DNA from: a virus
IMG/VR virus record: IMGVR_UViG_3300025592_000789
Location: 1 to 63,280 of that record
Strand: one strand, 5' to 3'
DNA length: 63,280 bases
Shown here: positions 1 through 63,280 of the stretch, piece by piece
Layout of the letters: the number at the start of each line of letters is the position of its first letter
Numbering within the stretch: the first letter of the stretch is position 1
Position numbers and translations under genes: made by a program
Notes under the pieces: model-generated
What the model was told of the DNA's origin: nothing
The model's database searches: none
What the model saw: only the letters and a program-made list of their open reading frames with translations

Positions 1-3000
1 TCGTTTGATCCATCCACACACTAAGCCCAGAAACAACTGGAGTATTATTTAAATTATTATCTATCATATTAATATATCTTCGACCATTGTAATATACTAC
101 TGGCTGTATACTAATATTTATATCATCAGACCAAGAAGGATGATTATTATTTATATCATCTCCACTTAAATCTGTTATAGACCATGATCCAGGGCATTTA
201 TCTAGTGTATTTAAATCTGTTATTGTTGGTGACCCGTTTACGTCAAGAGTATCAAAATCTAATTCTCTAAACATATAATAATTTTTAGAGGAAGCTTGAT
301 GCATACTTAAAATCCATTTTGATAATCCATTAACCCAAGTAATTTCTGGCGCATATCCAACATCATCTGCCCATCCGACATCTACAGGGTTAGTTTCCCA
401 AGGTCCCCACATTCCTGAAGTATTTGACTGATGCTGCATTCCAGTAGCACTAAAGTTCCAAACCATGTGCCAAGTATCATCTATTTTAGTTATAGACTGC
501 CCTTCTGGAACAGCATTAGTATCAAATACTATTAATGATTCTTGTCCAGAAACTAAAACCCAATCAGAAGCAAAATCGTTTCCACTACCCTGCCATTCAA
601 GAACTCCTATACAACCTGGATTATCCCAAGGATCTGCTTCTCCATCGTCTTTTTTTGCCGAGAAAGTAAGAAACCATTTACCTTCATCCTCATTATAGGT
701 AAAGTGTGGATCCCTACATTGTGCGGACCAAGCAGCCTCAGGCCAGATAAAATAGGACTGTGATTCCATATCTAATAATGGGTTTACTCCTGAAGCCCTA
801 ACCCATGTATATAAATCATCACTAAATGCCAAGCCGAGCTGCTGTCTTGAGCTTGTAGGAGTCCATGCTACTCCAGCATAAGACATTACCCATTTTTCAC
901 CAACTGGTGGACTTGAAACAGGATTTCTAATAACATGTGGTGCCCATATATGTTCGTTTTCCCAATCTTCTGCATAGCCGTCATTAACATCTAAAACATC
1001 ATCTTGTTCTACCCAATTTCTTAAATTTGAAGAAACTGAACTTGTCCAATGAGAAAGCCGCTCACCAAAACTATGATCATCTCCAGGCTTTACTTTAATA
1101 CCAAAAATATGTAATATTCCATTATCATCCTCAACTAAAGAATGATCAGCAATATAACTTGTATCTGAAGCCATTTCTATAAATGGTTGCGAAAAATCAT
1201 ATAATATACCATCTCCTAAAGATAGTCCAACATATTCGGAGTGTTGTGTAAAATTATCAAATTCAATATCTACATCTGCTATAGAGAAGTTATTATCTCC
1301 CCAACTATCAAAGTCGTTTACACCGGACACATAAACTCTTAAAGGTCCAGTCTCATTATTATATAGATCATCAACTTCCATAGAAAACCTATAAGAGGTA
1401 GTAACTATGGGCTGCTGATCAAACGCTACTTCTGGAGTTTCTGTCATAGCATCATCAATAGTTACTGATATTCCACTTCCAGTATAATAAGTTTGTGTAG
1501 GAGATAGATGTCTTAATTTATAAGTTAAGATATCATTTTCATAATCTGTAGTATCTATACTTAATCCAGCAGTTGCAGTCCATGGATAAAATGCAGAGTC
1601 CTGATCACTATCTATTTCAGGAGCAATATTATCTTGCACAGATTTTAAACATAAAGGCATTATATCATTAACAAATTTTGTCTCTAAAGTCTCACTACAA
1701 CTAATACCAGCATATTGTAGTCTATTAGTTTCATCTAATAATATTATCTCTCTATAGTCAGAATATTCATCACTAATTAATTCAGAAATTATATCTGGAT
1801 CAACTAAAGAATCTATTATTCTAACACCAGAGCATATTAAATCAAATTGATTTATAGAATCACCGCTACTGTAATCATAAAATTCTAAAGAATTTTGTAC
1901 CATATATGTAAGACTATTAGAAGTTCCTGATGTTGTAAATTCTGCATAATTATAATTACTATCAGACCACCCACTAGTATAAATACAATCCTCATAAGCA
2001 AAAGGAACGCCTTTTATTAATCCATATAAATTTGTTAAATTACTAATAGTAGGAGCACTTCTTATTTTATTATTGACTCCATGAGTCCATCGTTTTAAAT
2101 GGTCTGCCCAGTATTGTGAATAAACATAATTTGTAAGACCAGATTCAGTTACTCCATCTAAATAAGGAGTATATAATTTTTGTTGTATTATTTCTTTAGG
2201 GTTATCTTCACAACCAAACCCTTTAAAATATATATTAGTTAAACTTGGTAATAAAACTAAAGAGTTAACGGCTAAGAACTGCTCACCAGGATGATACGTT
2301 TTATTATCTTGGTCTATCTCAATAGCGTCTGCTAAAGTATTATCAAAGTCTATTTCTTTTAAAAACTTTATTGCGTTGTTGTTTACTATCTCGTAATCTT
2401 CGTCCTCTACTAATACCTGGCCAGTAAGTACTCCACTTAGGGTTGGTATACTTAAATAATCAAACCTATCAGTATTAGGAAGATCAAAGTAGTAAGCACC
2501 GCTTGAAAACTCAGTCCATGTCACTCCATAATCCGTACTCTTATAAATACCTTCTAAGGTACCAACTATTAACGTAGTTCCTACTACATTAATTGTTCTT
2601 GGATAGAAAGCATCAACAGATGGAGTTACGTCAGACCATACAGTACCATTATATTTATAAATCTTATCATTAGTTAATATAAAATTATTGGCATCAGTTA
2701 TTTGACAGAAATCATAAATTCTTTCAGTAATTCCAGTACCAATGCTGGGGGAAGGCATTGGCATAAAATTAGGAACACCCGCTGCTTTAGTAAAATACCA
2801 AGCATCGTCATCTCCCCCACCCGAACTTCCTGTAAATATGAAATCATCTGTGCCCTCTGCGTAGTTAGAGACAGACGTACACCCATCTTCGGGACCGCTA
2901 TAATCATTTATAGTGTCCCACTCTTCGTCTTCGGTAGAATATATATGTAATCCTCTATGGACCTCTGTAGTTCTAGAGCTACCAACTATTAATTGAGTTC

Positions 3001-3742
3001 GTAGCGTGTCACCAAATACATCTACATTTACCCAAGCAATGTCATGAACATCTAAACTATTTACGGCATAATTAGTTGCTGTTGCTAGGCTAGTAAACAC
3101 GTACTCATTTAAATAATTTAATTCTCCTAAATAAACTACACTGTCTGAATAAACACCAAGTGCTGCGTCCCACACTCTTGTTGTAGGAGCACCTATTGCC
3201 TTATCTATCTCCCTTACAGTAATCCTAGCAAATTCTGTAGAAGCATATACTAAAACCCACTCAGTGGTGTTAAATTTATATATGCCTGTAGAGGTTAATA
3301 GATATGGGTTAGTTCCATCAGGATAAGGAATCTGTATATCTTTAAGAGATAGAGATGAAGATTTTAAGTTAAAAGTTATGTCATCCCAATACACTAAGTT
3401 ATCAGATTTGTATACTCGCCTGTCTGTAATTATATAAACAGTATCAGAGCTAGCAACTACTCTAACTATATTTCCTTCTACTTTATCTCTTATTTCTGCG
3501 TAGCCTTCTTCAAAGAATATATTATAATACTCATAGCCGTACTCTAAAAATCCACGGCCGTACTTTAAAGATTTGGTTAGATCTACTTGGTATAGATTAT
3601 AAAATAAAGCCTGCATACCCTCAAGTAGGGCTGTCCAATATGTTTCTACTCTGGCCTTCTCTTCGATGGCCATTAGATTATAGAAAGTTGATGAGAAATC
3701 CCATAGCTCGTCAGTAGTAAAATTTAAAGAAGGACCAAACAT
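1..3742 (-). CDS. Giant tail fibre / tailspike with glycosidase-like beta-propeller (C-terminal end beyond window)
   Basis: One frame is open from an ATG at 3742 to the left edge with no stop, giving at least 1247 residues; the C-terminus is missing. It starts 8 nt downstream of the preceding baseplate gene. The N-terminal half is rich in repeated beta-strand units of the kind 'YKSTDYGVTW' and 'WTEFSSG', as in sialidase/BNR-type propellers and fibre shafts. From about residue 860 it resembles the five-bladed propellers of the GH43/GH32/GH68 clan: ADHSLVEDDNG (like the ADPsv..dG first-blade motif), WAPHVI near 932, CRDPHF near 1007 and YAPEITW near 1127. By analogy it would bind or cleave a host surface polysaccharide during adsorption. 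Family and activity are inferred; the fibre role follows from its place at the end of the baseplate operon. Confidence 0.72.
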   Translation of the reverse strand, partial: MFGPSLNFTTDELWDFSSTFYNLMAIEEKARVETYWTALLEGMQALFYNLYQVDLTKSLKYGRGFLEYGYEYYNIFFEEGYAEIRDKVEGNIVRVVASSDTVYIITDRRVYKSDNLVYWDDITFNLKSSSLSLKDIQIPYPDGTNPYLLTSTGIYKFNTTEWVLVYASTEFARITVREIDKAIGAPTTRVWDAALGVYSDSVVYLGELNYLNEYVFTSLATATNYAVNSLDVHDIAWVNVDVFGDTLRTQLIVGSSRTTEVHRGLHIYSTEDEEWDTINDYSGPEDGCTSVSNYAEGTDDFIFTGSSGGGDDDAWYFTKAAGVPNFMPMPSPSIGTGITERIYDFCQITDANNFILTNDKIYKYNGTVWSDVTPSVDAFYPRTINVVGTTLIVGTLEGIYKSTDYGVTWTEFSSGAYYFDLPNTDRFDYLSIPTLSGVLTGQVLVEDEDYEIVNNNAIKFLKEIDFDNTLADAIEIDQDNKTYHPGEQFLAVNSLVLLPSLTNIYFKGFGCEDNPKEIIQQKLYTPYLDGVTESGLTNYVYSQYWADHLKRWTHGVNNKIRSAPTISNLTNLYGLIKGVPFAYEDCIYTSGWSDSNYNYAEFTTSGTSNSLTYMVQNSLEFYDYSSGDSINQFDLICSGVRIIDSLVDPDIISELISDEYSDYREIILLDETNRLQYAGISCSETLETKFVNDIMPLCLKSVQDNIAPEIDSDQDSAFYPWTATAGLSIDTTDYENDILTYKLRHLSPTQTYYTGSGISVTIDDAMTETPEVAFDQQPIVTTSYRFSMEVDDLYNNETGPLRVYVSGVNDFDSWGDNNFSIADVDIEFDNFTQHSEYVGLSLGDGILYDFSQPFIEMASDTSYIADHSLVEDDNGILHIFGIKVKPGDDHSFGERLSHWTSSVSSNLRNWVEQDDVLDVNDGYAEDWENEHIWAPHVIRNPVSSPPVGEKWVMSYAGVAWTPTSSRQQLGLAFSDDLYTWVRASGVNPLLDMESQSYFIWPEAAWSAQCRDPHFTYNEDEGKWFLTFSAKKDDGEADPWDNPGCIGVLEWQGSGNDFASDWVLVSGQESLIVFDTNAVPEGQSITKIDDTWHMVWNFSATGMQHQSNTSGMWGPWETNPVDVGWADDVGYAPEITWVNGLSKWILSMHQASSKNYYMFRELDFDTLDVNGSPTITDLNTLDKCPGSWSITDLSGDDINNNHPSWSDDINISIQPVVYYNGRRYINMIDNNLNNTPVVSGLSVWMDQT

Positions 3743-3750
3743 GTTTCCTC

Positions 3751-5691
3751 TTAAAGTTGGGTTAATCCTAGTAACTCAGTTTTATCGGTATAATATTTTC
3801 CAACAGCGGTGCTAGAAATTGTATAAGTATCCTCTAAAGCTGTTATCGTTTTTATATAAGTTGAGCTATAAGCTCTGATGTCAATATCTATGTCTGTAGT
3901 ATCAACATAAGTTGCGCCGTTATTCTGTAGTAATGCTATAATACCAGATTTTGTTAATGTGGTTGAGGTGTATTCATTTATATATGCAAGTAGTTTTTCC
4001 CTCATTGCGTTTTCTGATAGTCCGCCGCTATACTCTAAAGAGTTTATAACTACAATATGTGGTGGCATAGTTTTTACTAAATAATCCATTCCTGGATATC
4101 TATTATCATCTGCTTGAACAAATGCTTGGACATTATCTCCATTGATCCAATACTTATATACTAAATCAACTTCTACGCCAGTTAGATCATCGTCACTTGC
4201 GAAATTTATTTTGTAATTAGCTTCCGTTGAAAATTCAGATCCTGCAGCAACACTTTCAATGTAGTAAGCATCTTCATCAAAGTCTGTTTGAGATAAATGT
4301 AATTTAACTCCAGTAATCTCTTGAATAGGCCCACCAATATCACCAGCAAATGTTAATGTATATAAATTGTTACCAGCTATTATTCCAGTAGCTGTTCCAT
4401 ATTTAATATTACTAGGATCGTGACAATAGATATCTACAGAGTTTCCTTTATGAACTCCGCTCTGGTCTATGTTAGTCAAGGATACGTAATAAGTTCTAAT
4501 AGTGTGGTTTGTGTTGTCTGAAAAATCTTCTGTTACTGGAACATAAATCTCTCTATCATAATCCCACTCTGTTACTGGATTTACATAGGCTGCTGTCTGG
4601 TAGTCATACCCGTATCCAGGAGCTGGTCCTGAGTTAGCAGCGTGCGCTACAATAACTACTTGACCGTTTGCATCTAGATAGTTAGACAGCGGAGTAAAGC
4701 TTTTAGTAATTAGCTGATCTTCTCTAATGTCATCTATAGTGGCAGTGTGGCCACCAATATATTCCCATTCTCCTGTACTATAGTTTCTTACAAAAGCTCT
4801 TGTACGGCTATTCCCTGTATTTCCATCAACAACATAATCAACAGGGTCATATCCAACTCCATAATAATTAACTGTAAAGGCTGAGGCACTAGTGAAGTAT
4901 TCTGCATCTGGGGTAAGCTTGAATTCCTGCATGGGGAATTTTTCTTCCTCAGACCAAATTTCTAAACTATCATAGTACCATTCATTATTTCTTGTCTGTG
5001 CAATAGAGATCCCGAAATGCTCTCCAGCAGCTTGAGGAACATATGGAGGATAAGTTTGTCCACGAGTTAGAATTGCGTCACCCTGTGAGTCTCCGTCTGC
5101 CCATACCCATATATCAGTTCCCATTTTAGCATGAATATTCATTCTGAATTGGTACCAAGTGTTTTGTTCTATCCAAACTTTTCCAGCCTGTAAGAACTGG
5201 TTCTTACCACCAGTCTGATCCCAGTACTGTTCATAGTTGATCCAAACCTCTTCTTGTAAGATATCATTATCAACTAAATAAACATTATATTTTAAATAAC
5301 CATTGGCCGGTATCTTTAAAGCTGCAGCACTTCCTACAACTGCAATAGCAGCATTAAGTGTGAGACCATAAGTTTCATAAAACTTTAATTGATGCGCTGT
5401 TGTAGCTCCGGTTCCATTGTTTGCACAATCAACCAAGAACTCAGGCTGTTTACGCCAAGCTAGACCATAACCATCATGAGGCAAATGTGTTGTGGCATTT
5501 CTCATAACAGTAACATAAGACATCTCACCTAATTCAGTATTATCTGTAGTACTGAATTTACCAGTAATGTTTATACCTGTATGCTGGTCTATAGGTCTAT
5601 GAAAAATAGGTGCTAAATTATTAAGATTTTCTTCATTTAGCAGCTGTGATAAATTATGGTATACTTGTACTAATGGAGCATTACCGTGCAT
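3751..5691 (-). CDS. Baseplate wedge protein with baseplate J-like C-terminal region
   Basis: This 646-residue protein has an AAGGA ribosome site 6 nt before its ATG. The central part is beta-rich and aromatic, with no catalytic motif I recognise. The last 110 residues (from about MPPHIVVINSLEY) look like the C-terminal wedge domain of baseplate J/gp6 proteins, with a 'PPHIVVI' strand, a helix with repeated Leu/Ala and a 'YIN' turn, then a short alpha/beta unit. It follows the J-like protein by 9 nt, so the two probably act together in the wedge that links hub and fibres. I see no signal peptide or membrane segment. It could alternatively be a fibre-attachment protein. Confidence 0.6.
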   Translation of the reverse strand: MHGNAPLVQVYHNLSQLLNEENLNNLAPIFHRPIDQHTGINITGKFSTTDNTELGEMSYVTVMRNATTHLPHDGYGLAWRKQPEFLVDCANNGTGATTAHQLKFYETYGLTLNAAIAVVGSAAALKIPANGYLKYNVYLVDNDILQEEVWINYEQYWDQTGGKNQFLQAGKVWIEQNTWYQFRMNIHAKMGTDIWVWADGDSQGDAILTRGQTYPPYVPQAAGEHFGISIAQTRNNEWYYDSLEIWSEEEKFPMQEFKLTPDAEYFTSASAFTVNYYGVGYDPVDYVVDGNTGNSRTRAFVRNYSTGEWEYIGGHTATIDDIREDQLITKSFTPLSNYLDANGQVVIVAHAANSGPAPGYGYDYQTAAYVNPVTEWDYDREIYVPVTEDFSDNTNHTIRTYYVSLTNIDQSGVHKGNSVDIYCHDPSNIKYGTATGIIAGNNLYTLTFAGDIGGPIQEITGVKLHLSQTDFDEDAYYIESVAAGSEFSTEANYKINFASDDDLTGVEVDLVYKYWINGDNVQAFVQADDNRYPGMDYLVKTMPPHIVVINSLEYSGGLSENAMREKLLAYINEYTSTTLTKSGIIALLQNNGATYVDTTDIDIDIRAYSSTYIKTITALEDTYTISSTAVGKYYTDKTELLGLTQL

Positions 5692-5700
5692 ATCTAATCC

Positions 5701-6993
5701 TTATGGGCTATCTACTTCAGTATCATCTGAAACAGGTATATAATCAGTCTCTTCATTATTTGTAGTTACTACAGTGATAGCTTCTGTGGCTAAAGACAAT
5801 AATGTATTTATAGTTGAGTAGGGTATATTTAATATAGAATCATCTAAATTACTATAATCTAGAGTTTTACCTAATCTTAAATAGCCTTCTTGGGTATTAA
5901 CCTCATCAATATAAAATATTGAATTATCAGGGTTTAGTCCATCATGTATTTCCCAATAACCACTAGCTAGTACAGTTTGTAAATCTAGTTGAATATCTGG
6001 ATTATTTAAATCCTCAAAGAACTCCTGTAAGATAACATACTCATCTTGCTGTGCATATGATACGTCTGATTTAAAGAACAACCCTTCGTATAATCCTTGT
6101 GAGAACTCTGTAGTAAATCCGTCAGGCTCTGGTAAGGACACCATCTCGCTATCGTCAGTATCTATTATACTAGCTGTATAGGCAATGTGTTGTTTCCATG
6201 GATATGTGTGTAGTCCTGATTGCACTAAATAAAAATCTTCTTCTTTAAATTGAACAGCAAGACTTAAATTTTCCATTAAGTCTCTTTGCATTAGTGGGTC
6301 ACCTGCACCCACAACTTCCACATCGTTCAAATTAAGAAAATTAGATAATAGCTGTCTTTTAATTCCGGCAGTTGAAGAAAGAGATGAGTCAGCAAAGCTT
6401 AATAATAGTCTAGTAAATAAAGATTCATTGTCCTCTTTGTCTTCCCCAGAAACTATAGGTTGGGAATTATTTATTTTAGCGGGGGTAGCTTGTAATGTTA
6501 GTGCCCTTGTTATGGCATTAGCTGGCTGGTTATAATCCGACCCAGCGAGTATCCCTTGAATCTGTATAGGCTCAGTGTTATATAATGGAAATTGATCACG
6601 AGTAATTTCCATCGTACCTCTAGTAATGGAGTAATCAGCTAGAGTTTCATAAATTAATGTACCAGTACTATCACTAAACTGTGTGCCTCTTGCAATAGCT
6701 AGAGTTCTGGGTTCATTAAAATACAGCTTTACTGTTCCTGTAGACTTCGCCCCATTCTCTCTAGTAATTAAAAAATTAGTTACTATAGTGTCCATCTCAG
6801 ATTCAGAGATAGAGCTTAAATCTTCTAATGTCTGATTACGAAGAATTACATCTTGGGTCTCTCCATAAGAAGATAGTATAGAAGTTATAGGATTAATTAA
6901 AAGATCAGACACTACACTTCCTGGTCTAGTGTCTATGCTTGAATCAATACTTTTAATTCTTTCTCTTATATAATTAACAATATTTATAGCCAT
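5701..6993 (-). CDS. Baseplate J-like protein (wedge, gp6-type)
   Basis: 430 residues. Features seen are typical of baseplate J/gp6 proteins: an N-terminal helix leading into 'TRPGSVVSDLL' (22-32), the strand motif 'AIARGTQFSDSTG' (99-111, matching the usual 'ipkGt.f...g'), and 'GEDKEDNESLFTR' (183-195), the conserved 'G.ED.e.l..R' signature. The family forms the wedge ring around the central hub and triggers sheath contraction. The start has AAGGA 7 nt upstream. It sits directly after a gp25-like gene, the usual order in contractile systems. The C-terminal domain expected for a full-length J protein is not obvious here and may be supplied by the next gene. Confidence 0.82.
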   Translation of the reverse strand: MAINIVNYIRERIKSIDSSIDTRPGSVVSDLLINPITSILSSYGETQDVILRNQTLEDLSSISESEMDTIVTNFLITRENGAKSTGTVKLYFNEPRTLAIARGTQFSDSTGTLIYETLADYSITRGTMEITRDQFPLYNTEPIQIQGILAGSDYNQPANAITRALTLQATPAKINNSQPIVSGEDKEDNESLFTRLLLSFADSSLSSTAGIKRQLLSNFLNLNDVEVVGAGDPLMQRDLMENLSLAVQFKEEDFYLVQSGLHTYPWKQHIAYTASIIDTDDSEMVSLPEPDGFTTEFSQGLYEGLFFKSDVSYAQQDEYVILQEFFEDLNNPDIQLDLQTVLASGYWEIHDGLNPDNSIFYIDEVNTQEGYLRLGKTLDYSNLDDSILNIPYSTINTLLSLATEAITVVTTNNEETDYIPVSDDTEVDSP

Positions 6994-7003
6994 TCTAATT
7001 TCC

Positions 7004-7423
7004 TTAAATTACGATAAGTTGGGAGGTTCCGTCTTGTAGGTCAACCCTTAATTTTAAATGCCACGATAAACTTTCTGGTAAATGCTTTAACTCTAATAAT
7101 ACTAATGACTTAAGTTGTTCGCTTTTAGGCAAGTTAGGAATAATTAGTTGTTCTAATTTTAACTCTTGCTCTAAATCACTAATATAAATAGGGAAAACCC
7201 CAGATAAATGTTCTTTATCGCTATCAGCCAAAGAAGTAAACATAGCAGGTATGTTGGTACCCACTGTAGGATTAACTATATCAGATCCCTCTAATGTTAA
7301 TATACGTTTTGCTACACGCTGAATCAAGTTAAAACTTGATTTAGCTCTTTCTACTCCTGTTGGAAAAACAACAGTTAGAATCCCATCAGAGTCTACATCT
7401 ATAATTTTTACGTCCTGTGCCAT
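7004..7423 (-). CDS. gp25-like baseplate wedge protein
   Basis: 139 residues, the usual size for gp25/W-like wedge proteins. The segment 'LIQRVAKRILTLEGSD' followed by 'NPTVGTNIP' fits the family pattern in which a Q-R-(x)5-L-x-T segment precedes 'P.fGt.l'. In T4 and relatives gp25 bridges the wedge to the first sheath ring. Its position immediately upstream of the J-like gene supports the call. The start has an AGGA ribosome site 7 nt upstream. The similarity is read by eye and is weaker than for the neighbouring J-like protein. Confidence 0.6.
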   Translation of the reverse strand: MAQDVKIIDVDSDGILTVVFPTGVERAKSSFNLIQRVAKRILTLEGSDIVNPTVGTNIPAMFTSLADSDKEHLSGVFPIYISDLEQELKLEQLIIPNLPKSEQLKSLVLLELKHLPESLSWHLKLRVDLQDGTSQLIVI

Positions 7424-7432
7424 ATTAAAATC

Positions 7433-9577
7433 CTAAGTTGGTAAGGTAATGTCAAGAGGAACTTCTGGAGTAACGGCTGCATAATTTTCTAATTTTTGCA
7501 TATAATCTGTTATTGTAGTTACTTTAGCTTGACATGTTTTATTCTCTTCTTCAGTTCTATCTAAATAGTTCTGTACTTTTTTCAAAGCAGACTTACTCCC
7601 ACCATAGACATACCCAAACACTTCTTTTATAATTGGCAAGTCTTGTACATTACTTGTAGAGGAGACAGTGCCTAAACAGCCAAGCTCACTTAGACTCTGT
7701 AGACCGGCATTTAGTAGTGCTAGATTGCCTGTTGATAGCTGGTCTGATAAATTAGAGAACCAGGAATCTTTCAATAAATCGTTTATGCCTTCTACTTCAT
7801 TTAACATTATATTAAACCCAGGCAATGTTTCTAAATCTCTTCTTATTACTTTAGATATATTTATTATTTGTATATCTTTTTGTCTTTGCTCGTTTAATTT
7901 ATATAACATTTCTTTAAATGATGGCATAAAATTCTTAAATTTTCCAGAGTAAACGTTCTGAGAAAAATTAGCTACAAGGTCCTGACTAAAGTCAACAACT
8001 GTATCTGCTGGCTGCTTCAAAGAAGCTACATTATCAAATAGTACATCATCTATTTCACTAGAGCCAGAAAGATATTTAATTAACCATTGATAGTTAGTAT
8101 TTATATCAACTAGTTTTTCATTATTTATAGCGTTGTTTTCGCCCAGTAAAGAATTTATTGAGTTGCCGTATGATCCGCCAGCTTGTCCTTTTAATGGATT
8201 AGACACCATTGTGTCAACCGTACTTTTATGTTTTAGTAGGGTTTTAATCCATTCAGTTCTTTCTGTATTAGTTATATTTGTAACTATCTTTTGCCCTTTT
8301 TCAGTTAATACGTGTCCTTCAATTTCTGTTTGAACAGACTTTAATCCTGTTAAAATTGGATATAGTAAAGTATATGCTTGTTGGCCAAGCAGACTTACTG
8401 ATTTAAAGGTAATGTCAAATCGTGCAATAATTTGCTCAACCATGGTTACTCTAGCGTTGGTATCTCTCAAGGTTTGTACATCAGATAATAATACATCACC
8501 TACAGTAGCAGTTGTTACTTTTCCTATATCTTTTGTATCCCAGATATCACGTGTAATGTCTAATACATTTTTACCAATATTTAAGTATTGAACTGGAAGA
8601 TACATAATAAGATTCTCTAACATACTAGCCACTATGGACGCTATAATATAAATTTGTTGTGCGGTAGTCAGCGCAGAGATGTCTTGAGCTAGAACTTGTA
8701 TTGATTGCTCAAAAGCATTTCCTCCTGTCTCTTCCTGTAACTTAAATTTGTTTTGAAAGTAATCTCCAAAAGCTTCCCAAGATTGTAATGTCGGGTTCTC
8801 AGAAAAAGGAACATTTACTTCATCACTCATTTGAATAGCATCTCTTACTTGTGAGAAGAAATCTCCATGTAAGTTATTAATACAATTATCTAAATGAGTA
8901 CTAGCATATGTTAAATATTTTGATCTAAATAGTTGAGGCTCAAAATCAGCACTTAGGACAGAGCCATCATTTAATTGTAACCCAACGGATAATCCAAGAG
9001 AGTGTCTTGCTTTTTTAAGATCACTAATAGCTCTTAATACCTCATTGTTAGAATCTAATCCCTTAAGTTGTTTTTCCAAGAATGCAAAATAATCACCTAG
9101 TCTAATAATAGGCCTTAAGCTTGCTATAACTTTATCTAATACAACCTGTCTTTCTAATAACTGCTCTTCTAGTGTAACTAGACTTCTATACATTAAATAA
9201 TAATAAGGCGTTTCGCTTAGAGTTAAATACATTGCTACAAATTGGAACATTAAAGATGTCATTAATATAGTGTTGATGTATCCAATAGGATTTAATAAAA
9301 CGTTTGGGTCAAATCCTAAAAAATCAGCAAGCAATATTAACGCAAGAAACGCCGAATACCCTCCAGCCTCGGTTAAGAACACCTTTGTTTTATCTTTCCA
9401 ATCCTTCAGCGCTCTAGATAGTTGATCTCCAAGCTCACTAAGTAGTGCAGCAATATCTGCATCAGAGGAATCAAGACCAAGACTCTCAGCTAAATTATTT
9501 AAAAAAGTAGAGACCTGGTGCTCAACTCTAATAGTAGTACAAGGATTTGGTTGTTGTAGTATTTGATCAGTAGCCAT
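7433..9577 (-). CDS. Unassigned baseplate/tail protein with hydrophobic helices
   Basis: 714 residues; I do not recognise the family. Three strongly hydrophobic stretches are visible, at about 73-88, 99-120 and 307-330. The remainder is rich in long amphipathic helices with many Leu, Gln and Asn residues, suggesting coiled coil. The stop of the upstream sigma-like gene overlaps this start (TAATG), so translation is coupled. Placement between hub-type genes and the gp25-like gene points to a structural baseplate component. The hydrophobic segments would suit a protein that meets or penetrates the host membrane during infection; that is inference only. Confidence 0.5.
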   Translation of the reverse strand: MATDQILQQPNPCTTIRVEHQVSTFLNNLAESLGLDSSDADIAALLSELGDQLSRALKDWKDKTKVFLTEAGGYSAFLALILLADFLGFDPNVLLNPIGYINTILMTSLMFQFVAMYLTLSETPYYYLMYRSLVTLEEQLLERQVVLDKVIASLRPIIRLGDYFAFLEKQLKGLDSNNEVLRAISDLKKARHSLGLSVGLQLNDGSVLSADFEPQLFRSKYLTYASTHLDNCINNLHGDFFSQVRDAIQMSDEVNVPFSENPTLQSWEAFGDYFQNKFKLQEETGGNAFEQSIQVLAQDISALTTAQQIYIIASIVASMLENLIMYLPVQYLNIGKNVLDITRDIWDTKDIGKVTTATVGDVLLSDVQTLRDTNARVTMVEQIIARFDITFKSVSLLGQQAYTLLYPILTGLKSVQTEIEGHVLTEKGQKIVTNITNTERTEWIKTLLKHKSTVDTMVSNPLKGQAGGSYGNSINSLLGENNAINNEKLVDINTNYQWLIKYLSGSSEIDDVLFDNVASLKQPADTVVDFSQDLVANFSQNVYSGKFKNFMPSFKEMLYKLNEQRQKDIQIINISKVIRRDLETLPGFNIMLNEVEGINDLLKDSWFSNLSDQLSTGNLALLNAGLQSLSELGCLGTVSSTSNVQDLPIIKEVFGYVYGGSKSALKKVQNYLDRTEEENKTCQAKVTTITDYMQKLENYAAVTPEVPLDITLPT

Positions 9578-10308
9578 TAATATCTCATGCTATCTCTAAG
9601 TTTAGCAGCTATATCCTTTTTTCGCTGTGCCACTTTTTGTGAAGACAATCTTAATTTAAATGATATGTCTTTGTCTTTTAATTTAGGTTTTCCACCATAG
9701 CCAAAAACATACTCTATTATTTTTTTATCTATTGGGTCTGAGTCATAGTATATAAAGCTCAGAGCTTGTCTTAATTTAAACTGTTCTGGAGAAGCTAAGT
9801 CAGGGGTATACTCAAAGAATGTTCCGACATCATCTTCATCACCAGTGCCGTGTTCAATGGAAAGGTCTCGTCTCAGCTCTATCTGTAGTTTCTCGATCTC
9901 TTTAATTGGCCAACTCATTTCGTCAGCCAGTTCAGCCATTGTTGGTTCACGGCCTTTATCTGATTCTATGTTATCATAGATAGAATTATATATACCTATC
10001 TTCATCGCCCGTGGTTCAGGAATGTGCCCAACGTTCTGATAGTTAATAACAAATCTTTGTAACTTCTTTAGATAGTTAGTCACATGGGTATTCAACTGAG
10101 CTTTCTCTGGGTCATATGTATCAAAAGCTTGGTATACTAATTTAGTAGCCTCCATATCGATAGCCACTCTAGGAAGAGTTACACCAACATATTTTCCGAT
10201 CTGTTGATTAATTAAGGGCTTTAAGGATTTAACTAATTGCTGACCGGCCATTTTATTACCAGCTCTATATTGCTTCCATAGTTCTAATTCTTTTTCACGC
10301 AGCGTCAT
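9577..10308 (-). CDS. Sigma-70-like RNA polymerase sigma factor embedded in the baseplate operon
   Basis: 243 residues with sigma-70 architecture. A region 2-like part (about 20-95) has 'LKPLIN', an acidic helix 'DMEATKLVYQAFDTYDPEK' and 'LNTHVTNYLKKLQRFV', comparable to sigma 2.1-2.4. A region 3-like helix-turn-helix contains 'REPTMAELADEM' near 140. The end is a region 4-like segment (about 185-243) with 'KDISFKLRLSSQKVAQRKKDI' in the place of the -35-binding helix-turn-helix. It would direct host RNA polymerase to a subset of phage promoters, plausibly late ones. The start has a strong AGGAG site 5 nt upstream. It lies among tail genes, unlike the second sigma gene at 45611, and it diverges further from primary sigma factors. 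Confidence 0.75.
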   Translation of the reverse strand: MTLREKELELWKQYRAGNKMAGQQLVKSLKPLINQQIGKYVGVTLPRVAIDMEATKLVYQAFDTYDPEKAQLNTHVTNYLKKLQRFVINYQNVGHIPEPRAMKIGIYNSIYDNIESDKGREPTMAELADEMSWPIKEIEKLQIELRRDLSIEHGTGDEDDVGTFFEYTPDLASPEQFKLRQALSFIYYDSDPIDKKIIEYVFGYGGKPKLKDKDISFKLRLSSQKVAQRKKDIAAKLRDSMRY

Positions 10309-10316
10309 CTAATCTC

Positions 10317-11462
10317 CTAAAAAGCCAGTGCATGATTTCCACCATACACTAACATTAATTTGTTAAACAGTAATCTATAAATTTGAATTAATCTTATATA
10401 GTGTTCGTTTGATTTTGATTGATGTGGTAATGCATTTGATACTGTAAATTCTTCAGTTACTGCATTTTTTAAGTTATTAGCATATGAATCAACCTCTTCT
10501 TCTGTAGGGAAAAATTGTGGTATAGTTCTGATTCTAATTTTTAACATATTAGCAACACGCTCAATACCTTGAAATATAGTTTCTCGTTCTTCGGTAATTA
10601 CGGTAGGTGTATATGAATAAACATTGTTTATAAAAATTTCAATTATATCTATAGTATCCTTAAGCACATCGATATCGTTTTTTAAATCCCCTATTTGTGC
10701 TGTAATGTCTTCATTATTGGTATCATAGTAGCTAGATAAATCATAATGATTTTCTAATTGATTATCAGTAACTAAACTTTCCATAGCTAAACTATGATTA
10801 GTTACTACCCAGCTCATTCCAAATTCAATATATTTATCAGCAGTAGCTATATTTCTATAATTAAAGGTTAAAGGATAGCCCCATATAGTGTGGTTCATTA
10901 TTCTCATAATAGCCACTGACCCATCGTCTACTAGCTGTGTTCCCCGCATATGATTATTATAAAGATCTAGTAATGAAGACCCATGAAAATAATCTGAAGG
11001 AGCGCCTTTTGCTTTTGTACTAGTATGCTCTAACGCAGTACCAGAAAAGGTATATATTTTAACAGAGTCTCCAAACAATGCCACAGATGCAGCACCAAAT
11101 GTATTCTGTATCTGTGCTCTTTCTTTTTGAGTTATATCAAGAGCACTTAAATAAAACCTATTAGTCATATAATTTATATTAGAGGAAGCTTTGTCTTTAA
11201 TAAATATTACAGCGCCGGAATTAGCAAGATCATACTGACTACTTGAGCTAATCTTTTCAGACAAATGTATAGGTAATTCTTTCTTAGTACTAACACCGCG
11301 TAGTTGACTAATAATCTGTCCTCTAGTTGAGCTTGAAGATGTCGGTGATGGGCCATCAAAAACATTCTCTGCAGTATTTACTGCCGGTATGTTTAGGCCC
11401 TCACTACCATCATTTATATATCCGAGCCTAATGCCGGCTCCATAAATTTCAGAATCACTCAT
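10317..11462 (-). CDS. Unassigned baseplate/tail structural protein
   Basis: 381 residues, family not recognised. The N-terminal 90 residues are low in hydrophobics and rich in Ser/Thr. The middle contains 'ERAQIQNTFGAASVALFGD' and 'KIYTFSGTALEH', then a helical stretch 'LLDLYNNHMRGTQLVDDGS' and the strand 'HTIWGYPLTFNY'. This helix-then-strand layout resembles small hub or tube-initiator proteins of contractile tails, but I cannot name the family. The C-terminal third is predicted helical. It lies between the hub-like gene and the sigma-like gene, with GAGG about 7 nt before the ATG. A structural role is inferred from position. Confidence 0.5.
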   Translation of the reverse strand: MSDSEIYGAGIRLGYINDGSEGLNIPAVNTAENVFDGPSPTSSSSTRGQIISQLRGVSTKKELPIHLSEKISSSSQYDLANSGAVIFIKDKASSNINYMTNRFYLSALDITQKERAQIQNTFGAASVALFGDSVKIYTFSGTALEHTSTKAKGAPSDYFHGSSLLDLYNNHMRGTQLVDDGSVAIMRIMNHTIWGYPLTFNYRNIATADKYIEFGMSWVVTNHSLAMESLVTDNQLENHYDLSSYYDTNNEDITAQIGDLKNDIDVLKDTIDIIEIFINNVYSYTPTVITEERETIFQGIERVANMLKIRIRTIPQFFPTEEEVDSYANNLKNAVTEEFTVSNALPHQSKSNEHYIRLIQIYRLLFNKLMLVYGGNHALAF

Positions 11463-11465
11463 ACA

Positions 11466-13757
11466 TTACCTCGTCACTATAGTGGTTAAATCTTGTTGGA
11501 ATTGTTTTAAATATTTACCAAAGGCTTTTTCTATTGCTTGTTTTCGTTTTTCTGAATAAACTTTTTTTAGCTCATCGTGAAGATCCGGGTCTATCTCTGC
11601 GCTAGTTAAATTATGATTTATTAAAGCTTTTGCATTTTCTATTTTCACTACTTCGGTTGTGTCTTTATAGTCTAAAGTTCCAGGCACATCTCCACTAACA
11701 TTTAAGAATTTAAAATAATCGGTCATTGTAATAAGATTCCTTGATGTTTGTATTTTTCTAAATCCTGGTTTATTAGAAACATTACTATATATATTTTTCA
11801 ATACGTGTATGCTATAGGAAATTAACTTAGCATTTGCGATTTCCTCTGAGTCATTTTTCTTTACTTTAAACTCCTCTAAGTTTACTATTAGTTTCCCGGT
11901 TTCGTACTGTCTAATAAAGTCTAACAAAGAAGAGTCATAAAAGGAAGACCTTTCTTTATTTACAAAGTAGTTTTTATAAAAATTTTCTTTTTCCTTTAAT
12001 GATGTATCATCTTTATCCCATTCCGAAGCTTCAGCAGAGTCTATTTTTTTATGTAGTGTTCCATGTTGAATCAGTGGATAAATCTCAACACCTATCTTAT
12101 CAATCTTATAAAAATCTTCGTCTAAGTATGAATTCATAAACGGAACTAAATCGTAAGTTAAATCTAACTTATGTGGAGAAGGATCTTCACCAGCATCTTC
12201 TGCTATATCAATATTTTCCTGAGCATCCCATATTAATCTAGGTTTAGATATTGTCAGTTGACAGGAAGCAGCGCCTTCTGAGTTTATAGTAATTCTTTGT
12301 CCAGACAATATCCCACAAACACTAGGAGTATCATCCTCTGTCTCTAGTATTAGAGCAGGAAATCCTATTATTCGATGGGGGTTAAACTCAGTGCTAACAG
12401 AACACGACCTACTTCCGTATCTAGCGTCAAAGAATTCTAATAAAGTTTCTTTATAGAGTTTCTTTTTTAATTCAAGTTGAGCTTTTGCTTTTTGTTCAGC
12501 AGCTTCTTCATCGCTAGTCCAAAGTTGGAACGGGTCTAGTGGTGGCCTCTTAGAATATAGAGTTAAAAAGTCTAAAGTACCTTGAGCTAAATTTTGGTTT
12601 ATTGGTCGATTACGGCCTCTATAGGTTTCTTCCGTCGTGAATTCTAATTTTGGTTTTTTAACGTCATCCCCATCAACCAAATCTAATCCAGGAACCATTA
12701 CCATAGGAACTAGGGTTTTAGGGATTACCCCAGTATTCGTCGTCCATTGTCTTAATGCGTCTAATTCTGCAACATATACTGTTGGCTCTGTGGTAAAGCT
12801 ACGAGAAAAACTATAAGACATTTTTTCATCAGCAAATATAATATTATTTTTTATTGGTGGTGCAAAGTCCAAGTTAGGAACAATGTATGCACGCATTGGT
12901 ACAGACTCTCCAGTAGCAGGATTTATAGTCTGTGTAAAGGTAGCAGGAAATATAATTCTATAATTAAGGCGCTCTAAAAATAATTGTATAAAATTCAATA
13001 AGGATAGTGCATTAGGGTTTTCACTTTGACTTAACATGTCTTTCCTTAATTGATGAACTTTTAATAAAGAGACAGCATGTTTATTAGGGAATGCAAATAA
13101 AGTCTTATCAAACTTTAATGGTTCATTTAATAGGCCGTAATAAAAATCTAAATTACTAAAGTAAGAAATTAACTTTTGAAACAGGGGTTGTAAATTAGCA
13201 TCAGAGCCGCCCTCTTCAAACACTTTATATGCATTTTGAAAAAGCAGCAGAAGTCCAGGAACTGCCTCTGCTGTAAACTCATAATCTTTATCTTTTATTT
13301 CTTTATCCGGGGTTTCTGTTGTATCCGAATCTTCCTTACCCTCCTCATTAAAAGCATCACTATTAATTAAATAAAAAGATACATCTGCTTGGTGTACTTT
13401 AGTGCTTAAGTAATCGACAGCAAATTTATGTATTGATGCCCACTTACTTAATAAAGAAACTGCTTGGATATTAGCTTGTCTAGTGCCAACTTCAGTTCTA
13501 TTATAATTTATACCTGCTACTTCGCCTTCAAACAAAAGGAAGTAATCCTCACCCTTATCTCCGTATTCATCAATTATTTTCCCAAACACTTGTACAAGAG
13601 TTCCGGGTAATATTCTTGTTGCACCAGACTGTGCAGGAAAATTTAGAGTGCATTGTGGAAAAGAGCCAATACCCTCAGATATAGAAATACCACTAAACGG
13701 AATTTCTATTCCCTCTAAAAATAATTTACAATCAATATGTACTACATTAGTATCCAT
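11466..13757 (-). CDS. Baseplate hub-like protein (gp27 / late-control-D type fold likely)
   Basis: 763 residues. The first 130 residues look like the hub fold of late-control-D/gp27 proteins: 'CKLFLEGIEIPFSGISIS', then 'FPQCTLNFP', 'LPGTLVQVFG', 'LLFEGEVAGINYNRT' and 'RQANIQAVSLLSKW', a series of beta strands that bound the tube opening. A large insertion with acidic low-complexity residues follows (about 140-170). No lysozyme or peptidase motif is visible. It follows the tape measure directly, its ATG overlapping that stop (TAATG), which is the usual hub position. The hub caps the tail tube and anchors the spike. Confidence in the structural role is good; the family name is a by-eye match. 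Confidence 0.6.
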   Translation of the reverse strand: MDTNVVHIDCKLFLEGIEIPFSGISISEGIGSFPQCTLNFPAQSGATRILPGTLVQVFGKIIDEYGDKGEDYFLLFEGEVAGINYNRTEVGTRQANIQAVSLLSKWASIHKFAVDYLSTKVHQADVSFYLINSDAFNEEGKEDSDTTETPDKEIKDKDYEFTAEAVPGLLLLFQNAYKVFEEGGSDANLQPLFQKLISYFSNLDFYYGLLNEPLKFDKTLFAFPNKHAVSLLKVHQLRKDMLSQSENPNALSLLNFIQLFLERLNYRIIFPATFTQTINPATGESVPMRAYIVPNLDFAPPIKNNIIFADEKMSYSFSRSFTTEPTVYVAELDALRQWTTNTGVIPKTLVPMVMVPGLDLVDGDDVKKPKLEFTTEETYRGRNRPINQNLAQGTLDFLTLYSKRPPLDPFQLWTSDEEAAEQKAKAQLELKKKLYKETLLEFFDARYGSRSCSVSTEFNPHRIIGFPALILETEDDTPSVCGILSGQRITINSEGAASCQLTISKPRLIWDAQENIDIAEDAGEDPSPHKLDLTYDLVPFMNSYLDEDFYKIDKIGVEIYPLIQHGTLHKKIDSAEASEWDKDDTSLKEKENFYKNYFVNKERSSFYDSSLLDFIRQYETGKLIVNLEEFKVKKNDSEEIANAKLISYSIHVLKNIYSNVSNKPGFRKIQTSRNLITMTDYFKFLNVSGDVPGTLDYKDTTEVVKIENAKALINHNLTSAEIDPDLHDELKKVYSEKRKQAIEKAFGKYLKQFQQDLTTIVTR

Positions 13758-16700
13758 TATTTAAATTTATCTTTCCTATGTTTTATATTATATGTTACTA
13801 TTAGTCCACCGTCAGGATGGATAAGGCGATTCCACATATCGTAGGTATCGCTAAGAAGTTGAACTTCAGTTCTCTCTCCAAAGTCTTTTAGTGCTGCTTC
13901 TTTTGCCTCATCAGACAATTTAGAGCTAGGATTATTAATTTTTGCTAGGAGTTCTGCCCTTGTGGACTCTCCTGATAGCATAGAGTCTCTTAGTTCTGCA
14001 AGACCTTCAAAGTCTTCCATAGATAGAGGATTATCGCTATCGAAATAGAATTTTCCACCAGTAGAAGCAAATGCTTTTAACACATTAGTTACTTCGCCTC
14101 CCCCCATTTCTCCCTTAATTTTATCTAACTTTAATTTAGTATGTCCAAAGCTTCGTCTTTTTGCAAGGTCTTTATGTTTTCCATATTTTTCTGAGAACTT
14201 GCCTAAAGCTCTTCGCTGTCTATAGTATGTCTCTCGTTGGCCTGTGGTTAACTTTCCTATATTCTCATCAGTTGCTAGTTTATCCATAGCTTCTAAATCT
14301 ATGTTCCACCAATTCATATTAAAGCCTTCTTCATCTTTAACCATGAATAGTTCTTCGCCGCCCATATCATTTAATATGTCTCGTAATCCACTAAAGTCAT
14401 CATCGCCGCCAATTTCTCTACTTTCAAAAGCATTACTAAAGTCATCGTATTTACCTAACTTATCATCTATCCTTTGGTCTAATACGGAAATAGCTAATGA
14501 AGTTCTAGAGGCTTCCTCAGTAGTGTCAGATTGGTTTGATTCATTTATGACTTCCATGAACAAAAACTCTTCATTCCCCTTCTCACTATGCATGTGTCCT
14601 TTTACTCTTCTTTTTTCTTCTATGATTAGCTCATCCCAATATTTACCATAACCTCTTATAGACCAATAATCTATCTGCTTTGACGGATCCTGTTTTAATA
14701 GAGCTCCAGTTTCGAAGGCTCTAGTATCTCTTGCTGAAAAACCAACTAATGCTCCACTCGACGCTCCCAAGCCTGTTATTGCTCTACGAGCTTTAGCAGC
14801 ACCTCTCGTGCCTATAAATAAATCATCACCAGATCGATCTTCTTTTAATCTTTTATATTCTTCTATAGCTTCTATTTGTTCCTCTGCGTCTTCTCCTGTA
14901 TATGTTTTAGCATATGCTCCAGCAAACATCGCAGAAAAAGTATTTCTTTTTCCTACTTGAAGAGTTCTTGATGCACTAGCTGAGGACTGACTCTCCATTA
15001 TTTTATTGAAATCTTCTTCTATGTCTGTCAGTTCTTCGCTATCTTCTCCTAAGAATAACTTTGGTGTGTTAAATTCAACGGATTCAAGACCAGCTAGGCT
15101 TGTTGAAACATCGTCTAGTTTACCTTTTATAGCTCTTGTTATTCCACCAAAGAACCTTCTTCCAACAGTGTCTGTAATACCGAATGTCATATCATGCCAG
15201 CCAGATTTAATATCTGCTTTTATCCCGGTACCTATCCCAACTTTATTACTTAAAATCTCATGCTGTTGTTTTTCTACAGCAAATTGACCTACCTCTTGAA
15301 GATATCGTTCAGGCCCCTCTTTGAACATTTCCATTGCGGCATCTATTTCAACCCTACCGCCTTTGAATCTGCCTGACTGTAGCATGAACTGCTTCATAGT
15401 ATTTTCATCAGTTATACCAAAGTCTGTATACTGCTCAATAAATGGTGCCATTCTTGCGGCATTGGCTGCATAATGATTTATATTAGCAGCTCTATTTGGC
15501 GCAGTATATAAATCTCCAAAATAACTAGTAGGGTCGTCACTATACTTATTTGAGAATGCAATAAATTGATCATTAAAATTAAAAGCTCCAGCTTCTATTC
15601 CACCATAAGCCATCATTCCTAATGGAGTGGTGGCGTATTGAGTCTGTTGTTGTGCCATAGCCATAGAAGCATTTTCTACACCACCATACCTTCTTATAGT
15701 TTCTCGTCCTAATGGGCTTTCTTTTAAAGCTTCTGCCTGCATTCTCGTTTGTAGTAACATACTTTGAGCAGGGATAGCGTCGACTCCCATTTGTCCTAAT
15801 CCGGCAGAACCTTGTTGTAGATAATTTAACATTCTTTCTGGAGAACTTCCGGTAGCTATACTAACTCCACGAATAGTATTCGCATAATCTCCAGATTGGC
15901 CTACACTTATACCTAGGCCCTGCATTCCTGCCATAAACTTAACGGCCTCATCTCGAGATACTCTAAGGGCGTCCATTACTTCTTTAGTATTTTTTATTAA
16001 ATCTTTAGTAGTTTTTATAAAAGCATCTGGTGAACTAGTTCCAGAGTATCCTCCTGCATTAGCAAATCCTAAAATATCTCTTTGAATTTCATCTGAGTCG
16101 ATACCTTTAATTAAAGGTTCTTTATCAAATCTAGTATTTAATATACTTCTAGCTGCACTCGTTGCATCAGAACTTGAAAATTCTGGCCCAGTAAATGACC
16201 CAGAAAGTGCTTTTATAGCACCACCCATATCCATGGCCTGTCTCTCATTTTTAGCTAAAGTACTGCCTACTAAATCTAAGCCCAACCCAACAGCAAGACC
16301 AACGCCAATCCCCACAGGCCCGCCTGCCGATCCAGCTGCGGCGCCAGCTATGGCTCCAGCCCCTAACCCAATAGCACCACTTCCGGCTCCAAGAAGTCCC
16401 TCCGCTATTCCTTTTGCACTAAAAATACCTTGAGAGCTTTTAAGTCTATATTCTCCTTTTGACATTGGCATATCATTGTTATAGCCAGCACCAACAGCCG
16501 CACCAGCGACTGAGCTAAAGAAGCTTCTTTCGCCTATATTGTTTAAAAGTTGATTATATTGATTTGTTGGGCCATAAGGAATATCCATTATAGGGCTATT
16601 AGTTAGTCCTAAAGAAGCACGAGTTTGGTTAAACATTTGCATTCCATGTTCAACCCCTTCACGAAATTCTGATAAAGACGCAGAAAAATTACCAGATCCT

Positions 16701-16918
16701 TGTTGAAATTTATCTGATAGGTCGGCTATATAATCAACCACACTCTTCTTTGACATGGAGTCATTGAGCTGATTAAGTGGTGCTATATATCTACCACTGC
16801 CGAATCCACCACCTTCGCCCATCAAGGCGCCATTAACTTGGTCTCTTATATTAAATAATTGACTAGCTAAATCTGCATCATCTATTTCAATTTTATACTT
16901 AAGTACTTCTTCTGCCAT
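13757..16918 (-). CDS. Tail tape measure protein
   Basis: 1053 residues, the longest complete gene here. Features seen: an N-terminal helical region, a Gly/Ala-rich hydrophobic segment at about 170-225 (many GAG, GIG and GAA units) typical of tape measures that insert into the host membrane, and long charged helices elsewhere. It begins inside the end of the frameshifted chaperone product, which is the conserved chaperone-tape measure order. The protein sets tail length and is ejected ahead of the DNA. I see no lysozyme or peptidase domain. The start is the ATG at 16918, in a frame different from the chaperone extension that overlaps it by 20 nt. Confidence 0.85.
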   Translation of the reverse strand: MAEEVLKYKIEIDDADLASQLFNIRDQVNGALMGEGGGFGSGRYIAPLNQLNDSMSKKSVVDYIADLSDKFQQGSGNFSASLSEFREGVEHGMQMFNQTRASLGLTNSPIMDIPYGPTNQYNQLLNNIGERSFFSSVAGAAVGAGYNNDMPMSKGEYRLKSSQGIFSAKGIAEGLLGAGSGAIGLGAGAIAGAAAGSAGGPVGIGVGLAVGLGLDLVGSTLAKNERQAMDMGGAIKALSGSFTGPEFSSSDATSAARSILNTRFDKEPLIKGIDSDEIQRDILGFANAGGYSGTSSPDAFIKTTKDLIKNTKEVMDALRVSRDEAVKFMAGMQGLGISVGQSGDYANTIRGVSIATGSSPERMLNYLQQGSAGLGQMGVDAIPAQSMLLQTRMQAEALKESPLGRETIRRYGGVENASMAMAQQQTQYATTPLGMMAYGGIEAGAFNFNDQFIAFSNKYSDDPTSYFGDLYTAPNRAANINHYAANAARMAPFIEQYTDFGITDENTMKQFMLQSGRFKGGRVEIDAAMEMFKEGPERYLQEVGQFAVEKQQHEILSNKVGIGTGIKADIKSGWHDMTFGITDTVGRRFFGGITRAIKGKLDDVSTSLAGLESVEFNTPKLFLGEDSEELTDIEEDFNKIMESQSSASASRTLQVGKRNTFSAMFAGAYAKTYTGEDAEEQIEAIEEYKRLKEDRSGDDLFIGTRGAAKARRAITGLGASSGALVGFSARDTRAFETGALLKQDPSKQIDYWSIRGYGKYWDELIIEEKRRVKGHMHSEKGNEEFLFMEVINESNQSDTTEEASRTSLAISVLDQRIDDKLGKYDDFSNAFESREIGGDDDFSGLRDILNDMGGEELFMVKDEEGFNMNWWNIDLEAMDKLATDENIGKLTTGQRETYYRQRRALGKFSEKYGKHKDLAKRRSFGHTKLKLDKIKGEMGGGEVTNVLKAFASTGGKFYFDSDNPLSMEDFEGLAELRDSMLSGESTRAELLAKINNPSSKLSDEAKEAALKDFGERTEVQLLSDTYDMWNRLIHPDGGLIVTYNIKHRKDKFK

Positions 16919-17671
16919 GAGTTACGTCCTTAGCGAGGGCTGAAACATCCTTTTGAAAATCACTTTCTATATGTTTTCCAGCTTTTTTAGCTTTTACTTT
17001 TACTCCGAAGAATCCTTTTTTATTTAAACTCTTCATATCATTCATTAGTTCTTGTGTCTTGAAAGTCTTTTTAGGCTTAAGAGATATTACATCATTATAT
17101 TCTTGTAATACTCTATTAAAAGCCTCAACATCTTGAGCATTGCTTGCATCTAATAGGTTGGACTGTAATAATAAGTTAAATCTTAAATTTTCAATATTAT
17201 CTTCTCTAGATAGATATTGTATTATTACAGTTTCTTCTAAACTACCCTTTGGTCCAGGATTTATTCCGTTGGCTTTTGCTCTGAGTCTGAAGAAGTTGAG
17301 GCGGTCTCGAAAAAAGTGTTCTCAATCTCTTCTCCTGTAACTTCTTTAGCGACAAGCTTTTCGAACTCTTGCCACTTCTCAACTAGGCTATCAATTAAAG
17401 ATGTTGGCTGATTTCCTAATAACAGTCTATTTTTATCTACATCATCTGCAGCTACGTTATTGTATTTTTCCAGTAGTCTGGCTAGTAGCTCAATGCTGTA
17501 AGTGTGTAGTACTATTGCAGTTCCACCATCCACGCTTTTCATGTAATGTTCGACTTCCAGCTGTATGTCAGCACTTATACTACGTAAAGTATAAGTAGCT
17601 TTTCCTCCTAAAAACTCAAAGGTTTCTGTGGCGTATCCTATGTCTACGATTTGTTCTAAATATTTTCCCAT
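16899..17671 (-). CDS. Tail assembly chaperone, -1 frameshift fusion (gpGT-like)
   Basis: The shorter chaperone frame can be extended. Shifting back one base at the TTTTTTC site (17315-17309) gives a second open frame of 136 codons, beginning RDRLNFFRLRAKANG and ending at TAA 16901-16899, for a fusion of about 257 residues. The extension is open throughout, is basic (KKGFFGVKVKAKKAGKH) and overlaps the tape measure start. This is the arrangement of lambda gpG/gpGT and its counterparts in many myophages, in which a minority of ribosomes make the extended form needed to load the tape measure. The extension has no ribosome site or good start of its own. The frame and slippery site are seen; frameshifting efficiency is not. 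Confidence 0.8.
17261..17671 (-). CDS. Tail assembly chaperone, unshifted form (gpG-like)
   Basis: 136 residues, ending 'SEQKPTE' at TAA 17263-17261. The protein is small, helical and acidic near its C-terminus, as expected of gpG-type chaperones that coat the tape measure during tail assembly and are absent from the virion. It is the first gene of the left minus-strand operon, about 30 nt downstream of the likely transcription start from the promoter at 17735-17707, with GGAA 8 nt before the ATG. The family call rests mainly on position, size and the frameshift signal near its end, not on a motif. Confidence 0.72.
   Translation of the reverse strand: MGKYLEQIVDIGYATETFEFLGGKATYTLRSISADIQLEVEHYMKSVDGGTAIVLHTYSIELLARLLEKYNNVAADDVDKNRLLLGNQPTSLIDSLVEKWQEFEKLVAKEVTGEEIENTFFETASTSSDSEQKPTE
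17309..17315 (-). promoter_or_regulatory. -1 ribosomal frameshift slippery heptamer TTTTTTC
   Basis: On the minus strand the zero-frame codons are T TTT TTC. This matches the X XXY YYZ rule exactly: both tRNAs re-pair on TTT TTT after slipping back one base. It lies 16 codons before the zero-frame stop, and the -1 frame is open for 136 codons beyond it. Confidence 0.82.
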
Positions 17672-17706
17672 TAGTTATTTCCGGTTAAAGTTAAATGTTA
17701 TATATA

Positions 17707-17735
17707 AATATAGTATACTAAGAAGCTTAGGTCAA
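17707..17735 (-). promoter_or_regulatory. Promoter for the left tail operon
   Basis: On the minus strand TTGACC (17735-17730) and TATATT (17712-17707) are separated by 17 bp. Transcription would start near 17700, leaving a leader of about 29 nt before the tail chaperone ATG at 17671. Confidence 0.7.
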
Positions 17736-17746
17736 GTACACAATGA

Positions 17747-17762
17747 TATTTTGGTATAAGAA
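17747..17762 (+). repeat. 16-nt motif TATTTTGGTATAAGAA, copy 1
   Basis: An exact 16-nt match to 40624-40639, in the intergenic region between the divergent promoters. Its function is unknown. It contains a TATAAG element and could be a second promoter class or a binding site. Confidence 0.45.
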
Positions 17763-17780
17763 ATATAATGACAGTACCTC

Positions 17781-17809
17781 TTGATATCTAAAGCTCAATT
17801 TTTTATACT
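17781..17809 (+). promoter_or_regulatory. Promoter for the replication operon (leaderless)
   Basis: TTGATA (17781-17786), 17 bp spacer, TATACT (17804-17809). Only 6 nt separate the -10 box from the helicase ATG at 17816, so the expected start point coincides with the start codon. Confidence 0.7.
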
Positions 17810-17815
17810 ATACTT

Positions 17816-19186
17816 ATGATAATACATATAACGAACTTAGCAATTATTACTGACCTGACAAGATCTCAAACAGAGCACATAAAAAGATATTTAACAATAT
17901 CTAATCCTAAGCTCATTGAACTTACCAGGCTAGGATTAAATGCTCACAAGATAACAAAATACTTAACTTTTTATAAGCACCACGGAGACAGACTACTAGT
18001 TCCTATAGGCGCATTGCCATATATTACATCTACATTTTCCTACTCAATGTCTAAAGCAGACATAATAGACAATAGAGTAACCCATACATCCGAAGCATAT
18101 TTTTCTAAATTAAAACCTCATAAAGGATTTAAATTAAGAGATTATCAAGAGGAGATAGTTTCTGCTTGTATGGAAAAAAGTGTTGGCGTAGTAGAGGCAA
18201 TGACTGGATCTGGCAAGACTATAGCTTTTGCTGAACTTATATTAAGACGAAGACAGAATACTTTAGTATTAGTTCACACCACGGAACTAGCAAATCAAAC
18301 AAGAGCTGCTATTGCAGAATATTTAAATGTGTCAGAAGATGCTATTGGATTTATCGGCGGTGGCACATTTAAAGTAAAACCTATAACGGTAGGGTTACTA
18401 CAAAGTCTAGCATCATTTATAAAGACTGATGATGGTTTTAGTAAAATAGATTTAATAAATGAGAAGTTTGGACAAATCATTTGTGACGAAACACATATAA
18501 TAGCTGCAGACTCTTATTATAATGTGATGACAGAGCTTAAAGCAAAATATAAATTTGGATTCTCGGCTACTCCTAAAAGAGAAGATGGTCTTACAAATGT
18601 TATATTCTTTGCTACTGGTCCTAGAATTCATGTTGTTGATAAAGATAGATTAAAAAAAGTTTTAATGAAGCCAGACTTAAGAGAAATTCAAACTGATTAT
18701 TATTTTCCTCTTATGCAAACCTCCGAATACCAAGACATGGTGTCGGATTTAAGTTTAGATGAAGAAAGAAATAATCTAATATTAGAAACTCTAAAAGACT
18801 ATAAAGATAAACCAATTTGTATTCTATGTTCCAGACTATCTCAAGTTGAATATTTACAGGACAAAATTAAAGATTCTGTTATATTGACTTCTAAGATGAC
18901 AAAGAAAAATAGAAAACAAGTAATGGAAGATTTATTACTTAAAAAGAAAAACATAGTTATTTCTACTTATGGGTTATTTAGTACTGGAATAAATATCCCT
19001 CATTTAGAAATAGTTTTTCTAGCAGGACCAATGCAGTCTGAAATTAAAATTAAACAAACTGCTGGCAGATTGATGAGAAAAGCTAAAGGAAAAAACTCTG
19101 CAATAATGGTTGACTTTGATGATAAAAAAGTCGATCTTCTACATAGACAGTTCTTAAAACGAAGAAGGATTCTTAGAAAATTATGA
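17816..19186 (+). CDS. uvsW: SF2 DNA helicase, UvsW-like
   Basis: 456 residues, close to T4 UvsW length. Superfamily 2 motifs in order: 'RDYQ' (about 108-111), Walker A 'TGSGKT' (130-135), motif Ia 'VLVHTTELANQ', Walker B 'DETH' (224-227), motif III 'FSATPKR' (about 249-255) and motif VI 'QTAGRLMRKAKGK' (about 414-426). UvsW unwinds branched DNA and R-loops and controls the switch from origin- to recombination-dependent replication. It is the first gene of the rightward operon. Its ATG lies 6 nt after the -10 box, so the mRNA is probably leaderless. The N-terminal 100 residues would be the UvsW DNA-binding domain. The peptide deformylase start overlaps its stop (ATGA). Confidence 0.88.
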   Translation: MIIHITNLAIITDLTRSQTEHIKRYLTISNPKLIELTRLGLNAHKITKYLTFYKHHGDRLLVPIGALPYITSTFSYSMSKADIIDNRVTHTSEAYFSKLKPHKGFKLRDYQEEIVSACMEKSVGVVEAMTGSGKTIAFAELILRRRQNTLVLVHTTELANQTRAAIAEYLNVSEDAIGFIGGGTFKVKPITVGLLQSLASFIKTDDGFSKIDLINEKFGQIICDETHIIAADSYYNVMTELKAKYKFGFSATPKREDGLTNVIFFATGPRIHVVDKDRLKKVLMKPDLREIQTDYYFPLMQTSEYQDMVSDLSLDEERNNLILETLKDYKDKPICILCSRLSQVEYLQDKIKDSVILTSKMTKKNRKQVMEDLLLKKKNIVISTYGLFSTGINIPHLEIVFLAGPMQSEIKIKQTAGRLMRKAKGKNSAIMVDFDDKKVDLLHRQFLKRRRILRKL

Positions 19187-19701
19187 TCAAACCAATTAAT
19201 CTGGCAACAGATAAAGATGGTCGAAAGCAACTAACAACTAAATGTGTAAATGTAGACACTGTTCTTGACTCGCCAATGTCAACTCATAAGTATTGGCCAC
19301 AAGAGTTAGTTGACCTAGTTACTAATATGAAAGACACTGCTACAGATATAGGAACAGAGCAATGTCTTGGTATCGCTGCAAATCAAATTTGGGATAAAGA
19401 CTCCCCCTGTCCCTCTGTCTTAATTATGATATGGCCTGGGGAAGAAAAAGATACTTGGGGATGGAAAGAGTTTATTAACCCTGTAGTTGTTACAAACGGT
19501 AAAACTTATAGAAGCACTGAGGGGTGTCTTAGCCAGCCAGACGTGGTGTTTGATGTAAAGAGAAAACTCAATGCAACTATCCAATTCCAAGAATTAGATA
19601 ATCCCGAGCTACAAACAATTAAATTCTACGGCAAGCAAGGCCCTTGGGCTAAGATTTGCCAACATGAAATTACGCACATTAAAGGTAAACTGCACAAATG
19701 A
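19183..19701 (+). CDS. def: Peptide deformylase
   Basis: 172 residues, normal length. All three metal-site motifs are present: 'GIAANQ' (63-68), 'EGCLS' (113-117, Cys115 a metal ligand) and 'HEITH' (161-165). The enzyme removes the formyl group from nascent N-terminal Met. Deformylase genes are known in cyanophages and other marine phages, where they are thought to speed maturation of phage or organelle-like proteins. The spacing between motifs is normal, but the C-terminal helix after HEITH is very short (7 residues), as in the minimal phage versions. The gene overlaps both neighbours by 4 nt (ATGA), so it is translationally coupled. Confidence 0.9.
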   Translation: MIKPINLATDKDGRKQLTTKCVNVDTVLDSPMSTHKYWPQELVDLVTNMKDTATDIGTEQCLGIAANQIWDKDSPCPSVLIMIWPGEEKDTWGWKEFINPVVVTNGKTYRSTEGCLSQPDVVFDVKRKLNATIQFQELDNPELQTIKFYGKQGPWAKICQHEITHIKGKLHK

Positions 19702-20705
19702 AAAAAGCATTAACATTTGACGATGTAACCATCATTCCTAGATATAGCAAAATAGACTCAAGGGATTCATGTAATACTGATACTATTTTGGCAGGTACTA
19801 GTGGACTACGTATACCAATAATTGGATCCCCTATGGATACTGTAACAGAGCAAGCTATGGCAGATAAACTAGGAGATTTAGGTGGAATTGGATTTATCCA
19901 CAGGTTTATGCCAATTGAAGAACAGGTCGCATGTATAGAAAAATCATGTGGACGAGTTGGTGGAACTATAGGAGTAACAGGAGATTATAGATTACACACT
20001 AGTAAACTAATAGACGCTGGAGCTACTGTTATATTAATAGACGTAGCACACGGACATCACATGTTGGTAGAGAACGCTCTTAAACGTCTTAAACCATTAT
20101 ATCCAACTATACCATTTATTGCTGGGTCTATCTCGACTGCTGAAGCCGCAGAAGCTTTAATAGCTTGGGGAGCCGATGCTTTAAGAGTTGGTCAGGGCAA
20201 TGGCTCATTGTGTGAGACTAGAGTTAAAACAGGCTGCGGAGTTCCGCAGATTACGGCTTTACAGGAGATTAAAAAAGTATCTGGAAATACACCTATTATT
20301 TCATGTGGAGGAATTAGAACCCCAGGTGACTTTGCAAAAGCTATTGCAGCAGGGGCAGATACAGTAATCTTAGGATCTTTATTAGCTGGTACAAAAGAAA
20401 GTCCTGGAGATATTAAGCGTCAAGGAACTTGGCCGAATGAAGTATTATTTAAAGAGTACAGGGGATCCGCCTCGGCCTCAGCTAAAAAAGCTAGAGGCGA
20501 AGAGGTAAAGAACATTGAAGGTAACTCTAAACAAATTCCGTATAAAGGAAAAGTAGAACGTATCATAGATGATTTAATGTATGGGCTAAGATCAGCAATG
20601 TCTTATGTCGGTGCTATTGATATTAAATCATTCCAAGAACGTGCAGAATTTATGGAAGTAACCAATGCTGGAATAGCAGAATCAAAACCACACCTATTAG
20701 GATAA
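19698..20705 (+). CDS. IMP dehydrogenase / GMP reductase family enzyme (no CBS domains)
   Basis: 335 residues, a TIM-barrel-only form without the CBS pair. The catalytic loop 'GNGSLCETRVKTGCGVPQ' holds the nucleophile Cys172. 'PYKGKVERIIDDL' and 'GLRSAMSYVGA' match the C-terminal family signature, and 'GADTVILGSLLAGTKES' is closer to GMP reductase (GuaC). The end 'VTNAGIAESKPH' looks more like IMPDH. The flap is short, as in GMPR. Either activity would feed guanine nucleotide pools for phage DNA. The 'DGG' that binds the substrate ribose in both enzymes is 'CGG' here (Cys203, in IISCGGIRTPGD), so activity or specificity may differ. It is coupled to the deformylase by an ATGA overlap. Confidence 0.85.
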   Translation: MKKALTFDDVTIIPRYSKIDSRDSCNTDTILAGTSGLRIPIIGSPMDTVTEQAMADKLGDLGGIGFIHRFMPIEEQVACIEKSCGRVGGTIGVTGDYRLHTSKLIDAGATVILIDVAHGHHMLVENALKRLKPLYPTIPFIAGSISTAEAAEALIAWGADALRVGQGNGSLCETRVKTGCGVPQITALQEIKKVSGNTPIISCGGIRTPGDFAKAIAAGADTVILGSLLAGTKESPGDIKRQGTWPNEVLFKEYRGSASASAKKARGEEVKNIEGNSKQIPYKGKVERIIDDLMYGLRSAMSYVGAIDIKSFQERAEFMEVTNAGIAESKPHLLG

Positions 20706-20708
20706 GAC

Positions 20709-21083
20709 ATGTTTGACGAAGACGATATTTTAGAAAACAAAGACAAAATAGCAAAAAGAGAAAAAAATCGTCCTGGACATAGAATTGTAAAATGTTGTGG
20801 TAATTGTATATACTTTGTATATTATGGGTCAGCTCGTAGAGGTTTGTGCTGTGTAGAGCACGTAAAGAAAGCAGAGCGAGATAAAAGTAGAAGAGCACGT
20901 TGGACCGTTCCTCAAATAGAGGGTAAGACAAGACAACAATCTCTCACCATAGCTCGTGATAGCGGTGAGTATGATTATACTCATATAACATGTCTATGTA
21001 AAAACCATAAACTTAGATCTCGTGTTAGAAGTATAAAGGATGTAACAGATTTTTGTGGTGCGAAGTGGAAAGGTGGTAAGTAA
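20709..21083 (+). CDS. Unassigned cysteine-rich small protein
   Basis: 124 residues. Cysteines lie at 29, 30, 33, 47, 48, 95, 97 and 116, and basic residues are common (KKAERDKSRRAR). The CC-x2-C and CC pairs, with the later CLC and single Cys, would suit one or two structural zinc sites, so it may bind nucleic acid or act as a small regulator. I do not recognise a named family. It starts 3 nt after the IMPDH-like gene and sits just upstream of the CCA-enzyme relative. Confidence 0.6.
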   Translation: MFDEDDILENKDKIAKREKNRPGHRIVKCCGNCIYFVYYGSARRGLCCVEHVKKAERDKSRRARWTVPQIEGKTRQQSLTIARDSGEYDYTHITCLCKNHKLRSRVRSIKDVTDFCGAKWKGGK

Positions 21084-21084
21084 T

Positions 21085-22569
21085 ATGCTAGAAAATATTG
21101 CACGCTATCTATTATTGCATGATATAAAATCATATGTTTGTGGTGGTACCGCAAGAGATTTAAAGTTAAGCCGAACTATTATGAGTTATGACTTTGCGGT
21201 AGTTTCTAACATGCAAGAATTACAAGCTAAGTTTAAAAATAAGATCAAACATTCAGATCCATTTTTAACTTACGTAACTATTATGTATAAAGGATTATAC
21301 ATAAATTTATACCCACTAAAGAAAGTAACTCTTGATAATACTTACTATAAGTTTGAATATACAACCTCTTTAAAAGAGGATTCAAACTCTAGAGACTTTA
21401 CTATCAATGCACTTTATTTTGATCCATTAAAAAATAAATGGTATGATTATCATAACGGTAAAAAGGATATAGAGAACAAGCTAATACGCTTTGTAGGAAA
21501 CCCATATAATAGAATTCTAGAATCTAAGATTAGAATATTACGTGGGCCTGTTTTAGCAGGAGTGTTAGGAACGGGGTGGAAGCTAGAGCATAAGACACAT
21601 GAGGCTATAAAGGATTACAGACTCAAACTAGCATTAACACATTCTACTCAGGTATACAGAGAAGTAAATAAAATCTTTACTAGAGTAGAAATACCTAGTA
21701 AAGTATTTAACATACTTAGGTCTACAAAAGTTCTGGATGATTTCTTTCCAGAACTTCTTTTATGTGTTGGAATCGAGCAGACTAACAAAAGAAAGAATTT
21801 AGATGTGTATCAACATCTAATGTATGCAATAGACTCTGTAAAATTATCTCATCCAAGATGTAAGATTATAAGAACAACTGCGTTATTACATGATATAGGT
21901 AAGCCGCAATGTATGACTTATAATACTAAAAATGAGATTCATTTCTATGGACATGAAAAGGCGAGCTCTTTCCTAGCAGAACGCATTTTATTTAAATGGG
22001 GATTTAAGAAAGATTTTATTAGACAAATAACTTCTTTAATTAATTTACACCTATTTGATGCATCTAGACGTTTATCAAGTGCCGCTGTTAGAAGATTGAT
22101 CAATAGGGCTAGCCCAGAAAATATACATAATCTCATTGATTTACGTATAGCTGATAGATATGGAACAGGACGTCCAGGTATCAGTATGGATAAGGAAGAA
22201 TATTTAAGAGATAGAATAAATAAAGAACTTGAAAATATTTCTCCAAATGATTTCAAATTAGTCTTGCCAAATGATCAGATTATTAGTATGATTAAGGATA
22301 CAACGGACAATCCAGATGCAGCATTGCCTTATATTAGGCAATACTTGAAAAATAAGATACTGTATAGCCTTATCAAGAATAAGCCTGAAAATCTTAAACG
22401 CTTAATACGACAACACTTAAAGATCGATTGTCCTTTAGATAAGACACATTTGTTTAAAACTTTAGTTGAAATTCAGGAATACAAGGCTGAAACCTTTGAT
22501 AATGGCAAACTAAAGTGCGGAGTTTTCTGTAACTTCATGTGTGATAAAAGAATAAGGAATCAGCAATGA
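21085..22569 (+). CDS. CCA-adding enzyme / poly(A) polymerase family protein with HD domain, altered active site
   Basis: 494 residues. I use the ATG at 21085 because AAGGTGG lies before it; an in-frame ATG at 21055 lies inside the upstream gene. Family signatures: 'CGGTARDL' (usual GGxxRD), 'SRDFTINALYF', 'YDYHNGKKDIENKLIRFVGNP' and 'ILESKIRILRG'. A C-terminal HD domain follows with 'LLHDIGKP' and 'FYGHEKAS'. The catalytic D-x-D after GGxxRD is 'YDFAVV' here: the second aspartate is alanine, so metal-dependent nucleotide addition may be lost. The HD domain looks intact and could provide phosphohydrolase activity. It could act on tRNA ends, either as repair or as a decoy, but function is uncertain. 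Confidence 0.82.
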   Translation: MLENIARYLLLHDIKSYVCGGTARDLKLSRTIMSYDFAVVSNMQELQAKFKNKIKHSDPFLTYVTIMYKGLYINLYPLKKVTLDNTYYKFEYTTSLKEDSNSRDFTINALYFDPLKNKWYDYHNGKKDIENKLIRFVGNPYNRILESKIRILRGPVLAGVLGTGWKLEHKTHEAIKDYRLKLALTHSTQVYREVNKIFTRVEIPSKVFNILRSTKVLDDFFPELLLCVGIEQTNKRKNLDVYQHLMYAIDSVKLSHPRCKIIRTTALLHDIGKPQCMTYNTKNEIHFYGHEKASSFLAERILFKWGFKKDFIRQITSLINLHLFDASRRLSSAAVRRLINRASPENIHNLIDLRIADRYGTGRPGISMDKEEYLRDRINKELENISPNDFKLVLPNDQIISMIKDTTDNPDAALPYIRQYLKNKILYSLIKNKPENLKRLIRQHLKIDCPLDKTHLFKTLVEIQEYKAETFDNGKLKCGVFCNFMCDKRIRNQQ

Positions 22570-22961
22570 TCTTGACTACAGTACTTATCGTATTACTAAC
22601 AGTCTTATTGGTAATCAGGTTTGTAGAAGTAAAAAAATACAAACAATTGGTGAAGACGTTAGATCTGAAGGTTGATGACCTACAGGAACAAAATAAAAAA
22701 GAACATTTCCATAGGAAAAGTTCAGAAGTCCGCACAGGACAAATGGTTGAAAAGATGCTACCATTTACTAAAGACTTCAAACATAATCCAAGACAAGCTC
22801 AATTTTTAGGTAACCCTATTGATTATATTGTATTTGGAGACGAATGTATTACTTTTGTTGAAGTTAAAACTGGTAAAGCCAGACTTAGCCAGACTCAGCA
22901 AAAGATAAAAAAGTTAGTCAATAATAAAAAAGTTGAATGGGAAGTTATTAGAATAAAATGA
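22566..22961 (+). CDS. Membrane-anchored Holliday-junction-resolvase-like endonuclease
   Basis: 131 residues. An N-terminal hydrophobic helix (about 2-18, LTTVLIVLLTVLLVIRF) is followed by a charged coiled coil (about 23-50) and then a small PD-(D/E)xK-type domain: 'GNPIDYIVF', 'FVEVKTGKARLS' and 'QQKIKKLV'. This matches the archaeal-Hjc-related endonuclease family (Endonuc_Holl type), whose bacterial members often carry such an N-terminal helix. It would cut branched DNA, perhaps at the membrane. It overlaps the CCA-enzyme stop and the primase start by 4 nt each (ATGA), placing it in the replication operon. The nuclease assignment is good; the junction specificity is inferred. Confidence 0.75.
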   Translation: MILTTVLIVLLTVLLVIRFVEVKKYKQLVKTLDLKVDDLQEQNKKEHFHRKSSEVRTGQMVEKMLPFTKDFKHNPRQAQFLGNPIDYIVFGDECITFVEVKTGKARLSQTQQKIKKLVNNKKVEWEVIRIK

Positions 22962-25693
22962 ATATAGACGTTTTTAGAAAACTTTTTGTTCATAGGCCAG
23001 ATGTGTATGCTATTCAAACGCCTAATAGAACTTATGTACCTGTCCATGAAGATTTAACAGACCGTGTTATATCAGGACACCTTAAAGGTATGGGAACTAT
23101 AGGGTTATATCAAATTATCCCAGAACAGAACACATTAAAGTGGGCTGTTGTTGATATAGATATCAATAAAGATATATTTATTCAAGAGAATTTTGATCTT
23201 GATCTTTGGTTACCTGATTTACGAAAACAAGCAGAACTTATCCAAACAGCTTTAACAGAGCATGAGATCCCGTCCTATCTAGAGTTTTCTGGGTTTAAAG
23301 GATACCATGTTTGGATCTTCTTTGATGAACCTGTAGCTTCTTCACCAGTGTATGTTGGATTACATAGTATTATGAAAAACATAGAACTAGTTAATGACGG
23401 ACTACACTGGGAAATATTTCCTAAACAAAAGTCTGTCAGTGAAGGAAGTATGGGCTCTCTCGTAAAAGGGCCAGAAGGAAAGCACCAGCATTCTGGAAAA
23501 GCTAGTGAATTTATTGATACAGTTGATCTAAAAACTATTGAGTATGCGGATATAAAAAGTTTAATAGCTGCACATAATACCATTGATGTTATCTTTGAAA
23601 AATGTTCAGCATTAAGAAACTTACGTACAAAAGCATTTACTACTGGAGTATTAACTAATGAAGAAAGACTAAACTTAGCATACATATTAATTAATGCTAG
23701 TTCAGAATATGATACTCAAGATGGTGAGAAGTATTTACTTAATAGTATTTTGCCTAAGCTAGGTAATTACAAAAAAGAAACGTCTGAAAAAAATATACAA
23801 CGAATGAAGGATGCCGTTGGAGGGGCCGGGTATAAACCAATAACTTGTGCTAAGTTACAAGAAACTGGTATGTGTCCTGGACCTTGTGCTGAGATTGGTA
23901 CAAAACGTAGTCCAATATATTTCTATAAAAAAGCTCTAGGATTTAGTGAAGGGGCTTTATTAAATGTAGAAGATCCATTTGATAATTTAATTAGACGTGG
24001 GAATAGTTACTATGAACAAAATCTAGGTGAAGATGGGGCTGCACCTACACTTGAAAGATTGTGTAATTATATTGTTGATTTACAAGAGCGCGTAGTTGTT
24101 GATGATGGAACGGGTGACGAATATACATATCTAAAAGGTATTATAAAAACAGATGCAGACGGTGTAGCAGCTGCTGAATTTAAAATGCCTCCATCAGACT
24201 TTCATGATAACAACGCATTCAAATCACATATAACAGACAAATTAGGAATTGACGGTATTTTTACAAAGATAAATGCCGAACCTAAAATTAGACAATGTAT
24301 TGCGAAATACAGTAATACTGTAGATAAGCGAGTAGTATTACAGATGGGCTACAGGAAGGATGAAGAGGAAGATAGATATCCTGATAAGTATATAAGTCCG
24401 TCAGTGATCATTGATAAAACAGGCATACATGAAAATACCTCGATTGAGTTTGATTTAGAAGATGCTGATGTAGCAAAATATCTAAATATAATAGAAGTAA
24501 CCAACGAAGAATTTAATGAAGCTAAACAAGGATTAAATAATCTTCTTTCTTTAAGTGATTGGAATTATACACATTCAGCACTAGCCCACACTATGCTGCC
24601 AATTATAGCTCCGTTCTTATCTGGAGAAGACACTAAATTTACTTACTTCGTTAGAGGTAACTCTGGTGATGGTAAGTCTTATATAATGAAGTTCTTCCAG
24701 AACTTTTATGGAAACTTCACTAACTTAGCTAGTTGGACCTCTACCTTTGCAGCGCTATCAAGAATAGGACACCTGTTTAAAGATGCTCTGTATGTAATAG
24801 ATGATTTTAAACGTCGTAATCTAGGTCGAGCCTATGATCAAGCTTTAACTTTAATGCAGACTTATGCAGATAATACAAGCAGATCAAGAGCACGTCCTGA
24901 CATGGCAATGCAGAAAACATTTACTATTAAGGGCTGGTTGGCATGTACTGGTGAGGATACTCCAGATGGAGAAGCCTCCACATTAGCAAGAAGCATTCAA
25001 GTAAACTGCCTACCAGGAAAGAAAGATAGAGACCTTGGTAGAAAAGTAGAAAGTGTAAGTCATCTATTCTCTGGAATAACTGGTCGTTATATACATCATG
25101 TATTAAAAACTAATCCATTATTATTTGATAGAGCCTTCCAATCATATGAAACATTATTCTATGAAGAGGTAAAAGGCTTACCGAATGATACTCGTATTAC
25201 TAGAAACATTAGTTTGTTAATGACAAGTTACAAATTTATTAGTGAATTCTTTTGGTCGAAAAAAGTATCTGCTGAGAACCAAGAAAAGTTTAAAGAGTAT
25301 TTACTTTCTAAAATAAAAGAACAAGCAGTAGAATCGGCAGAGGAGATGTCGTCCGAGAAATTCATTGAGCAGTTGAGTCTTTTAATTGGTACAGAATCAG
25401 TAATCCTTTTAGATGATACGACAGTTCCAGTGTCTTTAACTCAATATGAAAAGGGAAGAATTATAGGATGGAATGATTTAAATAATTCAGAACATACTTA
25501 TATTATAGGTTCTAGGGCATACGCACTAATAAATAGCGCTCTTATGCAACAGAATATGTCTTTAGGCCATAGCTTAAAAGCAATGATGCTTGATATGTAT
25601 ACTAAAGGATATATTAAAGATCAGAAACTACAATCACTTATATTTAATAAAAGGAAAATAGATGTGATTGTTTTTAACCAAGGAGTTATTTAG
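22958..25693 (+). CDS. Primase-helicase: archaeo-eukaryotic-type primase fused to a P-loop ATPase
   Basis: 911 residues. The N-terminal 200 residues form an AEP primase domain: 'VVDIDIN' (Asp66, Asp68), 'SGFKGYHVWIFF' (His117) and 'EIFPKQK' (152-158). The set of motifs resembles the primases of TOTE conflict systems and of phage primase-polymerases. A Cys cluster 'CAKLQETGMCPGPC' (about 296-309) could bind zinc. A helicase or ATPase domain follows, with Walker A 'GNSGDGKS' (about 567-574) and Walker B 'LYVIDDF' (about 610-616). The combination would give primer synthesis and unwinding in one protein, comparable in role to T7 gp4 but from unrelated domains. Starts and stops overlap neighbours by ATGA. 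Confidence 0.82.
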   Translation: MNIDVFRKLFVHRPDVYAIQTPNRTYVPVHEDLTDRVISGHLKGMGTIGLYQIIPEQNTLKWAVVDIDINKDIFIQENFDLDLWLPDLRKQAELIQTALTEHEIPSYLEFSGFKGYHVWIFFDEPVASSPVYVGLHSIMKNIELVNDGLHWEIFPKQKSVSEGSMGSLVKGPEGKHQHSGKASEFIDTVDLKTIEYADIKSLIAAHNTIDVIFEKCSALRNLRTKAFTTGVLTNEERLNLAYILINASSEYDTQDGEKYLLNSILPKLGNYKKETSEKNIQRMKDAVGGAGYKPITCAKLQETGMCPGPCAEIGTKRSPIYFYKKALGFSEGALLNVEDPFDNLIRRGNSYYEQNLGEDGAAPTLERLCNYIVDLQERVVVDDGTGDEYTYLKGIIKTDADGVAAAEFKMPPSDFHDNNAFKSHITDKLGIDGIFTKINAEPKIRQCIAKYSNTVDKRVVLQMGYRKDEEEDRYPDKYISPSVIIDKTGIHENTSIEFDLEDADVAKYLNIIEVTNEEFNEAKQGLNNLLSLSDWNYTHSALAHTMLPIIAPFLSGEDTKFTYFVRGNSGDGKSYIMKFFQNFYGNFTNLASWTSTFAALSRIGHLFKDALYVIDDFKRRNLGRAYDQALTLMQTYADNTSRSRARPDMAMQKTFTIKGWLACTGEDTPDGEASTLARSIQVNCLPGKKDRDLGRKVESVSHLFSGITGRYIHHVLKTNPLLFDRAFQSYETLFYEEVKGLPNDTRITRNISLLMTSYKFISEFFWSKKVSAENQEKFKEYLLSKIKEQAVESAEEMSSEKFIEQLSLLIGTESVILLDDTTVPVSLTQYEKGRIIGWNDLNNSEHTYIIGSRAYALINSALMQQNMSLGHSLKAMMLDMYTKGYIKDQKLQSLIFNKRKIDVIVFNQGVI

Positions 25694-25696
25694 TGA

Positions 25697-26455
25697 ATGA
25701 AACTTAAGACCATTGCTAGTAGTAGCAGCGGAAATTGCACACGAGTTAGCTCTGGTAAAACTTCTATACTAATTGATTGCGGTATTCCAAGAAAAAGAGT
25801 TTATGAAGATGGCGTTTTTGATATAAGCGCCATTTTTATTACTCATGAGCATAGCGATCATATAAAAGGTGTTAATGTTTTATATAAGAAAGCTAAATGT
25901 AAAGTATATTTACATCGACATGTATATGAAGCCAGACCTAAACATTTTGAATCTATACCCATAGAGGATATAATGTTTATAGAAGCTGGAGATATTACTA
26001 CAATCGATGATACTTTTACAGTTGAAGGCTTTAGTACAAAGCATGACGCAGCATATAGTATGGGTTTTGTAGTTACAGAGATATCTTCGTCAAAGCGCTT
26101 CGGATATATGACTGATACTGGGGCTGTAACTGCTTTAATAAAAAATAAATTAAAAGAATGTGATAGTTACTTTATTGAAGCGGACTACGACGATGAGCAA
26201 TTAAAAAAATACGCTGACTACTCAATCGAATTAAAAGATAGAATAAAAGGAAACTTTGGGCATTTAAGTACTGCACAAGCTATAGAGTTTATTAAAGAAT
26301 CTGTTGATTTAGAAAAAGTAAATAATGTAATCTTTGGCCACTTAAGTGCAAGAACAAATTCACCAGAACTAGTACAAGCTTCTATTGATGAAGAGTTTCC
26401 TAAATATATTAATAAATTCTACATAGCACCAATAGACGAAGAGTTAGATATATGA
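25697..26455 (+). CDS. Metallo-beta-lactamase-fold hydrolase (WalJ/YycJ-like)
   Basis: 252 residues, normal length for the family. The metal site is complete: 'THEHSDH' (49-55), then 'FSTKHDA' and 'YMTDTG' with the bridging aspartate, and 'FGHLS' near the C-terminus. The N-terminal 'SSSSGNC' with 'SILIDCG' matches the YycJ/WalJ and RNase J-related exonuclease branch. It may be a 5'-3' exonuclease or phosphodiesterase acting on phage DNA or nucleotides. It follows the primase-helicase by 3 nt and is coupled to the next gene by ATGA. Confidence 0.8.
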   Translation: MKLKTIASSSSGNCTRVSSGKTSILIDCGIPRKRVYEDGVFDISAIFITHEHSDHIKGVNVLYKKAKCKVYLHRHVYEARPKHFESIPIEDIMFIEAGDITTIDDTFTVEGFSTKHDAAYSMGFVVTEISSSKRFGYMTDTGAVTALIKNKLKECDSYFIEADYDDEQLKKYADYSIELKDRIKGNFGHLSTAQAIEFIKESVDLEKVNNVIFGHLSARTNSPELVQASIDEEFPKYINKFYIAPIDEELDI

Positions 26456-26781
26456 TACTTGCATATAGTTATAGTCCTGTGTATTGTATCGACGAGGACG
26501 GTATACAGACGGCAATTAAAGACCCAGACTATGTAAAAAGGTCTAGTAGAAGTCCATCTCGTTATATTGCCTCTGAAGAATGTATATTATTAGCTCATGA
26601 AAAGGAAGTAATAAAGATAATTACGGGCTTTGATGTGCTACCACACATACTATTTAGCAAGATAGTAACCTTTGCTGTAAACCATGATATGAGGCTAGAG
26701 ATCATAGCATGTGGTAACTTACACCATTTAAATTATCTTGATAAATTAGTAGAAATGCACAACAATCTACTTGACAGTTGA
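26452..26781 (+). CDS. Unassigned small protein
   Basis: 109 residues, family unknown, compact alpha/beta composition, no membrane segment or cysteine cluster. It overlaps the MBL hydrolase stop by 4 nt. Its last codons carry the -35 box (26771-26776) of the next promoter. Confidence 0.6.
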   Translation: MILAYSYSPVYCIDEDGIQTAIKDPDYVKRSSRSPSRYIASEECILLAHEKEVIKIITGFDVLPHILFSKIVTFAVNHDMRLEIIACGNLHHLNYLDKLVEMHNNLLDS

Positions 26782-26798
26782 GCATATCTTACTATATT
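26771..26798 (+). promoter_or_regulatory. Promoter for the exonuclease-Sak4-SSB genes (leaderless)
   Basis: TTGACA (26771-26776), 16 bp, TATATT (26793-26798). Five nt separate the -10 box from the ATG at 26804, so the transcript should start at or next to the start codon. Confidence 0.68.
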
Positions 26799-26803
26799 AA
26801 AGT

Positions 26804-27457
26804 ATGAATATATTAATTTTTGACATAGAGACAATCCCTCAGCAAACACCGCTGAGCGATTTACAAGAAGAAACTTTACAACGTAAACTTGACAAGTTTA
26901 CAATCAAAGACAATGAAGATTTAATTGGTATAAGAAATAGAATAATGGCTACCTCTCCTTATTTTGGAGAAATCGTTTGTATAGGAGCAATGAAAGTATA
27001 CGGCGATGAGAGCGGTTCCATTTCTTTAGTTGGAACAGAGAAGGAAATTCTAACTAGATGGTGGGAAATCATTAAGAAACATAAAGGCGTGTTCGTCCAT
27101 TACAATGGACTAGGCTTTGATGTTCCTTTTATATTGAAGCGATCTATGTTCCACGGTATTGAACCAACACATAAACAGTTTGCAGATACAAAGAGGTTCC
27201 AAAGGTATCCTCACTTCGACGTGCAACAGATTTTGGCAGATTGGGATAGATACCAAACAGCGTCTCTTGAGTTAGCTTGTGAATTTTTAGGGGTTAAGTC
27301 ACCTAAAGACGGCGAGATTAAAGCAGCTAATGTGGCAGAAGCTTTCGCCGCTGGTCGTATAGATGAGATAGCTGAATACTGCTTAAAAGATGTACAAGCA
27401 ACTTACGATGTATACCAAATTTTACAAAATTATACCTATATACCAAAAAGATACTAA
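26804..27457 (+). CDS. Predicted 3'-5' exonuclease of the DnaQ/DEDD fold
   Basis: 217 residues. Exo I 'IFDIETIP' near the N-terminus, Exo II 'VHYNGLGFDVPFI', 'HFDVQQILAD', and Exo III 'IAEYCLKDVQATYDVY' form a complete DEDD-y active site. The match is to the stand-alone exonucleases related to the proofreading domain of PolB. It could act in recombination end-processing with the following Sak4-like and SSB-like genes. It begins a short transcription unit from a promoter whose -10 box is 5 nt upstream, with no room for a ribosome site. Confidence 0.8.
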   Translation: MNILIFDIETIPQQTPLSDLQEETLQRKLDKFTIKDNEDLIGIRNRIMATSPYFGEIVCIGAMKVYGDESGSISLVGTEKEILTRWWEIIKKHKGVFVHYNGLGFDVPFILKRSMFHGIEPTHKQFADTKRFQRYPHFDVQQILADWDRYQTASLELACEFLGVKSPKDGEIKAANVAEAFAAGRIDEIAEYCLKDVQATYDVYQILQNYTYIPKRY

Positions 27458-28381
27458 ATGAGTTTATTTAAAAAAGCTAGCAAAAAAGCTAGACGATTGA
27501 AGATGTATATATACGGGGAAAGTGGTTCTGGTAAAACAGTAACATCTTTACATTTTCCCAGCCCAGCCATGATAGATGCTGAAAAGGGAACAGACTTCTA
27601 TGGCGAGTTGTTTGACTTTGAAAGAATTCAAACTAATGATCCCGACGAGATTAATGCAGCTCTTGATGAACTTTTAAAAGATCCTGGTGATGTAAAGACA
27701 TTAATTTTAGACCCATTCACTGCCGTATACGAGGCGATGCAAGATGCACAGCTAAGACGAATGAGGGTTAAAAATAATAACAAGAATTATACTTTACAGC
27801 CAGTTGATTTTAAATTACTTAAATCTAATGTAAAAGGACTAATTCAGAAGTTACTAGCATTAGACTTGAATATTATTTGTACAGCAAGAGCTCGTGTAGA
27901 GTATAGCCAAGAACCTGGTGAGTTTATGAAACCTGTTGGTCTAAAGCCAGATGGTCCAAAAGACTTGCCGTATATGTTCGACGTAGTTCTTGAATTAAAA
28001 GAAACACCGGATGGAAAAAGGTTAGCATCCACAATTAAAGATAGAACTAATACACTACCAAATTCTTTTGAGTTTAGTTATGAACAGTTTGTCAAGTATC
28101 TAGGTAATGCAGATCTTGAAAGAGATCCTGTAGTATTTAACCAACAGACCAGCCTAGATGATTTTGCAGGACGACAAATTGAAATTGAATTTAAAGGCAA
28201 TAAAATAAAGACAGCAGGAATAACTGCAGAGCAACTAGTCACTTTAAGTGCATTAATAGAAAATAAAGGGTTAAGCTCTGACACTGTTGCAGAAAAGCTT
28301 CGTGAAGGCTACATGATTGAAAGCCTACTTGATTTAAAACCAGACGAAGCTAAATTACTTATAGACGAATTATCGAAATAG
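27458..28381 (+). CDS. Sak4-like RecA-fold ATPase (single-strand annealing)
   Basis: 307 residues. Walker A is 'GESGSGKT' near residue 20, and a Walker B-like 'TLILDPF' lies near 87. The core of about 200 residues resembles the phage 'nucleotide-binding protein' group that includes Sak4 recombinases; the remainder is helical. The next gene encodes an SSB-like protein, the usual Sak4 partner, so a role in homologous recombination of phage DNA is likely. It directly abuts the upstream exonuclease. Confidence 0.72.
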   Translation: MSLFKKASKKARRLKMYIYGESGSGKTVTSLHFPSPAMIDAEKGTDFYGELFDFERIQTNDPDEINAALDELLKDPGDVKTLILDPFTAVYEAMQDAQLRRMRVKNNNKNYTLQPVDFKLLKSNVKGLIQKLLALDLNIICTARARVEYSQEPGEFMKPVGLKPDGPKDLPYMFDVVLELKETPDGKRLASTIKDRTNTLPNSFEFSYEQFVKYLGNADLERDPVVFNQQTSLDDFAGRQIEIEFKGNKIKTAGITAEQLVTLSALIENKGLSSDTVAEKLREGYMIESLLDLKPDEAKLLIDELSK

Positions 28382-28396
28382 CGGAGAAATAAAAAA

Positions 28397-28870
28397 GTGA
28401 AAGTAAATATGAAGAAGATTGCAGAAGCCAACGTATCCAATGATGGAGACTATGAGTCTCTCCCGGAAGCGTGGTATCCTCTGCAAATTGAAAATGCTGA
28501 ATACATGGAAGCAAGAACTGGAGCATTTCAAGTAAAAGTTACGTTTGTAGTTTTTGATGGCCAATACAAAAATAGAAAAGTATGGAACAACTACGGCATA
28601 ATTAATAAAGACGGTGTTGAAAATGGAGTTGGTCAGGGCATGTTAGCGAATCTCTTAAGAGCTGCTAAATCGCCTTTAGTAGACACAGACGAAGAGCTAG
28701 AGATTGAGGACATTGTCGCAGGAATGGCAAACCTAAAAGTAAATGGTTATTTAGAGCCATCTTCTTTTAATGGTAAGCCCGGCAATGACTTAAAGAAAAT
28801 TCAAGCTCTCGATCCTAGTGCCACGAATGATGCTGGCGCGACTGACTCAGGGAATGGACTTTTTTCATAA
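28397..28870 (+). CDS. SSB-like protein (DUF669 type)
   Basis: 157 residues. The start is GTG at 28397 with GGAG 10 nt upstream; ATG 28409 is further from the site. The segment 'PEAWYPLQIENAEYMEA', a strand with 'KVTFVVFDGQYKNRKVW' and 'NNYGIINKDG' match the DUF669 family, which has an OB-like ssDNA-binding fold. The tail is Gly/Ser/Asp-rich and acidic, as in SSBs that recruit partners. It pairs with the Sak4-like ATPase upstream. A rho-independent hairpin follows at 28882. Confidence 0.75.
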   Translation: MKVNMKKIAEANVSNDGDYESLPEAWYPLQIENAEYMEARTGAFQVKVTFVVFDGQYKNRKVWNNYGIINKDGVENGVGQGMLANLLRAAKSPLVDTDEELEIEDIVAGMANLKVNGYLEPSSFNGKPGNDLKKIQALDPSATNDAGATDSGNGLFS

Positions 28871-28881
28871 GTATTTATAAG

Positions 28882-28915
28882 GGGAGTAGTCTATACACAT
28901 AGGCTACTCCCTTTT
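28882..28915 (+). terminator. Rho-independent terminator of the replication operon
   Basis: GGGAGTAG (28882-28889) pairs with CTACTCCC (28904-28911). The stem extends inward by TCTA/TAGG with one wobble (loop 28894-28899), and TTTT follows. Confidence 0.82.
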
Positions 28916-28941
28916 ACCTTTACACCGGACTTTACCTTAAA

Positions 28942-29649
28942 ATGTATGTACCTTTATTTATAACAAGTTTTAATAGACCAGAATTTGTCAAGCCCTCTTT
29001 GGAAAGTTTATTTAATTCAAATTTACCAGAGTGGGTTAAACTTTTTTGGACAGATGATGGCTCAGACGAAGAAACAACTTCAATTATAAAAGAATATGAA
29101 GCAAGAGAGTGGACATGTGGTACTGAATTTACTTTAGCAGAACATGTCGGCATGAGAGTATGTAAGTTAGGCCAGATTAGAAATTGGTTTAATAAACAGA
29201 AAACATGCGCAGAATTCTTTCTTGTGTCAGACTCAGATATGGTGTATGCCAAGAACTGGGTACAGGCGCTAAATCACATATATTATAAATTACCAAATAT
29301 GGGGCTATTATCTGGATTTAATACAGAAACAAATAATCACGCAACAAAAAAAGAAGTTACAGGACTTAGATTAAAACTTTCTATTGGTGGGGCAAACTTT
29401 TTAATGGATACTAAACTTTATTTAAGAAGACCGTTTCCAATTATAGAAAGAGAGACCCATGAATGGGATTATAGAATGTGTGAACTAGCCCATTCAGAAA
29501 AACTTTTAGTCTGCACTACTAACCCATCTATAGTGAATCATATAGGTAGGACTGGAGTATACGCTAGAACTGACTACTACGATACAGCAAAAGATTTTAT
29601 AGGAATAGAAGCTGATAGTTTAAAGGAATTAAACATTGGACACAATTAA
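28942..29649 (+). CDS. GT2-family (GT-A fold) glycosyltransferase
   Basis: 235 residues. 'VPLFITSFNRPEFVKPSLESL' at the start and 'WTDDGSDEET' are the GT2 signature, and 'LVSDSDMVYAKNWV' carries the metal-binding DxD. The enzyme would transfer a sugar from a nucleotide donor. It is the first gene of the glycosylation block and follows a terminator by about 30 nt; no promoter is evident before it, so read-through or a weak promoter is likely. Confidence 0.82.
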   Translation: MYVPLFITSFNRPEFVKPSLESLFNSNLPEWVKLFWTDDGSDEETTSIIKEYEAREWTCGTEFTLAEHVGMRVCKLGQIRNWFNKQKTCAEFFLVSDSDMVYAKNWVQALNHIYYKLPNMGLLSGFNTETNNHATKKEVTGLRLKLSIGGANFLMDTKLYLRRPFPIIERETHEWDYRMCELAHSEKLLVCTTNPSIVNHIGRTGVYARTDYYDTAKDFIGIEADSLKELNIGHN

Positions 29650-30910
29650 GATTTTTATGGGAATACCTACCATCAATAGGGCAGATTTACTAAATGAGGC
29701 TTTAGCTGATTTATCTAAAGTGATGCCAGATTTATATAAATTGGTTATAGTTGATAATGGAAACCAATCTATAAAAATACCAGACAACTTAAAAGAAAAA
29801 ACAGAGATATACAACCCAGGAAAAAATCTTGGAGTTGCCGCTAGTTGGAACTATATATTAAATGAGGGATTTAAAAACCCAGAAATAACCCATGTTCAAC
29901 TAACAAATGATGACATAATACCTGGACACTCTTTAGAGCAGATTAATTCTATATTTGGCCCCCATAGTGATAATTATTTAGTATTAGGAAGTGCGTTTTC
30001 AAATTTTTTTATTTCTAGGGAGTGTTTTAATGTTGTTGGGCTGTTTGATGAAAAATTTTATCCAGCATATTTTGAAGACAACGATTATGGCAGGCGCTGC
30101 GGTTTAATTAATAAAGGAAGAGTTGCAATAAAACTTACTCCTAAAAAAAGCCAGAAATCTTCATCAATAAGAAAAGATCCAAAATTAAATAGAAATTTTT
30201 CTAAAAATAGAAATTACTATATAAAAAAATGGGGAGGACCCCCCAATAAGGAAAAATATAATATGCCATTTAATAAAATAAACCCTGAAATAGATTTTAT
30301 ACAAAGCTATTATAGTGCATTTAATTCTTTATTTGAAGTATCTAAAGAATATCTTTTAGAACTATATAGAGAAGACACTTATGGAGGGTATCCAGAAGAA
30401 CCAGCAGGATCAGCCTGGGAAAGTGAGTTAAAAGCTCTGTATTGTGCAATTAGGCTAGCAAAACCAAAAAAATTATTAGAAATAGGAAACTTTGTTGGAG
30501 TTAGCACAAACCATATGCTAGCCGCTATTGAAAAAAATGGATTTGGAGAACTACATCTAGTTGATGTCATAGATAGGCTTAATAGAGATAAGCTACATTC
30601 TAATAATTTTACACATCATGTGGAAGAATCTTTAAATTATTTAGACTCACTACAAGAATTAGATTTTGATTTTATAAGTCAAGATGGAGATCACTCAGAA
30701 GATTATGTAAGAAAAGAATTACAAGTATTTAAAAATAAATCTACAAAAGATTTATATATATGGGGACATGATTATTACGCCAGGATTAGGGCAGGAGTTG
30801 GAGTGAAGCAAGCATGGGATAAGGAAAAATCAGAATTTACAAAGGTACACCATCTAAAAGATAGCGTTAGCGATTGTGGATTTAGTCTAGCGTTCTTAAA
30901 AAGGAAATAA
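29636..30910 (+). CDS. Fused GT2 glycosyltransferase and class I methyltransferase
   Basis: 424 residues from a TTG start at 29636, overlapping the preceding gene by 14 nt, with AAGGA 9 nt upstream; ATG 29657 is an alternative. Residues 1-220 are a GT-A domain: 'PTINRADLLNEAL', 'VIVDNGN' and 'QLTNDDIIPG'. From about residue 240 a second domain follows: 'KKLLEIGNFVGVSTNHML' (SAM-binding loop), 'ELHLVDVIDRL' and 'DFISQDGDHS', a methyltransferase-24-like fold. The two activities would build and cap or decorate a glycan. The order GT then MT within one chain is unusual for phage genes. Confidence 0.8.
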   Translation: MDTIKIFMGIPTINRADLLNEALADLSKVMPDLYKLVIVDNGNQSIKIPDNLKEKTEIYNPGKNLGVAASWNYILNEGFKNPEITHVQLTNDDIIPGHSLEQINSIFGPHSDNYLVLGSAFSNFFISRECFNVVGLFDEKFYPAYFEDNDYGRRCGLINKGRVAIKLTPKKSQKSSSIRKDPKLNRNFSKNRNYYIKKWGGPPNKEKYNMPFNKINPEIDFIQSYYSAFNSLFEVSKEYLLELYREDTYGGYPEEPAGSAWESELKALYCAIRLAKPKKLLEIGNFVGVSTNHMLAAIEKNGFGELHLVDVIDRLNRDKLHSNNFTHHVEESLNYLDSLQELDFDFISQDGDHSEDYVRKELQVFKNKSTKDLYIWGHDYYARIRAGVGVKQAWDKEKSEFTKVHHLKDSVSDCGFSLAFLKRK

Positions 30911-30912
30911 CT

Positions 30913-31653
30913 ATGAGACTGCTCGGCATAATACACGGATATAATGAAGGTGATTGTTTAGAAAACTCTATTAAATGTCTTTTAGATTCTGGACATTCTG
31001 TTCATGTATTCGATCACGGATCAACTGATAACACAAAAGAAATAATAACTTCTTTTAAAGAAAGAGTAACCTACGAGTACTTAGATAGAAATAAAATTCA
31101 TTTTTGGAAAGGACCAAATAATCTTTTTAATACAATTTCAAGATTTATAAATTCTAAACAACCATTATATGATTGGGTAACTTGGTTAGATGCTGATGAA
31201 ATATTAGTACACAAATCTAATACAAATCTACAAGAAGAATTATTACATTCTTTTAATTCTGGTATTAAAGTAATACAAACAGAAATAAAAGAATACTGGG
31301 TTACTGAAAAAGATGATCCAAGTATTGTAAATTGTGTAGATAGACAAAAATATTTTTTAAGAAGGTCGCCCGGTAGCTGGGGAGGGATTAATCGCAGCTG
31401 GCTATTATCATTAACAGGAAATATGGGAAGAGGGAAGCATAGAAATCAATCTCAATGGGGAAGAAATGTTAAAATAGATGGAGTTAGCTATGTTATAAAT
31501 CATTATCCTATAAGATCAGAAGAACATGGAAAAAGAAAAATATTAGTAGAACGTAATTGGAAAAATAAAGGACATGGTTGTCATTATGATAGCTATCTTA
31601 ATAATAATTGTAGCCATATAATAAAAGAATCTAATTCTTTAGAAAAAGATTAA
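30913..31653 (+). CDS. GT2-family glycosyltransferase
   Basis: 246 residues. 'IIHGYNEGDCLENSIKCLL', 'VFDHGSTDNTKEI' and the 'WLDADEILV' DxD-type loop mark a GT-A enzyme of the GT2/WaaE-like group. The C-terminal half has several aromatic and basic residues. It follows the preceding gene by 2 nt. Confidence 0.8.
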   Translation: MRLLGIIHGYNEGDCLENSIKCLLDSGHSVHVFDHGSTDNTKEIITSFKERVTYEYLDRNKIHFWKGPNNLFNTISRFINSKQPLYDWVTWLDADEILVHKSNTNLQEELLHSFNSGIKVIQTEIKEYWVTEKDDPSIVNCVDRQKYFLRRSPGSWGGINRSWLLSLTGNMGRGKHRNQSQWGRNVKIDGVSYVINHYPIRSEEHGKRKILVERNWKNKGHGCHYDSYLNNNCSHIIKESNSLEKD

Positions 31654-31655
31654 AT

Positions 31656-32288
31656 ATGAATGAACAATTAACATTTACACATAATGCTTGGAAAAGAGAA
31701 AAAACTTTAAATAATACAATAAACGTTGAACTTAATTATTTTCCAAATTGTCTCCATCATATAGCATACAATGATAAAAAACCTACGGTTCCTAACTCAG
31801 CGTCATTAAGCGAGTTTATTACTAGAAAAAATCATAAATTAGATGCTATGAATGGGTGTATACATGCAATAAAAGGTGGTTTAGAAAAACCATCAGAAAT
31901 AATTATATTTTCACATGACGATGTCTATTTAAAAGATATTGATTTATTTAATACTGCTTTAGCATTAATATTTAAAGACCATGATTTTATAGGAAGACGT
32001 ATTTATGGAGAGTGTGGGAACTTGACAAACCCTTATATAATGTTAGAATCTTTTATTATTAAAAAATCCCTTTTAAAAATCTTAGTCAGTAATATACCTG
32101 AAGTACACAGTATAGAAGATTTACCAAAAGATTTAAGAGGCTCTCCAGCTCCAGAAATATTTTTTGGAAACTATATTTTACGTTATAGTAAAAATCCATA
32201 TTTTTTTGAAAAAGACCAAAATGTTATGAATATTCCTGACTCGCTTGGGTATCAACATCATATAAAACCAAGAGGATGGATAGAATGA
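31656..32288 (+). CDS. Glycosyltransferase-like protein (GT-A type, small)
   Basis: 210 residues. 'IIIFSHDDVYLKDID' is a DxD-type metal loop and 'DFIGRRIYGECG' follows. The nucleotide-sugar-binding N-terminal motif is shortened ('HHIAYNDKKP' instead of the usual GT2 start), so activity is less certain than for the neighbours. It may belong to a family of short phage GTs. The next gene's start overlaps its stop (ATGA). Confidence 0.55.
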   Translation: MNEQLTFTHNAWKREKTLNNTINVELNYFPNCLHHIAYNDKKPTVPNSASLSEFITRKNHKLDAMNGCIHAIKGGLEKPSEIIIFSHDDVYLKDIDLFNTALALIFKDHDFIGRRIYGECGNLTNPYIMLESFIIKKSLLKILVSNIPEVHSIEDLPKDLRGSPAPEIFFGNYILRYSKNPYFFEKDQNVMNIPDSLGYQHHIKPRGWIE

Positions 32289-33043
32289 AATTTGCAACAC
32301 ATATACTTGTTTTTAATCAAGACAAATGGTTAATTAAAAATATAAATAATTCTGGCCCATTTGTTGATAAGATATACATAGCATACAGCGATGTTCCTTG
32401 GTCATATAATAAAGAAGCTAGAAAACAATTTATAAATAATTTTAATCCTGAAAGTTTAAAAAACAGTCCATATTACGATAAAATAACTTTTATAAAAGGG
32501 GTGTGGGATGTTGATGAAGATCAAAGAAATGCATGTGTAAGTGCCGCAAAAAAAGATGGTATAGATTTTTTAATTACTCATGACGCTGATGAATTTTATT
32601 TTCTAGATCATTTTAAAAATATTATTTCATATATAAAAACCAACAGTAACCATGAAGTTTATACAGTAAATTGGATATCTTTTTGGAAAGATTTTAAACA
32701 CGTTGTTGAAACTGAAGATAACAAAATAATTATAGGTCAGCCTGAAATTTGTATTAATTTAAATAAAAATATAAAATTTGCAAGATGTAGAAATCCAGGT
32801 AATTACAAAAGACATTTAATTCCTAACATACTTTGCTATCATGCTTCATTTGTATTAACAGATAAAGAATGTTATGAAAAGATCAGTACTTGGGGACATA
32901 CTCATCAATTTAATCAGGATAATTGGTTTAAAGATAAATGGTTAAATTGGAATATACATACAGAAAACTTACACCCAATTAACCCAAGTATCTGGAAAAG
33001 AGCAATCCCATTTACAGGTAAATTACCAGAGGTATTACAATGA
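32285..33043 (+). CDS. GT2-like glycosyltransferase
   Basis: 252 residues from ATG 32285, with GAGG 9 nt upstream; an ATG at 32276 is too close to that site. 'ITHDADEFYFLDH' is the DxD-type loop, and the N-terminus 'FATHILVFNQDKWLIKNI' fits GT-A enzymes related to glycosyltransferase family 92/GT2. The C-terminus has several Trp and His residues that could line the acceptor site. Confidence 0.68.
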   Translation: MKFATHILVFNQDKWLIKNINNSGPFVDKIYIAYSDVPWSYNKEARKQFINNFNPESLKNSPYYDKITFIKGVWDVDEDQRNACVSAAKKDGIDFLITHDADEFYFLDHFKNIISYIKTNSNHEVYTVNWISFWKDFKHVVETEDNKIIIGQPEICINLNKNIKFARCRNPGNYKRHLIPNILCYHASFVLTDKECYEKISTWGHTHQFNQDNWFKDKWLNWNIHTENLHPINPSIWKRAIPFTGKLPEVLQ

Positions 33044-33981
33044 ATATATTATTCCACAGTAACCAACTCTCAGAACGTGGGACAGAGATAGCACTTTTTG
33101 ATTATGCACATTTTAACGAAACTATGTTAAATAACAAATCATTTATTATCTGTAAAAACTTATCTGAAGAATCATTAACATATGAAGATTCTGTTACTAA
33201 ATTTAAAAACCGCTTTACTAATGTTTTCACTTATACGACGCACGGACAACTTGAAGATATAATTAAAAACTTAAATATTGATTTTCTATATACAATAAAA
33301 GCTGGAATTAATGATGGAGTATACTCCAATAAAGTTAAAACTGGAATACACGTAGTATTTCAATACTACCAACCGCATGGAGATGTGTATGCATATATTT
33401 CTAAATGGTTATCAGATAAAATGTCAAATGGAAAAAATCCTTATGTGCCACACATGATTAATTTACCAAACCATCAAAATAATTTACGTGAAGAATTGAA
33501 TATACCAAAAACAGCAAGAGTTTTTGGAAGATATGGTGGAAAAGATACTTTTAATATTCCGTATGTTTTAGAAACTATAAAAAGGTTAGAAACCGAAGAT
33601 GTTTATTTTATTTTTATGAATACAAATAAATTTACATCACAAAAAAATGTTATCTTTTTAAATCCAACTACAGATATGTCAGAAAAAGTAAAATTCATTA
33701 ATACTTGTGATTGCATGTTACATGCAAGGTCACAGGGTGAAAGTTTTGGAATAGCTGTTGGAGAATTTTCAATTAAAAATAAACCTATATTAACCTCAAC
33801 TCAGGGTAGAGATAGAGCTCATTACGAAATTCTCGGTGATAAGGGATTATATTATTCTAATGCGCAACAGTTAGAAAAACTTTTAACCTCAGATATAGAT
33901 TTTAGTCTAAACTGGAATAGCTATTCTAATTATAACCCAACTAATATTATGAACACTTTTAAAAAGGTATTTTTATCATGA
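33040..33981 (+). CDS. GT-B fold glycosyltransferase (GT4-like)
   Basis: 313 residues. The N-terminal domain 'MNILFHSNQLSERGTEIALFDYA' and the C-terminal domain 'ARSQGESFGIAVGEFSIKNKP' (the E-x7-E donor-binding motif of GT4 enzymes) identify a GT-B enzyme, unlike the GT-A types around it. It overlaps the upstream gene by 4 nt. Confidence 0.72.
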   Translation: MNILFHSNQLSERGTEIALFDYAHFNETMLNNKSFIICKNLSEESLTYEDSVTKFKNRFTNVFTYTTHGQLEDIIKNLNIDFLYTIKAGINDGVYSNKVKTGIHVVFQYYQPHGDVYAYISKWLSDKMSNGKNPYVPHMINLPNHQNNLREELNIPKTARVFGRYGGKDTFNIPYVLETIKRLETEDVYFIFMNTNKFTSQKNVIFLNPTTDMSEKVKFINTCDCMLHARSQGESFGIAVGEFSIKNKPILTSTQGRDRAHYEILGDKGLYYSNAQQLEKLLTSDIDFSLNWNSYSNYNPTNIMNTFKKVFLS

Positions 33982-34694
33982 AAAATTTTAGACAAGATTT
34001 ACAAAAATTCGAACAATTTTTAAAAGATGGAAAACATTTTACCTTTTCTAAATATGCAGATGGCGAGTGGAGAATTTTAGACGGAGATCATATTGATCTT
34101 ACTAGAAAAGCCAATGGAGAGTTTAAATATCAACCAGATAATATAGAAGATGAGCTACGGCGTGCTGAGTTATTAAAATCTTTTCAATATATCCATTCAG
34201 ATTATTATGTTGGCATAGGGTGTTATTGTTGTATGGGAAATACCTTTTATAGTATGAAAGATCTAAGTAAACAGCCTGTTGAAAACCTAACTTGGGCTAA
34301 TCTTTTTGTTAATGGTAACTATAAATATTACAGATCAACCCTTGTTCCTCTATTTAATGATTATAAAATAATAATGGTTTGTAATCATAAAGCAAAATTA
34401 GATAAACTACCATTTAAAGTTGAAAAAGATTTTAGAGTTGGAACTAACGCTTGGCTAGATAATAAAGATCTAGTAAAAGAAATTATAGAATATAGTAAAG
34501 ACTTAGAAAATTATTTATTCTTATTCTGTGCAGGGCCTTTTGGAAATATTCTTGCTCATAGGCTACACGAAGCTAACCCTAATAATACCTATCTCGATGC
34601 TGGGTCAACTTTTGATGTTGAATTATTTGGTGGTGGAACTAGGGGATATCTAATTGGTGCCGACACTTTAAAAAAGAAATGTATTTGGAAATGA
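33978..34694 (+). CDS. GT-D-like glycosyltransferase domain protein
   Basis: 238 residues. 'FSKYADGEWRILDGDH' near the N-terminus resembles the 'R.GDGE' motif of GT-D (DUF1792) enzymes, and 'FLFCAGPFGNILAHRL' with 'TYLDAGSTFD' matches the C-terminal half of that family. The enzyme would act with the surrounding GTs. The third position of the DGE motif is followed by Trp, as in several phage members. Assignment is by eye. Confidence 0.62.
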   Translation: MKNFRQDLQKFEQFLKDGKHFTFSKYADGEWRILDGDHIDLTRKANGEFKYQPDNIEDELRRAELLKSFQYIHSDYYVGIGCYCCMGNTFYSMKDLSKQPVENLTWANLFVNGNYKYYRSTLVPLFNDYKIIMVCNHKAKLDKLPFKVEKDFRVGTNAWLDNKDLVKEIIEYSKDLENYLFLFCAGPFGNILAHRLHEANPNNTYLDAGSTFDVELFGGGTRGYLIGADTLKKKCIWK

Positions 34695-35551
34695 ACAACA
34701 TTACAATAGAAAAGAATAAATTATACTTAGTCACTGGTGGCTCTGGATTTCTTGGCGACAGTTTAATAGATAGAATATTACAACAAGGAGGTTTGGTTAG
34801 GGTATTAGCTCGTAATGAGGGGTCTCTAATTAAATTAAAAATGAAATATCCATCTATTGAAATATTAACTGGAGATATCTCTAATAGATTTTCTTGTATA
34901 CAAGCATTAAAGAACGTAAATGGCATATTTCATCTTGCTGCTTTTAAGCATGTAGGTATGGCAGAAATACAGTCTTTAGAATGTATAAATTCTAACGTTA
35001 TAGGTTCTAGCATTCTATTAGAAGAATCCGCAAATATGGAATTAGATTTTATTTTAGGAATTAGTACTGATAAAGCAGCACAAGTTGCTGGAGTTTATGG
35101 TGCTTCTAAACTTCTTATGGAAAAACTATTTGAGCAGTATGAGAAAATATTTCCAAATACAAACTATAGATTAGTAAGATATGGTAACATTTTATACTCT
35201 ACTGGGTCTGTTTTATGTAAGTGGAAAAAATTAATTGAAGAGAATAAACCAATAACTATTACAGATGGTAATGCTACAAGATTTTATTGGTCAGTAGAAC
35301 AAGCTGTAGATTTAATATTTGAATGTCTTAAAAATTCAAAAGATTCTAGACTATATTGCCCTACTATGAAATCTGTATCTGTTAGAAATCTAGCAAAAGC
35401 TATGATTAAAAAATATGGAAATAGTAATATTAAAATAATTACTATTGGCCTTCAACCTGGAGAAAATATGCATGAAAAAATTCTTAAAGAGGGCCCTTAT
35501 TCTAATGAAGTTGCACAATACACAATTGATGAAATAGTGGAGATGGTATAA
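34691..35551 (+). CDS. NAD(P)-dependent sugar dehydratase/epimerase (FlaA1/PseB-like SDR)
   Basis: 286 residues from ATG 34691 (ATGA overlap); ATG 34679 in the same frame is also possible. The Rossmann motif 'VTGGSGFLG' is near the N-terminus, with 'DIS' before helix 3, 'HLAAFKHVG', 'STDKA' and the catalytic 'YGASK' near 135. 'STDKAAQVAGVYGASK' is characteristic of UDP-GlcNAc 4,6-dehydratases. It would supply a deoxy-keto sugar precursor for the glycosylation block. Confidence 0.8.
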   Translation: MNNITIEKNKLYLVTGGSGFLGDSLIDRILQQGGLVRVLARNEGSLIKLKMKYPSIEILTGDISNRFSCIQALKNVNGIFHLAAFKHVGMAEIQSLECINSNVIGSSILLEESANMELDFILGISTDKAAQVAGVYGASKLLMEKLFEQYEKIFPNTNYRLVRYGNILYSTGSVLCKWKKLIEENKPITITDGNATRFYWSVEQAVDLIFECLKNSKDSRLYCPTMKSVSVRNLAKAMIKKYGNSNIKIITIGLQPGENMHEKILKEGPYSNEVAQYTIDEIVEMV

Positions 35552-36204
35552 TGAATCTTAGCGTATTAATAGGTACTTGCGATCAATATTCTGTTTTATG
35601 GGAAGCATTTACAAAAAATTTTAATAAATATTGGCCACACCCAACAGAAAATATATTTGTAAGTGAGACATTAGAAGTTCCAAATATAACAGAAACAAAT
35701 TTTAAAACCGTTACTCCTGGGAAATTAGCTTGGGGAGAAAGAATGCTCCAAGGAATTAATGCCTGCCCTACAGATTATATATTCTTTATTTTAGAAGACT
35801 ATTTTTTAAAATATGTATATTCTAATGACCAAATCAACTATTATATAAAGATGATGGAACAGCATAATATGGATAGACTTCAGATCTCTCCAGGGGGAAA
35901 TCAAACTTACGAACCTTGTGATATTAATGGTCTAGAAAAATTATCAGCTAATAGTGGATTTCTTATTACAATGCAGCCGTCTATATGGAGTAAAAAACAT
36001 CTTAACCAAACATTGGATCCAAGATACTCTCCTCATGATTTTGAGCTAAAAGGAAGTAAAAAGTTACTTTCAACTAATCACAACATCTATATAGATAGAA
36101 GTATAAAAGATCCTTACTTTAATGCTGTCAGAATAGGACTTAAAAAAAGTAAAGGGTGGGAAGAATTTTTTAAATCTGAAAATTTAGAGGAGCCTGGTAT
36201 ATGA
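35551..36204 (+). CDS. Unassigned glycosyltransferase-like protein
   Basis: 217 residues. 'VLIGTCDQYSVLWEAFTKNF' at the start and 'FFILEDYFLKY' in the middle suggest a GT-A-like donor-binding site with ED in place of a clear DxD. It overlaps the dehydratase stop by 1 nt (TAATG). I cannot assign a family; the glycosylation role is inferred from position and these motifs. Confidence 0.5.
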   Translation: MNLSVLIGTCDQYSVLWEAFTKNFNKYWPHPTENIFVSETLEVPNITETNFKTVTPGKLAWGERMLQGINACPTDYIFFILEDYFLKYVYSNDQINYYIKMMEQHNMDRLQISPGGNQTYEPCDINGLEKLSANSGFLITMQPSIWSKKHLNQTLDPRYSPHDFELKGSKKLLSTNHNIYIDRSIKDPYFNAVRIGLKKSKGWEEFFKSENLEEPGI

Positions 36205-36791
36205 TAAATTACGAGAAATACGAATATAGTGGGTGGACATTATGCAAAGAAGCTTTTGAACAGCTTTTTATATTAATACGTGATAAAAAATTAACAAATG
36301 TTTTAGAATTTGGTTCAGGAGTTAGTACAAGTTTTCTTAAAGATCTTAATATAAATTATGTATCTTTTGACGGTGATAGTACATATTCCGCTAAAGAAGA
36401 AAATGTTCTTATAAGACCTGTAAGACAAGCAACCAAAGAATATTATAACAGCATTATAGAAAATAAAAAATCCTTTAATATTGAAGAATTTAATAAATTT
36501 CCACAAATATTAAAAGAACACACTAGACAAAAATACTGTTTTTATTCAATAGAAGATAATGATTTAGTGAATCAACCCTTTGACTTAATACTGCTAGATG
36601 GCCCACACGGTAATGGAAGAAGTTTTGCTTTTAATTTAATAAAATCCATGTTAAAAAAAGAAACTTACATTTTAGTAGATGATTATAACCATTATCCATT
36701 TATTGATAATCTAAAAATAATTTTTCCAAAAGCATCATTATATTTTGAATCTGTTGAAAATTGTTTTTGCATATACAAGGTAGAGATATGA
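36201..36791 (+). CDS. Class I SAM-dependent methyltransferase-like protein
   Basis: 196 residues. 'NVLEFGSGVSTSFL' is the SAM-binding glycine loop and 'FDLILLDGPHGNG' the post-II segment of a Rossmann methyltransferase. The fold resembles the methyltransferase domain of the GT-MT fusion at 29636. It would methylate a glycan or nucleotide sugar. It overlaps both neighbours (ATGA). Confidence 0.65.
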   Translation: MINYEKYEYSGWTLCKEAFEQLFILIRDKKLTNVLEFGSGVSTSFLKDLNINYVSFDGDSTYSAKEENVLIRPVRQATKEYYNSIIENKKSFNIEEFNKFPQILKEHTRQKYCFYSIEDNDLVNQPFDLILLDGPHGNGRSFAFNLIKSMLKKETYILVDDYNHYPFIDNLKIIFPKASLYFESVENCFCIYKVEI

Positions 36792-37516
36792 AAATAACAG
36801 CAATACTGACAGGATGGAAACGTCCACAAAATTTAGAAAGACAATTAGAAGCTATTAAAAATCAGACAATAGCTCCAACTGATATAATGATGTGGTATAA
36901 TGGAGAAAATGCAGAGCATGCTCAAAAGGCATTGCCAGGAGTTAAAACTGCTTCGTGCAATCATAACTTTAAATTTATCGGTAGGTTTGCATATGCGTTA
37001 TTAGCAAGAACCGAATACGTTTGTATTTTTGACGATGATACAATACCAGGACCTAAATGGTTTGAGAATTGTATTAATACAATGAAAACACACGAGGGTA
37101 TTCTTGGAACTACTGGCATATATTTAACTAAGAATACTAACTATAGGGATCATAGAAAAATTGGTTGGAACGGGCAAAAAAGCAATGAGCCTATAGAAGT
37201 AGATCTAGTAGGACACGCCTGGTTTTTTAAATATGATTGGTTAAAGTATTTTTGGATGGAGGCGCCCTTGAGCTGGGATAATGCCGAAGATATCCATTTC
37301 TCGTATGCAGCACAAAAATATGGTGGCATTAAAACATATGTTCCACCACATCCAGACACTGATAGAAGTATTTGGGGTAGCCTAAATGGAAGCGCACTAG
37401 GGAACGATTCTGTAAGTTCTTGGGTTAACCGAGATAAAAATAATCATACAATTATTAGAGATAATTGTGTAGAAAAAGCTGTACAAAACGGCTGGAAGTT
37501 AGTACATTCTAAATAA
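36788..37516 (+). CDS. GT2-family glycosyltransferase, last gene of the glycosylation block
   Basis: 242 residues from ATG 36788 (ATGA overlap, AAGG 8 nt upstream); ATG 36761 lies inside the preceding gene. 'ITAILTGWKRPQNLERQLEAI', 'NQTIAPTDIMMWYN' and 'VCIFDDDTIPGPKWF' (DxD) show a GT-A enzyme. 'LSWDNAEDIHFSYAAQKYG' provides the usual 'ED' catalytic segment. Confident GT2 call. Confidence 0.82.
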   Translation: MKITAILTGWKRPQNLERQLEAIKNQTIAPTDIMMWYNGENAEHAQKALPGVKTASCNHNFKFIGRFAYALLARTEYVCIFDDDTIPGPKWFENCINTMKTHEGILGTTGIYLTKNTNYRDHRKIGWNGQKSNEPIEVDLVGHAWFFKYDWLKYFWMEAPLSWDNAEDIHFSYAAQKYGGIKTYVPPHPDTDRSIWGSLNGSALGNDSVSSWVNRDKNNHTIIRDNCVEKAVQNGWKLVHSK

Positions 37517-37540
37517 TGATTATAAAAGAATTGGGTTAAT

Positions 37541-37996
37541 ATGGCACTACGTGGTAATGAATTAGAGAAGGCTGCTAATAAAGCAAACATCAGTTATAGA
37601 AAAGCAGACGAAGCTTTAATATTAAAAGTACCAACGGGTATAACTATAACTAAACATGGAGCAATCCCACAAAAGTCTACAGTAGATTTTGTAGGAATAT
37701 TAAAAGGTGGAAAGTTTATAGCATACGATGCTAAAGAAACTAAAAGTAAAACATCATTTCCACTAAAAAATATACACCAGCACCAATACGAGTATTTAAA
37801 GTATGCAAATAAACTTGGTGGGGTAGCGTTTTTTCTAATTCATTTTACTACACTGTATGAGTCAAAGGCTTTTATAGTTCCAATGGATCTTATTATAAGA
37901 TACTGGGAACGTGAAACAAGAAAGTCTATACCAATTACCGAATTTAAAAAAGAATGGTTAGTAGAGATCAACGAGTATCTCAAAGATATATTATGA
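37541..37996 (+). CDS. recU: RecU-like Holliday junction resolvase
   Basis: 151 residues. 'LRGNELEKAANKAN', 'KSTVDFVGIL', 'FIAYDAKETKSKTSFPL' and 'KNIHQHQYEYLKYA' match the RecU core, including the PD-(D/E)xK residues (Asp in TVDF, then Asp-x-Lys where RecU usually has Glu-x-Lys). The N-terminal stalk arm is shorter than in Bacillus RecU. It resolves four-way junctions before packaging. It starts 24 nt after the glycosylation block. Confidence 0.82.
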   Translation: MALRGNELEKAANKANISYRKADEALILKVPTGITITKHGAIPQKSTVDFVGILKGGKFIAYDAKETKSKTSFPLKNIHQHQYEYLKYANKLGGVAFFLIHFTTLYESKAFIVPMDLIIRYWERETRKSIPITEFKKEWLVEINEYLKDIL

Positions 37997-38232
37997 TTAC
38001 TAAAGAACATGTAGGCTGTATAATTCAGCCAGTACTAAAAGTAAATATCGCAGTTGCCTATGTAGGGGAACTTGCAAATATAAATGACGAAGGAATATTT
38101 ACACTTATACCTTTTGATCAAACAAAAGATCCTAAACTTTCAGAAGAAGTGATAGGGCCTTGTGTAAGATACCCAATGTTATTAGACGTAAAAGAAATTT
38201 TAGCAGTAGTGCTATTAAAGAAAGTAAAGTAA
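37993..38232 (+). CDS. Unassigned small protein
   Basis: 79 residues from ATG 37993 (ATGA overlap with recU); the longer reading from 37954 would lie inside recU. A small beta-rich protein, 'VGCIIQPVLKVNIAVAYVGELANI'-like strands, no recognised motif. It sits between recU and the dUTPase. Confidence 0.5.
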   Translation: MITKEHVGCIIQPVLKVNIAVAYVGELANINDEGIFTLIPFDQTKDPKLSEEVIGPCVRYPMLLDVKEILAVVLLKKVK

Positions 38233-38682
38233 ATGGCTGAACAAAAAAATAAAAAACTTGTAATTAAATATAAGTTATTGGATAATAAAGCAAAAGCACC
38301 GCAAAAAGGATATGACACCTCAGCAGGTATAGATCTTTGTGCATTATATAAATACAGATTAACAGGACATTCGACTAAAGTTTTACAAACAGGCATTGCT
38401 GTAGAAATACCAAAAGGATGGTATGGACAACTCCACGATAGAAGTGGTCTGGGGTCAACTACCACTTTAAAAGTTAAAGCAGGAGTCATAGACTCTGAAT
38501 ACCGTGGAGAGATAGGTATTATATTAAATAATACAGGACCATATCCACTTATTATCGAAGAGGGAGAAAGTATAGCTCAAATGGTTATATTACCTGTTCC
38601 CGAAATTACTTTAAAGGAAACAGACGAATTGTCGAAAACAGATAGGGGAACAAAGGGATATGGTTCAACCGACTCAGCATAG
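38233..38682 (+). CDS. dut: dUTP diphosphatase
   Basis: 149 residues, trimeric dUTPase length. All five motifs are seen: 'DTSAGIDL', 'DRSGLG', 'GVIDSEYRGEIGI', 'GESIAQMVI' and the C-terminal 'RGTKGYGSTD' (an RGxxGxGSTx type P-loop). It hydrolyses dUTP to dUMP, keeping uracil out of DNA and supplying the dTMP precursor. It abuts the previous gene and overlaps the reductase by 23 nt. Confidence 0.92.
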   Translation: MAEQKNKKLVIKYKLLDNKAKAPQKGYDTSAGIDLCALYKYRLTGHSTKVLQTGIAVEIPKGWYGQLHDRSGLGSTTTLKVKAGVIDSEYRGEIGIILNNTGPYPLIIEEGESIAQMVILPVPEITLKETDELSKTDRGTKGYGSTDSA

Positions 38683-40621
38683 AGCTTTTTATCTATCTGA
38701 CACTTTTATAGACGAGTTTAAAGGTAGTCAACCTAAGTGGGGACCACTTGGGTACGTAACATACAAACGAACTTACGCCAGAAAAAGAGATGATGGGACA
38801 ACAGAAGAATTCTGTGATACTTTAAGACGTGTGGTAGAGGGTACATTTAATATGCAAAAAACGCATATTATAAAAAATAGTTTAAGCTGGAATAATGTCC
38901 AAGCCCAAAGAACCGCACAAGCTATGTACCGGGCAATGTGGGACTTTAGGTTTCTACCTGCCGGTAGAGGGCTATGGGCTAACGGAACTAATTATGCAGA
39001 AAATAAAACAGCAGCAGCTTTGTTTAACTGCGCCATGATTAGTACAAACGACATAGCTAAACGTGGGCCTGAAATTTATGAATTTATAATGGACGCGTTA
39101 ATGCTTGGAGTGGGAGTAGGATTCGATACTTTAGGAACAGGGAAATTAGAGATACAAACTCCAGAAATAACTAACGGATTAGTATATAGTATTCCTGATA
39201 CTAGAGAAGGGTGGGTTGAATCTGTAGGATTAATTCTAAATGCCTACTTTAATGGTGGCCCATTACCTACATTTGAGTATGATCAAATAAGAGCTTATGG
39301 AGAGCCTATTAAAGGATTTGGTGGTACTGCTAGTGGCCCAGAACCATTAATAGTTTTACATACTACTATTCAAAAACATTTTGAAGGCCGTGAAGGTGAA
39401 GAAATTACTTCTAGTGATATAGTAGACATAGAAAACTATATTTCGAAATGTGTAATAGCTGGTAATGTAAGACGTTCTGCTGCTCTAGCTTTAGGTGACC
39501 CATTAGATAAAGAGTATATGGAACTAAAGCATGATGAAGAAAAATTAAAGTCACATAGGTATGGAAGTAATAATGCTATAGCTTGTACGATAGGCATGGA
39601 CTATTCAGAGGCTACTAAAAATACAATAAAACAAGGTGAGCCTGGGTATCTGTGGTTAGAGAACGCAAGATGGAATGGTCGTATGGGCGAGTGGTGTGAT
39701 GATTCTTTTGTTATGGGTGTTAATCCTTGTGGGGAAATCTTCCTCGAATCAGGTGAACTATGTAATCTAGTAGAAACCTTCCCAGCTAATCATGAAACTT
39801 TGGCTGAGTATAAACGCACACTTAAGCTAGCTTATTTATATGCAAAGACTATGACTCTAGCTAAAACACATTGGCCAGAGACTAATGCCAAGATGCTTAA
39901 GAACAGACGCATAGGTGTATCACAATCAGGTATTATACAGGCGTTCCGTAAACATGGTCGCAGAGAGATGTTAAAATGGAGCGACGAATCTTACAAGCAT
40001 CTAAGAGAGCTTGATAAAATCTTCTCTGACTGGATGGCTATTCCGACTAGTAAGAAAATTACTACAGTAAAACCATCTGGTACGGTATCTCTTTTATGTG
40101 GAGCCACTCCTGGTATACATTATCCAGAAAATAAGTATTATATTAGACGTATTAGATTCTCTAATACTTCAGAGCTAATCCCCATACTAAGGGAAGCTGG
40201 ATATAAAATTGAAGATGACGTATATGACTCAGGTGGGAAAACCTTAGTTGTAGAGTTCCCAGTAGAGGAACAATTTTATGAGAAATCTAAATATGATGTA
40301 ACTCTGTGGGAACAGTTAGAAAATACTGCGCAATACCAGCAGTACTGGGCGGACAATGCAGTTAGTAATACTATCACATTTCAAGAGAATGAAAAGAAAG
40401 ATCTCCCTCGCGCACTTGAGTTATATGAAACTCGTTTAAAGAGTGCGTCTTTCTTACCGTTAGGTACTCATTCATATGAGCAGGCTCCATACGAAGCTAT
40501 TACCAAGGAACAATATATTGAAATGAAGAGTAACTTAAAAGAATTAGACTTCAGTTCAATTAATATTGATGGCAAAGGATTGAAATATTGCGATGGAGAT
40601 AACTGTACAATAACAACTTAG
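38660..40621 (+). CDS. nrdJ: Ribonucleotide reductase, adenosylcobalamin-dependent (class II)
   Basis: 653 residues, single chain, RTPR-type. The substrate-site cysteines are visible: 'FNCAMIST' (Cys ~123), 'VNPCGEIFLE' (active-site Cys ~356), and the C-terminal redox pair 'CDGDNC' (Cys644 and Cys649, four residues apart as in RTPR). 'VKPSGTVSLL' is the substrate-binding loop. No NrdB-type small subunit or NrdG activase is encoded nearby, consistent with a B12-dependent enzyme. It makes deoxynucleotides in the presence or absence of oxygen, given B12. The start overlaps the dUTPase stop, with AGGG close upstream. Confidence 0.86.
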   Translation: MVQPTQHRAFYLSDTFIDEFKGSQPKWGPLGYVTYKRTYARKRDDGTTEEFCDTLRRVVEGTFNMQKTHIIKNSLSWNNVQAQRTAQAMYRAMWDFRFLPAGRGLWANGTNYAENKTAAALFNCAMISTNDIAKRGPEIYEFIMDALMLGVGVGFDTLGTGKLEIQTPEITNGLVYSIPDTREGWVESVGLILNAYFNGGPLPTFEYDQIRAYGEPIKGFGGTASGPEPLIVLHTTIQKHFEGREGEEITSSDIVDIENYISKCVIAGNVRRSAALALGDPLDKEYMELKHDEEKLKSHRYGSNNAIACTIGMDYSEATKNTIKQGEPGYLWLENARWNGRMGEWCDDSFVMGVNPCGEIFLESGELCNLVETFPANHETLAEYKRTLKLAYLYAKTMTLAKTHWPETNAKMLKNRRIGVSQSGIIQAFRKHGRREMLKWSDESYKHLRELDKIFSDWMAIPTSKKITTVKPSGTVSLLCGATPGIHYPENKYYIRRIRFSNTSELIPILREAGYKIEDDVYDSGGKTLVVEFPVEEQFYEKSKYDVTLWEQLENTAQYQQYWADNAVSNTITFQENEKKDLPRALELYETRLKSASFLPLGTHSYEQAPYEAITKEQYIEMKSNLKELDFSSINIDGKGLKYCDGDNCTITT

Positions 40622-40623
40622 GT

Positions 40624-40639
40624 TATTTTGGTATAAGAA
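40624..40639 (+). repeat. 16-nt motif TATTTTGGTATAAGAA, copy 2
   Basis: Identical to 17747-17762. It lies 2 nt after the reductase stop and 6 nt before a 7-bp hairpin, CTAGGCG (40646-40652) with CGCTTAG (40657-40663, one G-T pair), which is followed by TTTT. Confidence 0.45.
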
Positions 40640-40676
40640 GAATAACTAGGCGACATCGCTTAGTTTTATATTGAAC

Positions 40677-40710
40677 GGGGGAGAAGCAAATTGCTTCTCT
40701 CCCTTATTTT
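40677..40710 (+). terminator. Rho-independent terminator after the reductase gene
   Basis: GGGGGAGAAGC (40677-40687) pairs with GCTTCTCTCCC (40693-40703) with one G-T pair; the loop is AAATT and its flanks. TTATTTTT follows. A weaker terminator-like hairpin at 40646-40663 precedes it. Confidence 0.8.
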
Positions 40711-40738
40711 TACATTTATAAAGGACTTAATTCGTACA

Positions 40739-41110
40739 ATGCATGAACTAAAAATTCGTTACATCAAGTGCAAAAAGTGTGACCACATTCATTATATTGA
40801 AACATGTGTTAGGGATCAGAACCCTTCCTGTTTCAAATGTGGCCACTCAGAGTTTACTTCAAAGTTAACCAAGCAGGACCTGTTTGAAGCTCGCAGATCT
40901 CCTCAGAACTGTGTTTGCAACCAAGCACTACAGGCAGAGCTTGAAGAAACTACCAGAAATATAGCTATTACTTTGCATAAGAAGTATCAGGGTGCAGAGC
41001 TAATTAAAGCTATCGCAGACACTATGATGGCGTGCATTAATTCAACTAGACAAAACGCTGTGCAATTAGCAGGCCCTTTCTTTAATAATCAAACCGATAA
41101 TAATAAATGA
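40739..41110 (+). CDS. Unassigned zinc-ribbon protein
   Basis: 123 residues from ATG 40739; AAGGA lies 13 nt upstream, and the longer frame from 40691 begins inside the terminator. A zinc ribbon 'CKKC' (about 12-15) and 'CFKC' (about 32-35) is followed by 'CVCN' and a helical half with no motif I recognise. It could bind nucleic acid or a protein partner. It is the first gene after the terminator, leading into the operon that ends with the ubiquitin-like genes. Confidence 0.6.
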   Translation: MHELKIRYIKCKKCDHIHYIETCVRDQNPSCFKCGHSEFTSKLTKQDLFEARRSPQNCVCNQALQAELEETTRNIAITLHKKYQGAELIKAIADTMMACINSTRQNAVQLAGPFFNNQTDNNK

Positions 41111-41472
41111 ACGATAAAGATTTTTTAAACATTGGAGTAGGACGCTCCAATAAGACAGTAACAGTCATAAATATTGACCAAGAAGAAGTTAATTTACCGA
41201 GTGGTCCTAGCAGTAAAGCCATTTTTACAGTCCGCGATGCAGAAGGAAGAGAGTTCAAGATTAGTGACCTTCTTCTAGAGGATCGTGGAGAATCTAAAAA
41301 AGCAGGACTTTGGATCAATATAAATGACGATGGAGAACTATCCAGTTATACTGGGTTAGCGAAATTAATTAAATTCTACGAAGTTAACTCATTACAGGAA
41401 TTAATAGGTAAAGAGGTAAACGCAGATAATGACGATAATGGATTCTTAGTACTAAGTATCCTTAAAAACTAA
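41107..41472 (+). CDS. Unassigned small protein
   Basis: 121 residues, acidic and beta-rich, with strands such as 'KTVTVINIDQEEV' and 'KAIFTVRDAEGREF' that would fit an OB- or SH3-like barrel. No known motif. It overlaps the zinc-ribbon gene by 4 nt (ATGA), so the two are probably co-translated. Confidence 0.55.
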   Translation: MNDKDFLNIGVGRSNKTVTVINIDQEEVNLPSGPSSKAIFTVRDAEGREFKISDLLLEDRGESKKAGLWININDDGELSSYTGLAKLIKFYEVNSLQELIGKEVNADNDDNGFLVLSILKN

Positions 41473-41491
41473 AAAAGAAAAAAAGAAATAT

Positions 41492-43870
41492 ATGAGAATA
41501 CCGTCCGGTAGATTAAAAGTAATAAACGCATTATATGATCTAGGATTTGAAGAAGCAGACTATGACTTACTTAAAAAGACCTCGTTTAAGTTTAAGTCAA
41601 GCCCAGTATTACAGTCTGGGGATAGTAGTTTAAGAAGTCATATAGGGTTTTTATTTAATACAGGAAAAATGTTAGCTTACCATCAGTTTTTACTGGATAA
41701 TGACTATAACTTTACTTCACAGGGTGACGTAACAACTGCTATAGCTAATTACGATTGGGCAAAAGAAATTAATCAAGACATAGGTGAACTTTTTGAAACT
41801 TTGCCAGAAGAGCAAGTTAAAAGTATAAATAAGATGATACCTAAAGGAAAGATAAAATTCTTTTATTCATTGACAAAGACTAATAACTATGGAAGTAACT
41901 GTCCTATTATTACTGATAAAGACACCTTTATTATTGATTCATTAAAGGATACAGATCTAGCTGATCTTGAAAAGATAAGTAAAATTCAAGAACGATTCTC
42001 CAGTTATAACTCATTTCTAGATAGAAACAGAGGGTACGGAGAGAACAATAATAAATTTCAGTTATTGGGTACCTGTCATTTTAGTAATGCACAGGTTGCT
42101 CTATCTTATACAAAAAACTTTTATTTTGGCAAAGACTCAACTCTGCCAATAAATAGTTTTGGTAATTGGCTCTTAAGCAGCAGGCGTGGATATAATTCTA
42201 ACGCTTCTGGATTAAAGATAAATGAGATAGATTTATTTTTAAAAGAATCTTATACAACAAACTTTGATAAGATTACTACTAAAGAGCCTACTCCTGAGCA
42301 ACTAGAGTTATTAAAAGAAAATAACAAGTTTAGATACATACATTCAGTATATGAACATCATAACACTAGATATTGTGTAGTCGGTAGCTCAAGTACATTT
42401 CCTTATTACAACACTCCACGAATTCATAACGCAGCAGAATTTTGTGCAGGAGATTACTTTAGTTGGTTTAAAGTAGAAGCAACTAGTTCTTGGTATGACT
42501 ACGCTGATGCTGGACACTTAGTATATTACAAGCTTGGTCCTGATGGTACTGTGGCAAATAGAGGTAATGATGACCCATTACTAACGCTGGGTGAAGCTGT
42601 ATTAACAGACCCTGCCCCGGTTATGCTTAATAAAGTAATAATCGAAAATTATCTAAAGACAAAGGCTAGTGAAGATAGAGTTGTTGTTTTAGATAATGGT
42701 ACTTTGAATACTATCTTGAGACTGCACATGAAAAAAGAAGAACGCACTCAAAAAGTAGTTCAAAGTAAAAACATAATGACTAAGAAGATAACCAAAGTTA
42801 TTAATAATTTAGAAACAATAAAGAAAACTAAATTAAACGGTATTGATATAACTGAGGACTCTATTAGTTACGCAGGACAAACACTTTCTATTGATAAGAA
42901 TACCTATACAGGGCACGACAGATGGCTTAATGATGTATTTGATAAGATGTTAAGAAACACAGATCCTAATTCCATTGACTGGGATCTTGTTTACGCAACA
43001 TTTTTAAGTTATTTAAGTCTGGGTAGTAAGAGCACCGCTGGTACAATAGGTAACGTTAATTTTAATCTTGAGATAAAATCATCCACCTCTACAAGAGGTG
43101 TGACCTCTACAAGATACTACATTAATGAAAATCGTATTAATAAGAATGAAGTTGATGAATGTCTCGAGCGAGCTTTGTGCTTTGAGACCCAGGAGGACTT
43201 CGATTATTTCCTAGACTCGGTTAGAAAATGTTCGTTAAAATTACATAAATTACTGCACCGTGGTATTAATATTAGTGGAGTAAGTGATGTAATGGGGTCA
43301 TCTCCAGGACATAATAATTACAATCAATTCTCTATAAAATTCCCGATTACTAGAAAAGGTCGTACAACCTCTATGGTTCTAGATGGGAACTCATACAGAA
43401 TTCGTAATACAAATAGATTCTTGACAATATCAAATAAAAGAAGTATTTTAGATGTGGTAGATCTACTACTTAATGAAAAAATAGTAGAGGGTGTAACCGT
43501 AGACGATGTTAAAGATATTATAACTGCTGGACGAAAAGCTTATGTTGAAGCTTTAAAGAAGAGTCAGGAACTACTAACTGACACCATTAAGTTATTTAAA
43601 TTAACAGAGGAAACAAAAGACACCACTAGAGGAAGAGTCAAAGGGTATAAAATAAAAGGCAAAATAAGAACTTACTTTGTTGAAAAAGGATCATTAGAGC
43701 CTGACTCTAATAATCACAATGATTGCAAGGTCTTTGACTACAATTCTGGAAAGTATATTTGTATTGTTGATAAAGGAAATGCTGCTCAAGTTGGTATGGA
43801 TAGGCTAGTAAATAGATTATATGCACTACACAACGATGACTTAGTAGCAAAAGAAATAACTACACTTTAA
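41492..43870 (+). CDS. Large unassigned protein upstream of the ubiquitin-like genes
   Basis: 792 residues, family not recognised. No P-loop, HD, protease or nuclease motif is evident. It is mixed alpha/beta with several cysteines (for example CHF, CVV, CAG, CLERALC) and a basic, lysine-rich C-terminal third (GRVKGYKIKGKIRTYFVEKG). No ubiquitin-conjugating E2 signature is apparent. It precedes the ubiquitin-like gene by 15 nt with an AGAG site between, so it is likely part of the same operon. It could be a substrate, scaffold or a divergent E2/E3-type partner of that system, or unrelated; position is the only support. Confidence 0.6.
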   Translation: MRIPSGRLKVINALYDLGFEEADYDLLKKTSFKFKSSPVLQSGDSSLRSHIGFLFNTGKMLAYHQFLLDNDYNFTSQGDVTTAIANYDWAKEINQDIGELFETLPEEQVKSINKMIPKGKIKFFYSLTKTNNYGSNCPIITDKDTFIIDSLKDTDLADLEKISKIQERFSSYNSFLDRNRGYGENNNKFQLLGTCHFSNAQVALSYTKNFYFGKDSTLPINSFGNWLLSSRRGYNSNASGLKINEIDLFLKESYTTNFDKITTKEPTPEQLELLKENNKFRYIHSVYEHHNTRYCVVGSSSTFPYYNTPRIHNAAEFCAGDYFSWFKVEATSSWYDYADAGHLVYYKLGPDGTVANRGNDDPLLTLGEAVLTDPAPVMLNKVIIENYLKTKASEDRVVVLDNGTLNTILRLHMKKEERTQKVVQSKNIMTKKITKVINNLETIKKTKLNGIDITEDSISYAGQTLSIDKNTYTGHDRWLNDVFDKMLRNTDPNSIDWDLVYATFLSYLSLGSKSTAGTIGNVNFNLEIKSSTSTRGVTSTRYYINENRINKNEVDECLERALCFETQEDFDYFLDSVRKCSLKLHKLLHRGINISGVSDVMGSSPGHNNYNQFSIKFPITRKGRTTSMVLDGNSYRIRNTNRFLTISNKRSILDVVDLLLNEKIVEGVTVDDVKDIITAGRKAYVEALKKSQELLTDTIKLFKLTEETKDTTRGRVKGYKIKGKIRTYFVEKGSLEPDSNNHNDCKVFDYNSGKYICIVDKGNAAQVGMDRLVNRLYALHNDDLVAKEITTL

Positions 43871-43885
43871 ATAAAGAGAAAAACT

Positions 43886-44110
43886 ATGGCAAAAGAAAAA
43901 GAAATCACATTAAAGATCGTATCCGCTGAAGGTCACACAGAGTTTCAAGGCACTGGTGCAGAGGCCCTTGCAGAGTTGCAAGAGCAATGCACAAACAACA
44001 GTAAGTGGGCTTATGTAGATGGCCGTCAGGTTAATCCTGACACTGTGGGCATTGAAGATCTTTTAAATGCTGAAGACATCACTTTAGCTAACACACTAAT
44101 TGGTGGCTAA
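43886..44110 (+). CDS. Ubiquitin-like modifier protein ending in Gly-Gly
   Basis: 74 residues. The composition and order of secondary structure fit a beta-grasp fold: strand 'EITLKIVSA', strand 'HTEFQGTG', a helix 'AEALAELQEQC', strand 'KWAYVDGRQV' and a final strand leading to 'LANTLIGG'. Translation stops directly after Gly73-Gly74, so the modifier end is exposed without processing. The next gene's ATG overlaps the stop (TAATG), and the downstream genes encode a JAMM protease and an E1-like enzyme. The protein could be conjugated to targets or carry sulfur as a ThiS/MoaD-type thiocarboxylate. The fold is inferred; the GG tail and gene order are seen. Confidence 0.78.
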   Translation: MAKEKEITLKIVSAEGHTEFQGTGAEALAELQEQCTNNSKWAYVDGRQVNPDTVGIEDLLNAEDITLANTLIGG

Positions 44111-44565
44111 TGGAAGTTTTCATTACTCCTGAGATAGTTCAGGAGTTAAAAATATATGGCGATTCAAGCCCCGTGCACGAGGTGTGCGGGGCTTTTATCG
44201 GCACTAAAATCAAAAACGAATGGCACATAGAAAAGTTTATACCACTTACCAATGTAATAGCAGGACTCAATGGTAAAGAAGATTACCAGCCTCACCCAGA
44301 AGAATGGTTAAATGTTATAAAAGAGACCACTCATTATAACGATGATGCTAAGTATGATTTTATAGGGGTGTACCATACACATCCTAATAACAAACCATAT
44401 CCCTCAATAACAGACGTTCGAGAGGCCGGTTATAAGGGAATATACATTATATATTCTCCTAAATATAAGACCTTTGGTGTTTACTATTATAATGGTGATC
44501 GGGAACATCTTATGTGGGTACCAGCTATATGTCATGACATAGATGAAAGAGAACTAGTAACTTGA
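44110..44565 (+). CDS. JAMM/JAB-domain metalloprotease (deubiquitinase-like)
   Basis: 151 residues. The JAMM zinc motif is complete: Glu24 (HEVCGAFIG), His89-x-His91-Pro (YHTHPNN), Ser99 and Asp102 (H-x-H-x7-S-x2-D). It is a single-domain form without the NlpC/P60 domain of lambda gpK, and not fused to any tail gene. Members cleave isopeptide bonds after a C-terminal Gly-Gly, or release an amino acid from a sulfur-carrier protein (Mec+ type). Because the adjacent modifier already ends in GG, the likely job is to release it from conjugates. It overlaps the modifier and E1 genes. Confidence 0.88.
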   Translation: MEVFITPEIVQELKIYGDSSPVHEVCGAFIGTKIKNEWHIEKFIPLTNVIAGLNGKEDYQPHPEEWLNVIKETTHYNDDAKYDFIGVYHTHPNNKPYPSITDVREAGYKGIYIIYSPKYKTFGVYYYNGDREHLMWVPAICHDIDERELVT

Positions 44566-45158
44566 AAAAAATATTAATTGTAGGTGCTGGTGGAATAGGA
44601 AGTTGGCTTGCTGCTAATTTATACGACTTAATTTGTTGGGAACAATTACCTGACAGTAACGTAGAAATAACTATAGCAGACGATGACCACGTAGAAGCAA
44701 AAAATATTTCTTATCAAAATTTTGAAGACGAAGATATAATGGACCCTAAAGCAGCAGTATTACATGCTAGATATGGGTTTAAAGCTTTAGAAAAAAGAAT
44801 TACAGATGAAAGAGATTTATACGGATATGATTGTATTGTAAGTGCCGTGGACAACCCAAAGTTCAGGCGGCTCTTATTTGAATATTGTCATGTTTATAGT
44901 CGAACCCATTGGATCGATTTAAGATCAGAAGGTAGAACAATAGCTGCCTTTACTACATCTGAAAAGAATACTTTGGAAAAAATGTTAGATACATTAGGTC
45001 CAGAGGATGCGGAAGATGGAAGTTGTCAGCTACAGTTTGAGCTAGATAATGATATCATCCAACAAGGAAATAAAATTGTGGCTGTGATAGGATCTCAGTA
45101 TATCCTTAATTGGCATAGATTTGACACTAGTCCACCCGTATTTTCTTTTAATTTTTAA
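44562..45158 (+). CDS. ThiF/E1-like ubiquitin-like modifier-activating enzyme
   Basis: 198 residues, a minimal adenylation domain. Rossmann loop 'GAGGIG' (8-13), 'ADDDHVEAKNISYQNF' (39-54, the usual D-D-x-V-x-x-x-N-x-x-x-Q) and 'IVSAVDN' (92-98, with the conserved Asp), then 'GSCQ' with Cys155, the candidate thioester or persulfide cysteine. The Arg expected in the N-x-x-R-Q motif is Tyr51. It lacks a zinc-binding CxxC pair and a C-terminal rhodanese or ubiquitin-fold domain. It would adenylate the Gly-Gly end of the 74-residue protein. It overlaps the JAMM stop by 4 nt; a promoter follows the gene. Confidence 0.87.
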   Translation: MKKILIVGAGGIGSWLAANLYDLICWEQLPDSNVEITIADDDHVEAKNISYQNFEDEDIMDPKAAVLHARYGFKALEKRITDERDLYGYDCIVSAVDNPKFRRLLFEYCHVYSRTHWIDLRSEGRTIAAFTTSEKNTLEKMLDTLGPEDAEDGSCQLQFELDNDIIQQGNKIVAVIGSQYILNWHRFDTSPPVFSFNF

Positions 45159-45159
45159 C

Positions 45160-45188
45160 TTGACTAATCAAGTATAATATACTATATT
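45160..45188 (+). promoter_or_regulatory. Promoter for the holin-like gene
   Basis: TTGACT (45160-45165), 17 bp, TATATT (45183-45188). The leader to the ATG at 45258 is about 60 nt and includes a GGAA site 9 nt before the ATG. Confidence 0.7.
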
Positions 45189-45209
45189 GATTAAGGAAAT
45201 AACTTCCTA

Positions 45210-45227
45210 CGTTACCTGTAGGTAACG
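45210..45227 (+). promoter_or_regulatory. Hairpin in the 5' leader of the holin-like transcript
   Basis: CGTTACC (45210-45216) pairs perfectly with GGTAACG (45221-45227) around loop TGTA. It could stabilise the leader or be a protein-binding operator; it lacks a following T-run, so it is not a terminator. Confidence 0.5.
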
Positions 45228-45257
45228 AACTTATAACATATTGGAAAATAACAAATT

Positions 45258-45533
45258 ATGTTAGACTTTGACTCAATTTATGCGATTGCCGTGGTTGGTA
45301 TTCCTATTGTTACTAACTATGTAAAAAGCGCTGTTCCTAAGAGATTGTGGCCTTTAATCCCATTTGCACTTGGCGCATTAGTTGCCGGTATCTGGGGATC
45401 AGAACAAGGCGTACAAATGCAAGCGCTGCTTACTGATGCGTTCTTACTAGGTGGCGGTGGTACTATGCTATATAGTGCTCATAAAGCTGCTACTAATGGC
45501 GGAAAGCCTGAAGTTACTAAGAAGAGAAAGTAA
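45258..45533 (+). CDS. Small membrane protein, possible holin
   Basis: 91 residues with two or three hydrophobic segments (about 7-24 'YAIAVVGIPIVTNYV', 30-48 'LWPLIPFALGALVAGIWG', 58-75 'LLTDAFLLGGGGTMLYS') and a basic C-terminal tail (KPEVTKKRK), the layout of many holins. It has its own promoter and terminator. No endolysin gene is adjacent, so the lysis role is inferred from topology alone; other small membrane proteins would look the same. Confidence 0.5.
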   Translation: MLDFDSIYAIAVVGIPIVTNYVKSAVPKRLWPLIPFALGALVAGIWGSEQGVQMQALLTDAFLLGGGGTMLYSAHKAATNGGKPEVTKKRK

Positions 45534-45558
45534 AATAAACAACCTATAGGCCCATGAA

Positions 45559-45586
45559 GAGGAGTCAGAAATGGCTCCTCTTTTTT
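45559..45586 (+). terminator. Rho-independent terminator after the holin-like gene
   Basis: GAGGAGTCA (45559-45567), GAAA tetraloop (45568-45571), TGGCTCCTC (45572-45580; one T-G pair), then six T. Confidence 0.88.
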
Positions 45587-45610
45587 ATATATTAAAATAG
45601 AAAGAACTTA

Positions 45611-46426
45611 ATGTCAGCCTTAACGCAATATTTAAACGAAATCAAAAACAATAAAGTTCTGACTAAAGAAGAAGAATTAGAACTTGCAAGAAAAGCACAA
45701 GCTGGAAACGAACATGCAAAGAATAAACTAATCACTGCTAATTTGCGTTTTGTTGTAAGTGTCGCTAAACAGTATCAAGGCCAAGGTATTCAATTAGAAG
45801 ACTTAATTGGTGAGGGTAATTTAGGACTTATGAAAGCGTTAGATAGGTTTGATACATCTAAATCGTTTAAGTTTATTACTTATGCGGTGTGGTGGATTAG
45901 ACAATCTATTATTAATGCTATTCATGAAAATGCAAGACTTATTAGATTACCGGCTAACAAGATCGGCCTAGTTGGTAAGATAAATAAAATCAAAAGTAGT
46001 TTAGAACAAACTTTAGGCAGAGACCCATCTTTTGATGAACTACATCATGAACTACAACAACATGAAATCTTCGATGATATAAATTCATTATTGTTTCACT
46101 ATGTAGACATTGATAAGAAAACAGAAGAAGGAACAAACATCCATGAAATAATTCCTAGCTCAGATGACCCTCCTAGCACAGATGTTGAGCGTGAATATTT
46201 AACGGATGATATTCTAGATATTTTAAAAGATTTTACCGAACGTGAACAGCAGATAATTAAAATGTACTTTGGTATCGGAGAGATACGTAATTATACATTA
46301 GAAGAAGTCGGTGATGATTTTGGATTAACTAGAGAACGTATAAGACAAATTAAAAAACAAGTAATTGAAAAGTTGCAGATGAATCATCGCAAAACTAAAT
46401 TACAAATACATATGCAAGAAGATTAA
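45611..46426 (+). CDS. Sigma-70 family sigma factor (primary-like)
   Basis: 271 residues. Region 1.2 'LTQYLNEIKNNKVLTKEEE'; region 2 'ANLRFVVSVAKQYQGQG', 'DLIGEGNLGLMKALDRFD' and 'FKFITYAVWWIRQSI' (2.4, -10 recognition); region 3; region 4 'EREQQIIKMYFGIG', 'TLEEVGDDFGLTRERIRQI' (-35 helix-turn-helix). There is no region 1.1. It resembles primary sigma factors, some Bacteroidetes RpoD proteins most visibly ('LRFVVSVAKQYQ'), more than it resembles alternative sigmas. It would redirect host RNA polymerase, plausibly to the TTGAC-N17-TATATT promoters. It is unrelated in context to the second sigma-like gene at 9577-10308. Confidence 0.88.
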   Translation: MSALTQYLNEIKNNKVLTKEEELELARKAQAGNEHAKNKLITANLRFVVSVAKQYQGQGIQLEDLIGEGNLGLMKALDRFDTSKSFKFITYAVWWIRQSIINAIHENARLIRLPANKIGLVGKINKIKSSLEQTLGRDPSFDELHHELQQHEIFDDINSLLFHYVDIDKKTEEGTNIHEIIPSSDDPPSTDVEREYLTDDILDILKDFTEREQQIIKMYFGIGEIRNYTLEEVGDDFGLTRERIRQIKKQVIEKLQMNHRKTKLQIHMQED

Positions 46427-48726
46427 ATGTTTATTTCAAAACCAGAAGATGTGCCAATAGTAGAGAGGTTTATAAAAACTAGAGGTATAATCGGGTATGA
46501 TGTAGAAACTAATGGACTAGATCCTCATACGAATGAAGTACTTCTAATACAAATAGGCACCGAGCATACTCAGTATGTACTAGATGTTGCGAGACTTGGT
46601 ACTAGTATATTTCCTGTTCTAGAATTACTAGCAAAGCCTGATACTGCTAAAGTAGCACACAACTCTAAGTTTGACTATGTTATGACCAGGGCTAATTTTG
46701 ACATTGATCTTTTAAATATGAAAGACACATTATTAGCAGATTACTTGTTGACACAGGGTAAAAACATACCAAAACATAGTTTTGACGCAGTAGTAGATAA
46801 ATATCTTGGAGAGACTGTCTCTAAGGATTTACAGAAAAGCTTCGTAGGTATGAAGTTTGGTGATCAATTTTCAGAGGAACAAATTAAGTATGCTGGTGAT
46901 GACGTTAAATACTTATTACCGCTGCATACTAAATTGGACAAGTTTATCAGACAAAGAGATATGAGTAAACTAGCCCATTTAGAAAATTCTACTGTGCGGG
47001 CTACGGCTGAGTTAGAATTGAATGGTATACACTTAGATAGAAAAAGATGGCTTGCCTTAAAAGATATAGCATTAAAGGCCGCTATTGATTTAAAGGTTGA
47101 GCTGGATGAAGCGTTCGCTCCACACTGCTCAGTAGATCTTTTTGGGTCACCTACGGTAAATTATGATTCTCCTAAACAAATGTTGGAATTATTGCCTAAG
47201 ATATGTAATGTAACATTAACCTCTACTAATAAACAAGAACTTGAAAAACAAAATCATGCAGTAATTAAACTATTACTAGAGTACAGAAAACGAAAGAAAT
47301 TAGTTACTACATACGGACAGGAATTTCTAGATAATAATGTAAACTCTGTAACAGGTAGAGTTCATTCTAGTTTCTGGCAATTAGGTAACACAGACTCTGG
47401 TAGATATGCCAGTACCAAACCTAATATGCAGAATATACCAGCAGGTGCTGTATATCGTGCTGCTTTTACAGCACAAGATCTAGACTATAGAATAGTCGCA
47501 GCGGACTTCGCAAATCAGGAACTTAGACTACTAGCTCATATGAGTGAAGAAGATAAGTTTATTGAATGTTTGAGAACTGGAAAAGATTTGCATGCCTACT
47601 GTGCCGCTATCCTGTTCAATAGAAACTATGATAGTATTACTAAAGAAGAGCGTGATGCCGCTAAAGCCATCAATTTCGGTATGAATAATGAATAAAATAA
47701 ATAATGCCGAAAACAAACTCGCCAAATTCGGGGAAACCTCAGCACATAATGGTGGTGGCAATCCCGAGCTAAGCCTGAAGAAGCAGGAAAGTGTAGAGAC
47801 TAGACGACGAGTATGTAAAAAGTGTGACAATGTACTTCCAAAACGTAGACAAAAATTCTGTTCAGATAAATGTAGAAACGCATTTAACTCTCACGCGTGG
47901 AGAATTAAAAAAGGTTTAATTAAAAAACCATATAGTGGTTCTGGTGGTAATCAATCAGGAAAAGATAACCACATGTATAAAAACGGAATAAGAAATTTTA
48001 GTTTACGGGCTTTTGAATATTATGGTAAAACTTGTAATCGATGTGAGTCAGAAAAAAATATCCTGACTCATCATAAAGATCATAATCGACAAAATAATAA
48101 TATAGAAAATTTAGAAGTTCTATGTAAGAAATGTCATCAAAAACACCATTGCACACGAGACCAAGTAACAGGTCGTTACATAAAGGGATAGTCCGGGCCT
48201 CTGGTAAACCAGAGGGTTCCTGGTTATTTACGGAATGGGTGCTAAGAGATTATCAGCTGTTCTAAAAATTTCAATACCTGAAGCATCTGGCTTATTAAGA
48301 TCTTACTTCTTAACCTTCCCTAAAATCGCTAAACTAATTAAAGATTTTACCGACAGTGCAGAAGATTTAAGATACGCATTTAGCCCGCTTGATGGTAGAC
48401 GAAGAGATTTAAGTTCAATGGATTTTGATAATCCAAAACATCATAGCCATGCTATGAACATTGCTAAAAACTTACCATTCCAGGGTACTGGTTCTAGTGT
48501 TACTAAACGAGCTTTATGGAAAACGAGTGAATCAATTAGAGATAACAAATATGATGCTATGATAATCAACGCAGTTCACGACGAAATTTTATTAGAAGTA
48601 CATAAGGATGAAGTTGATGAAGTCGCGGGCATGTTATCATTAGAAATGATAAAAGCGTTTAATCATTATGCTCCGTCAGTGCCTATGGAAGTAGAACCTG
48701 TGATCGGAGACTGTTGGATTCACTAA
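46427..48726 (+). CDS. polA: Family A DNA polymerase, interrupted by a group I intron (exons 46427-47680 and 48223-48726)
   Basis: Exon 1 (418 codons) and exon 2 (167 codons plus stop) join at 47680^48223 to give 585 residues. The N-terminal DEDD exonuclease has 'YDVETNGLDP' (Asp25, Glu27). Polymerase motif A 'AADFANQELRLL' (~360) is in exon 1. The intron splits motif B, restoring 'RDAAKAINFG|VIYGMGAKRL' on splicing. Motif C 'AVHDEILLEV' is in exon 2. There is no 5'-3' exonuclease domain, as in T7 and SPO1 polymerases. The gene starts at 46427 immediately after the sigma gene stop. This is the phage replicative polymerase. Unspliced RNA would give a truncated protein ending at 47695. Confidence 0.9.
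47681..48222 (+). other. Group I intron in the DNA polymerase gene
   Basis: 542 nt, self-splicing RNA. Exon 1 ends in T (47680) and the intron ends in G (48222), as required. P1: exon TTCGGT (47675-47680) pairs with GCCGAA (47706-47711), including the terminal T-G wobble at the splice site. A P4/P5-like TTCGGGGAAACC is at 47727-47738 with GGCAATCCCGAG at 47757-47768. P7: GACTA (47798-47802) with TAGTC (48189-48193). P9: CCTCTGG/CCAGAGG hairpin at 48198-48215. The core resembles the IA subgroup of phage introns. It carries the HNH endonuclease gene. Confidence 0.87.
47688..48191 (+). CDS. HNH homing endonuclease encoded in the intron
   Basis: 167 residues. A treble-clef-like 'CKKC..KFCSDKC' (about 43-64) is followed by the HNH nuclease 'LTHHKDHNRQNNNIENLEVL' and 'CKKCHQKHH'. 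It would cut an intronless polymerase allele and promote intron spread, as in phage SPO1 (I-HmuI). The first ~40 residues are encoded by intron core sequence and may not be conserved as protein. The ATG (47688) overlaps the end of the unspliced exon 1 frame (stop 47693-47695), so translation may be coupled to unspliced pre-mRNA. No separate ribosome site is seen. The stop codon lies in P7. Confidence 0.85.
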   Translation: MNKINNAENKLAKFGETSAHNGGGNPELSLKKQESVETRRRVCKKCDNVLPKRRQKFCSDKCRNAFNSHAWRIKKGLIKKPYSGSGGNQSGKDNHMYKNGIRNFSLRAFEYYGKTCNRCESEKNILTHHKDHNRQNNNIENLEVLCKKCHQKHHCTRDQVTGRYIKG

Positions 48727-49000
48727 GTCATTTTGAGGATATGCAGAAAAAGCTATACAGCTTAGCGAAGAAGAAAAACCACGACTACGGCTCAGCCAAT
48801 ATTGAGATACTTGGAGAGAAGGGCTGTTTTGTTAGAATGTCTGATAAATAAATAGACTAAAACAACTAATGTGGGATAATCAAGAAGCTGAAGTAAGCGA
48901 TGAAAGCATAGACGACTCATTAGCAGACCTCGCTAATTACGCAATAATAACTTTACTGTTGCGTAAAGACAGGTGGGGAAAAGACGACACTTTTAAATAA
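48714..49000 (+). pseudogene. NMAD1/DUF1599-type gene broken by a one-base frameshift
   Basis: A TTG start (48714) with GGAG 4 nt upstream lies inside the polymerase 3' end. Frame 1 reads 'DMQKKLYSLAKKKNHDYGS' and 'LGEKGCFVRMSDK', then stops at TAA 48849-48851. The other frame gives 'INRLKQLMWDNQEAEVSDES' then 'IDDSLADLANYAIITLLL' to the stop at 48998-49000. Joined after MSDK with one added A (AAA to AAAA at 48846-48848), they form a normal DUF1599/NMAD1 domain (Dyg, RMsDK.nRl, ESieDsl.DlanYaii). NMAD1 proteins are associated with modified-nucleotide systems. It is either a natural pseudogene or a homopolymer error in the sequence. Confidence 0.72.
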
Positions 49001-49007
49001 AGAAAAA

Positions 49008-49037
49008 GAGAGACACATTTGTGCCTCTCTTTTTTTA
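49008..49037. terminator. Bidirectional terminator between converging operons
   Basis: GAGAGACAC (49008-49016) and GTGCCTCTC (49021-49029) form a hairpin with one mismatch and loop ATTT. The plus strand has a run of eight T after it and the minus strand has TTTTT, so it can stop both the polymerase operon and the tail tube operon. Confidence 0.82.
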
Positions 49038-49061
49038 GCCTAAAATTTAAATCTCTAACTA

Positions 49062-49670
49062 CTAAAGTTTAATAGGTACAACTCTTGATGCACGTAAGCC
49101 AGCATTCTCTAAAAGAATAGTCTGGTTCGCGGCAACACTAAACTGGTGATTTTGGATATAACACTCTTCCAAGTAGAAACCACCCCATGATTCATTCTCT
49201 TTATCATGTATAACAAATCCTAAACCTAACGGCTTATTGAAGAACGATGATGCTAGGTTAATGAAGAACTCTTCGCCTAATTCAGGGTCAGACGCATCAA
49301 AGTCTGCACCGGGCATATCATCTGGATTTGTAATTGCATCATACTCTGTAGTACCAAGATTCTCGTAAAGAGCCCTTAATAACGACTTACCATCAAATAG
49401 AACTCTAGTAAGCCCGGCTTGTACGAAAGTACGCCCTGGAATAAAGTATGGTGCGCGAGATCCAATTTCAAATAACTGCTGTAGCTGTTTATTCTGAGTT
49501 ACTGTAGCATTTTCCACTAATCCAATAGGGATTAAATTTTCAATATTTTCAGGTAACTCGCTAGGACCAGCTAATACAACGCAAGACTCAGAAGATACAA
49601 AATTATCGATAGCACCAATATCTTGTACATGTCCAACGCTAAAATCCCAATCAGCTTTTGTTCTTGACAT
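49062..49670 (-). CDS. Tail tube protein
   Basis: 202 residues. 'LIPIGLVENATVTQNKQL', 'FEIGSRAPYFIPGRTFVQA' and 'TRVLFDGKSLLRALY' match contractile-tail tube proteins (gp19-like); the end 'LENAGLRASRVVPIKL' closes the beta-barrel. It stacks as hexamers to form the inner tube. It is the last gene of the right minus-strand cluster, directly after the sheath gene, the normal sheath-tube order. A ribosome site (GGAGG) lies just upstream. Confidence 0.85.
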   Translation of the reverse strand: MSRTKADWDFSVGHVQDIGAIDNFVSSESCVVLAGPSELPENIENLIPIGLVENATVTQNKQLQQLFEIGSRAPYFIPGRTFVQAGLTRVLFDGKSLLRALYENLGTTEYDAITNPDDMPGADFDASDPELGEEFFINLASSFFNKPLGLGFVIHDKENESWGGFYLEECYIQNHQFSVAANQTILLENAGLRASRVVPIKL

Positions 49671-49682
49671 AAATTACCCTCC

Positions 49683-51320
49683 CTAGAATAACAACTGGAT
49701 TTTAATGTAATTGGCAGGATATTTTACCTGCACTTCAATTTCGACCAAAATTGAATCCGGACCTATAGGATCTTGTAATACATTAAGAACCTTAAAATCG
49801 TTTACATGACCTTCTCTTACTAAATATCTGCCCTGACCATTTAAGATTGTAGTTAACATTCTTAAGAAATTAGGGGTAATTGCATATTTACCAATATAAG
49901 ATCTTAATCCAGCACGTAAGAATTTAGATACAAAGTCTAATGCCTTTGTAACACTTAGCTCCCTCTTGGCCACACTGCTAATGTCTGTTGACATCTGGTG
50001 TCTGGAGCTTATAGCCGAGTTCGGCGTAGGTTGTGTCATAATATAAGTACCACCTTCACCCATGGTATTCAGATGTGCTTCAGAGAAGTAATCTTGAGAA
50101 CCATAAGTTTTAGAGATACCTGCACTAGCCACGTTTGTTAGCGGAGCAGAAGGTGCTTGTCCAGCAACTTGCCCAGCAACCACAGCACAATAGTAATATC
50201 CAGGTACAGGAACATAACAGGAGAGTGAGTGAATACCGTTATGTAACATTGTAGTTACCATAGCAGCAGTAATATAATCTCCTGTCCAGTATTTTGTACC
50301 ATCAGTTAAAGTCATATCAGTAGCTAATTTTGCTTTAGCTCCATAAGTACTAAAAGAAAGATTGACAAAGTCGCTAAAACTATTCTCAATCCAAGTAGGA
50401 TCAACAGTTAAAATGTGTCTAGTTTCAAGAACATATGCAACATCAGGGTGTACAGAGAAAATTCTCTTACTACCGATGGCGAAATTCTGTGCTTTAATTT
50501 CATTAGCAATAGTGGCTTTTTCAGCACTAGTTGTCATATAGTCAGAGTTACCAATTTCTTTGTTAACAATTCCTATACGTTCGTGCTTGTTTGTAGCCAA
50601 TGACTGAGCCTCTACATGAGTTTTTAATGTAGTTGCTAAATTATTTGCACTTTCCATAATCGCAATAGCATAGATTTCATGCGGCTCTAATTCATCAAGT
50701 CCTGCGCTATAGTCGTCACTAGCAAATCCACTGACGGCAAAGGCATTGATAGAAGTACCAGCATTAATTTGTGCTAAGTATGTTCCATAAGCTAAGGGGT
50801 TCCAACTAACAATTTCCCCAAGCTTTGTTCTAATGTCTGAAACTCTTTCGACATTCTGAATTTTTGTTAAATCAGTTTTTTGAGATCTATACCCAACTTT
50901 AATTTTAGCTGACGGTATTACCCAATCAGTAGCATCACCTGTTAATTCAGAAGGCAGCGCTAGACCAGAAGTGATAGTAACAGTGTCAGTAGCAAAAGAA
51001 ACTGTTACATAATCATTACTTTGGTCAAAGTGGTATAAAGTCCCCGCATGAACTCCAGATGTTACGTAAGCATCAACAATAACTAATGCGTCATCGTTAT
51101 CGCTGATATTGTAATAATCTGAGTTATAACCTGATAATTGAATCTCCATAGTACCATCACCAGCACTATATTCAACACTCCATTCAGAACTATCTAACGT
51201 TGGATCCTGCCAATAATAAGCAGCCCCTAAGAGACAAGTCTCTAAATCTGGAGCAGTAAGAACAGGTGTAACAGAAGTCTCAATTTGAGATATTTCAACT
51301 CCTGGTTTGACGTACGCCAT
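49683..51320 (-). CDS. Tail sheath protein
   Basis: 545 residues. The N-terminus 'AYVKPGVEISQIETS' and the C-terminal segment, with 'YAITPNFLRMLTTILNGQ' and 'VEIEVQVKYPANYIKIQLL', are typical of contractile sheath proteins. Sheath monomers interlock through N- and C-terminal arms; the extra central domain (about 20-170) is a variable surface insertion. A very strong ribosome site (TGGAGGA) precedes the ATG. Its presence is what identifies a myovirus here. Confidence 0.9.
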   Translation of the reverse strand: MAYVKPGVEISQIETSVTPVLTAPDLETCLLGAAYYWQDPTLDSSEWSVEYSAGDGTMEIQLSGYNSDYYNISDNDDALVIVDAYVTSGVHAGTLYHFDQSNDYVTVSFATDTVTITSGLALPSELTGDATDWVIPSAKIKVGYRSQKTDLTKIQNVERVSDIRTKLGEIVSWNPLAYGTYLAQINAGTSINAFAVSGFASDDYSAGLDELEPHEIYAIAIMESANNLATTLKTHVEAQSLATNKHERIGIVNKEIGNSDYMTTSAEKATIANEIKAQNFAIGSKRIFSVHPDVAYVLETRHILTVDPTWIENSFSDFVNLSFSTYGAKAKLATDMTLTDGTKYWTGDYITAAMVTTMLHNGIHSLSCYVPVPGYYYCAVVAGQVAGQAPSAPLTNVASAGISKTYGSQDYFSEAHLNTMGEGGTYIMTQPTPNSAISSRHQMSTDISSVAKRELSVTKALDFVSKFLRAGLRSYIGKYAITPNFLRMLTTILNGQGRYLVREGHVNDFKVLNVLQDPIGPDSILVEIEVQVKYPANYIKIQLLF

Positions 51321-51377
51321 ATAGGATCCTCCAAAGTTTAATCAATTTAATTCCTGTTTTACAACAGAAGCACCCGA

Positions 51378-52169
51378 CTAATAATATAAATTATTATTAA
51401 TTTGTTTTTTCTTTTTTAAGGCTTTTGATGTTCCTTTTACAGCCTCAAACCCTAATCTTCCAATCATTGCTGTTTGGGCTAGCCCTGGAGCTAAAGTCCA
51501 AGCAGCAGTTTCTTTAATTCCATGGCCAGCGCGGCTGCCCAAAGATTTTGCTGTACCATCAGCTTTTTTGCCAGGTATTAACTCCACAGCTCCAAAAGCT
51601 GGACCACTTGAGAGAACTGCTCCAGTTCTTGTGACTGGACCTCTTTTTACTAACGCCTTGCCTTCATTTGTAAATCCAGTTACCTCTTTTTTAACTCCAA
51701 AAAGACGACTTTTATAAAATCGTTTATCACCTTTAATCATAGTAGTATCTATTTTTTTTGTTTTCCAGAACTTTAATCCACTCAATCCTTTAGAAAAAGA
51801 AGGCATTTGCAATCCAGTAACTTTAGATCTCTGTAAAGGTCTTGACGCTGTACCTGTCTGTGTCCAAAGATTTCTAGCATAAGCCCTTGGACTCCTTAAA
51901 GCAGTTTCCATATTAAAGCCAAGCTCACCAACACCACGTCTTAAAAACCCGTGTCGTGTTTTACTTGAAGGATTCTTAGCAAGACCTTTAGCCATAGTAT
52001 AACTAGAAGTTCTCATCTTCTTCCGCACAGGTCTTCCACCAAAGCGCCTCATAGCTTTTGCACTACGTAAAGCGTAAGGTAAAATCTTAGAGCCCGCTCT
52101 AGCTAAGAGTCCCCAAAAGGCATCCTTTTCAAAATCAGCTTGCTTTTCAAACCCTAAGTCTTTTAACAC
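51378..52169 (-). CDS. Unassigned very basic protein
   Basis: 263 residues, rich in Lys and Arg throughout (for example RSAKAMRRFGGRPVRKK and KALKKKKQI). A positively charged, mostly helical or disordered protein near the head-tail junction might bind DNA or be an internal virion protein. No motif recognised. It starts 1 nt from the stop of the upstream gene (overlap). Confidence 0.5.
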   Translation of the reverse strand: MLKDLGFEKQADFEKDAFWGLLARAGSKILPYALRSAKAMRRFGGRPVRKKMRTSSYTMAKGLAKNPSSKTRHGFLRRGVGELGFNMETALRSPRAYARNLWTQTGTASRPLQRSKVTGLQMPSFSKGLSGLKFWKTKKIDTTMIKGDKRFYKSRLFGVKKEVTGFTNEGKALVKRGPVTRTGAVLSSGPAFGAVELIPGKKADGTAKSLGSRAGHGIKETAAWTLAPGLAQTAMIGRLGFEAVKGTSKALKKKKQINNNLYY

Positions 52170-53197
52170 TAACTTCCTCCAGAAATTACGTAAGAATCTT
52201 CACCCTCAGTAAAGGCACCGGAAACTGTAACCCAGCCCCAGTAATCTTCGGCATTATCACCAACAGTGTTTACATAAGTATCGAAAGTTAAAGTAGCTAT
52301 ATATTCACTAAATAACTTAAAATACCCATAAGGCTTCGTACTTAATAAAAACTCTGTCGTTGTTCCATCCCCTGTAAAAGTATCAGTAACAGAGGTTGCA
52401 GGAACATCTAATCTATAGTAACTAACGGAAATAGCTACTCCTGATTCAGGAGCTACTTTAAAGCTAACATAATCCCGTAAAGTGCCTGGAGTCACGAGGT
52501 AATGTATAGTTTCATATAACCTAACATCGCCTAAATCAACCGTTAAATTATAAGATGTTTCAGATGGAGCTATACTTCTTTGACTAGAAAATGTTAGTCT
52601 AACAGGAACTACAGTTAGTTCTACATCAGAGTTAGACCTCAGTATCTGTTCTTCACCAAGAGCTAAGCCCTCTAGTCTGCTAATCCCGTGTTTATAAATC
52701 TCTGTCTTATAAGCAGTTAGCGCCATAAATAATTCAGAAGCTATCTCTTCAGCCTGTAACCCGTTCTTAGATATACAGTTAAATACTACAGTGCCTCTAA
52801 CGATGTCTGTGTAACGTTTACCAGATCCTGCATTATTATATAACGGTCCCTTTATAGTTTGCTTACCATCCTCAGTTCCAAATCCATCAGATTTAGATCC
52901 TAATCCTGGATCTTGGCCAGGAGAGAAAGCCCACTGCATTCCTCCACGAGAAACTAGAATACCTGGAATTCGTTCTATAATACCAAGATCTATGGCATTT
53001 TTATCTGCTATAACTATTGCTGTAGACCTTAAATCTTCATTCCATAAAAACTTGCTATGATCCCCAAAGTACTGCTGGCAAAAACTAGTAAAGATCTGCT
53101 TTATATCAAGAGACACATTATTAGTATTAACCCAAGATGATTCAGATACTATTTCTCCATCAAACCAATGGTCTGTGTTAATATTTGTTCTTGTCAT
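52169..53197 (-). CDS. Unassigned neck/tail-completion protein
   Basis: 342 residues. Beta-rich, with a run of barrel-like strands (VELTVVPVRLTFSSQ, YNLTVDLGDVRLY) and a C-terminal region with 'VTDTFTGDGTTTEFLL', which recurs in phage neck and fibre-linker proteins. Its place just before the sheath gene suggests a tail terminator or neck protein. The start overlaps the small gene that follows the promoter at 53365. Confidence 0.5.
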   Translation of the reverse strand: MTRTNINTDHWFDGEIVSESSWVNTNNVSLDIKQIFTSFCQQYFGDHSKFLWNEDLRSTAIVIADKNAIDLGIIERIPGILVSRGGMQWAFSPGQDPGLGSKSDGFGTEDGKQTIKGPLYNNAGSGKRYTDIVRGTVVFNCISKNGLQAEEIASELFMALTAYKTEIYKHGISRLEGLALGEEQILRSNSDVELTVVPVRLTFSSQRSIAPSETSYNLTVDLGDVRLYETIHYLVTPGTLRDYVSFKVAPESGVAISVSYYRLDVPATSVTDTFTGDGTTTEFLLSTKPYGYFKLFSEYIATLTFDTYVNTVGDNAEDYWGWVTVSGAFTEGEDSYVISGGS

Positions 53198-53330
53198 GGG
53201 TCTCTGACAAATCCCTTATTTCAGGAGTTAACGAAGTCTTTAAAGCAGATTTTCTATTAGCCTCTTCTTTTAATTTAGCTAAAAGGTCTTGATCTGTATT
53301 AGTTACATTTTCTTTTGGTACTAGTCTCAT
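53178..53330 (-). CDS. Small gene of 50 codons at the head of the sheath operon
   Basis: 50 residues, 'MRLVPKENVTNTDQDLLAKL' then 'KEEANRKSALKTSLTPEIRD', charged and mostly helical. ATG at 53330-53328, 6 nt after the TATATT -10 box, so leaderless. It overlaps the start of the following neck gene by 20 nt. Family unknown; it may be a small structural adaptor. Confidence 0.5.
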   Translation of the reverse strand: MRLVPKENVTNTDQDLLAKLKEEANRKSALKTSLTPEIRDLSETHDKNKY

Positions 53331-53336
53331 CGTAAT

Positions 53337-53365
53337 AATATACTCTTTTTTGAATAGTTTGTCAA
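53337..53365 (-). promoter_or_regulatory. Promoter for the neck-sheath-tube operon (leaderless)
   Basis: On the minus strand TTGACA (53365-53360), 17 bp, TATATT (53342-53337). The ATG at 53330 begins 6 nt after the -10 box. Confidence 0.72.
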
Positions 53366-53373
53366 GTTTATTT

Positions 53374-55041
53374 CTATGTATTAGTAGGACTTAGCAATAC
53401 CCAAGTTTCCAGATTATTAACTACCTGACCATTGGTATATATTATACCGCCAGCTGCCCTTCTTCTAAAAATTCCAGCATATTTCGTTTTTAAACATGGC
53501 GCATAAGTGTTGCCCGGTATTAAGTACGGGGTGTTTAATGTAACGTTTTGAACTTGGTGCGTATACCATGTACTACCGTAAGTTCCGCCAGCAAGAAGAC
53601 CAAATCTATAAATATAGTCTGTTTCCGAATCTTCGATTGCCGTTTCTGTTAAAGATGGTTCTGCTGAACTATTAGTTATCAAGAACAATTTATTTTTAAA
53701 GGATATTTGATGTGCTTCAGCCTCGTCATATCTATCCATCATTGGAATATCAGTAGGATACCCTAGATCACCATATTTATATACAACTTTTTTAATATAC
53801 CAACCAGCGTATAAAAATGATATAGGAGACATAGCAGGAGGATATGAGGTAGATTTACCAGACCAATCTAACCACTCGTCTGGGTCGCTTCCCTCAGACC
53901 ACGTTGCTGCACTTTGTCCTACTATCCCTATTGGTACCCACACATCAGGCAGATACTCAGGATGCTCTTTTAAATCTTCTGTAAGGAATGTTCCATTACC
54001 ATCAGCAACTAATACCCCTCTTTCTATTGAGGCTCCCTCAGAATCAAGTATGGTTGTTGCCGAACAATTAGAGAATGAAGTTACTCCGCTAACCCCAAAT
54101 GACATATTTAAAGTATCTTCAAAATATAATTCGTTTTCGTCTTCATCGTATTCATATTTTAAAGTTAACTTATTAGTATCATTTACTGAAAATTGAAGAG
54201 TAGCATCAGTGTCATCTTCACTTACTAAATATAAAAAGTTAGTATAAAAAGAGGTTGAGCCAGTACTTAGAGATACAATAGGCTCGTTGTATCTATCATA
54301 CACTATTGGCTGATAAAGTCTGGCTGCTGCATTCATATAAAACCTATCATCACTTAAGCTTGCACCGCTTATTAATGTCAGATAAGTTCTGTCTGCTTCA
54401 CCGCCTACAACTGTTTCGAACTTTAATGGATCAAGAGACTCTACTATATGGCCAGATATATTTAAAGAAATAGTTCCATCTGACTCTTTAATTATATTAG
54501 TGCCTAAAGTTAAATCTTGATTTGCTGTTATTCCTTCATCTAATGACAGGTGTAAATTTCCCGCTATGTCATATATAGCTGAAGTGTGTAAAGGGGTTAC
54601 GTAGTTAGCTGATCCTGTCAGATATACTGTAGACCCTGTTAACGATATTCTAGCTGTGTCTGTGTAGTCGTAGATTATACCAGGAGTCTCGGAGAAGTAA
54701 ATTGCTGTGGTAGACAGCCCTTCTGTAAAATCTGCTAATGAGTTAAATGTAACTAAATCAGATGAGGAATCTATTATGTCAGTATATAATACTCCACTAG
54801 CATATATATTATACACATAGTAACTCTGATCATAGCTACCGCTTACGCTTGAGAAATCCTCATCGATCTCTGACTTAGTATAATATAGATCGTTATGGTT
54901 GTGTGCAGTATAAGTGACACTAAGAGAGTCTAGCTGTGTTTGAGCGGACAACAGCCTTGTGTCAAGTTCAGAGTCATTATTATTCCAAATGACTCTACCC
55001 TCATTTACATAATTATCAAGCGTTACGTCTAGAATGGCCAC
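53374..55041 (-). CDS. Head fibre / appendage protein
   Basis: 555 residues. Near the N-terminus 'AHNHNDLYYTKSEIDE' is the 'HNHddLYYTK' motif seen in many tail and head fibre proteins, followed by long stretches of short beta repeats (TARISLTGSTVYLTGS and similar) typical of trimeric fibre shafts. The C-terminal part 'WVPIGIVGQSAATW' and 'GTYGSTWYTHQVQN' may form the tip. It begins 1 nt from the neck gene upstream (overlap). It lies among head and neck genes, so it may be a head or collar fibre. Confidence 0.65.
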   Translation of the reverse strand: MAILDVTLDNYVNEGRVIWNNNDSELDTRLLSAQTQLDSLSVTYTAHNHNDLYYTKSEIDEDFSSVSGSYDQSYYVYNIYASGVLYTDIIDSSSDLVTFNSLADFTEGLSTTAIYFSETPGIIYDYTDTARISLTGSTVYLTGSANYVTPLHTSAIYDIAGNLHLSLDEGITANQDLTLGTNIIKESDGTISLNISGHIVESLDPLKFETVVGGEADRTYLTLISGASLSDDRFYMNAAARLYQPIVYDRYNEPIVSLSTGSTSFYTNFLYLVSEDDTDATLQFSVNDTNKLTLKYEYDEDENELYFEDTLNMSFGVSGVTSFSNCSATTILDSEGASIERGVLVADGNGTFLTEDLKEHPEYLPDVWVPIGIVGQSAATWSEGSDPDEWLDWSGKSTSYPPAMSPISFLYAGWYIKKVVYKYGDLGYPTDIPMMDRYDEAEAHQISFKNKLFLITNSSAEPSLTETAIEDSETDYIYRFGLLAGGTYGSTWYTHQVQNVTLNTPYLIPGNTYAPCLKTKYAGIFRRRAAGGIIYTNGQVVNNLETWVLLSPTNT

Positions 55042-55829
55042 TAAGGTACCTCTACATCATATATAATATCACCCTCAACTATACGAGATAGTTGAACAGC
55101 TTGTTCAATGATATATCCTTTTTTCTCAACGTTCTTAACTGTTTTAACTGCCCATCTTATATTTTTATTATCTACTACAACGTCATTGACAGTTAAGATC
55201 GGATAATTTAACATAGTTAATAGAACATCACTTGGCATCCATTCACCAAACATTGTTATCTGATTATACTTTGGAGAGGGAGTGAGCATTCCCTTAAACA
55301 ACAAGGCTTCGTAGTATCCGGATACCCAAGAAGTTCCATGACACGTGGTACAGCTGGGATCATTACTTCTCATTAACGTTGCATCCCAACATTCAGTGCA
55401 TCTTGTACCATAAGATCTACGCTTTAATAAATACATATCTCTTTGAGCATATTTAAGAGCTAAAGCTTTTCTTCTTAAGATTTCAGCATGAACTAAATCA
55501 GTAGTCTCATAAAACACGTATAGCGGAGTAGACGTTAATACAGAAGTAGTATCATCTGTAGTGTCTGTTAATATTAACTTATAGAACCAAGTTCTACCAA
55601 AATGATACACACCAGAAATGGTGGTGTCATCATATGACGACAGTGCTGCGGATACTCCGCTTCCTACTAATGTATAACCATCAGTAGACCCAGCAGTGCC
55701 TGGCCCATCTGCTCTATATACGTCTATTTCAAAATCAGACTCATCTTCATTTGAAGCAGTCCAGGTCCATGAAATAGTTAATTTATCTACGTCAAAAGAA
55801 CTAATTGATAGTGTGTCTATAGTTAACAT
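55041..55829 (-). CDS. Neck-type protein with FN3-like and zinc-ribbon parts
   Basis: 262 residues from ATG 55829 (TAATG overlap); an upstream ATG at 55892 lies inside the preceding gene. About 1-105 is an FN3/Ig-like beta sandwich ('KLTISWTWTASNEDESDFEI', 'FGRTWFYKLIL'). It continues with a helical stretch and four cysteines, C144, C147, C160 and C163 ('CTECWDATLMRSNDPSCTTC'), a likely zinc ribbon. This head-neck gene order and composition fit a connector or neck protein. Family not recognised. Confidence 0.58.
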   Translation of the reverse strand: MLTIDTLSISSFDVDKLTISWTWTASNEDESDFEIDVYRADGPGTAGSTDGYTLVGSGVSAALSSYDDTTISGVYHFGRTWFYKLILTDTTDDTTSVLTSTPLYVFYETTDLVHAEILRRKALALKYAQRDMYLLKRRSYGTRCTECWDATLMRSNDPSCTTCHGTSWVSGYYEALLFKGMLTPSPKYNQITMFGEWMPSDVLLTMLNYPILTVNDVVVDNKNIRWAVKTVKNVEKKGYIIEQAVQLSRIVEGDIIYDVEVP

Positions 55830-56326
55830 TACTCGTCGTATATGTCCTCTCCATGAATAATACCATATTCTGAATGAACTCCCCCATAACAATCATCTAT
55901 ATTTGAAGCTAACTTAAAATTATGTACTGCTCTAGAATACTTATTAATTAGTAGATTAAAGAAATTAATATACCTTCCATACTTATCATAATCCTGAACA
56001 GTGACTCCGCCAGAATCTTGATATGTTAAGGTATTTCTAGCAGACAATATTCCTTTGGCCATTAATAGCTTTAGTATAGCTCCTTGGCGTGTTATATTCC
56101 AGGGGATTTCTGATATTGCTGTATAACTTGTTGCTGGCAGAAACTCATAATTAATTTCGTCCATAGTATCTTGAATATAATGATAAAGCTCAATATCCTC
56201 ACACTCTTCAAGCTCTTCTAGCTTATTTAATATAGCGGTATCATTTAACCATTTTCTAAGACGTGCAACATAAAGTCCATCCTCATATGGAATAAACTCT
56301 GTAGTAAGTTGTATATTAGTCGGCAT
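55829..56326 (-). CDS. Unassigned head-tail connector-like protein
   Basis: 165 residues, mostly helical, with an acidic 'LEELEECEDIELYHYIQD' segment. Size and position (between capsid-adjacent genes and the neck) suit a gp6/gp15-like head completion protein, but no motif confirms this. Its stop overlaps the downstream start. Confidence 0.5.
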   Translation of the reverse strand: MPTNIQLTTEFIPYEDGLYVARLRKWLNDTAILNKLEELEECEDIELYHYIQDTMDEINYEFLPATSYTAISEIPWNITRQGAILKLLMAKGILSARNTLTYQDSGGVTVQDYDKYGRYINFFNLLINKYSRAVHNFKLASNIDDCYGGVHSEYGIIHGEDIYDE

Positions 56327-56666
56327 TATAATCCTCCAAAATATTAATAACTAGAATGTCAGTTGTAGGTACAGTCAGCTTTGAGGTATCATCGAAGGTA
56401 ACTTCAAACTCACCAAGATATGCACCAGCCGTATTAGTGTCTGCTCCTGCCCAGGAATACCTAACTCTACCATCTGCACCACCACTAGTTAAAATAGTGC
56501 ATTCGCCATTTTCTATTTTCATAGAAGTTCTTGAGGCAGCATCTACCATAGTGAATGTTACACCAGCACCGGCCAGATCTACTACAGTTCCGTCTTCGTC
56601 AGTAAGTGTAGCATCTAGATACGGTCTAGTGTCATTCCTTTTTAAATTGACTGTTGTTGTAGCCAT
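56316..56666 (-). CDS. Ig-like/BppU-N-type domain protein
   Basis: 116 residues. 'KRNDTRPYLDATLTDEDGTV', 'VDLAGAGVTFTMVDA', 'DGRVRYSWAGADTNTAGAYL' and 'EFEVTF' match the beta-sandwich 'NDT.P.L..tL.D.dG..vdLtga' domain found at the N-terminus of baseplate upper protein BppU and in head decoration proteins. It probably anchors or decorates the virion surface. Overlaps the next gene. Confidence 0.68.
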   Translation of the reverse strand: MATTTVNLKRNDTRPYLDATLTDEDGTVVDLAGAGVTFTMVDAASRTSMKIENGECTILTSGGADGRVRYSWAGADTNTAGAYLGEFEVTFDDTSKLTVPTTDILVINILEDYNAD

Positions 56667-56685
56667 TCATTTCTCCTATTATTCA

Positions 56686-57438
56686 TCAAGTAATTGAGAT
56701 AAACTGACCAGTTGCAGTAACTGGGTTTAAATACTCAGCATCTGCTGCAGCAACCTCTGCTGCCATCTCTACATCGGTTAAAGCGCCATCCCAAAAAACA
56801 ATTCTAGCCGTTTTTCCAGTTTGAGTTTTTTCCGCAGCACAAACTTGTTGAACCGCAGCTGACATATCTATATCAGTTATACTACTTGTACTAGCACTTC
56901 CAGCTTCAACTCCATCCTCAAAGACTTGTAATCCATCAGTAGCAGTACTGAACCTAACTCTAAATACTGATATCTGTGGAGTCTCTATAGTAACTGTCCA
57001 AGTAGTAAATGCCAAAGTGCTATTACCATAAATTACAGCCTGGTTAGTTCTCCAGTTATATGATTGTTCGCTTGATCCATCTCTTTTTCCTGCATATCCG
57101 CCATCGCCAGTGACATCGTGTTCCCCAACATGGAGTATAGTAAATCCATCAGTAGACCATAATTTTAAATCAGAGGGGCCATTAAATCCGTCAGTTACGC
57201 ATGTCAAAGTACTATGATCATTATAATCAGAGTCTGATAAATTAAACGTTGGTCGATACGTTGGACCAGTTTGGCCCATAAAATATCCATCTCCAGCGCC
57301 TACTTCATCATACCAGCCAGATACCGAAACTCCATCTCCATACCCGGCCCCGGCATTATGTCTAGAATCAGTTAGTGAGTCTACATCCCAGTCAGCTGAC
57401 ACATTGGCGTTTGCTCCATTACTAGGTGTATAAGCCAT
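56686..57438 (-). CDS. Lectin-like (LamG/concanavalin-type) virion protein
   Basis: 250 residues. Repeated beta strands with 'WDVDSLTDSRHN', 'NWRTNQAVIYGNS', 'VFRVRFSTATDGLQVFEDG' and 'ARIVFWDGALTDVEM' fit the LamG/ConA-like sandwich, in which 'd.g..vy.dG' turns recur. It could bind carbohydrate on the host or in the environment. The start overlaps the stop of the fibre gene by 1 nt. Confidence 0.6.
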   Translation of the reverse strand: MAYTPSNGANANVSADWDVDSLTDSRHNAGAGYGDGVSVSGWYDEVGAGDGYFMGQTGPTYRPTFNLSDSDYNDHSTLTCVTDGFNGPSDLKLWSTDGFTILHVGEHDVTGDGGYAGKRDGSSEQSYNWRTNQAVIYGNSTLAFTTWTVTIETPQISVFRVRFSTATDGLQVFEDGVEAGSASTSSITDIDMSAAVQQVCAAEKTQTGKTARIVFWDGALTDVEMAAEVAAADAEYLNPVTATGQFISIT

Positions 57439-59675
57439 TAATCGTCCTCATAAAATATTGTAATATGTATCCAGGTAGGATCTCCAGAAGTTGATACTAA
57501 GTCTACCCAAAGTGCCGAATCCGCAGGAACTGTAGCATCACTAAAGGATGCAAGAGTTCCGTAACTTGTACCAGACGTAGTTGTATTATTTGATCCAAAT
57601 ACATCATTACCGGCTGTATACGAAGTATTGTGTTTAAGATTCCAAACAACGTTAGTACCGCCTTGTACTCTTACAATTACTTTAGAAATTGTATAGGCTC
57701 TATCATGGAAGAACGCTTCCATGTCATCGGCTGCAGCAGGTGTCTTAATAGTAAATGATTTAGACCCTCGATGGGTGTGCAGTGAATCTGCATTACTTCC
57801 ATCTGTAAGAGTTTCTAGTTCAGTTCCAGTAGCAGTAGTGTCAGAGTGACTAGCCACTGTGTGAGACTCGGCATGAACATTTGCATATTCTGCAGCTGTT
57901 AAGTGTTGGTAATCTCCAGAGTTTAAACCGCCTAAATTATTATGAACTGTAACTGGAGTTGATTGAATATCAATACTCCAAGGAAACCCTATACTATAAA
58001 GATTAGTCACACTTTTTTCTACAATAATTTTAGCTATTAATACTCCACCACCGGTAACACTAGTTGGTAAATTAACAGGTAATTGCGCTTCGGTTGCTTC
58101 TACTAATGTATTAGAGGCCTGTCCATAAACTATATGACACTCACCATCATCGTGTAGATATGCCCAATGGATTCCATATTGATTATTAGACAAGGTAGCT
58201 AAGCCTGTACCATAATCATTATACTGTAAATTATCTATTACTGATTGTGACGAATGTTGCCATACTCCATCATTATACCAGTGTTCAAATGTATCAGCAC
58301 CAGTAGTATCCATAGCAGCAGTAGTTATTCTATGATGTGCAAAATATAATACTCCAGCAGAGATCGTTAAGTATCTATTTCCTGATTCAGCAGTTATCAT
58401 TCCACTAGCGCGTTTACGGCCATAAAGTTCAAATAATCTAAAAGCTGACTTCATGGCAATATCATTATAATTAGCAGGAATATTAGTTACATGAACATTA
58501 CCATTAATTCTATGTGCTGTTCCTATTGGAATTGTAGTATGTAAATCTAAATCAAATATATTAGTTGTACCAGAAGCAATTGGCGTCCCAGCATTATAAT
58601 CTAAATAAATATAATGTGGTATTCCATCGTCTGCTATATTTAATCCTGATCTTCCAGTAAAATCTATTGATACTAGTTGGCCTATGTCACTATCTGTAGT
58701 TTTTAAATATGCTGTTCCAGCAGCAATATCAATATTTCCTGAACCCGCATCAGTTAATAAACAACCAGAAATAATAGAAGAAGATTGAGTATTTATATAA
58801 TCATTAAGAGTTGTATAAACTGGAGTATCAACATTATTAGTTACGATTGTTGTAAGATCTTGTGTGCCAGTATGATTTGCTCGTGCTCTATCGGCAGTAT
58901 GATAATGTAAAGAAGTATCGCCAGATCCGGTTAAAGTGTTTAACTCGGTCCCTGTTGCCGTTGTGTCGGAATGACTCACAACCGTATGTGACTCTGCGTG
59001 ACTAGCTGCGGTATTTACTGCGATACCGCTAACGTTCGCATCTATTTGATCTTGTATATTTGATGTTGCGCCGTTTAAATAATCTACTTCAGTATCTGTA
59101 ACAGTCGCTGAAGTTTGTAAATTCCCACTTTCATTTGTATATACTACTCTTCTTACAGTTAAAGCTCCACCTAATGTCGCGAATCCTGCTTCTGCAGCAG
59201 TTCTATTTATCCATTGGTCACCGACTGCTTTGTAGGATAAAACTTCATAATTTGCCGGTGTGTCTATTACAACATCTCCAAGACCACCTAATTCCTTATA
59301 AGTATTTCCTGAGATAAGAATATCCATTGTATTTATTTTATCATATACAGCATTCTGACTAGGGGAGTGAGTTGTATCACCGTTCCACCCAGAACTATAA
59401 ATAGTATCTTCTACGGGGCTAGAAGCCGCGTGCGTGTGTAACGAGTCCGCATTACTACCGTCAGTAAGTGTTTCTAATTCTGCACCAGTAGCAGTCGTAT
59501 CCGAGTGGCTAGCTATATTATGGGCCTCGAATGCTCCAGTAACAGCATTACCGCCTGCAGTTGATCCATCACCAACAAAATAACTATCGGTGTCTGTTGT
59601 CCAAAAAGGCTCACCCTCAGCTAATGTTAGTGTTAACCTTTGTGCGTTTGTTCCTCTACGAATTTGAAAAGCCAT
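57438..59675 (-). CDS. Fibre-type structural protein with tandem repeats
   Basis: 745 residues from ATG 59675 (overlapping the small upstream gene). The N-terminus 'MAFQIRRGTNAQRLTLTLAE' then 'GEPFWTTDTDSYFVGDG' matches the small domain at the start of Mtd-type and many other phage fibre proteins. Three copies of 'SHSDTTATG(A/T)EL' and nearby 'LHTH' or 'LHYHT' motifs lie in DNA at about 59434-59528, 58914-59000 and 57776-57876. The C-terminus has a jelly-roll-like segment ending 'DPTWIHITIFYEDD'. Probably a capsid or collar fibre. Confidence 0.65.
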   Translation of the reverse strand: MAFQIRRGTNAQRLTLTLAEGEPFWTTDTDSYFVGDGSTAGGNAVTGAFEAHNIASHSDTTATGAELETLTDGSNADSLHTHAASSPVEDTIYSSGWNGDTTHSPSQNAVYDKINTMDILISGNTYKELGGLGDVVIDTPANYEVLSYKAVGDQWINRTAAEAGFATLGGALTVRRVVYTNESGNLQTSATVTDTEVDYLNGATSNIQDQIDANVSGIAVNTAASHAESHTVVSHSDTTATGTELNTLTGSGDTSLHYHTADRARANHTGTQDLTTIVTNNVDTPVYTTLNDYINTQSSSIISGCLLTDAGSGNIDIAAGTAYLKTTDSDIGQLVSIDFTGRSGLNIADDGIPHYIYLDYNAGTPIASGTTNIFDLDLHTTIPIGTAHRINGNVHVTNIPANYNDIAMKSAFRLFELYGRKRASGMITAESGNRYLTISAGVLYFAHHRITTAAMDTTGADTFEHWYNDGVWQHSSQSVIDNLQYNDYGTGLATLSNNQYGIHWAYLHDDGECHIVYGQASNTLVEATEAQLPVNLPTSVTGGGVLIAKIIVEKSVTNLYSIGFPWSIDIQSTPVTVHNNLGGLNSGDYQHLTAAEYANVHAESHTVASHSDTTATGTELETLTDGSNADSLHTHRGSKSFTIKTPAAADDMEAFFHDRAYTISKVIVRVQGGTNVVWNLKHNTSYTAGNDVFGSNNTTTSGTSYGTLASFSDATVPADSALWVDLVSTSGDPTWIHITIFYEDD

Positions 59676-59923
59676 TAAGCTCCTCCACAATTTATACTGA
59701 CTTGATCTGTGTATACTCCACAATCAAAGCCAGCTTTATCTAAAGCTGCAGTTCCACAATCTATTGTTACTATATCCGGTAATTGACTTATTCTTACTCC
59801 GCCATAGGTTACTCCGTCACCTACATAAAACCATTTAGTATCTGTATCCCATAAGGGTTCGCCCTCTTCTGCTAAGAATGAGGTACGATCTTGATTTAAT
59901 CCTCTTCTAACTTTCATACTCAT
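59675..59923 (-). CDS. Small protein with Mtd-N-type domain
   Basis: 82 residues from ATG 59923 (ATGA overlap); the longer frame from 59953 lies inside the upstream gene. 'MKVRRGLNQDRTSFLAEEGE' and 'PLWDTDTKWFYVGDGVTYGG' form the same domain as the N-terminus of the next fibre protein, here alone, followed by a cysteine-bearing tail 'DCGTAALDKAGFDCG' and 'INCGGA'. Possibly a free adaptor for the fibre. Confidence 0.58.
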   Translation of the reverse strand: MSMKVRRGLNQDRTSFLAEEGEPLWDTDTKWFYVGDGVTYGGVRISQLPDIVTIDCGTAALDKAGFDCGVYTDQVSINCGGA

Positions 59924-60471
59924 ATTAGATATGTTCCTCCATCGCAGACACAAGTGCCTTCGATTAAATAAGTTCCTCCATCACAGTTGGACTCTGGTAC
60001 TAAGTAAGTTCCTCCGTCACAAGTATCTGGAATAACTATTCTTTTACCAACAGCTCCAACAACAGATACAGCTCTTAATTCATAGTTATTTTCAAATGCT
60101 ATGTCATAAACAACTGAATAAGATTTTACGTCAATGCCGTCTAAATAGCTTGGTATATTTGTTACAGCTTTAATTTCTAAGAATGCTAAATTAGCTCTGT
60201 AATTGTAAGTATTTAATAAAGAAAACTTATAAGGAAGTACAGTGCTTGAATTTAATATAAAATCTAAATTACTAGTTGGTGCTTTATAAGTCAAAGTGCT
60301 GGATGTAACTCCAGTACTTCCTATTTCAGCATCTTCTAATATATATCTTAGAGGTGGCTGGAATTCAGTAGCTGGTGGAATAAATTCAAAGAATTGCCAT
60401 CCAAGATACGAAGATAGTAAGTACTTCGTATTTCCCCAACGAATCCGAGCTTTTTCACCGCCTTTAGCCAT
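59920..60471 (-). CDS. Unassigned virion protein with CDGGTYL repeats
   Basis: 183 residues. The first 140 form beta-rich structural sequence ('YLGWQFFEFIPPATEF', 'YVVYDIAFENNYELR'-like strands). The last 40 carry three 'CDGGTYL' units, spaced by short linkers. The gene begins 8 nt inside the upstream small gene and ends by ATGA overlap with the Mtd-N-type gene. It may link head fibres through its cysteines. Family not recognised. Confidence 0.55.
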   Translation of the reverse strand: MAKGGEKARIRWGNTKYLLSSYLGWQFFEFIPPATEFQPPLRYILEDAEIGSTGVTSSTLTYKAPTSNLDFILNSSTVLPYKFSLLNTYNYRANLAFLEIKAVTNIPSYLDGIDVKSYSVVYDIAFENNYELRAVSVVGAVGKRIVIPDTCDGGTYLVPESNCDGGTYLIEGTCVCDGGTYLI

Positions 60472-60709
60472 TAAACTTTCCTGAAGACTTTAAGATTATC
60501 GATTTAGTCTGTACCTTCTTAGGCTTTGTTTCTTTATTGTATTGTTTCCTTGCATCCTCTGCATTGAGTTCTTCTTTAAATATAGTTAATTTTTTACCAG
60601 ATCCCACAATAGCAGAATTATTAGATTTATCAATAAATAAAATATTTATTACAGCATCTTTATCTACTATTGGAATATCATTTTTTAACTCAACTAAATA
60701 AACGAACAT
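60464..60709 (-). CDS. Unassigned small protein at the start of the head-fibre operon
   Basis: 81 residues, a beta-rich N-terminus 'MFVYLVELKNDIPIVDKD' and basic C-terminal half (KPKKVQTKSIILKSSGK). First gene after a strong promoter at 60753-60725; the ATG lies 15 nt after the -10 box. No family recognised. Confidence 0.55.
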   Translation of the reverse strand: MFVYLVELKNDIPIVDKDAVINILFIDKSNNSAIVGSGKKLTIFKEELNAEDARKQYNKETKPKKVQTKSIILKSSGKFNG

Positions 60710-60724
60710 AAGAACCCCATATAA

Positions 60725-60753
60725 AATATAACACTTAAACGCCTGTTTGTCAA
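60725..60753 (-). promoter_or_regulatory. Promoter for the head-fibre operon
   Basis: On the minus strand TTGACA (60753-60748), 17 bp, TATATT (60730-60725). The expected leader before the ATG at 60709 is only about 9 nt, including GGGG. Confidence 0.75.
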
Positions 60754-60761
60754 GATATAAA

Positions 60762-60794
60762 CAAAAAGAGGGAGAGCTTTTACACTCTCCCTCT
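60762..60794 (-). terminator. Rho-independent terminator after the major capsid gene
   Basis: On the minus strand AGAGGGAGAG (60794-60785) pairs with CTCTCCCTCT (60776-60767), and TTTTT follows (60766 down). It separates the capsid transcript from the promoter just beyond. Confidence 0.85.
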
Positions 60795-60830
60795 CTAAAT
60801 TAAGTCCGGTAACTATAACGGTCTTAATAT

Positions 60831-61739
60831 TTACGGATACAAGGTCATCTTACCGCAACCATTAATATTACCAATACCCATTCCAACTGCCTCATAAGCA
60901 GCGAATGTGATAATATTCTTTTTCTTCTCAATCCAGAACTTCGTATCATTTAAGATACAGAAGTTACCTAAGAACTCCTGAGCGGCGAATACATATACAT
61001 ACTCTTGTGTACCACTGTGTAGTAAGTCTGTTTTGTTAGAAACAATTAACTTACGACCGAACAAGCTAGCATAAGTATATCCGTTAACTGTAATCTCAGA
61101 ACCAACCGCGTCACCAACTGATGTTGCATCATATAGGAATAAACGGTTAAAGGTCTCAGTACTCATTAGAAGGGTCTCAGCTCTTAAGTTGTTACCATCT
61201 AGTAAGTTAAACAATTGACGGAATGAATCCTTAGAAATTACTCCACTTGTAAGAGTACCACTGACAGACAGTGAACTAGCAGTAATAGCTACTTCAACCT
61301 GTGCCAAGAACGAGGTATCTTCAATTTTCTGAATATCTTTCACAGAGTTACGCTCGATGATTTCAGTTAGAGGCATTTCATAAGCTAGAAGCTCTTCCTC
61401 AGTCTTCTGGAAATCATCACTAGAGATTGTATAGAACGGAATCTCATAACGCTCACCCATGATGTAGTTCGTATCAGGCTGACCACGGAAGTTTACTGTC
61501 ATTGCTTTTGAGTCGGGCTCAATATCAACAATGCGCACTAAACCGTCGTGATTAACTGATCTCTGCAAGTCAGCCTTTGTTACATACTCGGGCTGGATAA
61601 TCTTACGCGCAAAGCTAACTTCTCTTAGCTTTTGGCGAATAAACGCTGAACCTTCAGACGCTGCTTTCTCAATACCATCAGGAGAATTTAGCTTCTGAAT
61701 AAACAGCTCATTAATAGTGCTAGCTGAAATATTACTCAT
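60831..61739 (-). CDS. Major capsid protein (HK97 fold)
   Basis: 302 residues. Recognisable features of HK97-type capsids: an N-terminal helical arm ('IRQKLREVSFARKII'), the E-loop region 'MGERYEIPFYTISSDDFQKT', the spine helix, the P-domain strands 'RAETLLMSTETFNRLFLYD' and the A-domain end 'IITFAAYEAVGMGI'. No N-terminal prodomain typical of gp5 is apparent, so assembly is probably driven by a separate scaffold. AAGGAG 7 nt before the ATG. It follows the decoration protein by 11 nt. Confidence 0.82.
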   Translation of the reverse strand: MSNISASTINELFIQKLNSPDGIEKAASEGSAFIRQKLREVSFARKIIQPEYVTKADLQRSVNHDGLVRIVDIEPDSKAMTVNFRGQPDTNYIMGERYEIPFYTISSDDFQKTEEELLAYEMPLTEIIERNSVKDIQKIEDTSFLAQVEVAITASSLSVSGTLTSGVISKDSFRQLFNLLDGNNLRAETLLMSTETFNRLFLYDATSVGDAVGSEITVNGYTYASLFGRKLIVSNKTDLLHSGTQEYVYVFAAQEFLGNFCILNDTKFWIEKKKNIITFAAYEAVGMGIGNINGCGKMTLYP

Positions 61740-61750
61740 TAGTTATCTCC

Positions 61751-62179
61751 TTAAGCAGTGATGTAGGTTATTACGTTAGAATAAGTTGTACCCATGTAGA
61801 CGTAGCTAGTCGTCAGAGCTTCACAGTAAGCAACGATATTATGTGTTCCCATAGTACCGATACCTAATGTTCCATCTGTCTCTACTGCTAGCGGACTGCC
61901 AACTGAGATACCTGAAGTCGTTACCCAGTCAGTCATTGCTCTGTGAGTACCAACTAGTAAAGTTAGTTTTCCAGTAGCAACGGCATCGGGTGTAAATCCA
62001 TACGTGTTATTCCTATTAGACTCTGTCCAGATAGGATATGCGGCAAGTAGTCCCTTACTAGCAGGGGTAATACCGCCAAGACCAATCCAAGCACCCTGTT
62101 TAAGAGTGGTATCTGACCAGTTAGGCATAGTAAGTTCAACACGCTGGAGAATATTTAAGTTACTTAAAAGCTTAAGCAT
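61751..62179 (-). CDS. Head decoration / capsid stabilisation protein
   Basis: 142 residues, directly before the capsid gene, small and beta-rich with 'GAWIGLGGITPASKGLLAAY' and 'KLTLLVGTHRAMTDWVTTSG'. This size and position are usual for decoration proteins of the gpD or soc kind. The N-terminal 'MLKLLSNLNILQRVEL' is amphipathic. Function inferred from context. Confidence 0.55.
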   Translation of the reverse strand: MLKLLSNLNILQRVELTMPNWSDTTLKQGAWIGLGGITPASKGLLAAYPIWTESNRNNTYGFTPDAVATGKLTLLVGTHRAMTDWVTTSGISVGSPLAVETDGTLGIGTMGTHNIVAYCEALTTSYVYMGTTYSNVITYITA

Positions 62180-62205
62180 TTGCTTTTCTCCTTAAAAAGT
62201 TATAT

Positions 62206-62517
62206 TTAATCTTCAATCAACCACCGAGTAAAATTGTCCAGAGACCCATCGTCTTGAATTCTGTCACTAAGAGTTCCAAAACTAAAACTCTCTTGGCTTT
62301 GTAACTCCATAGCCTTCTTAACGATTTCTAACTCCTCTGAACTTCCCTCGGAGTATTCCTGCATAAACTGAATAGCTCGTTCTGCAGGAAATCTGCCATT
62401 TTCATACAGCTCTATAGCTGTTTCCTGTGCAGACTTAACCATCTGCAACTCCTCTAATTCATCACGTATGGCACGAATAGTATCGGCAGCTAATTTTAAT
62501 TTATCATCCGTGGTCAT
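62206..62517 (-). CDS. Unassigned helical head-region protein
   Basis: 103 residues, entirely helical and acidic ('ADTIRAIRDELEELQMVKSA', 'EYSEGSSEELEIVKKAMELQ'), coiled-coil like. It lies between the repeat protein and the decoration gene, so a scaffold or internal head role is plausible. No family recognised. Confidence 0.5.
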   Translation of the reverse strand: MTTDDKLKLAADTIRAIRDELEELQMVKSAQETAIELYENGRFPAERAIQFMQEYSEGSSEELEIVKKAMELQSQESFSFGTLSDRIQDDGSLDNFTRWLIED

Positions 62518-62538
62518 ATTTACTCCGAATTAAAAAAG

Positions 62539-63057
62539 TTATTCTTCCTCATTAAAGAAGCTATCGTATAAATTTTCTACGATTTCATAGGCAGCTGTTT
62601 TATCTGATTCGGTCTCTTCAACTTCTTCGGCTTCTTTGCTTAACTCTGCTAAGAAAGCATTAGCCATGATCTGTCCAGCTTCTTCGTAAGAAGCTACTTT
62701 AGCGGCTTCCTCTTCTTCAACTTCGACATCATACTCGATCATGTATTGAGCTAGTTTAACAACATCATCATTAGTAAAATCTTCGCCATGCTCTTCTGTT
62801 AAGAGAGCAGAAGCAGTCTTTACATACTCACTGATAGCTTCGCGTCTTTCAATCTCCATATCATAGCTTGCTTCTTTGGTAGTTTCTTCAACTTCCTCAG
62901 CTTCTTCAGCTTCGATGTCATGATTTAACATATATGTGGCTAATTTAACAACATCTTCTTTCTCATAATCTTCACCATATTCTTGTGCTAATAGATCATC
63001 AGCAGTAGCGGCATATTGAGAAATAATTTCTACTCTTTCGTCAATTATATTACTCAT
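62539..63057 (-). CDS. Acidic repeat protein, possible scaffold or core protein
   Basis: 172 residues, highly acidic. Two units repeat: residues about 8-55 ('RVEIISQYAATADDLLAQEY', 'DVVKLATYMLNHDIEAEE') and about 70-118 ('RREAISEYVKTASALLTEEH', 'DVVKLAQYMIEYDVEVEE'). The C-terminus 'EIVENLYDSFFNEEE' closely matches that of the next gene. Upstream of the capsid genes, acidic helical repeats suit a scaffold or internal core protein. Not a recognised family. Confidence 0.55.
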   Translation of the reverse strand: MSNIIDERVEIISQYAATADDLLAQEYGEDYEKEDVVKLATYMLNHDIEAEEAEEVEETTKEASYDMEIERREAISEYVKTASALLTEEHGEDFTNDDVVKLAQYMIEYDVEVEEEEAAKVASYEEAGQIMANAFLAELSKEAEEVEETESDKTAAYEIVENLYDSFFNEEE

Positions 63058-63062
63058 AAATT

Positions 63063-63280
63063 TTATTCCTCTCCTTCAGTGAAGAATGTATCGTAAATAG
63101 TGTTTACTATTTCATCAGCAGCTTGCTTACCCATATCTACACCACCAGCTGAGCTCGGAAGAGCGGCTTGGTGAGTTACTGCTAGGGCAGAATCTGCGGC
63201 AATAGTTCCTGCTGTTTCATCAGGAGCTTTACGAGGTGCGGGTTGAGAATTAGTATCAATTTCAATAGAAGGTACACTAG
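63063..63280 (-). CDS. C-terminal part of an unassigned head-region protein (start beyond window)
   Basis: Only the last 71 complete codons are present, stopping at TAA 63065-63063 ('AADEIVNTIYDTFFTEGEE'). The visible part is low-complexity and proline/alanine rich ('NSQPAPRKAPDETAGTIAAD'), then the short conserved tail shared with the next gene. It may be a protease, portal-associated or scaffold protein; the part seen does not say which. Confidence 0.55.
   Translation of the reverse strand, partial: SVPSIEIDTNSQPAPRKAPDETAGTIAADSALAVTHQAALPSSAGGVDMGKQAADEIVNTIYDTFFTEGEE

Follow-up and report, generated by a model that had tools for sequence, protein, structure and literature searches.

A viral gene cassette for candidate ubiquitin-like protein conjugation in phages and magrovirus-like archaeal viruses

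Why would a virus carry, side by side in its own genome, a ubiquitin-like protein, an enzyme expected to activate it and an enzyme expected to remove it? The question is raised by a 63,280-base virus record (the whole of this stretch is called the window below), in which the open reading frames at 43886..45158 encode a ubiquitin-like protein (Ubl), a JAMM metalloprotease and an E1-like enzyme, all on the same strand and overlapping head to tail. A preliminary description of this DNA had proposed a 74-residue protein ending in Gly-Gly followed by a JAMM and a ThiF-type enzyme, and all three reading frames were found where it had placed them. The residues it had named as catalytic, E24, H89, H91, S99 and D102 in the JAMM enzyme and GAGGIG and C155 in the E1, were each verified in the sequence. 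A co-directional gene of 792 codons just upstream of the Ubl, here called BIG, accompanies the triad constantly. The cassette genes all lie on the + strand, and the features of the region are as follows.

40677..40703, + strand: terminator-like stem with 12 base pairs and a T-rich tail behind it, probably the 5' limit of the transcription unit
40739..41110, + strand: small gene with zinc-ribbon-like cysteines, shared with the nearest relatives only
41107..41472, + strand: gene for 121 amino acids with no assigned function, directly 5' of BIG
41492..43870, + strand: BIG, 792 amino acids, constant partner of the triad, with an AF2 model
43760..43762, + strand: codon for C757 of BIG, the sole cysteine invariant across phage and archaeal-virus BIGs
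43886..44110, + strand: Ubl, 74 amino acids, predicted beta-grasp fold with a free C-terminal tail, LIGG
44102..44107, + strand: codons for Gly73-Gly74 of the Ubl, directly before the stop codon, invariant in 30 sequences
44110..44565, + strand: JAMM/JAB metalloprotease, 151 amino acids, with E24, H89, H91, S99 and D102
44374..44415, + strand: core of the JAMM enzyme, HTHPNNKPYPSITD
44562..45158, + strand: E1-like adenylating enzyme, 198 amino acids, TTG start codon
45024..45026, + strand: codon for C155 of the E1 (in G-S-C-Q), candidate catalytic cysteine, invariant in aligned viral E1s
45160..45188, + strand: promoter-like site TTGACT-17-TATATT ahead of the next, holin-like gene, agreeing with the consensus at 10/12 positions

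The operon had originally been drawn as three genes. The triad is borne out, but the transcription unit starts further upstream and takes in BIG at 41492, and the genes from about 40739, on the 3' side of the terminator-like stem, are probably included as well. Terminator-like sites exceed the shuffled expectation in this region (9 found versus 3.8 expected). The listed reading frame of the zinc-ribbon-like gene begins at 40691; a methionine start at 40739, chosen by inspection, is likelier, and it is uncertain whether this gene is part of the system. The 121-residue gene precedes BIG in every phage relative whose contig covers that stretch (24 loci). At the gene junctions, the TAATG overlap had been read correctly, but the second overlap is TTGA and not ATGA, the E1 starting with a TTG codon. 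The promoter described on the 3' side of the cassette does match the consensus, but matches of this kind are no more frequent in the AT-rich region than in shuffled sequence (32 found versus 35.6 expected). Scans with Rfam and for tRNAs found nothing useful. In two close pairs of relatives, dN/dS lies between 0.06 and 0.17 for the Ubl, JAMM and E1 genes, which are therefore under strong purifying selection.

Evidence on the nature of the 74-residue protein comes mainly from its predicted structure. An AF2 model built from an alignment of 30 relatives has a mean pLDDT of 85 and the element order beta-beta-alpha-beta-beta-3/10-beta, followed by a low-confidence tail that bears the Gly-Gly. When this model was compared with the PDB by Foldseek, the top 50 matches were mostly SUMO, NEDD8, ubiquitin, the Caldiarchaeum ubiquitin and other ubiquitin-like domains, with probabilities of about 0.9-1.0 and TM-scores of about 0.5 but no E-value below 1e-3; several of these matches are SUMO-tagged or SUMO-fused entries. 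The prediction of a beta-grasp fold is thus a good one, clear in kind and modest in score. Gly-Gly is invariant in all 30 aligned Ubls, so loss of these residues, which would have spoken against a modifier, was found in none of the relatives examined. No family match above cut-off was obtained for the Ubl in Pfam, NCBIfam, PHROGs or PADLOC, a profile search of PDB sequences found nothing, and a weak ThiS match appeared in one of the 30 Ubls (E=0.047). As BIG likewise lacks a Pfam match above cut-off, both proteins are overlooked by current annotation.

The two enzymes are recognised far beyond chance. The JAMM enzyme matches the Prok-JAB family (PF14464, E=1.4e-13) and carries the complete motif E...HxHx(7)SxxD, in which the metal ligands H89, H91 and D102 as well as S99 are invariant across 25 aligned sequences. 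Its best match is the desampylase model NF041370 (E=6.8e-17, under that model's cut-off). A JAMM scan of cellular genomes found nothing useful. The E1 matches ThiF (PF00899, E=1.8e-15), and its profile matches include the E1s of ubiquitin, SUMO and NEDD8, UBA5 and Cap2 in addition to ThiF and MoeB. The aligned viral E1s share the GxGGIG glycines of the nucleotide site, D40, D42, K63, D97, R102 and C155. A tyrosine had been noted in place of the usual arginine of N-x-x-R-Q, and the resulting N-x-x-Y-Q is indeed fixed in the lineage, being present in all aligned viral E1s. The archaeal-virus E1s introduced below were retrieved with the pattern KN[IL]SYQN, so their tyrosine is not independent evidence; the residue was re-checked in phage loci retrieved through BIG instead of the motif, where it holds. 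A more distant fusion protein, described below, has histidine at this position.

Whether these genes belong together can be judged from their relatives. There are 23 related phage contigs, all with BIG, Ubl, JAMM and E1 in that order (in one, BIG is cut by the contig end), and searches with BIG and with the E1 recover the same 23. All four genes are present in each of the phage loci found through BIG (L076-L091). Of the 59 loci found through the E1, 44 have the full set of four, among them every locus whose contig extends beyond 5.6 kb on the upstream side of the E1. The Ubl is missing from the other 15, and BIG as well from four of these; in precisely these 15 the available upstream sequence is shorter than 5.6 kb. 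The three genes of the triad therefore co-occur wherever the contig extends far enough. In the phages the cassette sits in a conserved block of nuclease, dUTPase, ribonucleotide reductase, cassette, sigma factor and DNA polymerase, so co-occurrence within this group partly reflects common descent. Cultured phages searched with the Ubl, JAMM and BIG contained no true relative.

In several phages (L079, 9979-10800; L082, 10521-11327; L084 and L085) an extra reading frame of about 270 amino acids, possibly a homing-endonuclease-like insertion, lies between Ubl and JAMM. The family-A DNA polymerase of the window is split into an N-terminal part (46427-47695), an HNH-type reading frame (47688-48191) and a C-terminal part (48235-48726), where the relatives have a single reading frame of about 585-597 amino acids; this looks like an intron or intein-type insertion, and a search for it with Rfam gave no intron match. 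The ribonucleotide reductase, 653 amino acids in the window, reaches 993 in L017 (1692-4670) and 1125 in L021 (1130-4504), probably through inteins or fused reading frames.

Homologues of all four genes were also detected in magrovirus-like archaeal viruses, represented by 48 further E1 loci; those of the Ubl, JAMM and BIG were found by iterated profiles. Neighbouring genes encode TFIIB-like proteins, a thermosome, a clamp loader and an ATP-dependent ligase (some assigned by inspection), which fits magroviruses of Poseidoniales (compare PMC12999244), the host being inferred. This set provides more independent support for the linkage because its gene order differs. The two branches differ at the end of the modifier. 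Phage Ubls terminate exactly at Gly-Gly in 14 of 14 distinct sequences; in the archaeal viruses, Gly-Gly is followed by one or two residues (C, L, Y, Q, NQ, SQ, AY, NC and so on) in 27 of 27, and a JAMM gene is always near. The view that the JAMM enzyme lacks a precursor to process thus holds for the phages and fails for their archaeal-virus relatives, in which, given the residues past Gly-Gly, it probably matures the tag.

The archaeal viruses also encode, between E1 and JAMM, a small Cys/His-rich protein (L025, 8588-8827; L053, 8480-8692; and equivalents) whose C-terminus is GG followed by a single residue (LGGQ, MGGI, MGGA) and which is possibly a second modifier or a substrate. A third group of relatives consists of contigs binned in Aenigmatarchaeota, Omnitrophota and Methanoperedens genomes, which carry BIG and E1; two of these contigs have a Ubl-like reading frame ending in KGG. 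The fusion protein mentioned above is from a contig of a Phycisphaerae MAG (L097, 7367-8970), where a Ubl ending in VGGLC precedes a single fused E1-JAMM protein whose E1 falls near the archaeal-virus branch of the tree, on a long branch. Magrovirus-like cassettes in a bacterial MAG labelled Maricaulis (L096 and L105, genome G005) are an apparent binning error.

The absence of a visible E2 had been remarked on from the start, and BIG is now a candidate, either as an E2-like enzyme or as a target-selecting partner; one profile test is suggestive and a fold search was negative. A C-terminal domain is common to the BIGs of phages and archaeal viruses (hhalign E=8e-7, probability 92), and within it C757 is invariant in 30 aligned phage and archaeal-virus BIGs as well as in 17 phage and related BIGs. 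The cysteine is set in G-x-Y-I-C-I (Y-I-C-I-V-D) in the phages and in G-x-I-C-I-D (G-P-I-C-I-D-N) in the archaeal viruses; this G-x-I-C motif resembles an E2 active site, and a conserved helix follows at E2-like spacing. When the archaeal C-terminus profile was compared with three E2 sequences as a yardstick, the invariant cysteine aligned on the catalytic cysteine and the score of 20.0 exceeded all 150 column shuffles (maximum 18.3). In the same test PRTRC_B, which has been considered E2-like since Iyer et al. 2006 (PMC1779556), scores 23.5, so that the archaeal BIG is similar in strength, but the phage C-terminus scores 9.7, under the shuffle median, and has no E2 signal alone.

The AF2 model of BIG, with a mean pLDDT of 66.6, is moderate overall and poor around C757. 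It has a helix at 670-701, strands at 706-731 and 747-749, C757, and a helix at 769-791, an order (helix, three strands, strand, Cys, helix) that is compatible with a UBC fold. Searched against the PDB with Foldseek, this model, poor as it is near C757, had no match (best probability 0.08), nor did a profile search of PDB sequences confirm an E2 fold. The model does match three viral proteins (E about 3e-6, probability 1.00) whose lengths, 416-452 residues, are those of archaeal-virus BIGs. For BIG no match above cut-off was found in Pfam, NCBIfam, PHROGs or PADLOC, and 295 genomes from a single archaeal phylum, scanned with the BIG C-terminus, yielded the starting genome only. On this evidence, an E2-like activity for BIG is a tentative proposal that falls a little short of an even bet.

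Taken together, these results make it reasonably probable that the cassette is a virus-encoded, reversible system for conjugating a Ubl to proteins. The computation shows the gene set, how constant it is and the conservation of its active sites, and it predicts the fold of the Ubl; the chemical steps and the substrates we infer. The phages would make the Ubl with Gly-Gly already exposed, while in the archaeal-virus branch the first product would be a short precursor, cut back by the JAMM enzyme. The E1-like enzyme would adenylate the Gly-Gly terminus and then hold the Ubl, probably on C155; BIG would take the activated Ubl, most simply on C757, and deliver it to target proteins, whether as an unusual E2-like enzyme or as a target-selecting partner; and the JAMM enzyme would take it off again. 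Viral or host proteins of the replication phase are the likely substrates because the cassette sits in a block of nucleotide and DNA-replication genes. One feature that speaks against conjugation is the E1 tyrosine, which stands where an arginine normally helps bind ATP. A fuller version, in which this is a complete viral conjugation pathway, the C-terminal domain of BIG around Cys757 represents a new class of conjugating enzyme, and the pathway is shared by large tailed phages and magrovirus-like viruses with a ready-made modifier in one branch and a trimmed precursor in the other, is more speculative and in our estimate has perhaps one chance in three or slightly better.

The main rival is a sulfur-carrier pathway, which we consider unlikely. 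Here the E1 would make a Gly-Gly thiocarboxylate, BIG would accept the sulfur and pass it to a nucleoside, tRNA or small molecule, and the JAMM enzyme would free the carrier from its product or trim it. JAMM-trimmed sulfur carriers exist, in CysO/Mec and QbsE/QbsD, and tail trimming by a JAMM enzyme, as in the latter pair, is accordingly found outside conjugation too. ThiF and MoeB are among the profile matches of the E1, and the invariant cysteine of BIG could serve as the acceptor. Against this reading, the E1 lacks a rhodanese domain as well as the CxxC zinc pairs characteristic of enzymes in the sulfur branch, and the immediate neighbours match no sulfur-metabolism family, with no acceptor recognised nearby. 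The fold matches of the Ubl lie with conjugated modifiers, though ThiS and MoaD have the same fold. Several prokaryotic Ubl-JAB-E1 operons have been tied to sulfur metabolism, but thiamine and molybdopterin operons are reported never to carry a JAB gene (Iyer et al., PMC1779556).

A role in counter-defence is improbable in our judgement. The cassette would then modify or block a host Ubl defence such as CBASS Cap2/Cap3, Bil or Bub, for example with the JAMM enzyme stripping host tags and the viral Ubl competing. Antiphage defence based on Ubls does occur in hosts (PMC10097602, PMC13373217), and the JAMM enzyme and E1 weakly match Cap3 and Cap2-type models of CBASS. A full make-and-attach set nevertheless exceeds the needs of a deconjugating antidote, the same cassette, BIG included, has been retained by bacterial and archaeal viruses alike, and it is embedded in a replication block, not in a variable accessory region. 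Least likely is that phages captured a divergent member of the PRTRC or Bil systems, a kinship suggested by the earlier comparison of domain composition. Among NCBIfam models the E1 matches PRTRC_ThiF best, and genuine PRTRC modules exist in cultured phages, yet the match reaches 48 bits against a cut-off of 144.75, comparisons of the Ubl with PRTRC_C and of BIG with PRTRC_B are not significant, and viral and PRTRC E1s form separate clades, divided from each other by supported branches (97/89 and 99/97). PRTRC membership was rejected on these grounds. No ParB-like or PRTRC_E/F gene occurs among the scanned immediate neighbours, the cassette proteins reach no PRTRC, CBASS or desampylase cut-off, and PADLOC returned generic JAB and E1-E2 matches only, its library perhaps not including Bil models.

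The favoured reading, reversible conjugation, can be placed beside systems already described. PRTRC systems comprise the Ubl PRTRC_C, the E2-like PRTRC_B, the JAB PRTRC_A, PRTRC_ThiF, ParB and others. They resemble the cassette in that separate Ubl, JAB and E1 genes lie next to one another on mobile DNA and in an E2-like motif, G-K-[IV]-C, with an invariant cysteine, and they occur in some cultured phages; they differ in that PRTRC_C does not end in Gly-Gly and in that the Ubl and BIG of the window are unrelated to their counterparts by profile. Burkholderia phage BgVeeders33 has a canonical PRTRC module, with A, B, C, F and ThiF over cut-off, and PRTRC-like modules below cut-off are present in Bacillus phage KLEB27-3 and Acinetobacter phage ME3. 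In KLEB27-3 (L010, 39-422), tandem near-identical copies of a PRTRC_C-like Ubl, a possible viral poly-Ubl, lie beside PRTRC_A, PRTRC_B and ThiF genes. Bil, Bub and type II CBASS likewise combine an E1-like enzyme, with or without an E2, and a JAB or other protease, acting on Ubl or target termini, but they are cellular, mostly defensive, and have E1-E2 fusions or a recognised E2 (PMC10097602, PMC13373217), whereas the cassette of the window is wholly viral and BIG is a new family.

The Haloferax SAMP1/UbaA/HvJAMM1 system pairs an E1 and a JAMM enzyme with a Gly-Gly Ubl, and the JAMM enzyme of the window best matches a desampylase; SAMPs, however, double as the sulfur carriers of the cell, have no BIG-like partner and are not viral. 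In crAss001-like phages (Kehishuvirus), a module comprises a Ubl-like N-terminus, a JAB-like protease, ThiF and two unknown genes. Its JAB adjoins the E1, the two being annotated as 'metalloprotease' and 'thiamine biosynthesis protein', and the E1 falls on the same side of the tree as that of the window; the E1 (383 aa) and JAB (411 aa) have extra domains, however, there is no BIG, and the Ubl-like part, judged by eye only, lies within a longer protein. The cultured Kehishuvirus 'tikkala' (L118, 2249-7457), which encodes a JAB-like protease, ThiF and a protein whose N-terminus looks by eye like a beta-grasp, offers a tractable test bed. Finally, a ThiF/MoeB gene has been reported to be among the auxiliary genes that archaeal viruses carry most often, with ubiquitination mentioned as a possibility (RaFAH, PMC8276007). 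It is probably the same E1 as in the magrovirus-like loci; in the available part of that report it is a lone gene, and nothing is said there of partner genes for a Ubl, a JAMM enzyme or BIG, of Gly-Gly tails or of a branch in phages. The present analysis adds the fourth gene, BIG, and a second virus group to the Ubl-JAMM-E1 module, the comparison with earlier work covering open-access papers.

The cassette, common to large phages and to magrovirus-like viruses of ocean archaea, suggests that these viruses chemically tag proteins during infection. In prokaryotes, Ubl conjugation has mostly been known as a housekeeping process or as a defence against viruses. In this case the viruses themselves encode the modifier, the enzyme expected to activate it, the one expected to remove it and a large protein that constantly accompanies them, whether their hosts are bacteria or archaea. 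The contrast between a ready-made Gly-Gly and a Gly-Gly with a short tail provides a natural experiment on the gain or loss of precursor processing by a JAMM enzyme, and BIG may represent a conjugating enzyme of a novel kind. If confirmed, the system would mean that viruses use protein tagging within their own replication programme.
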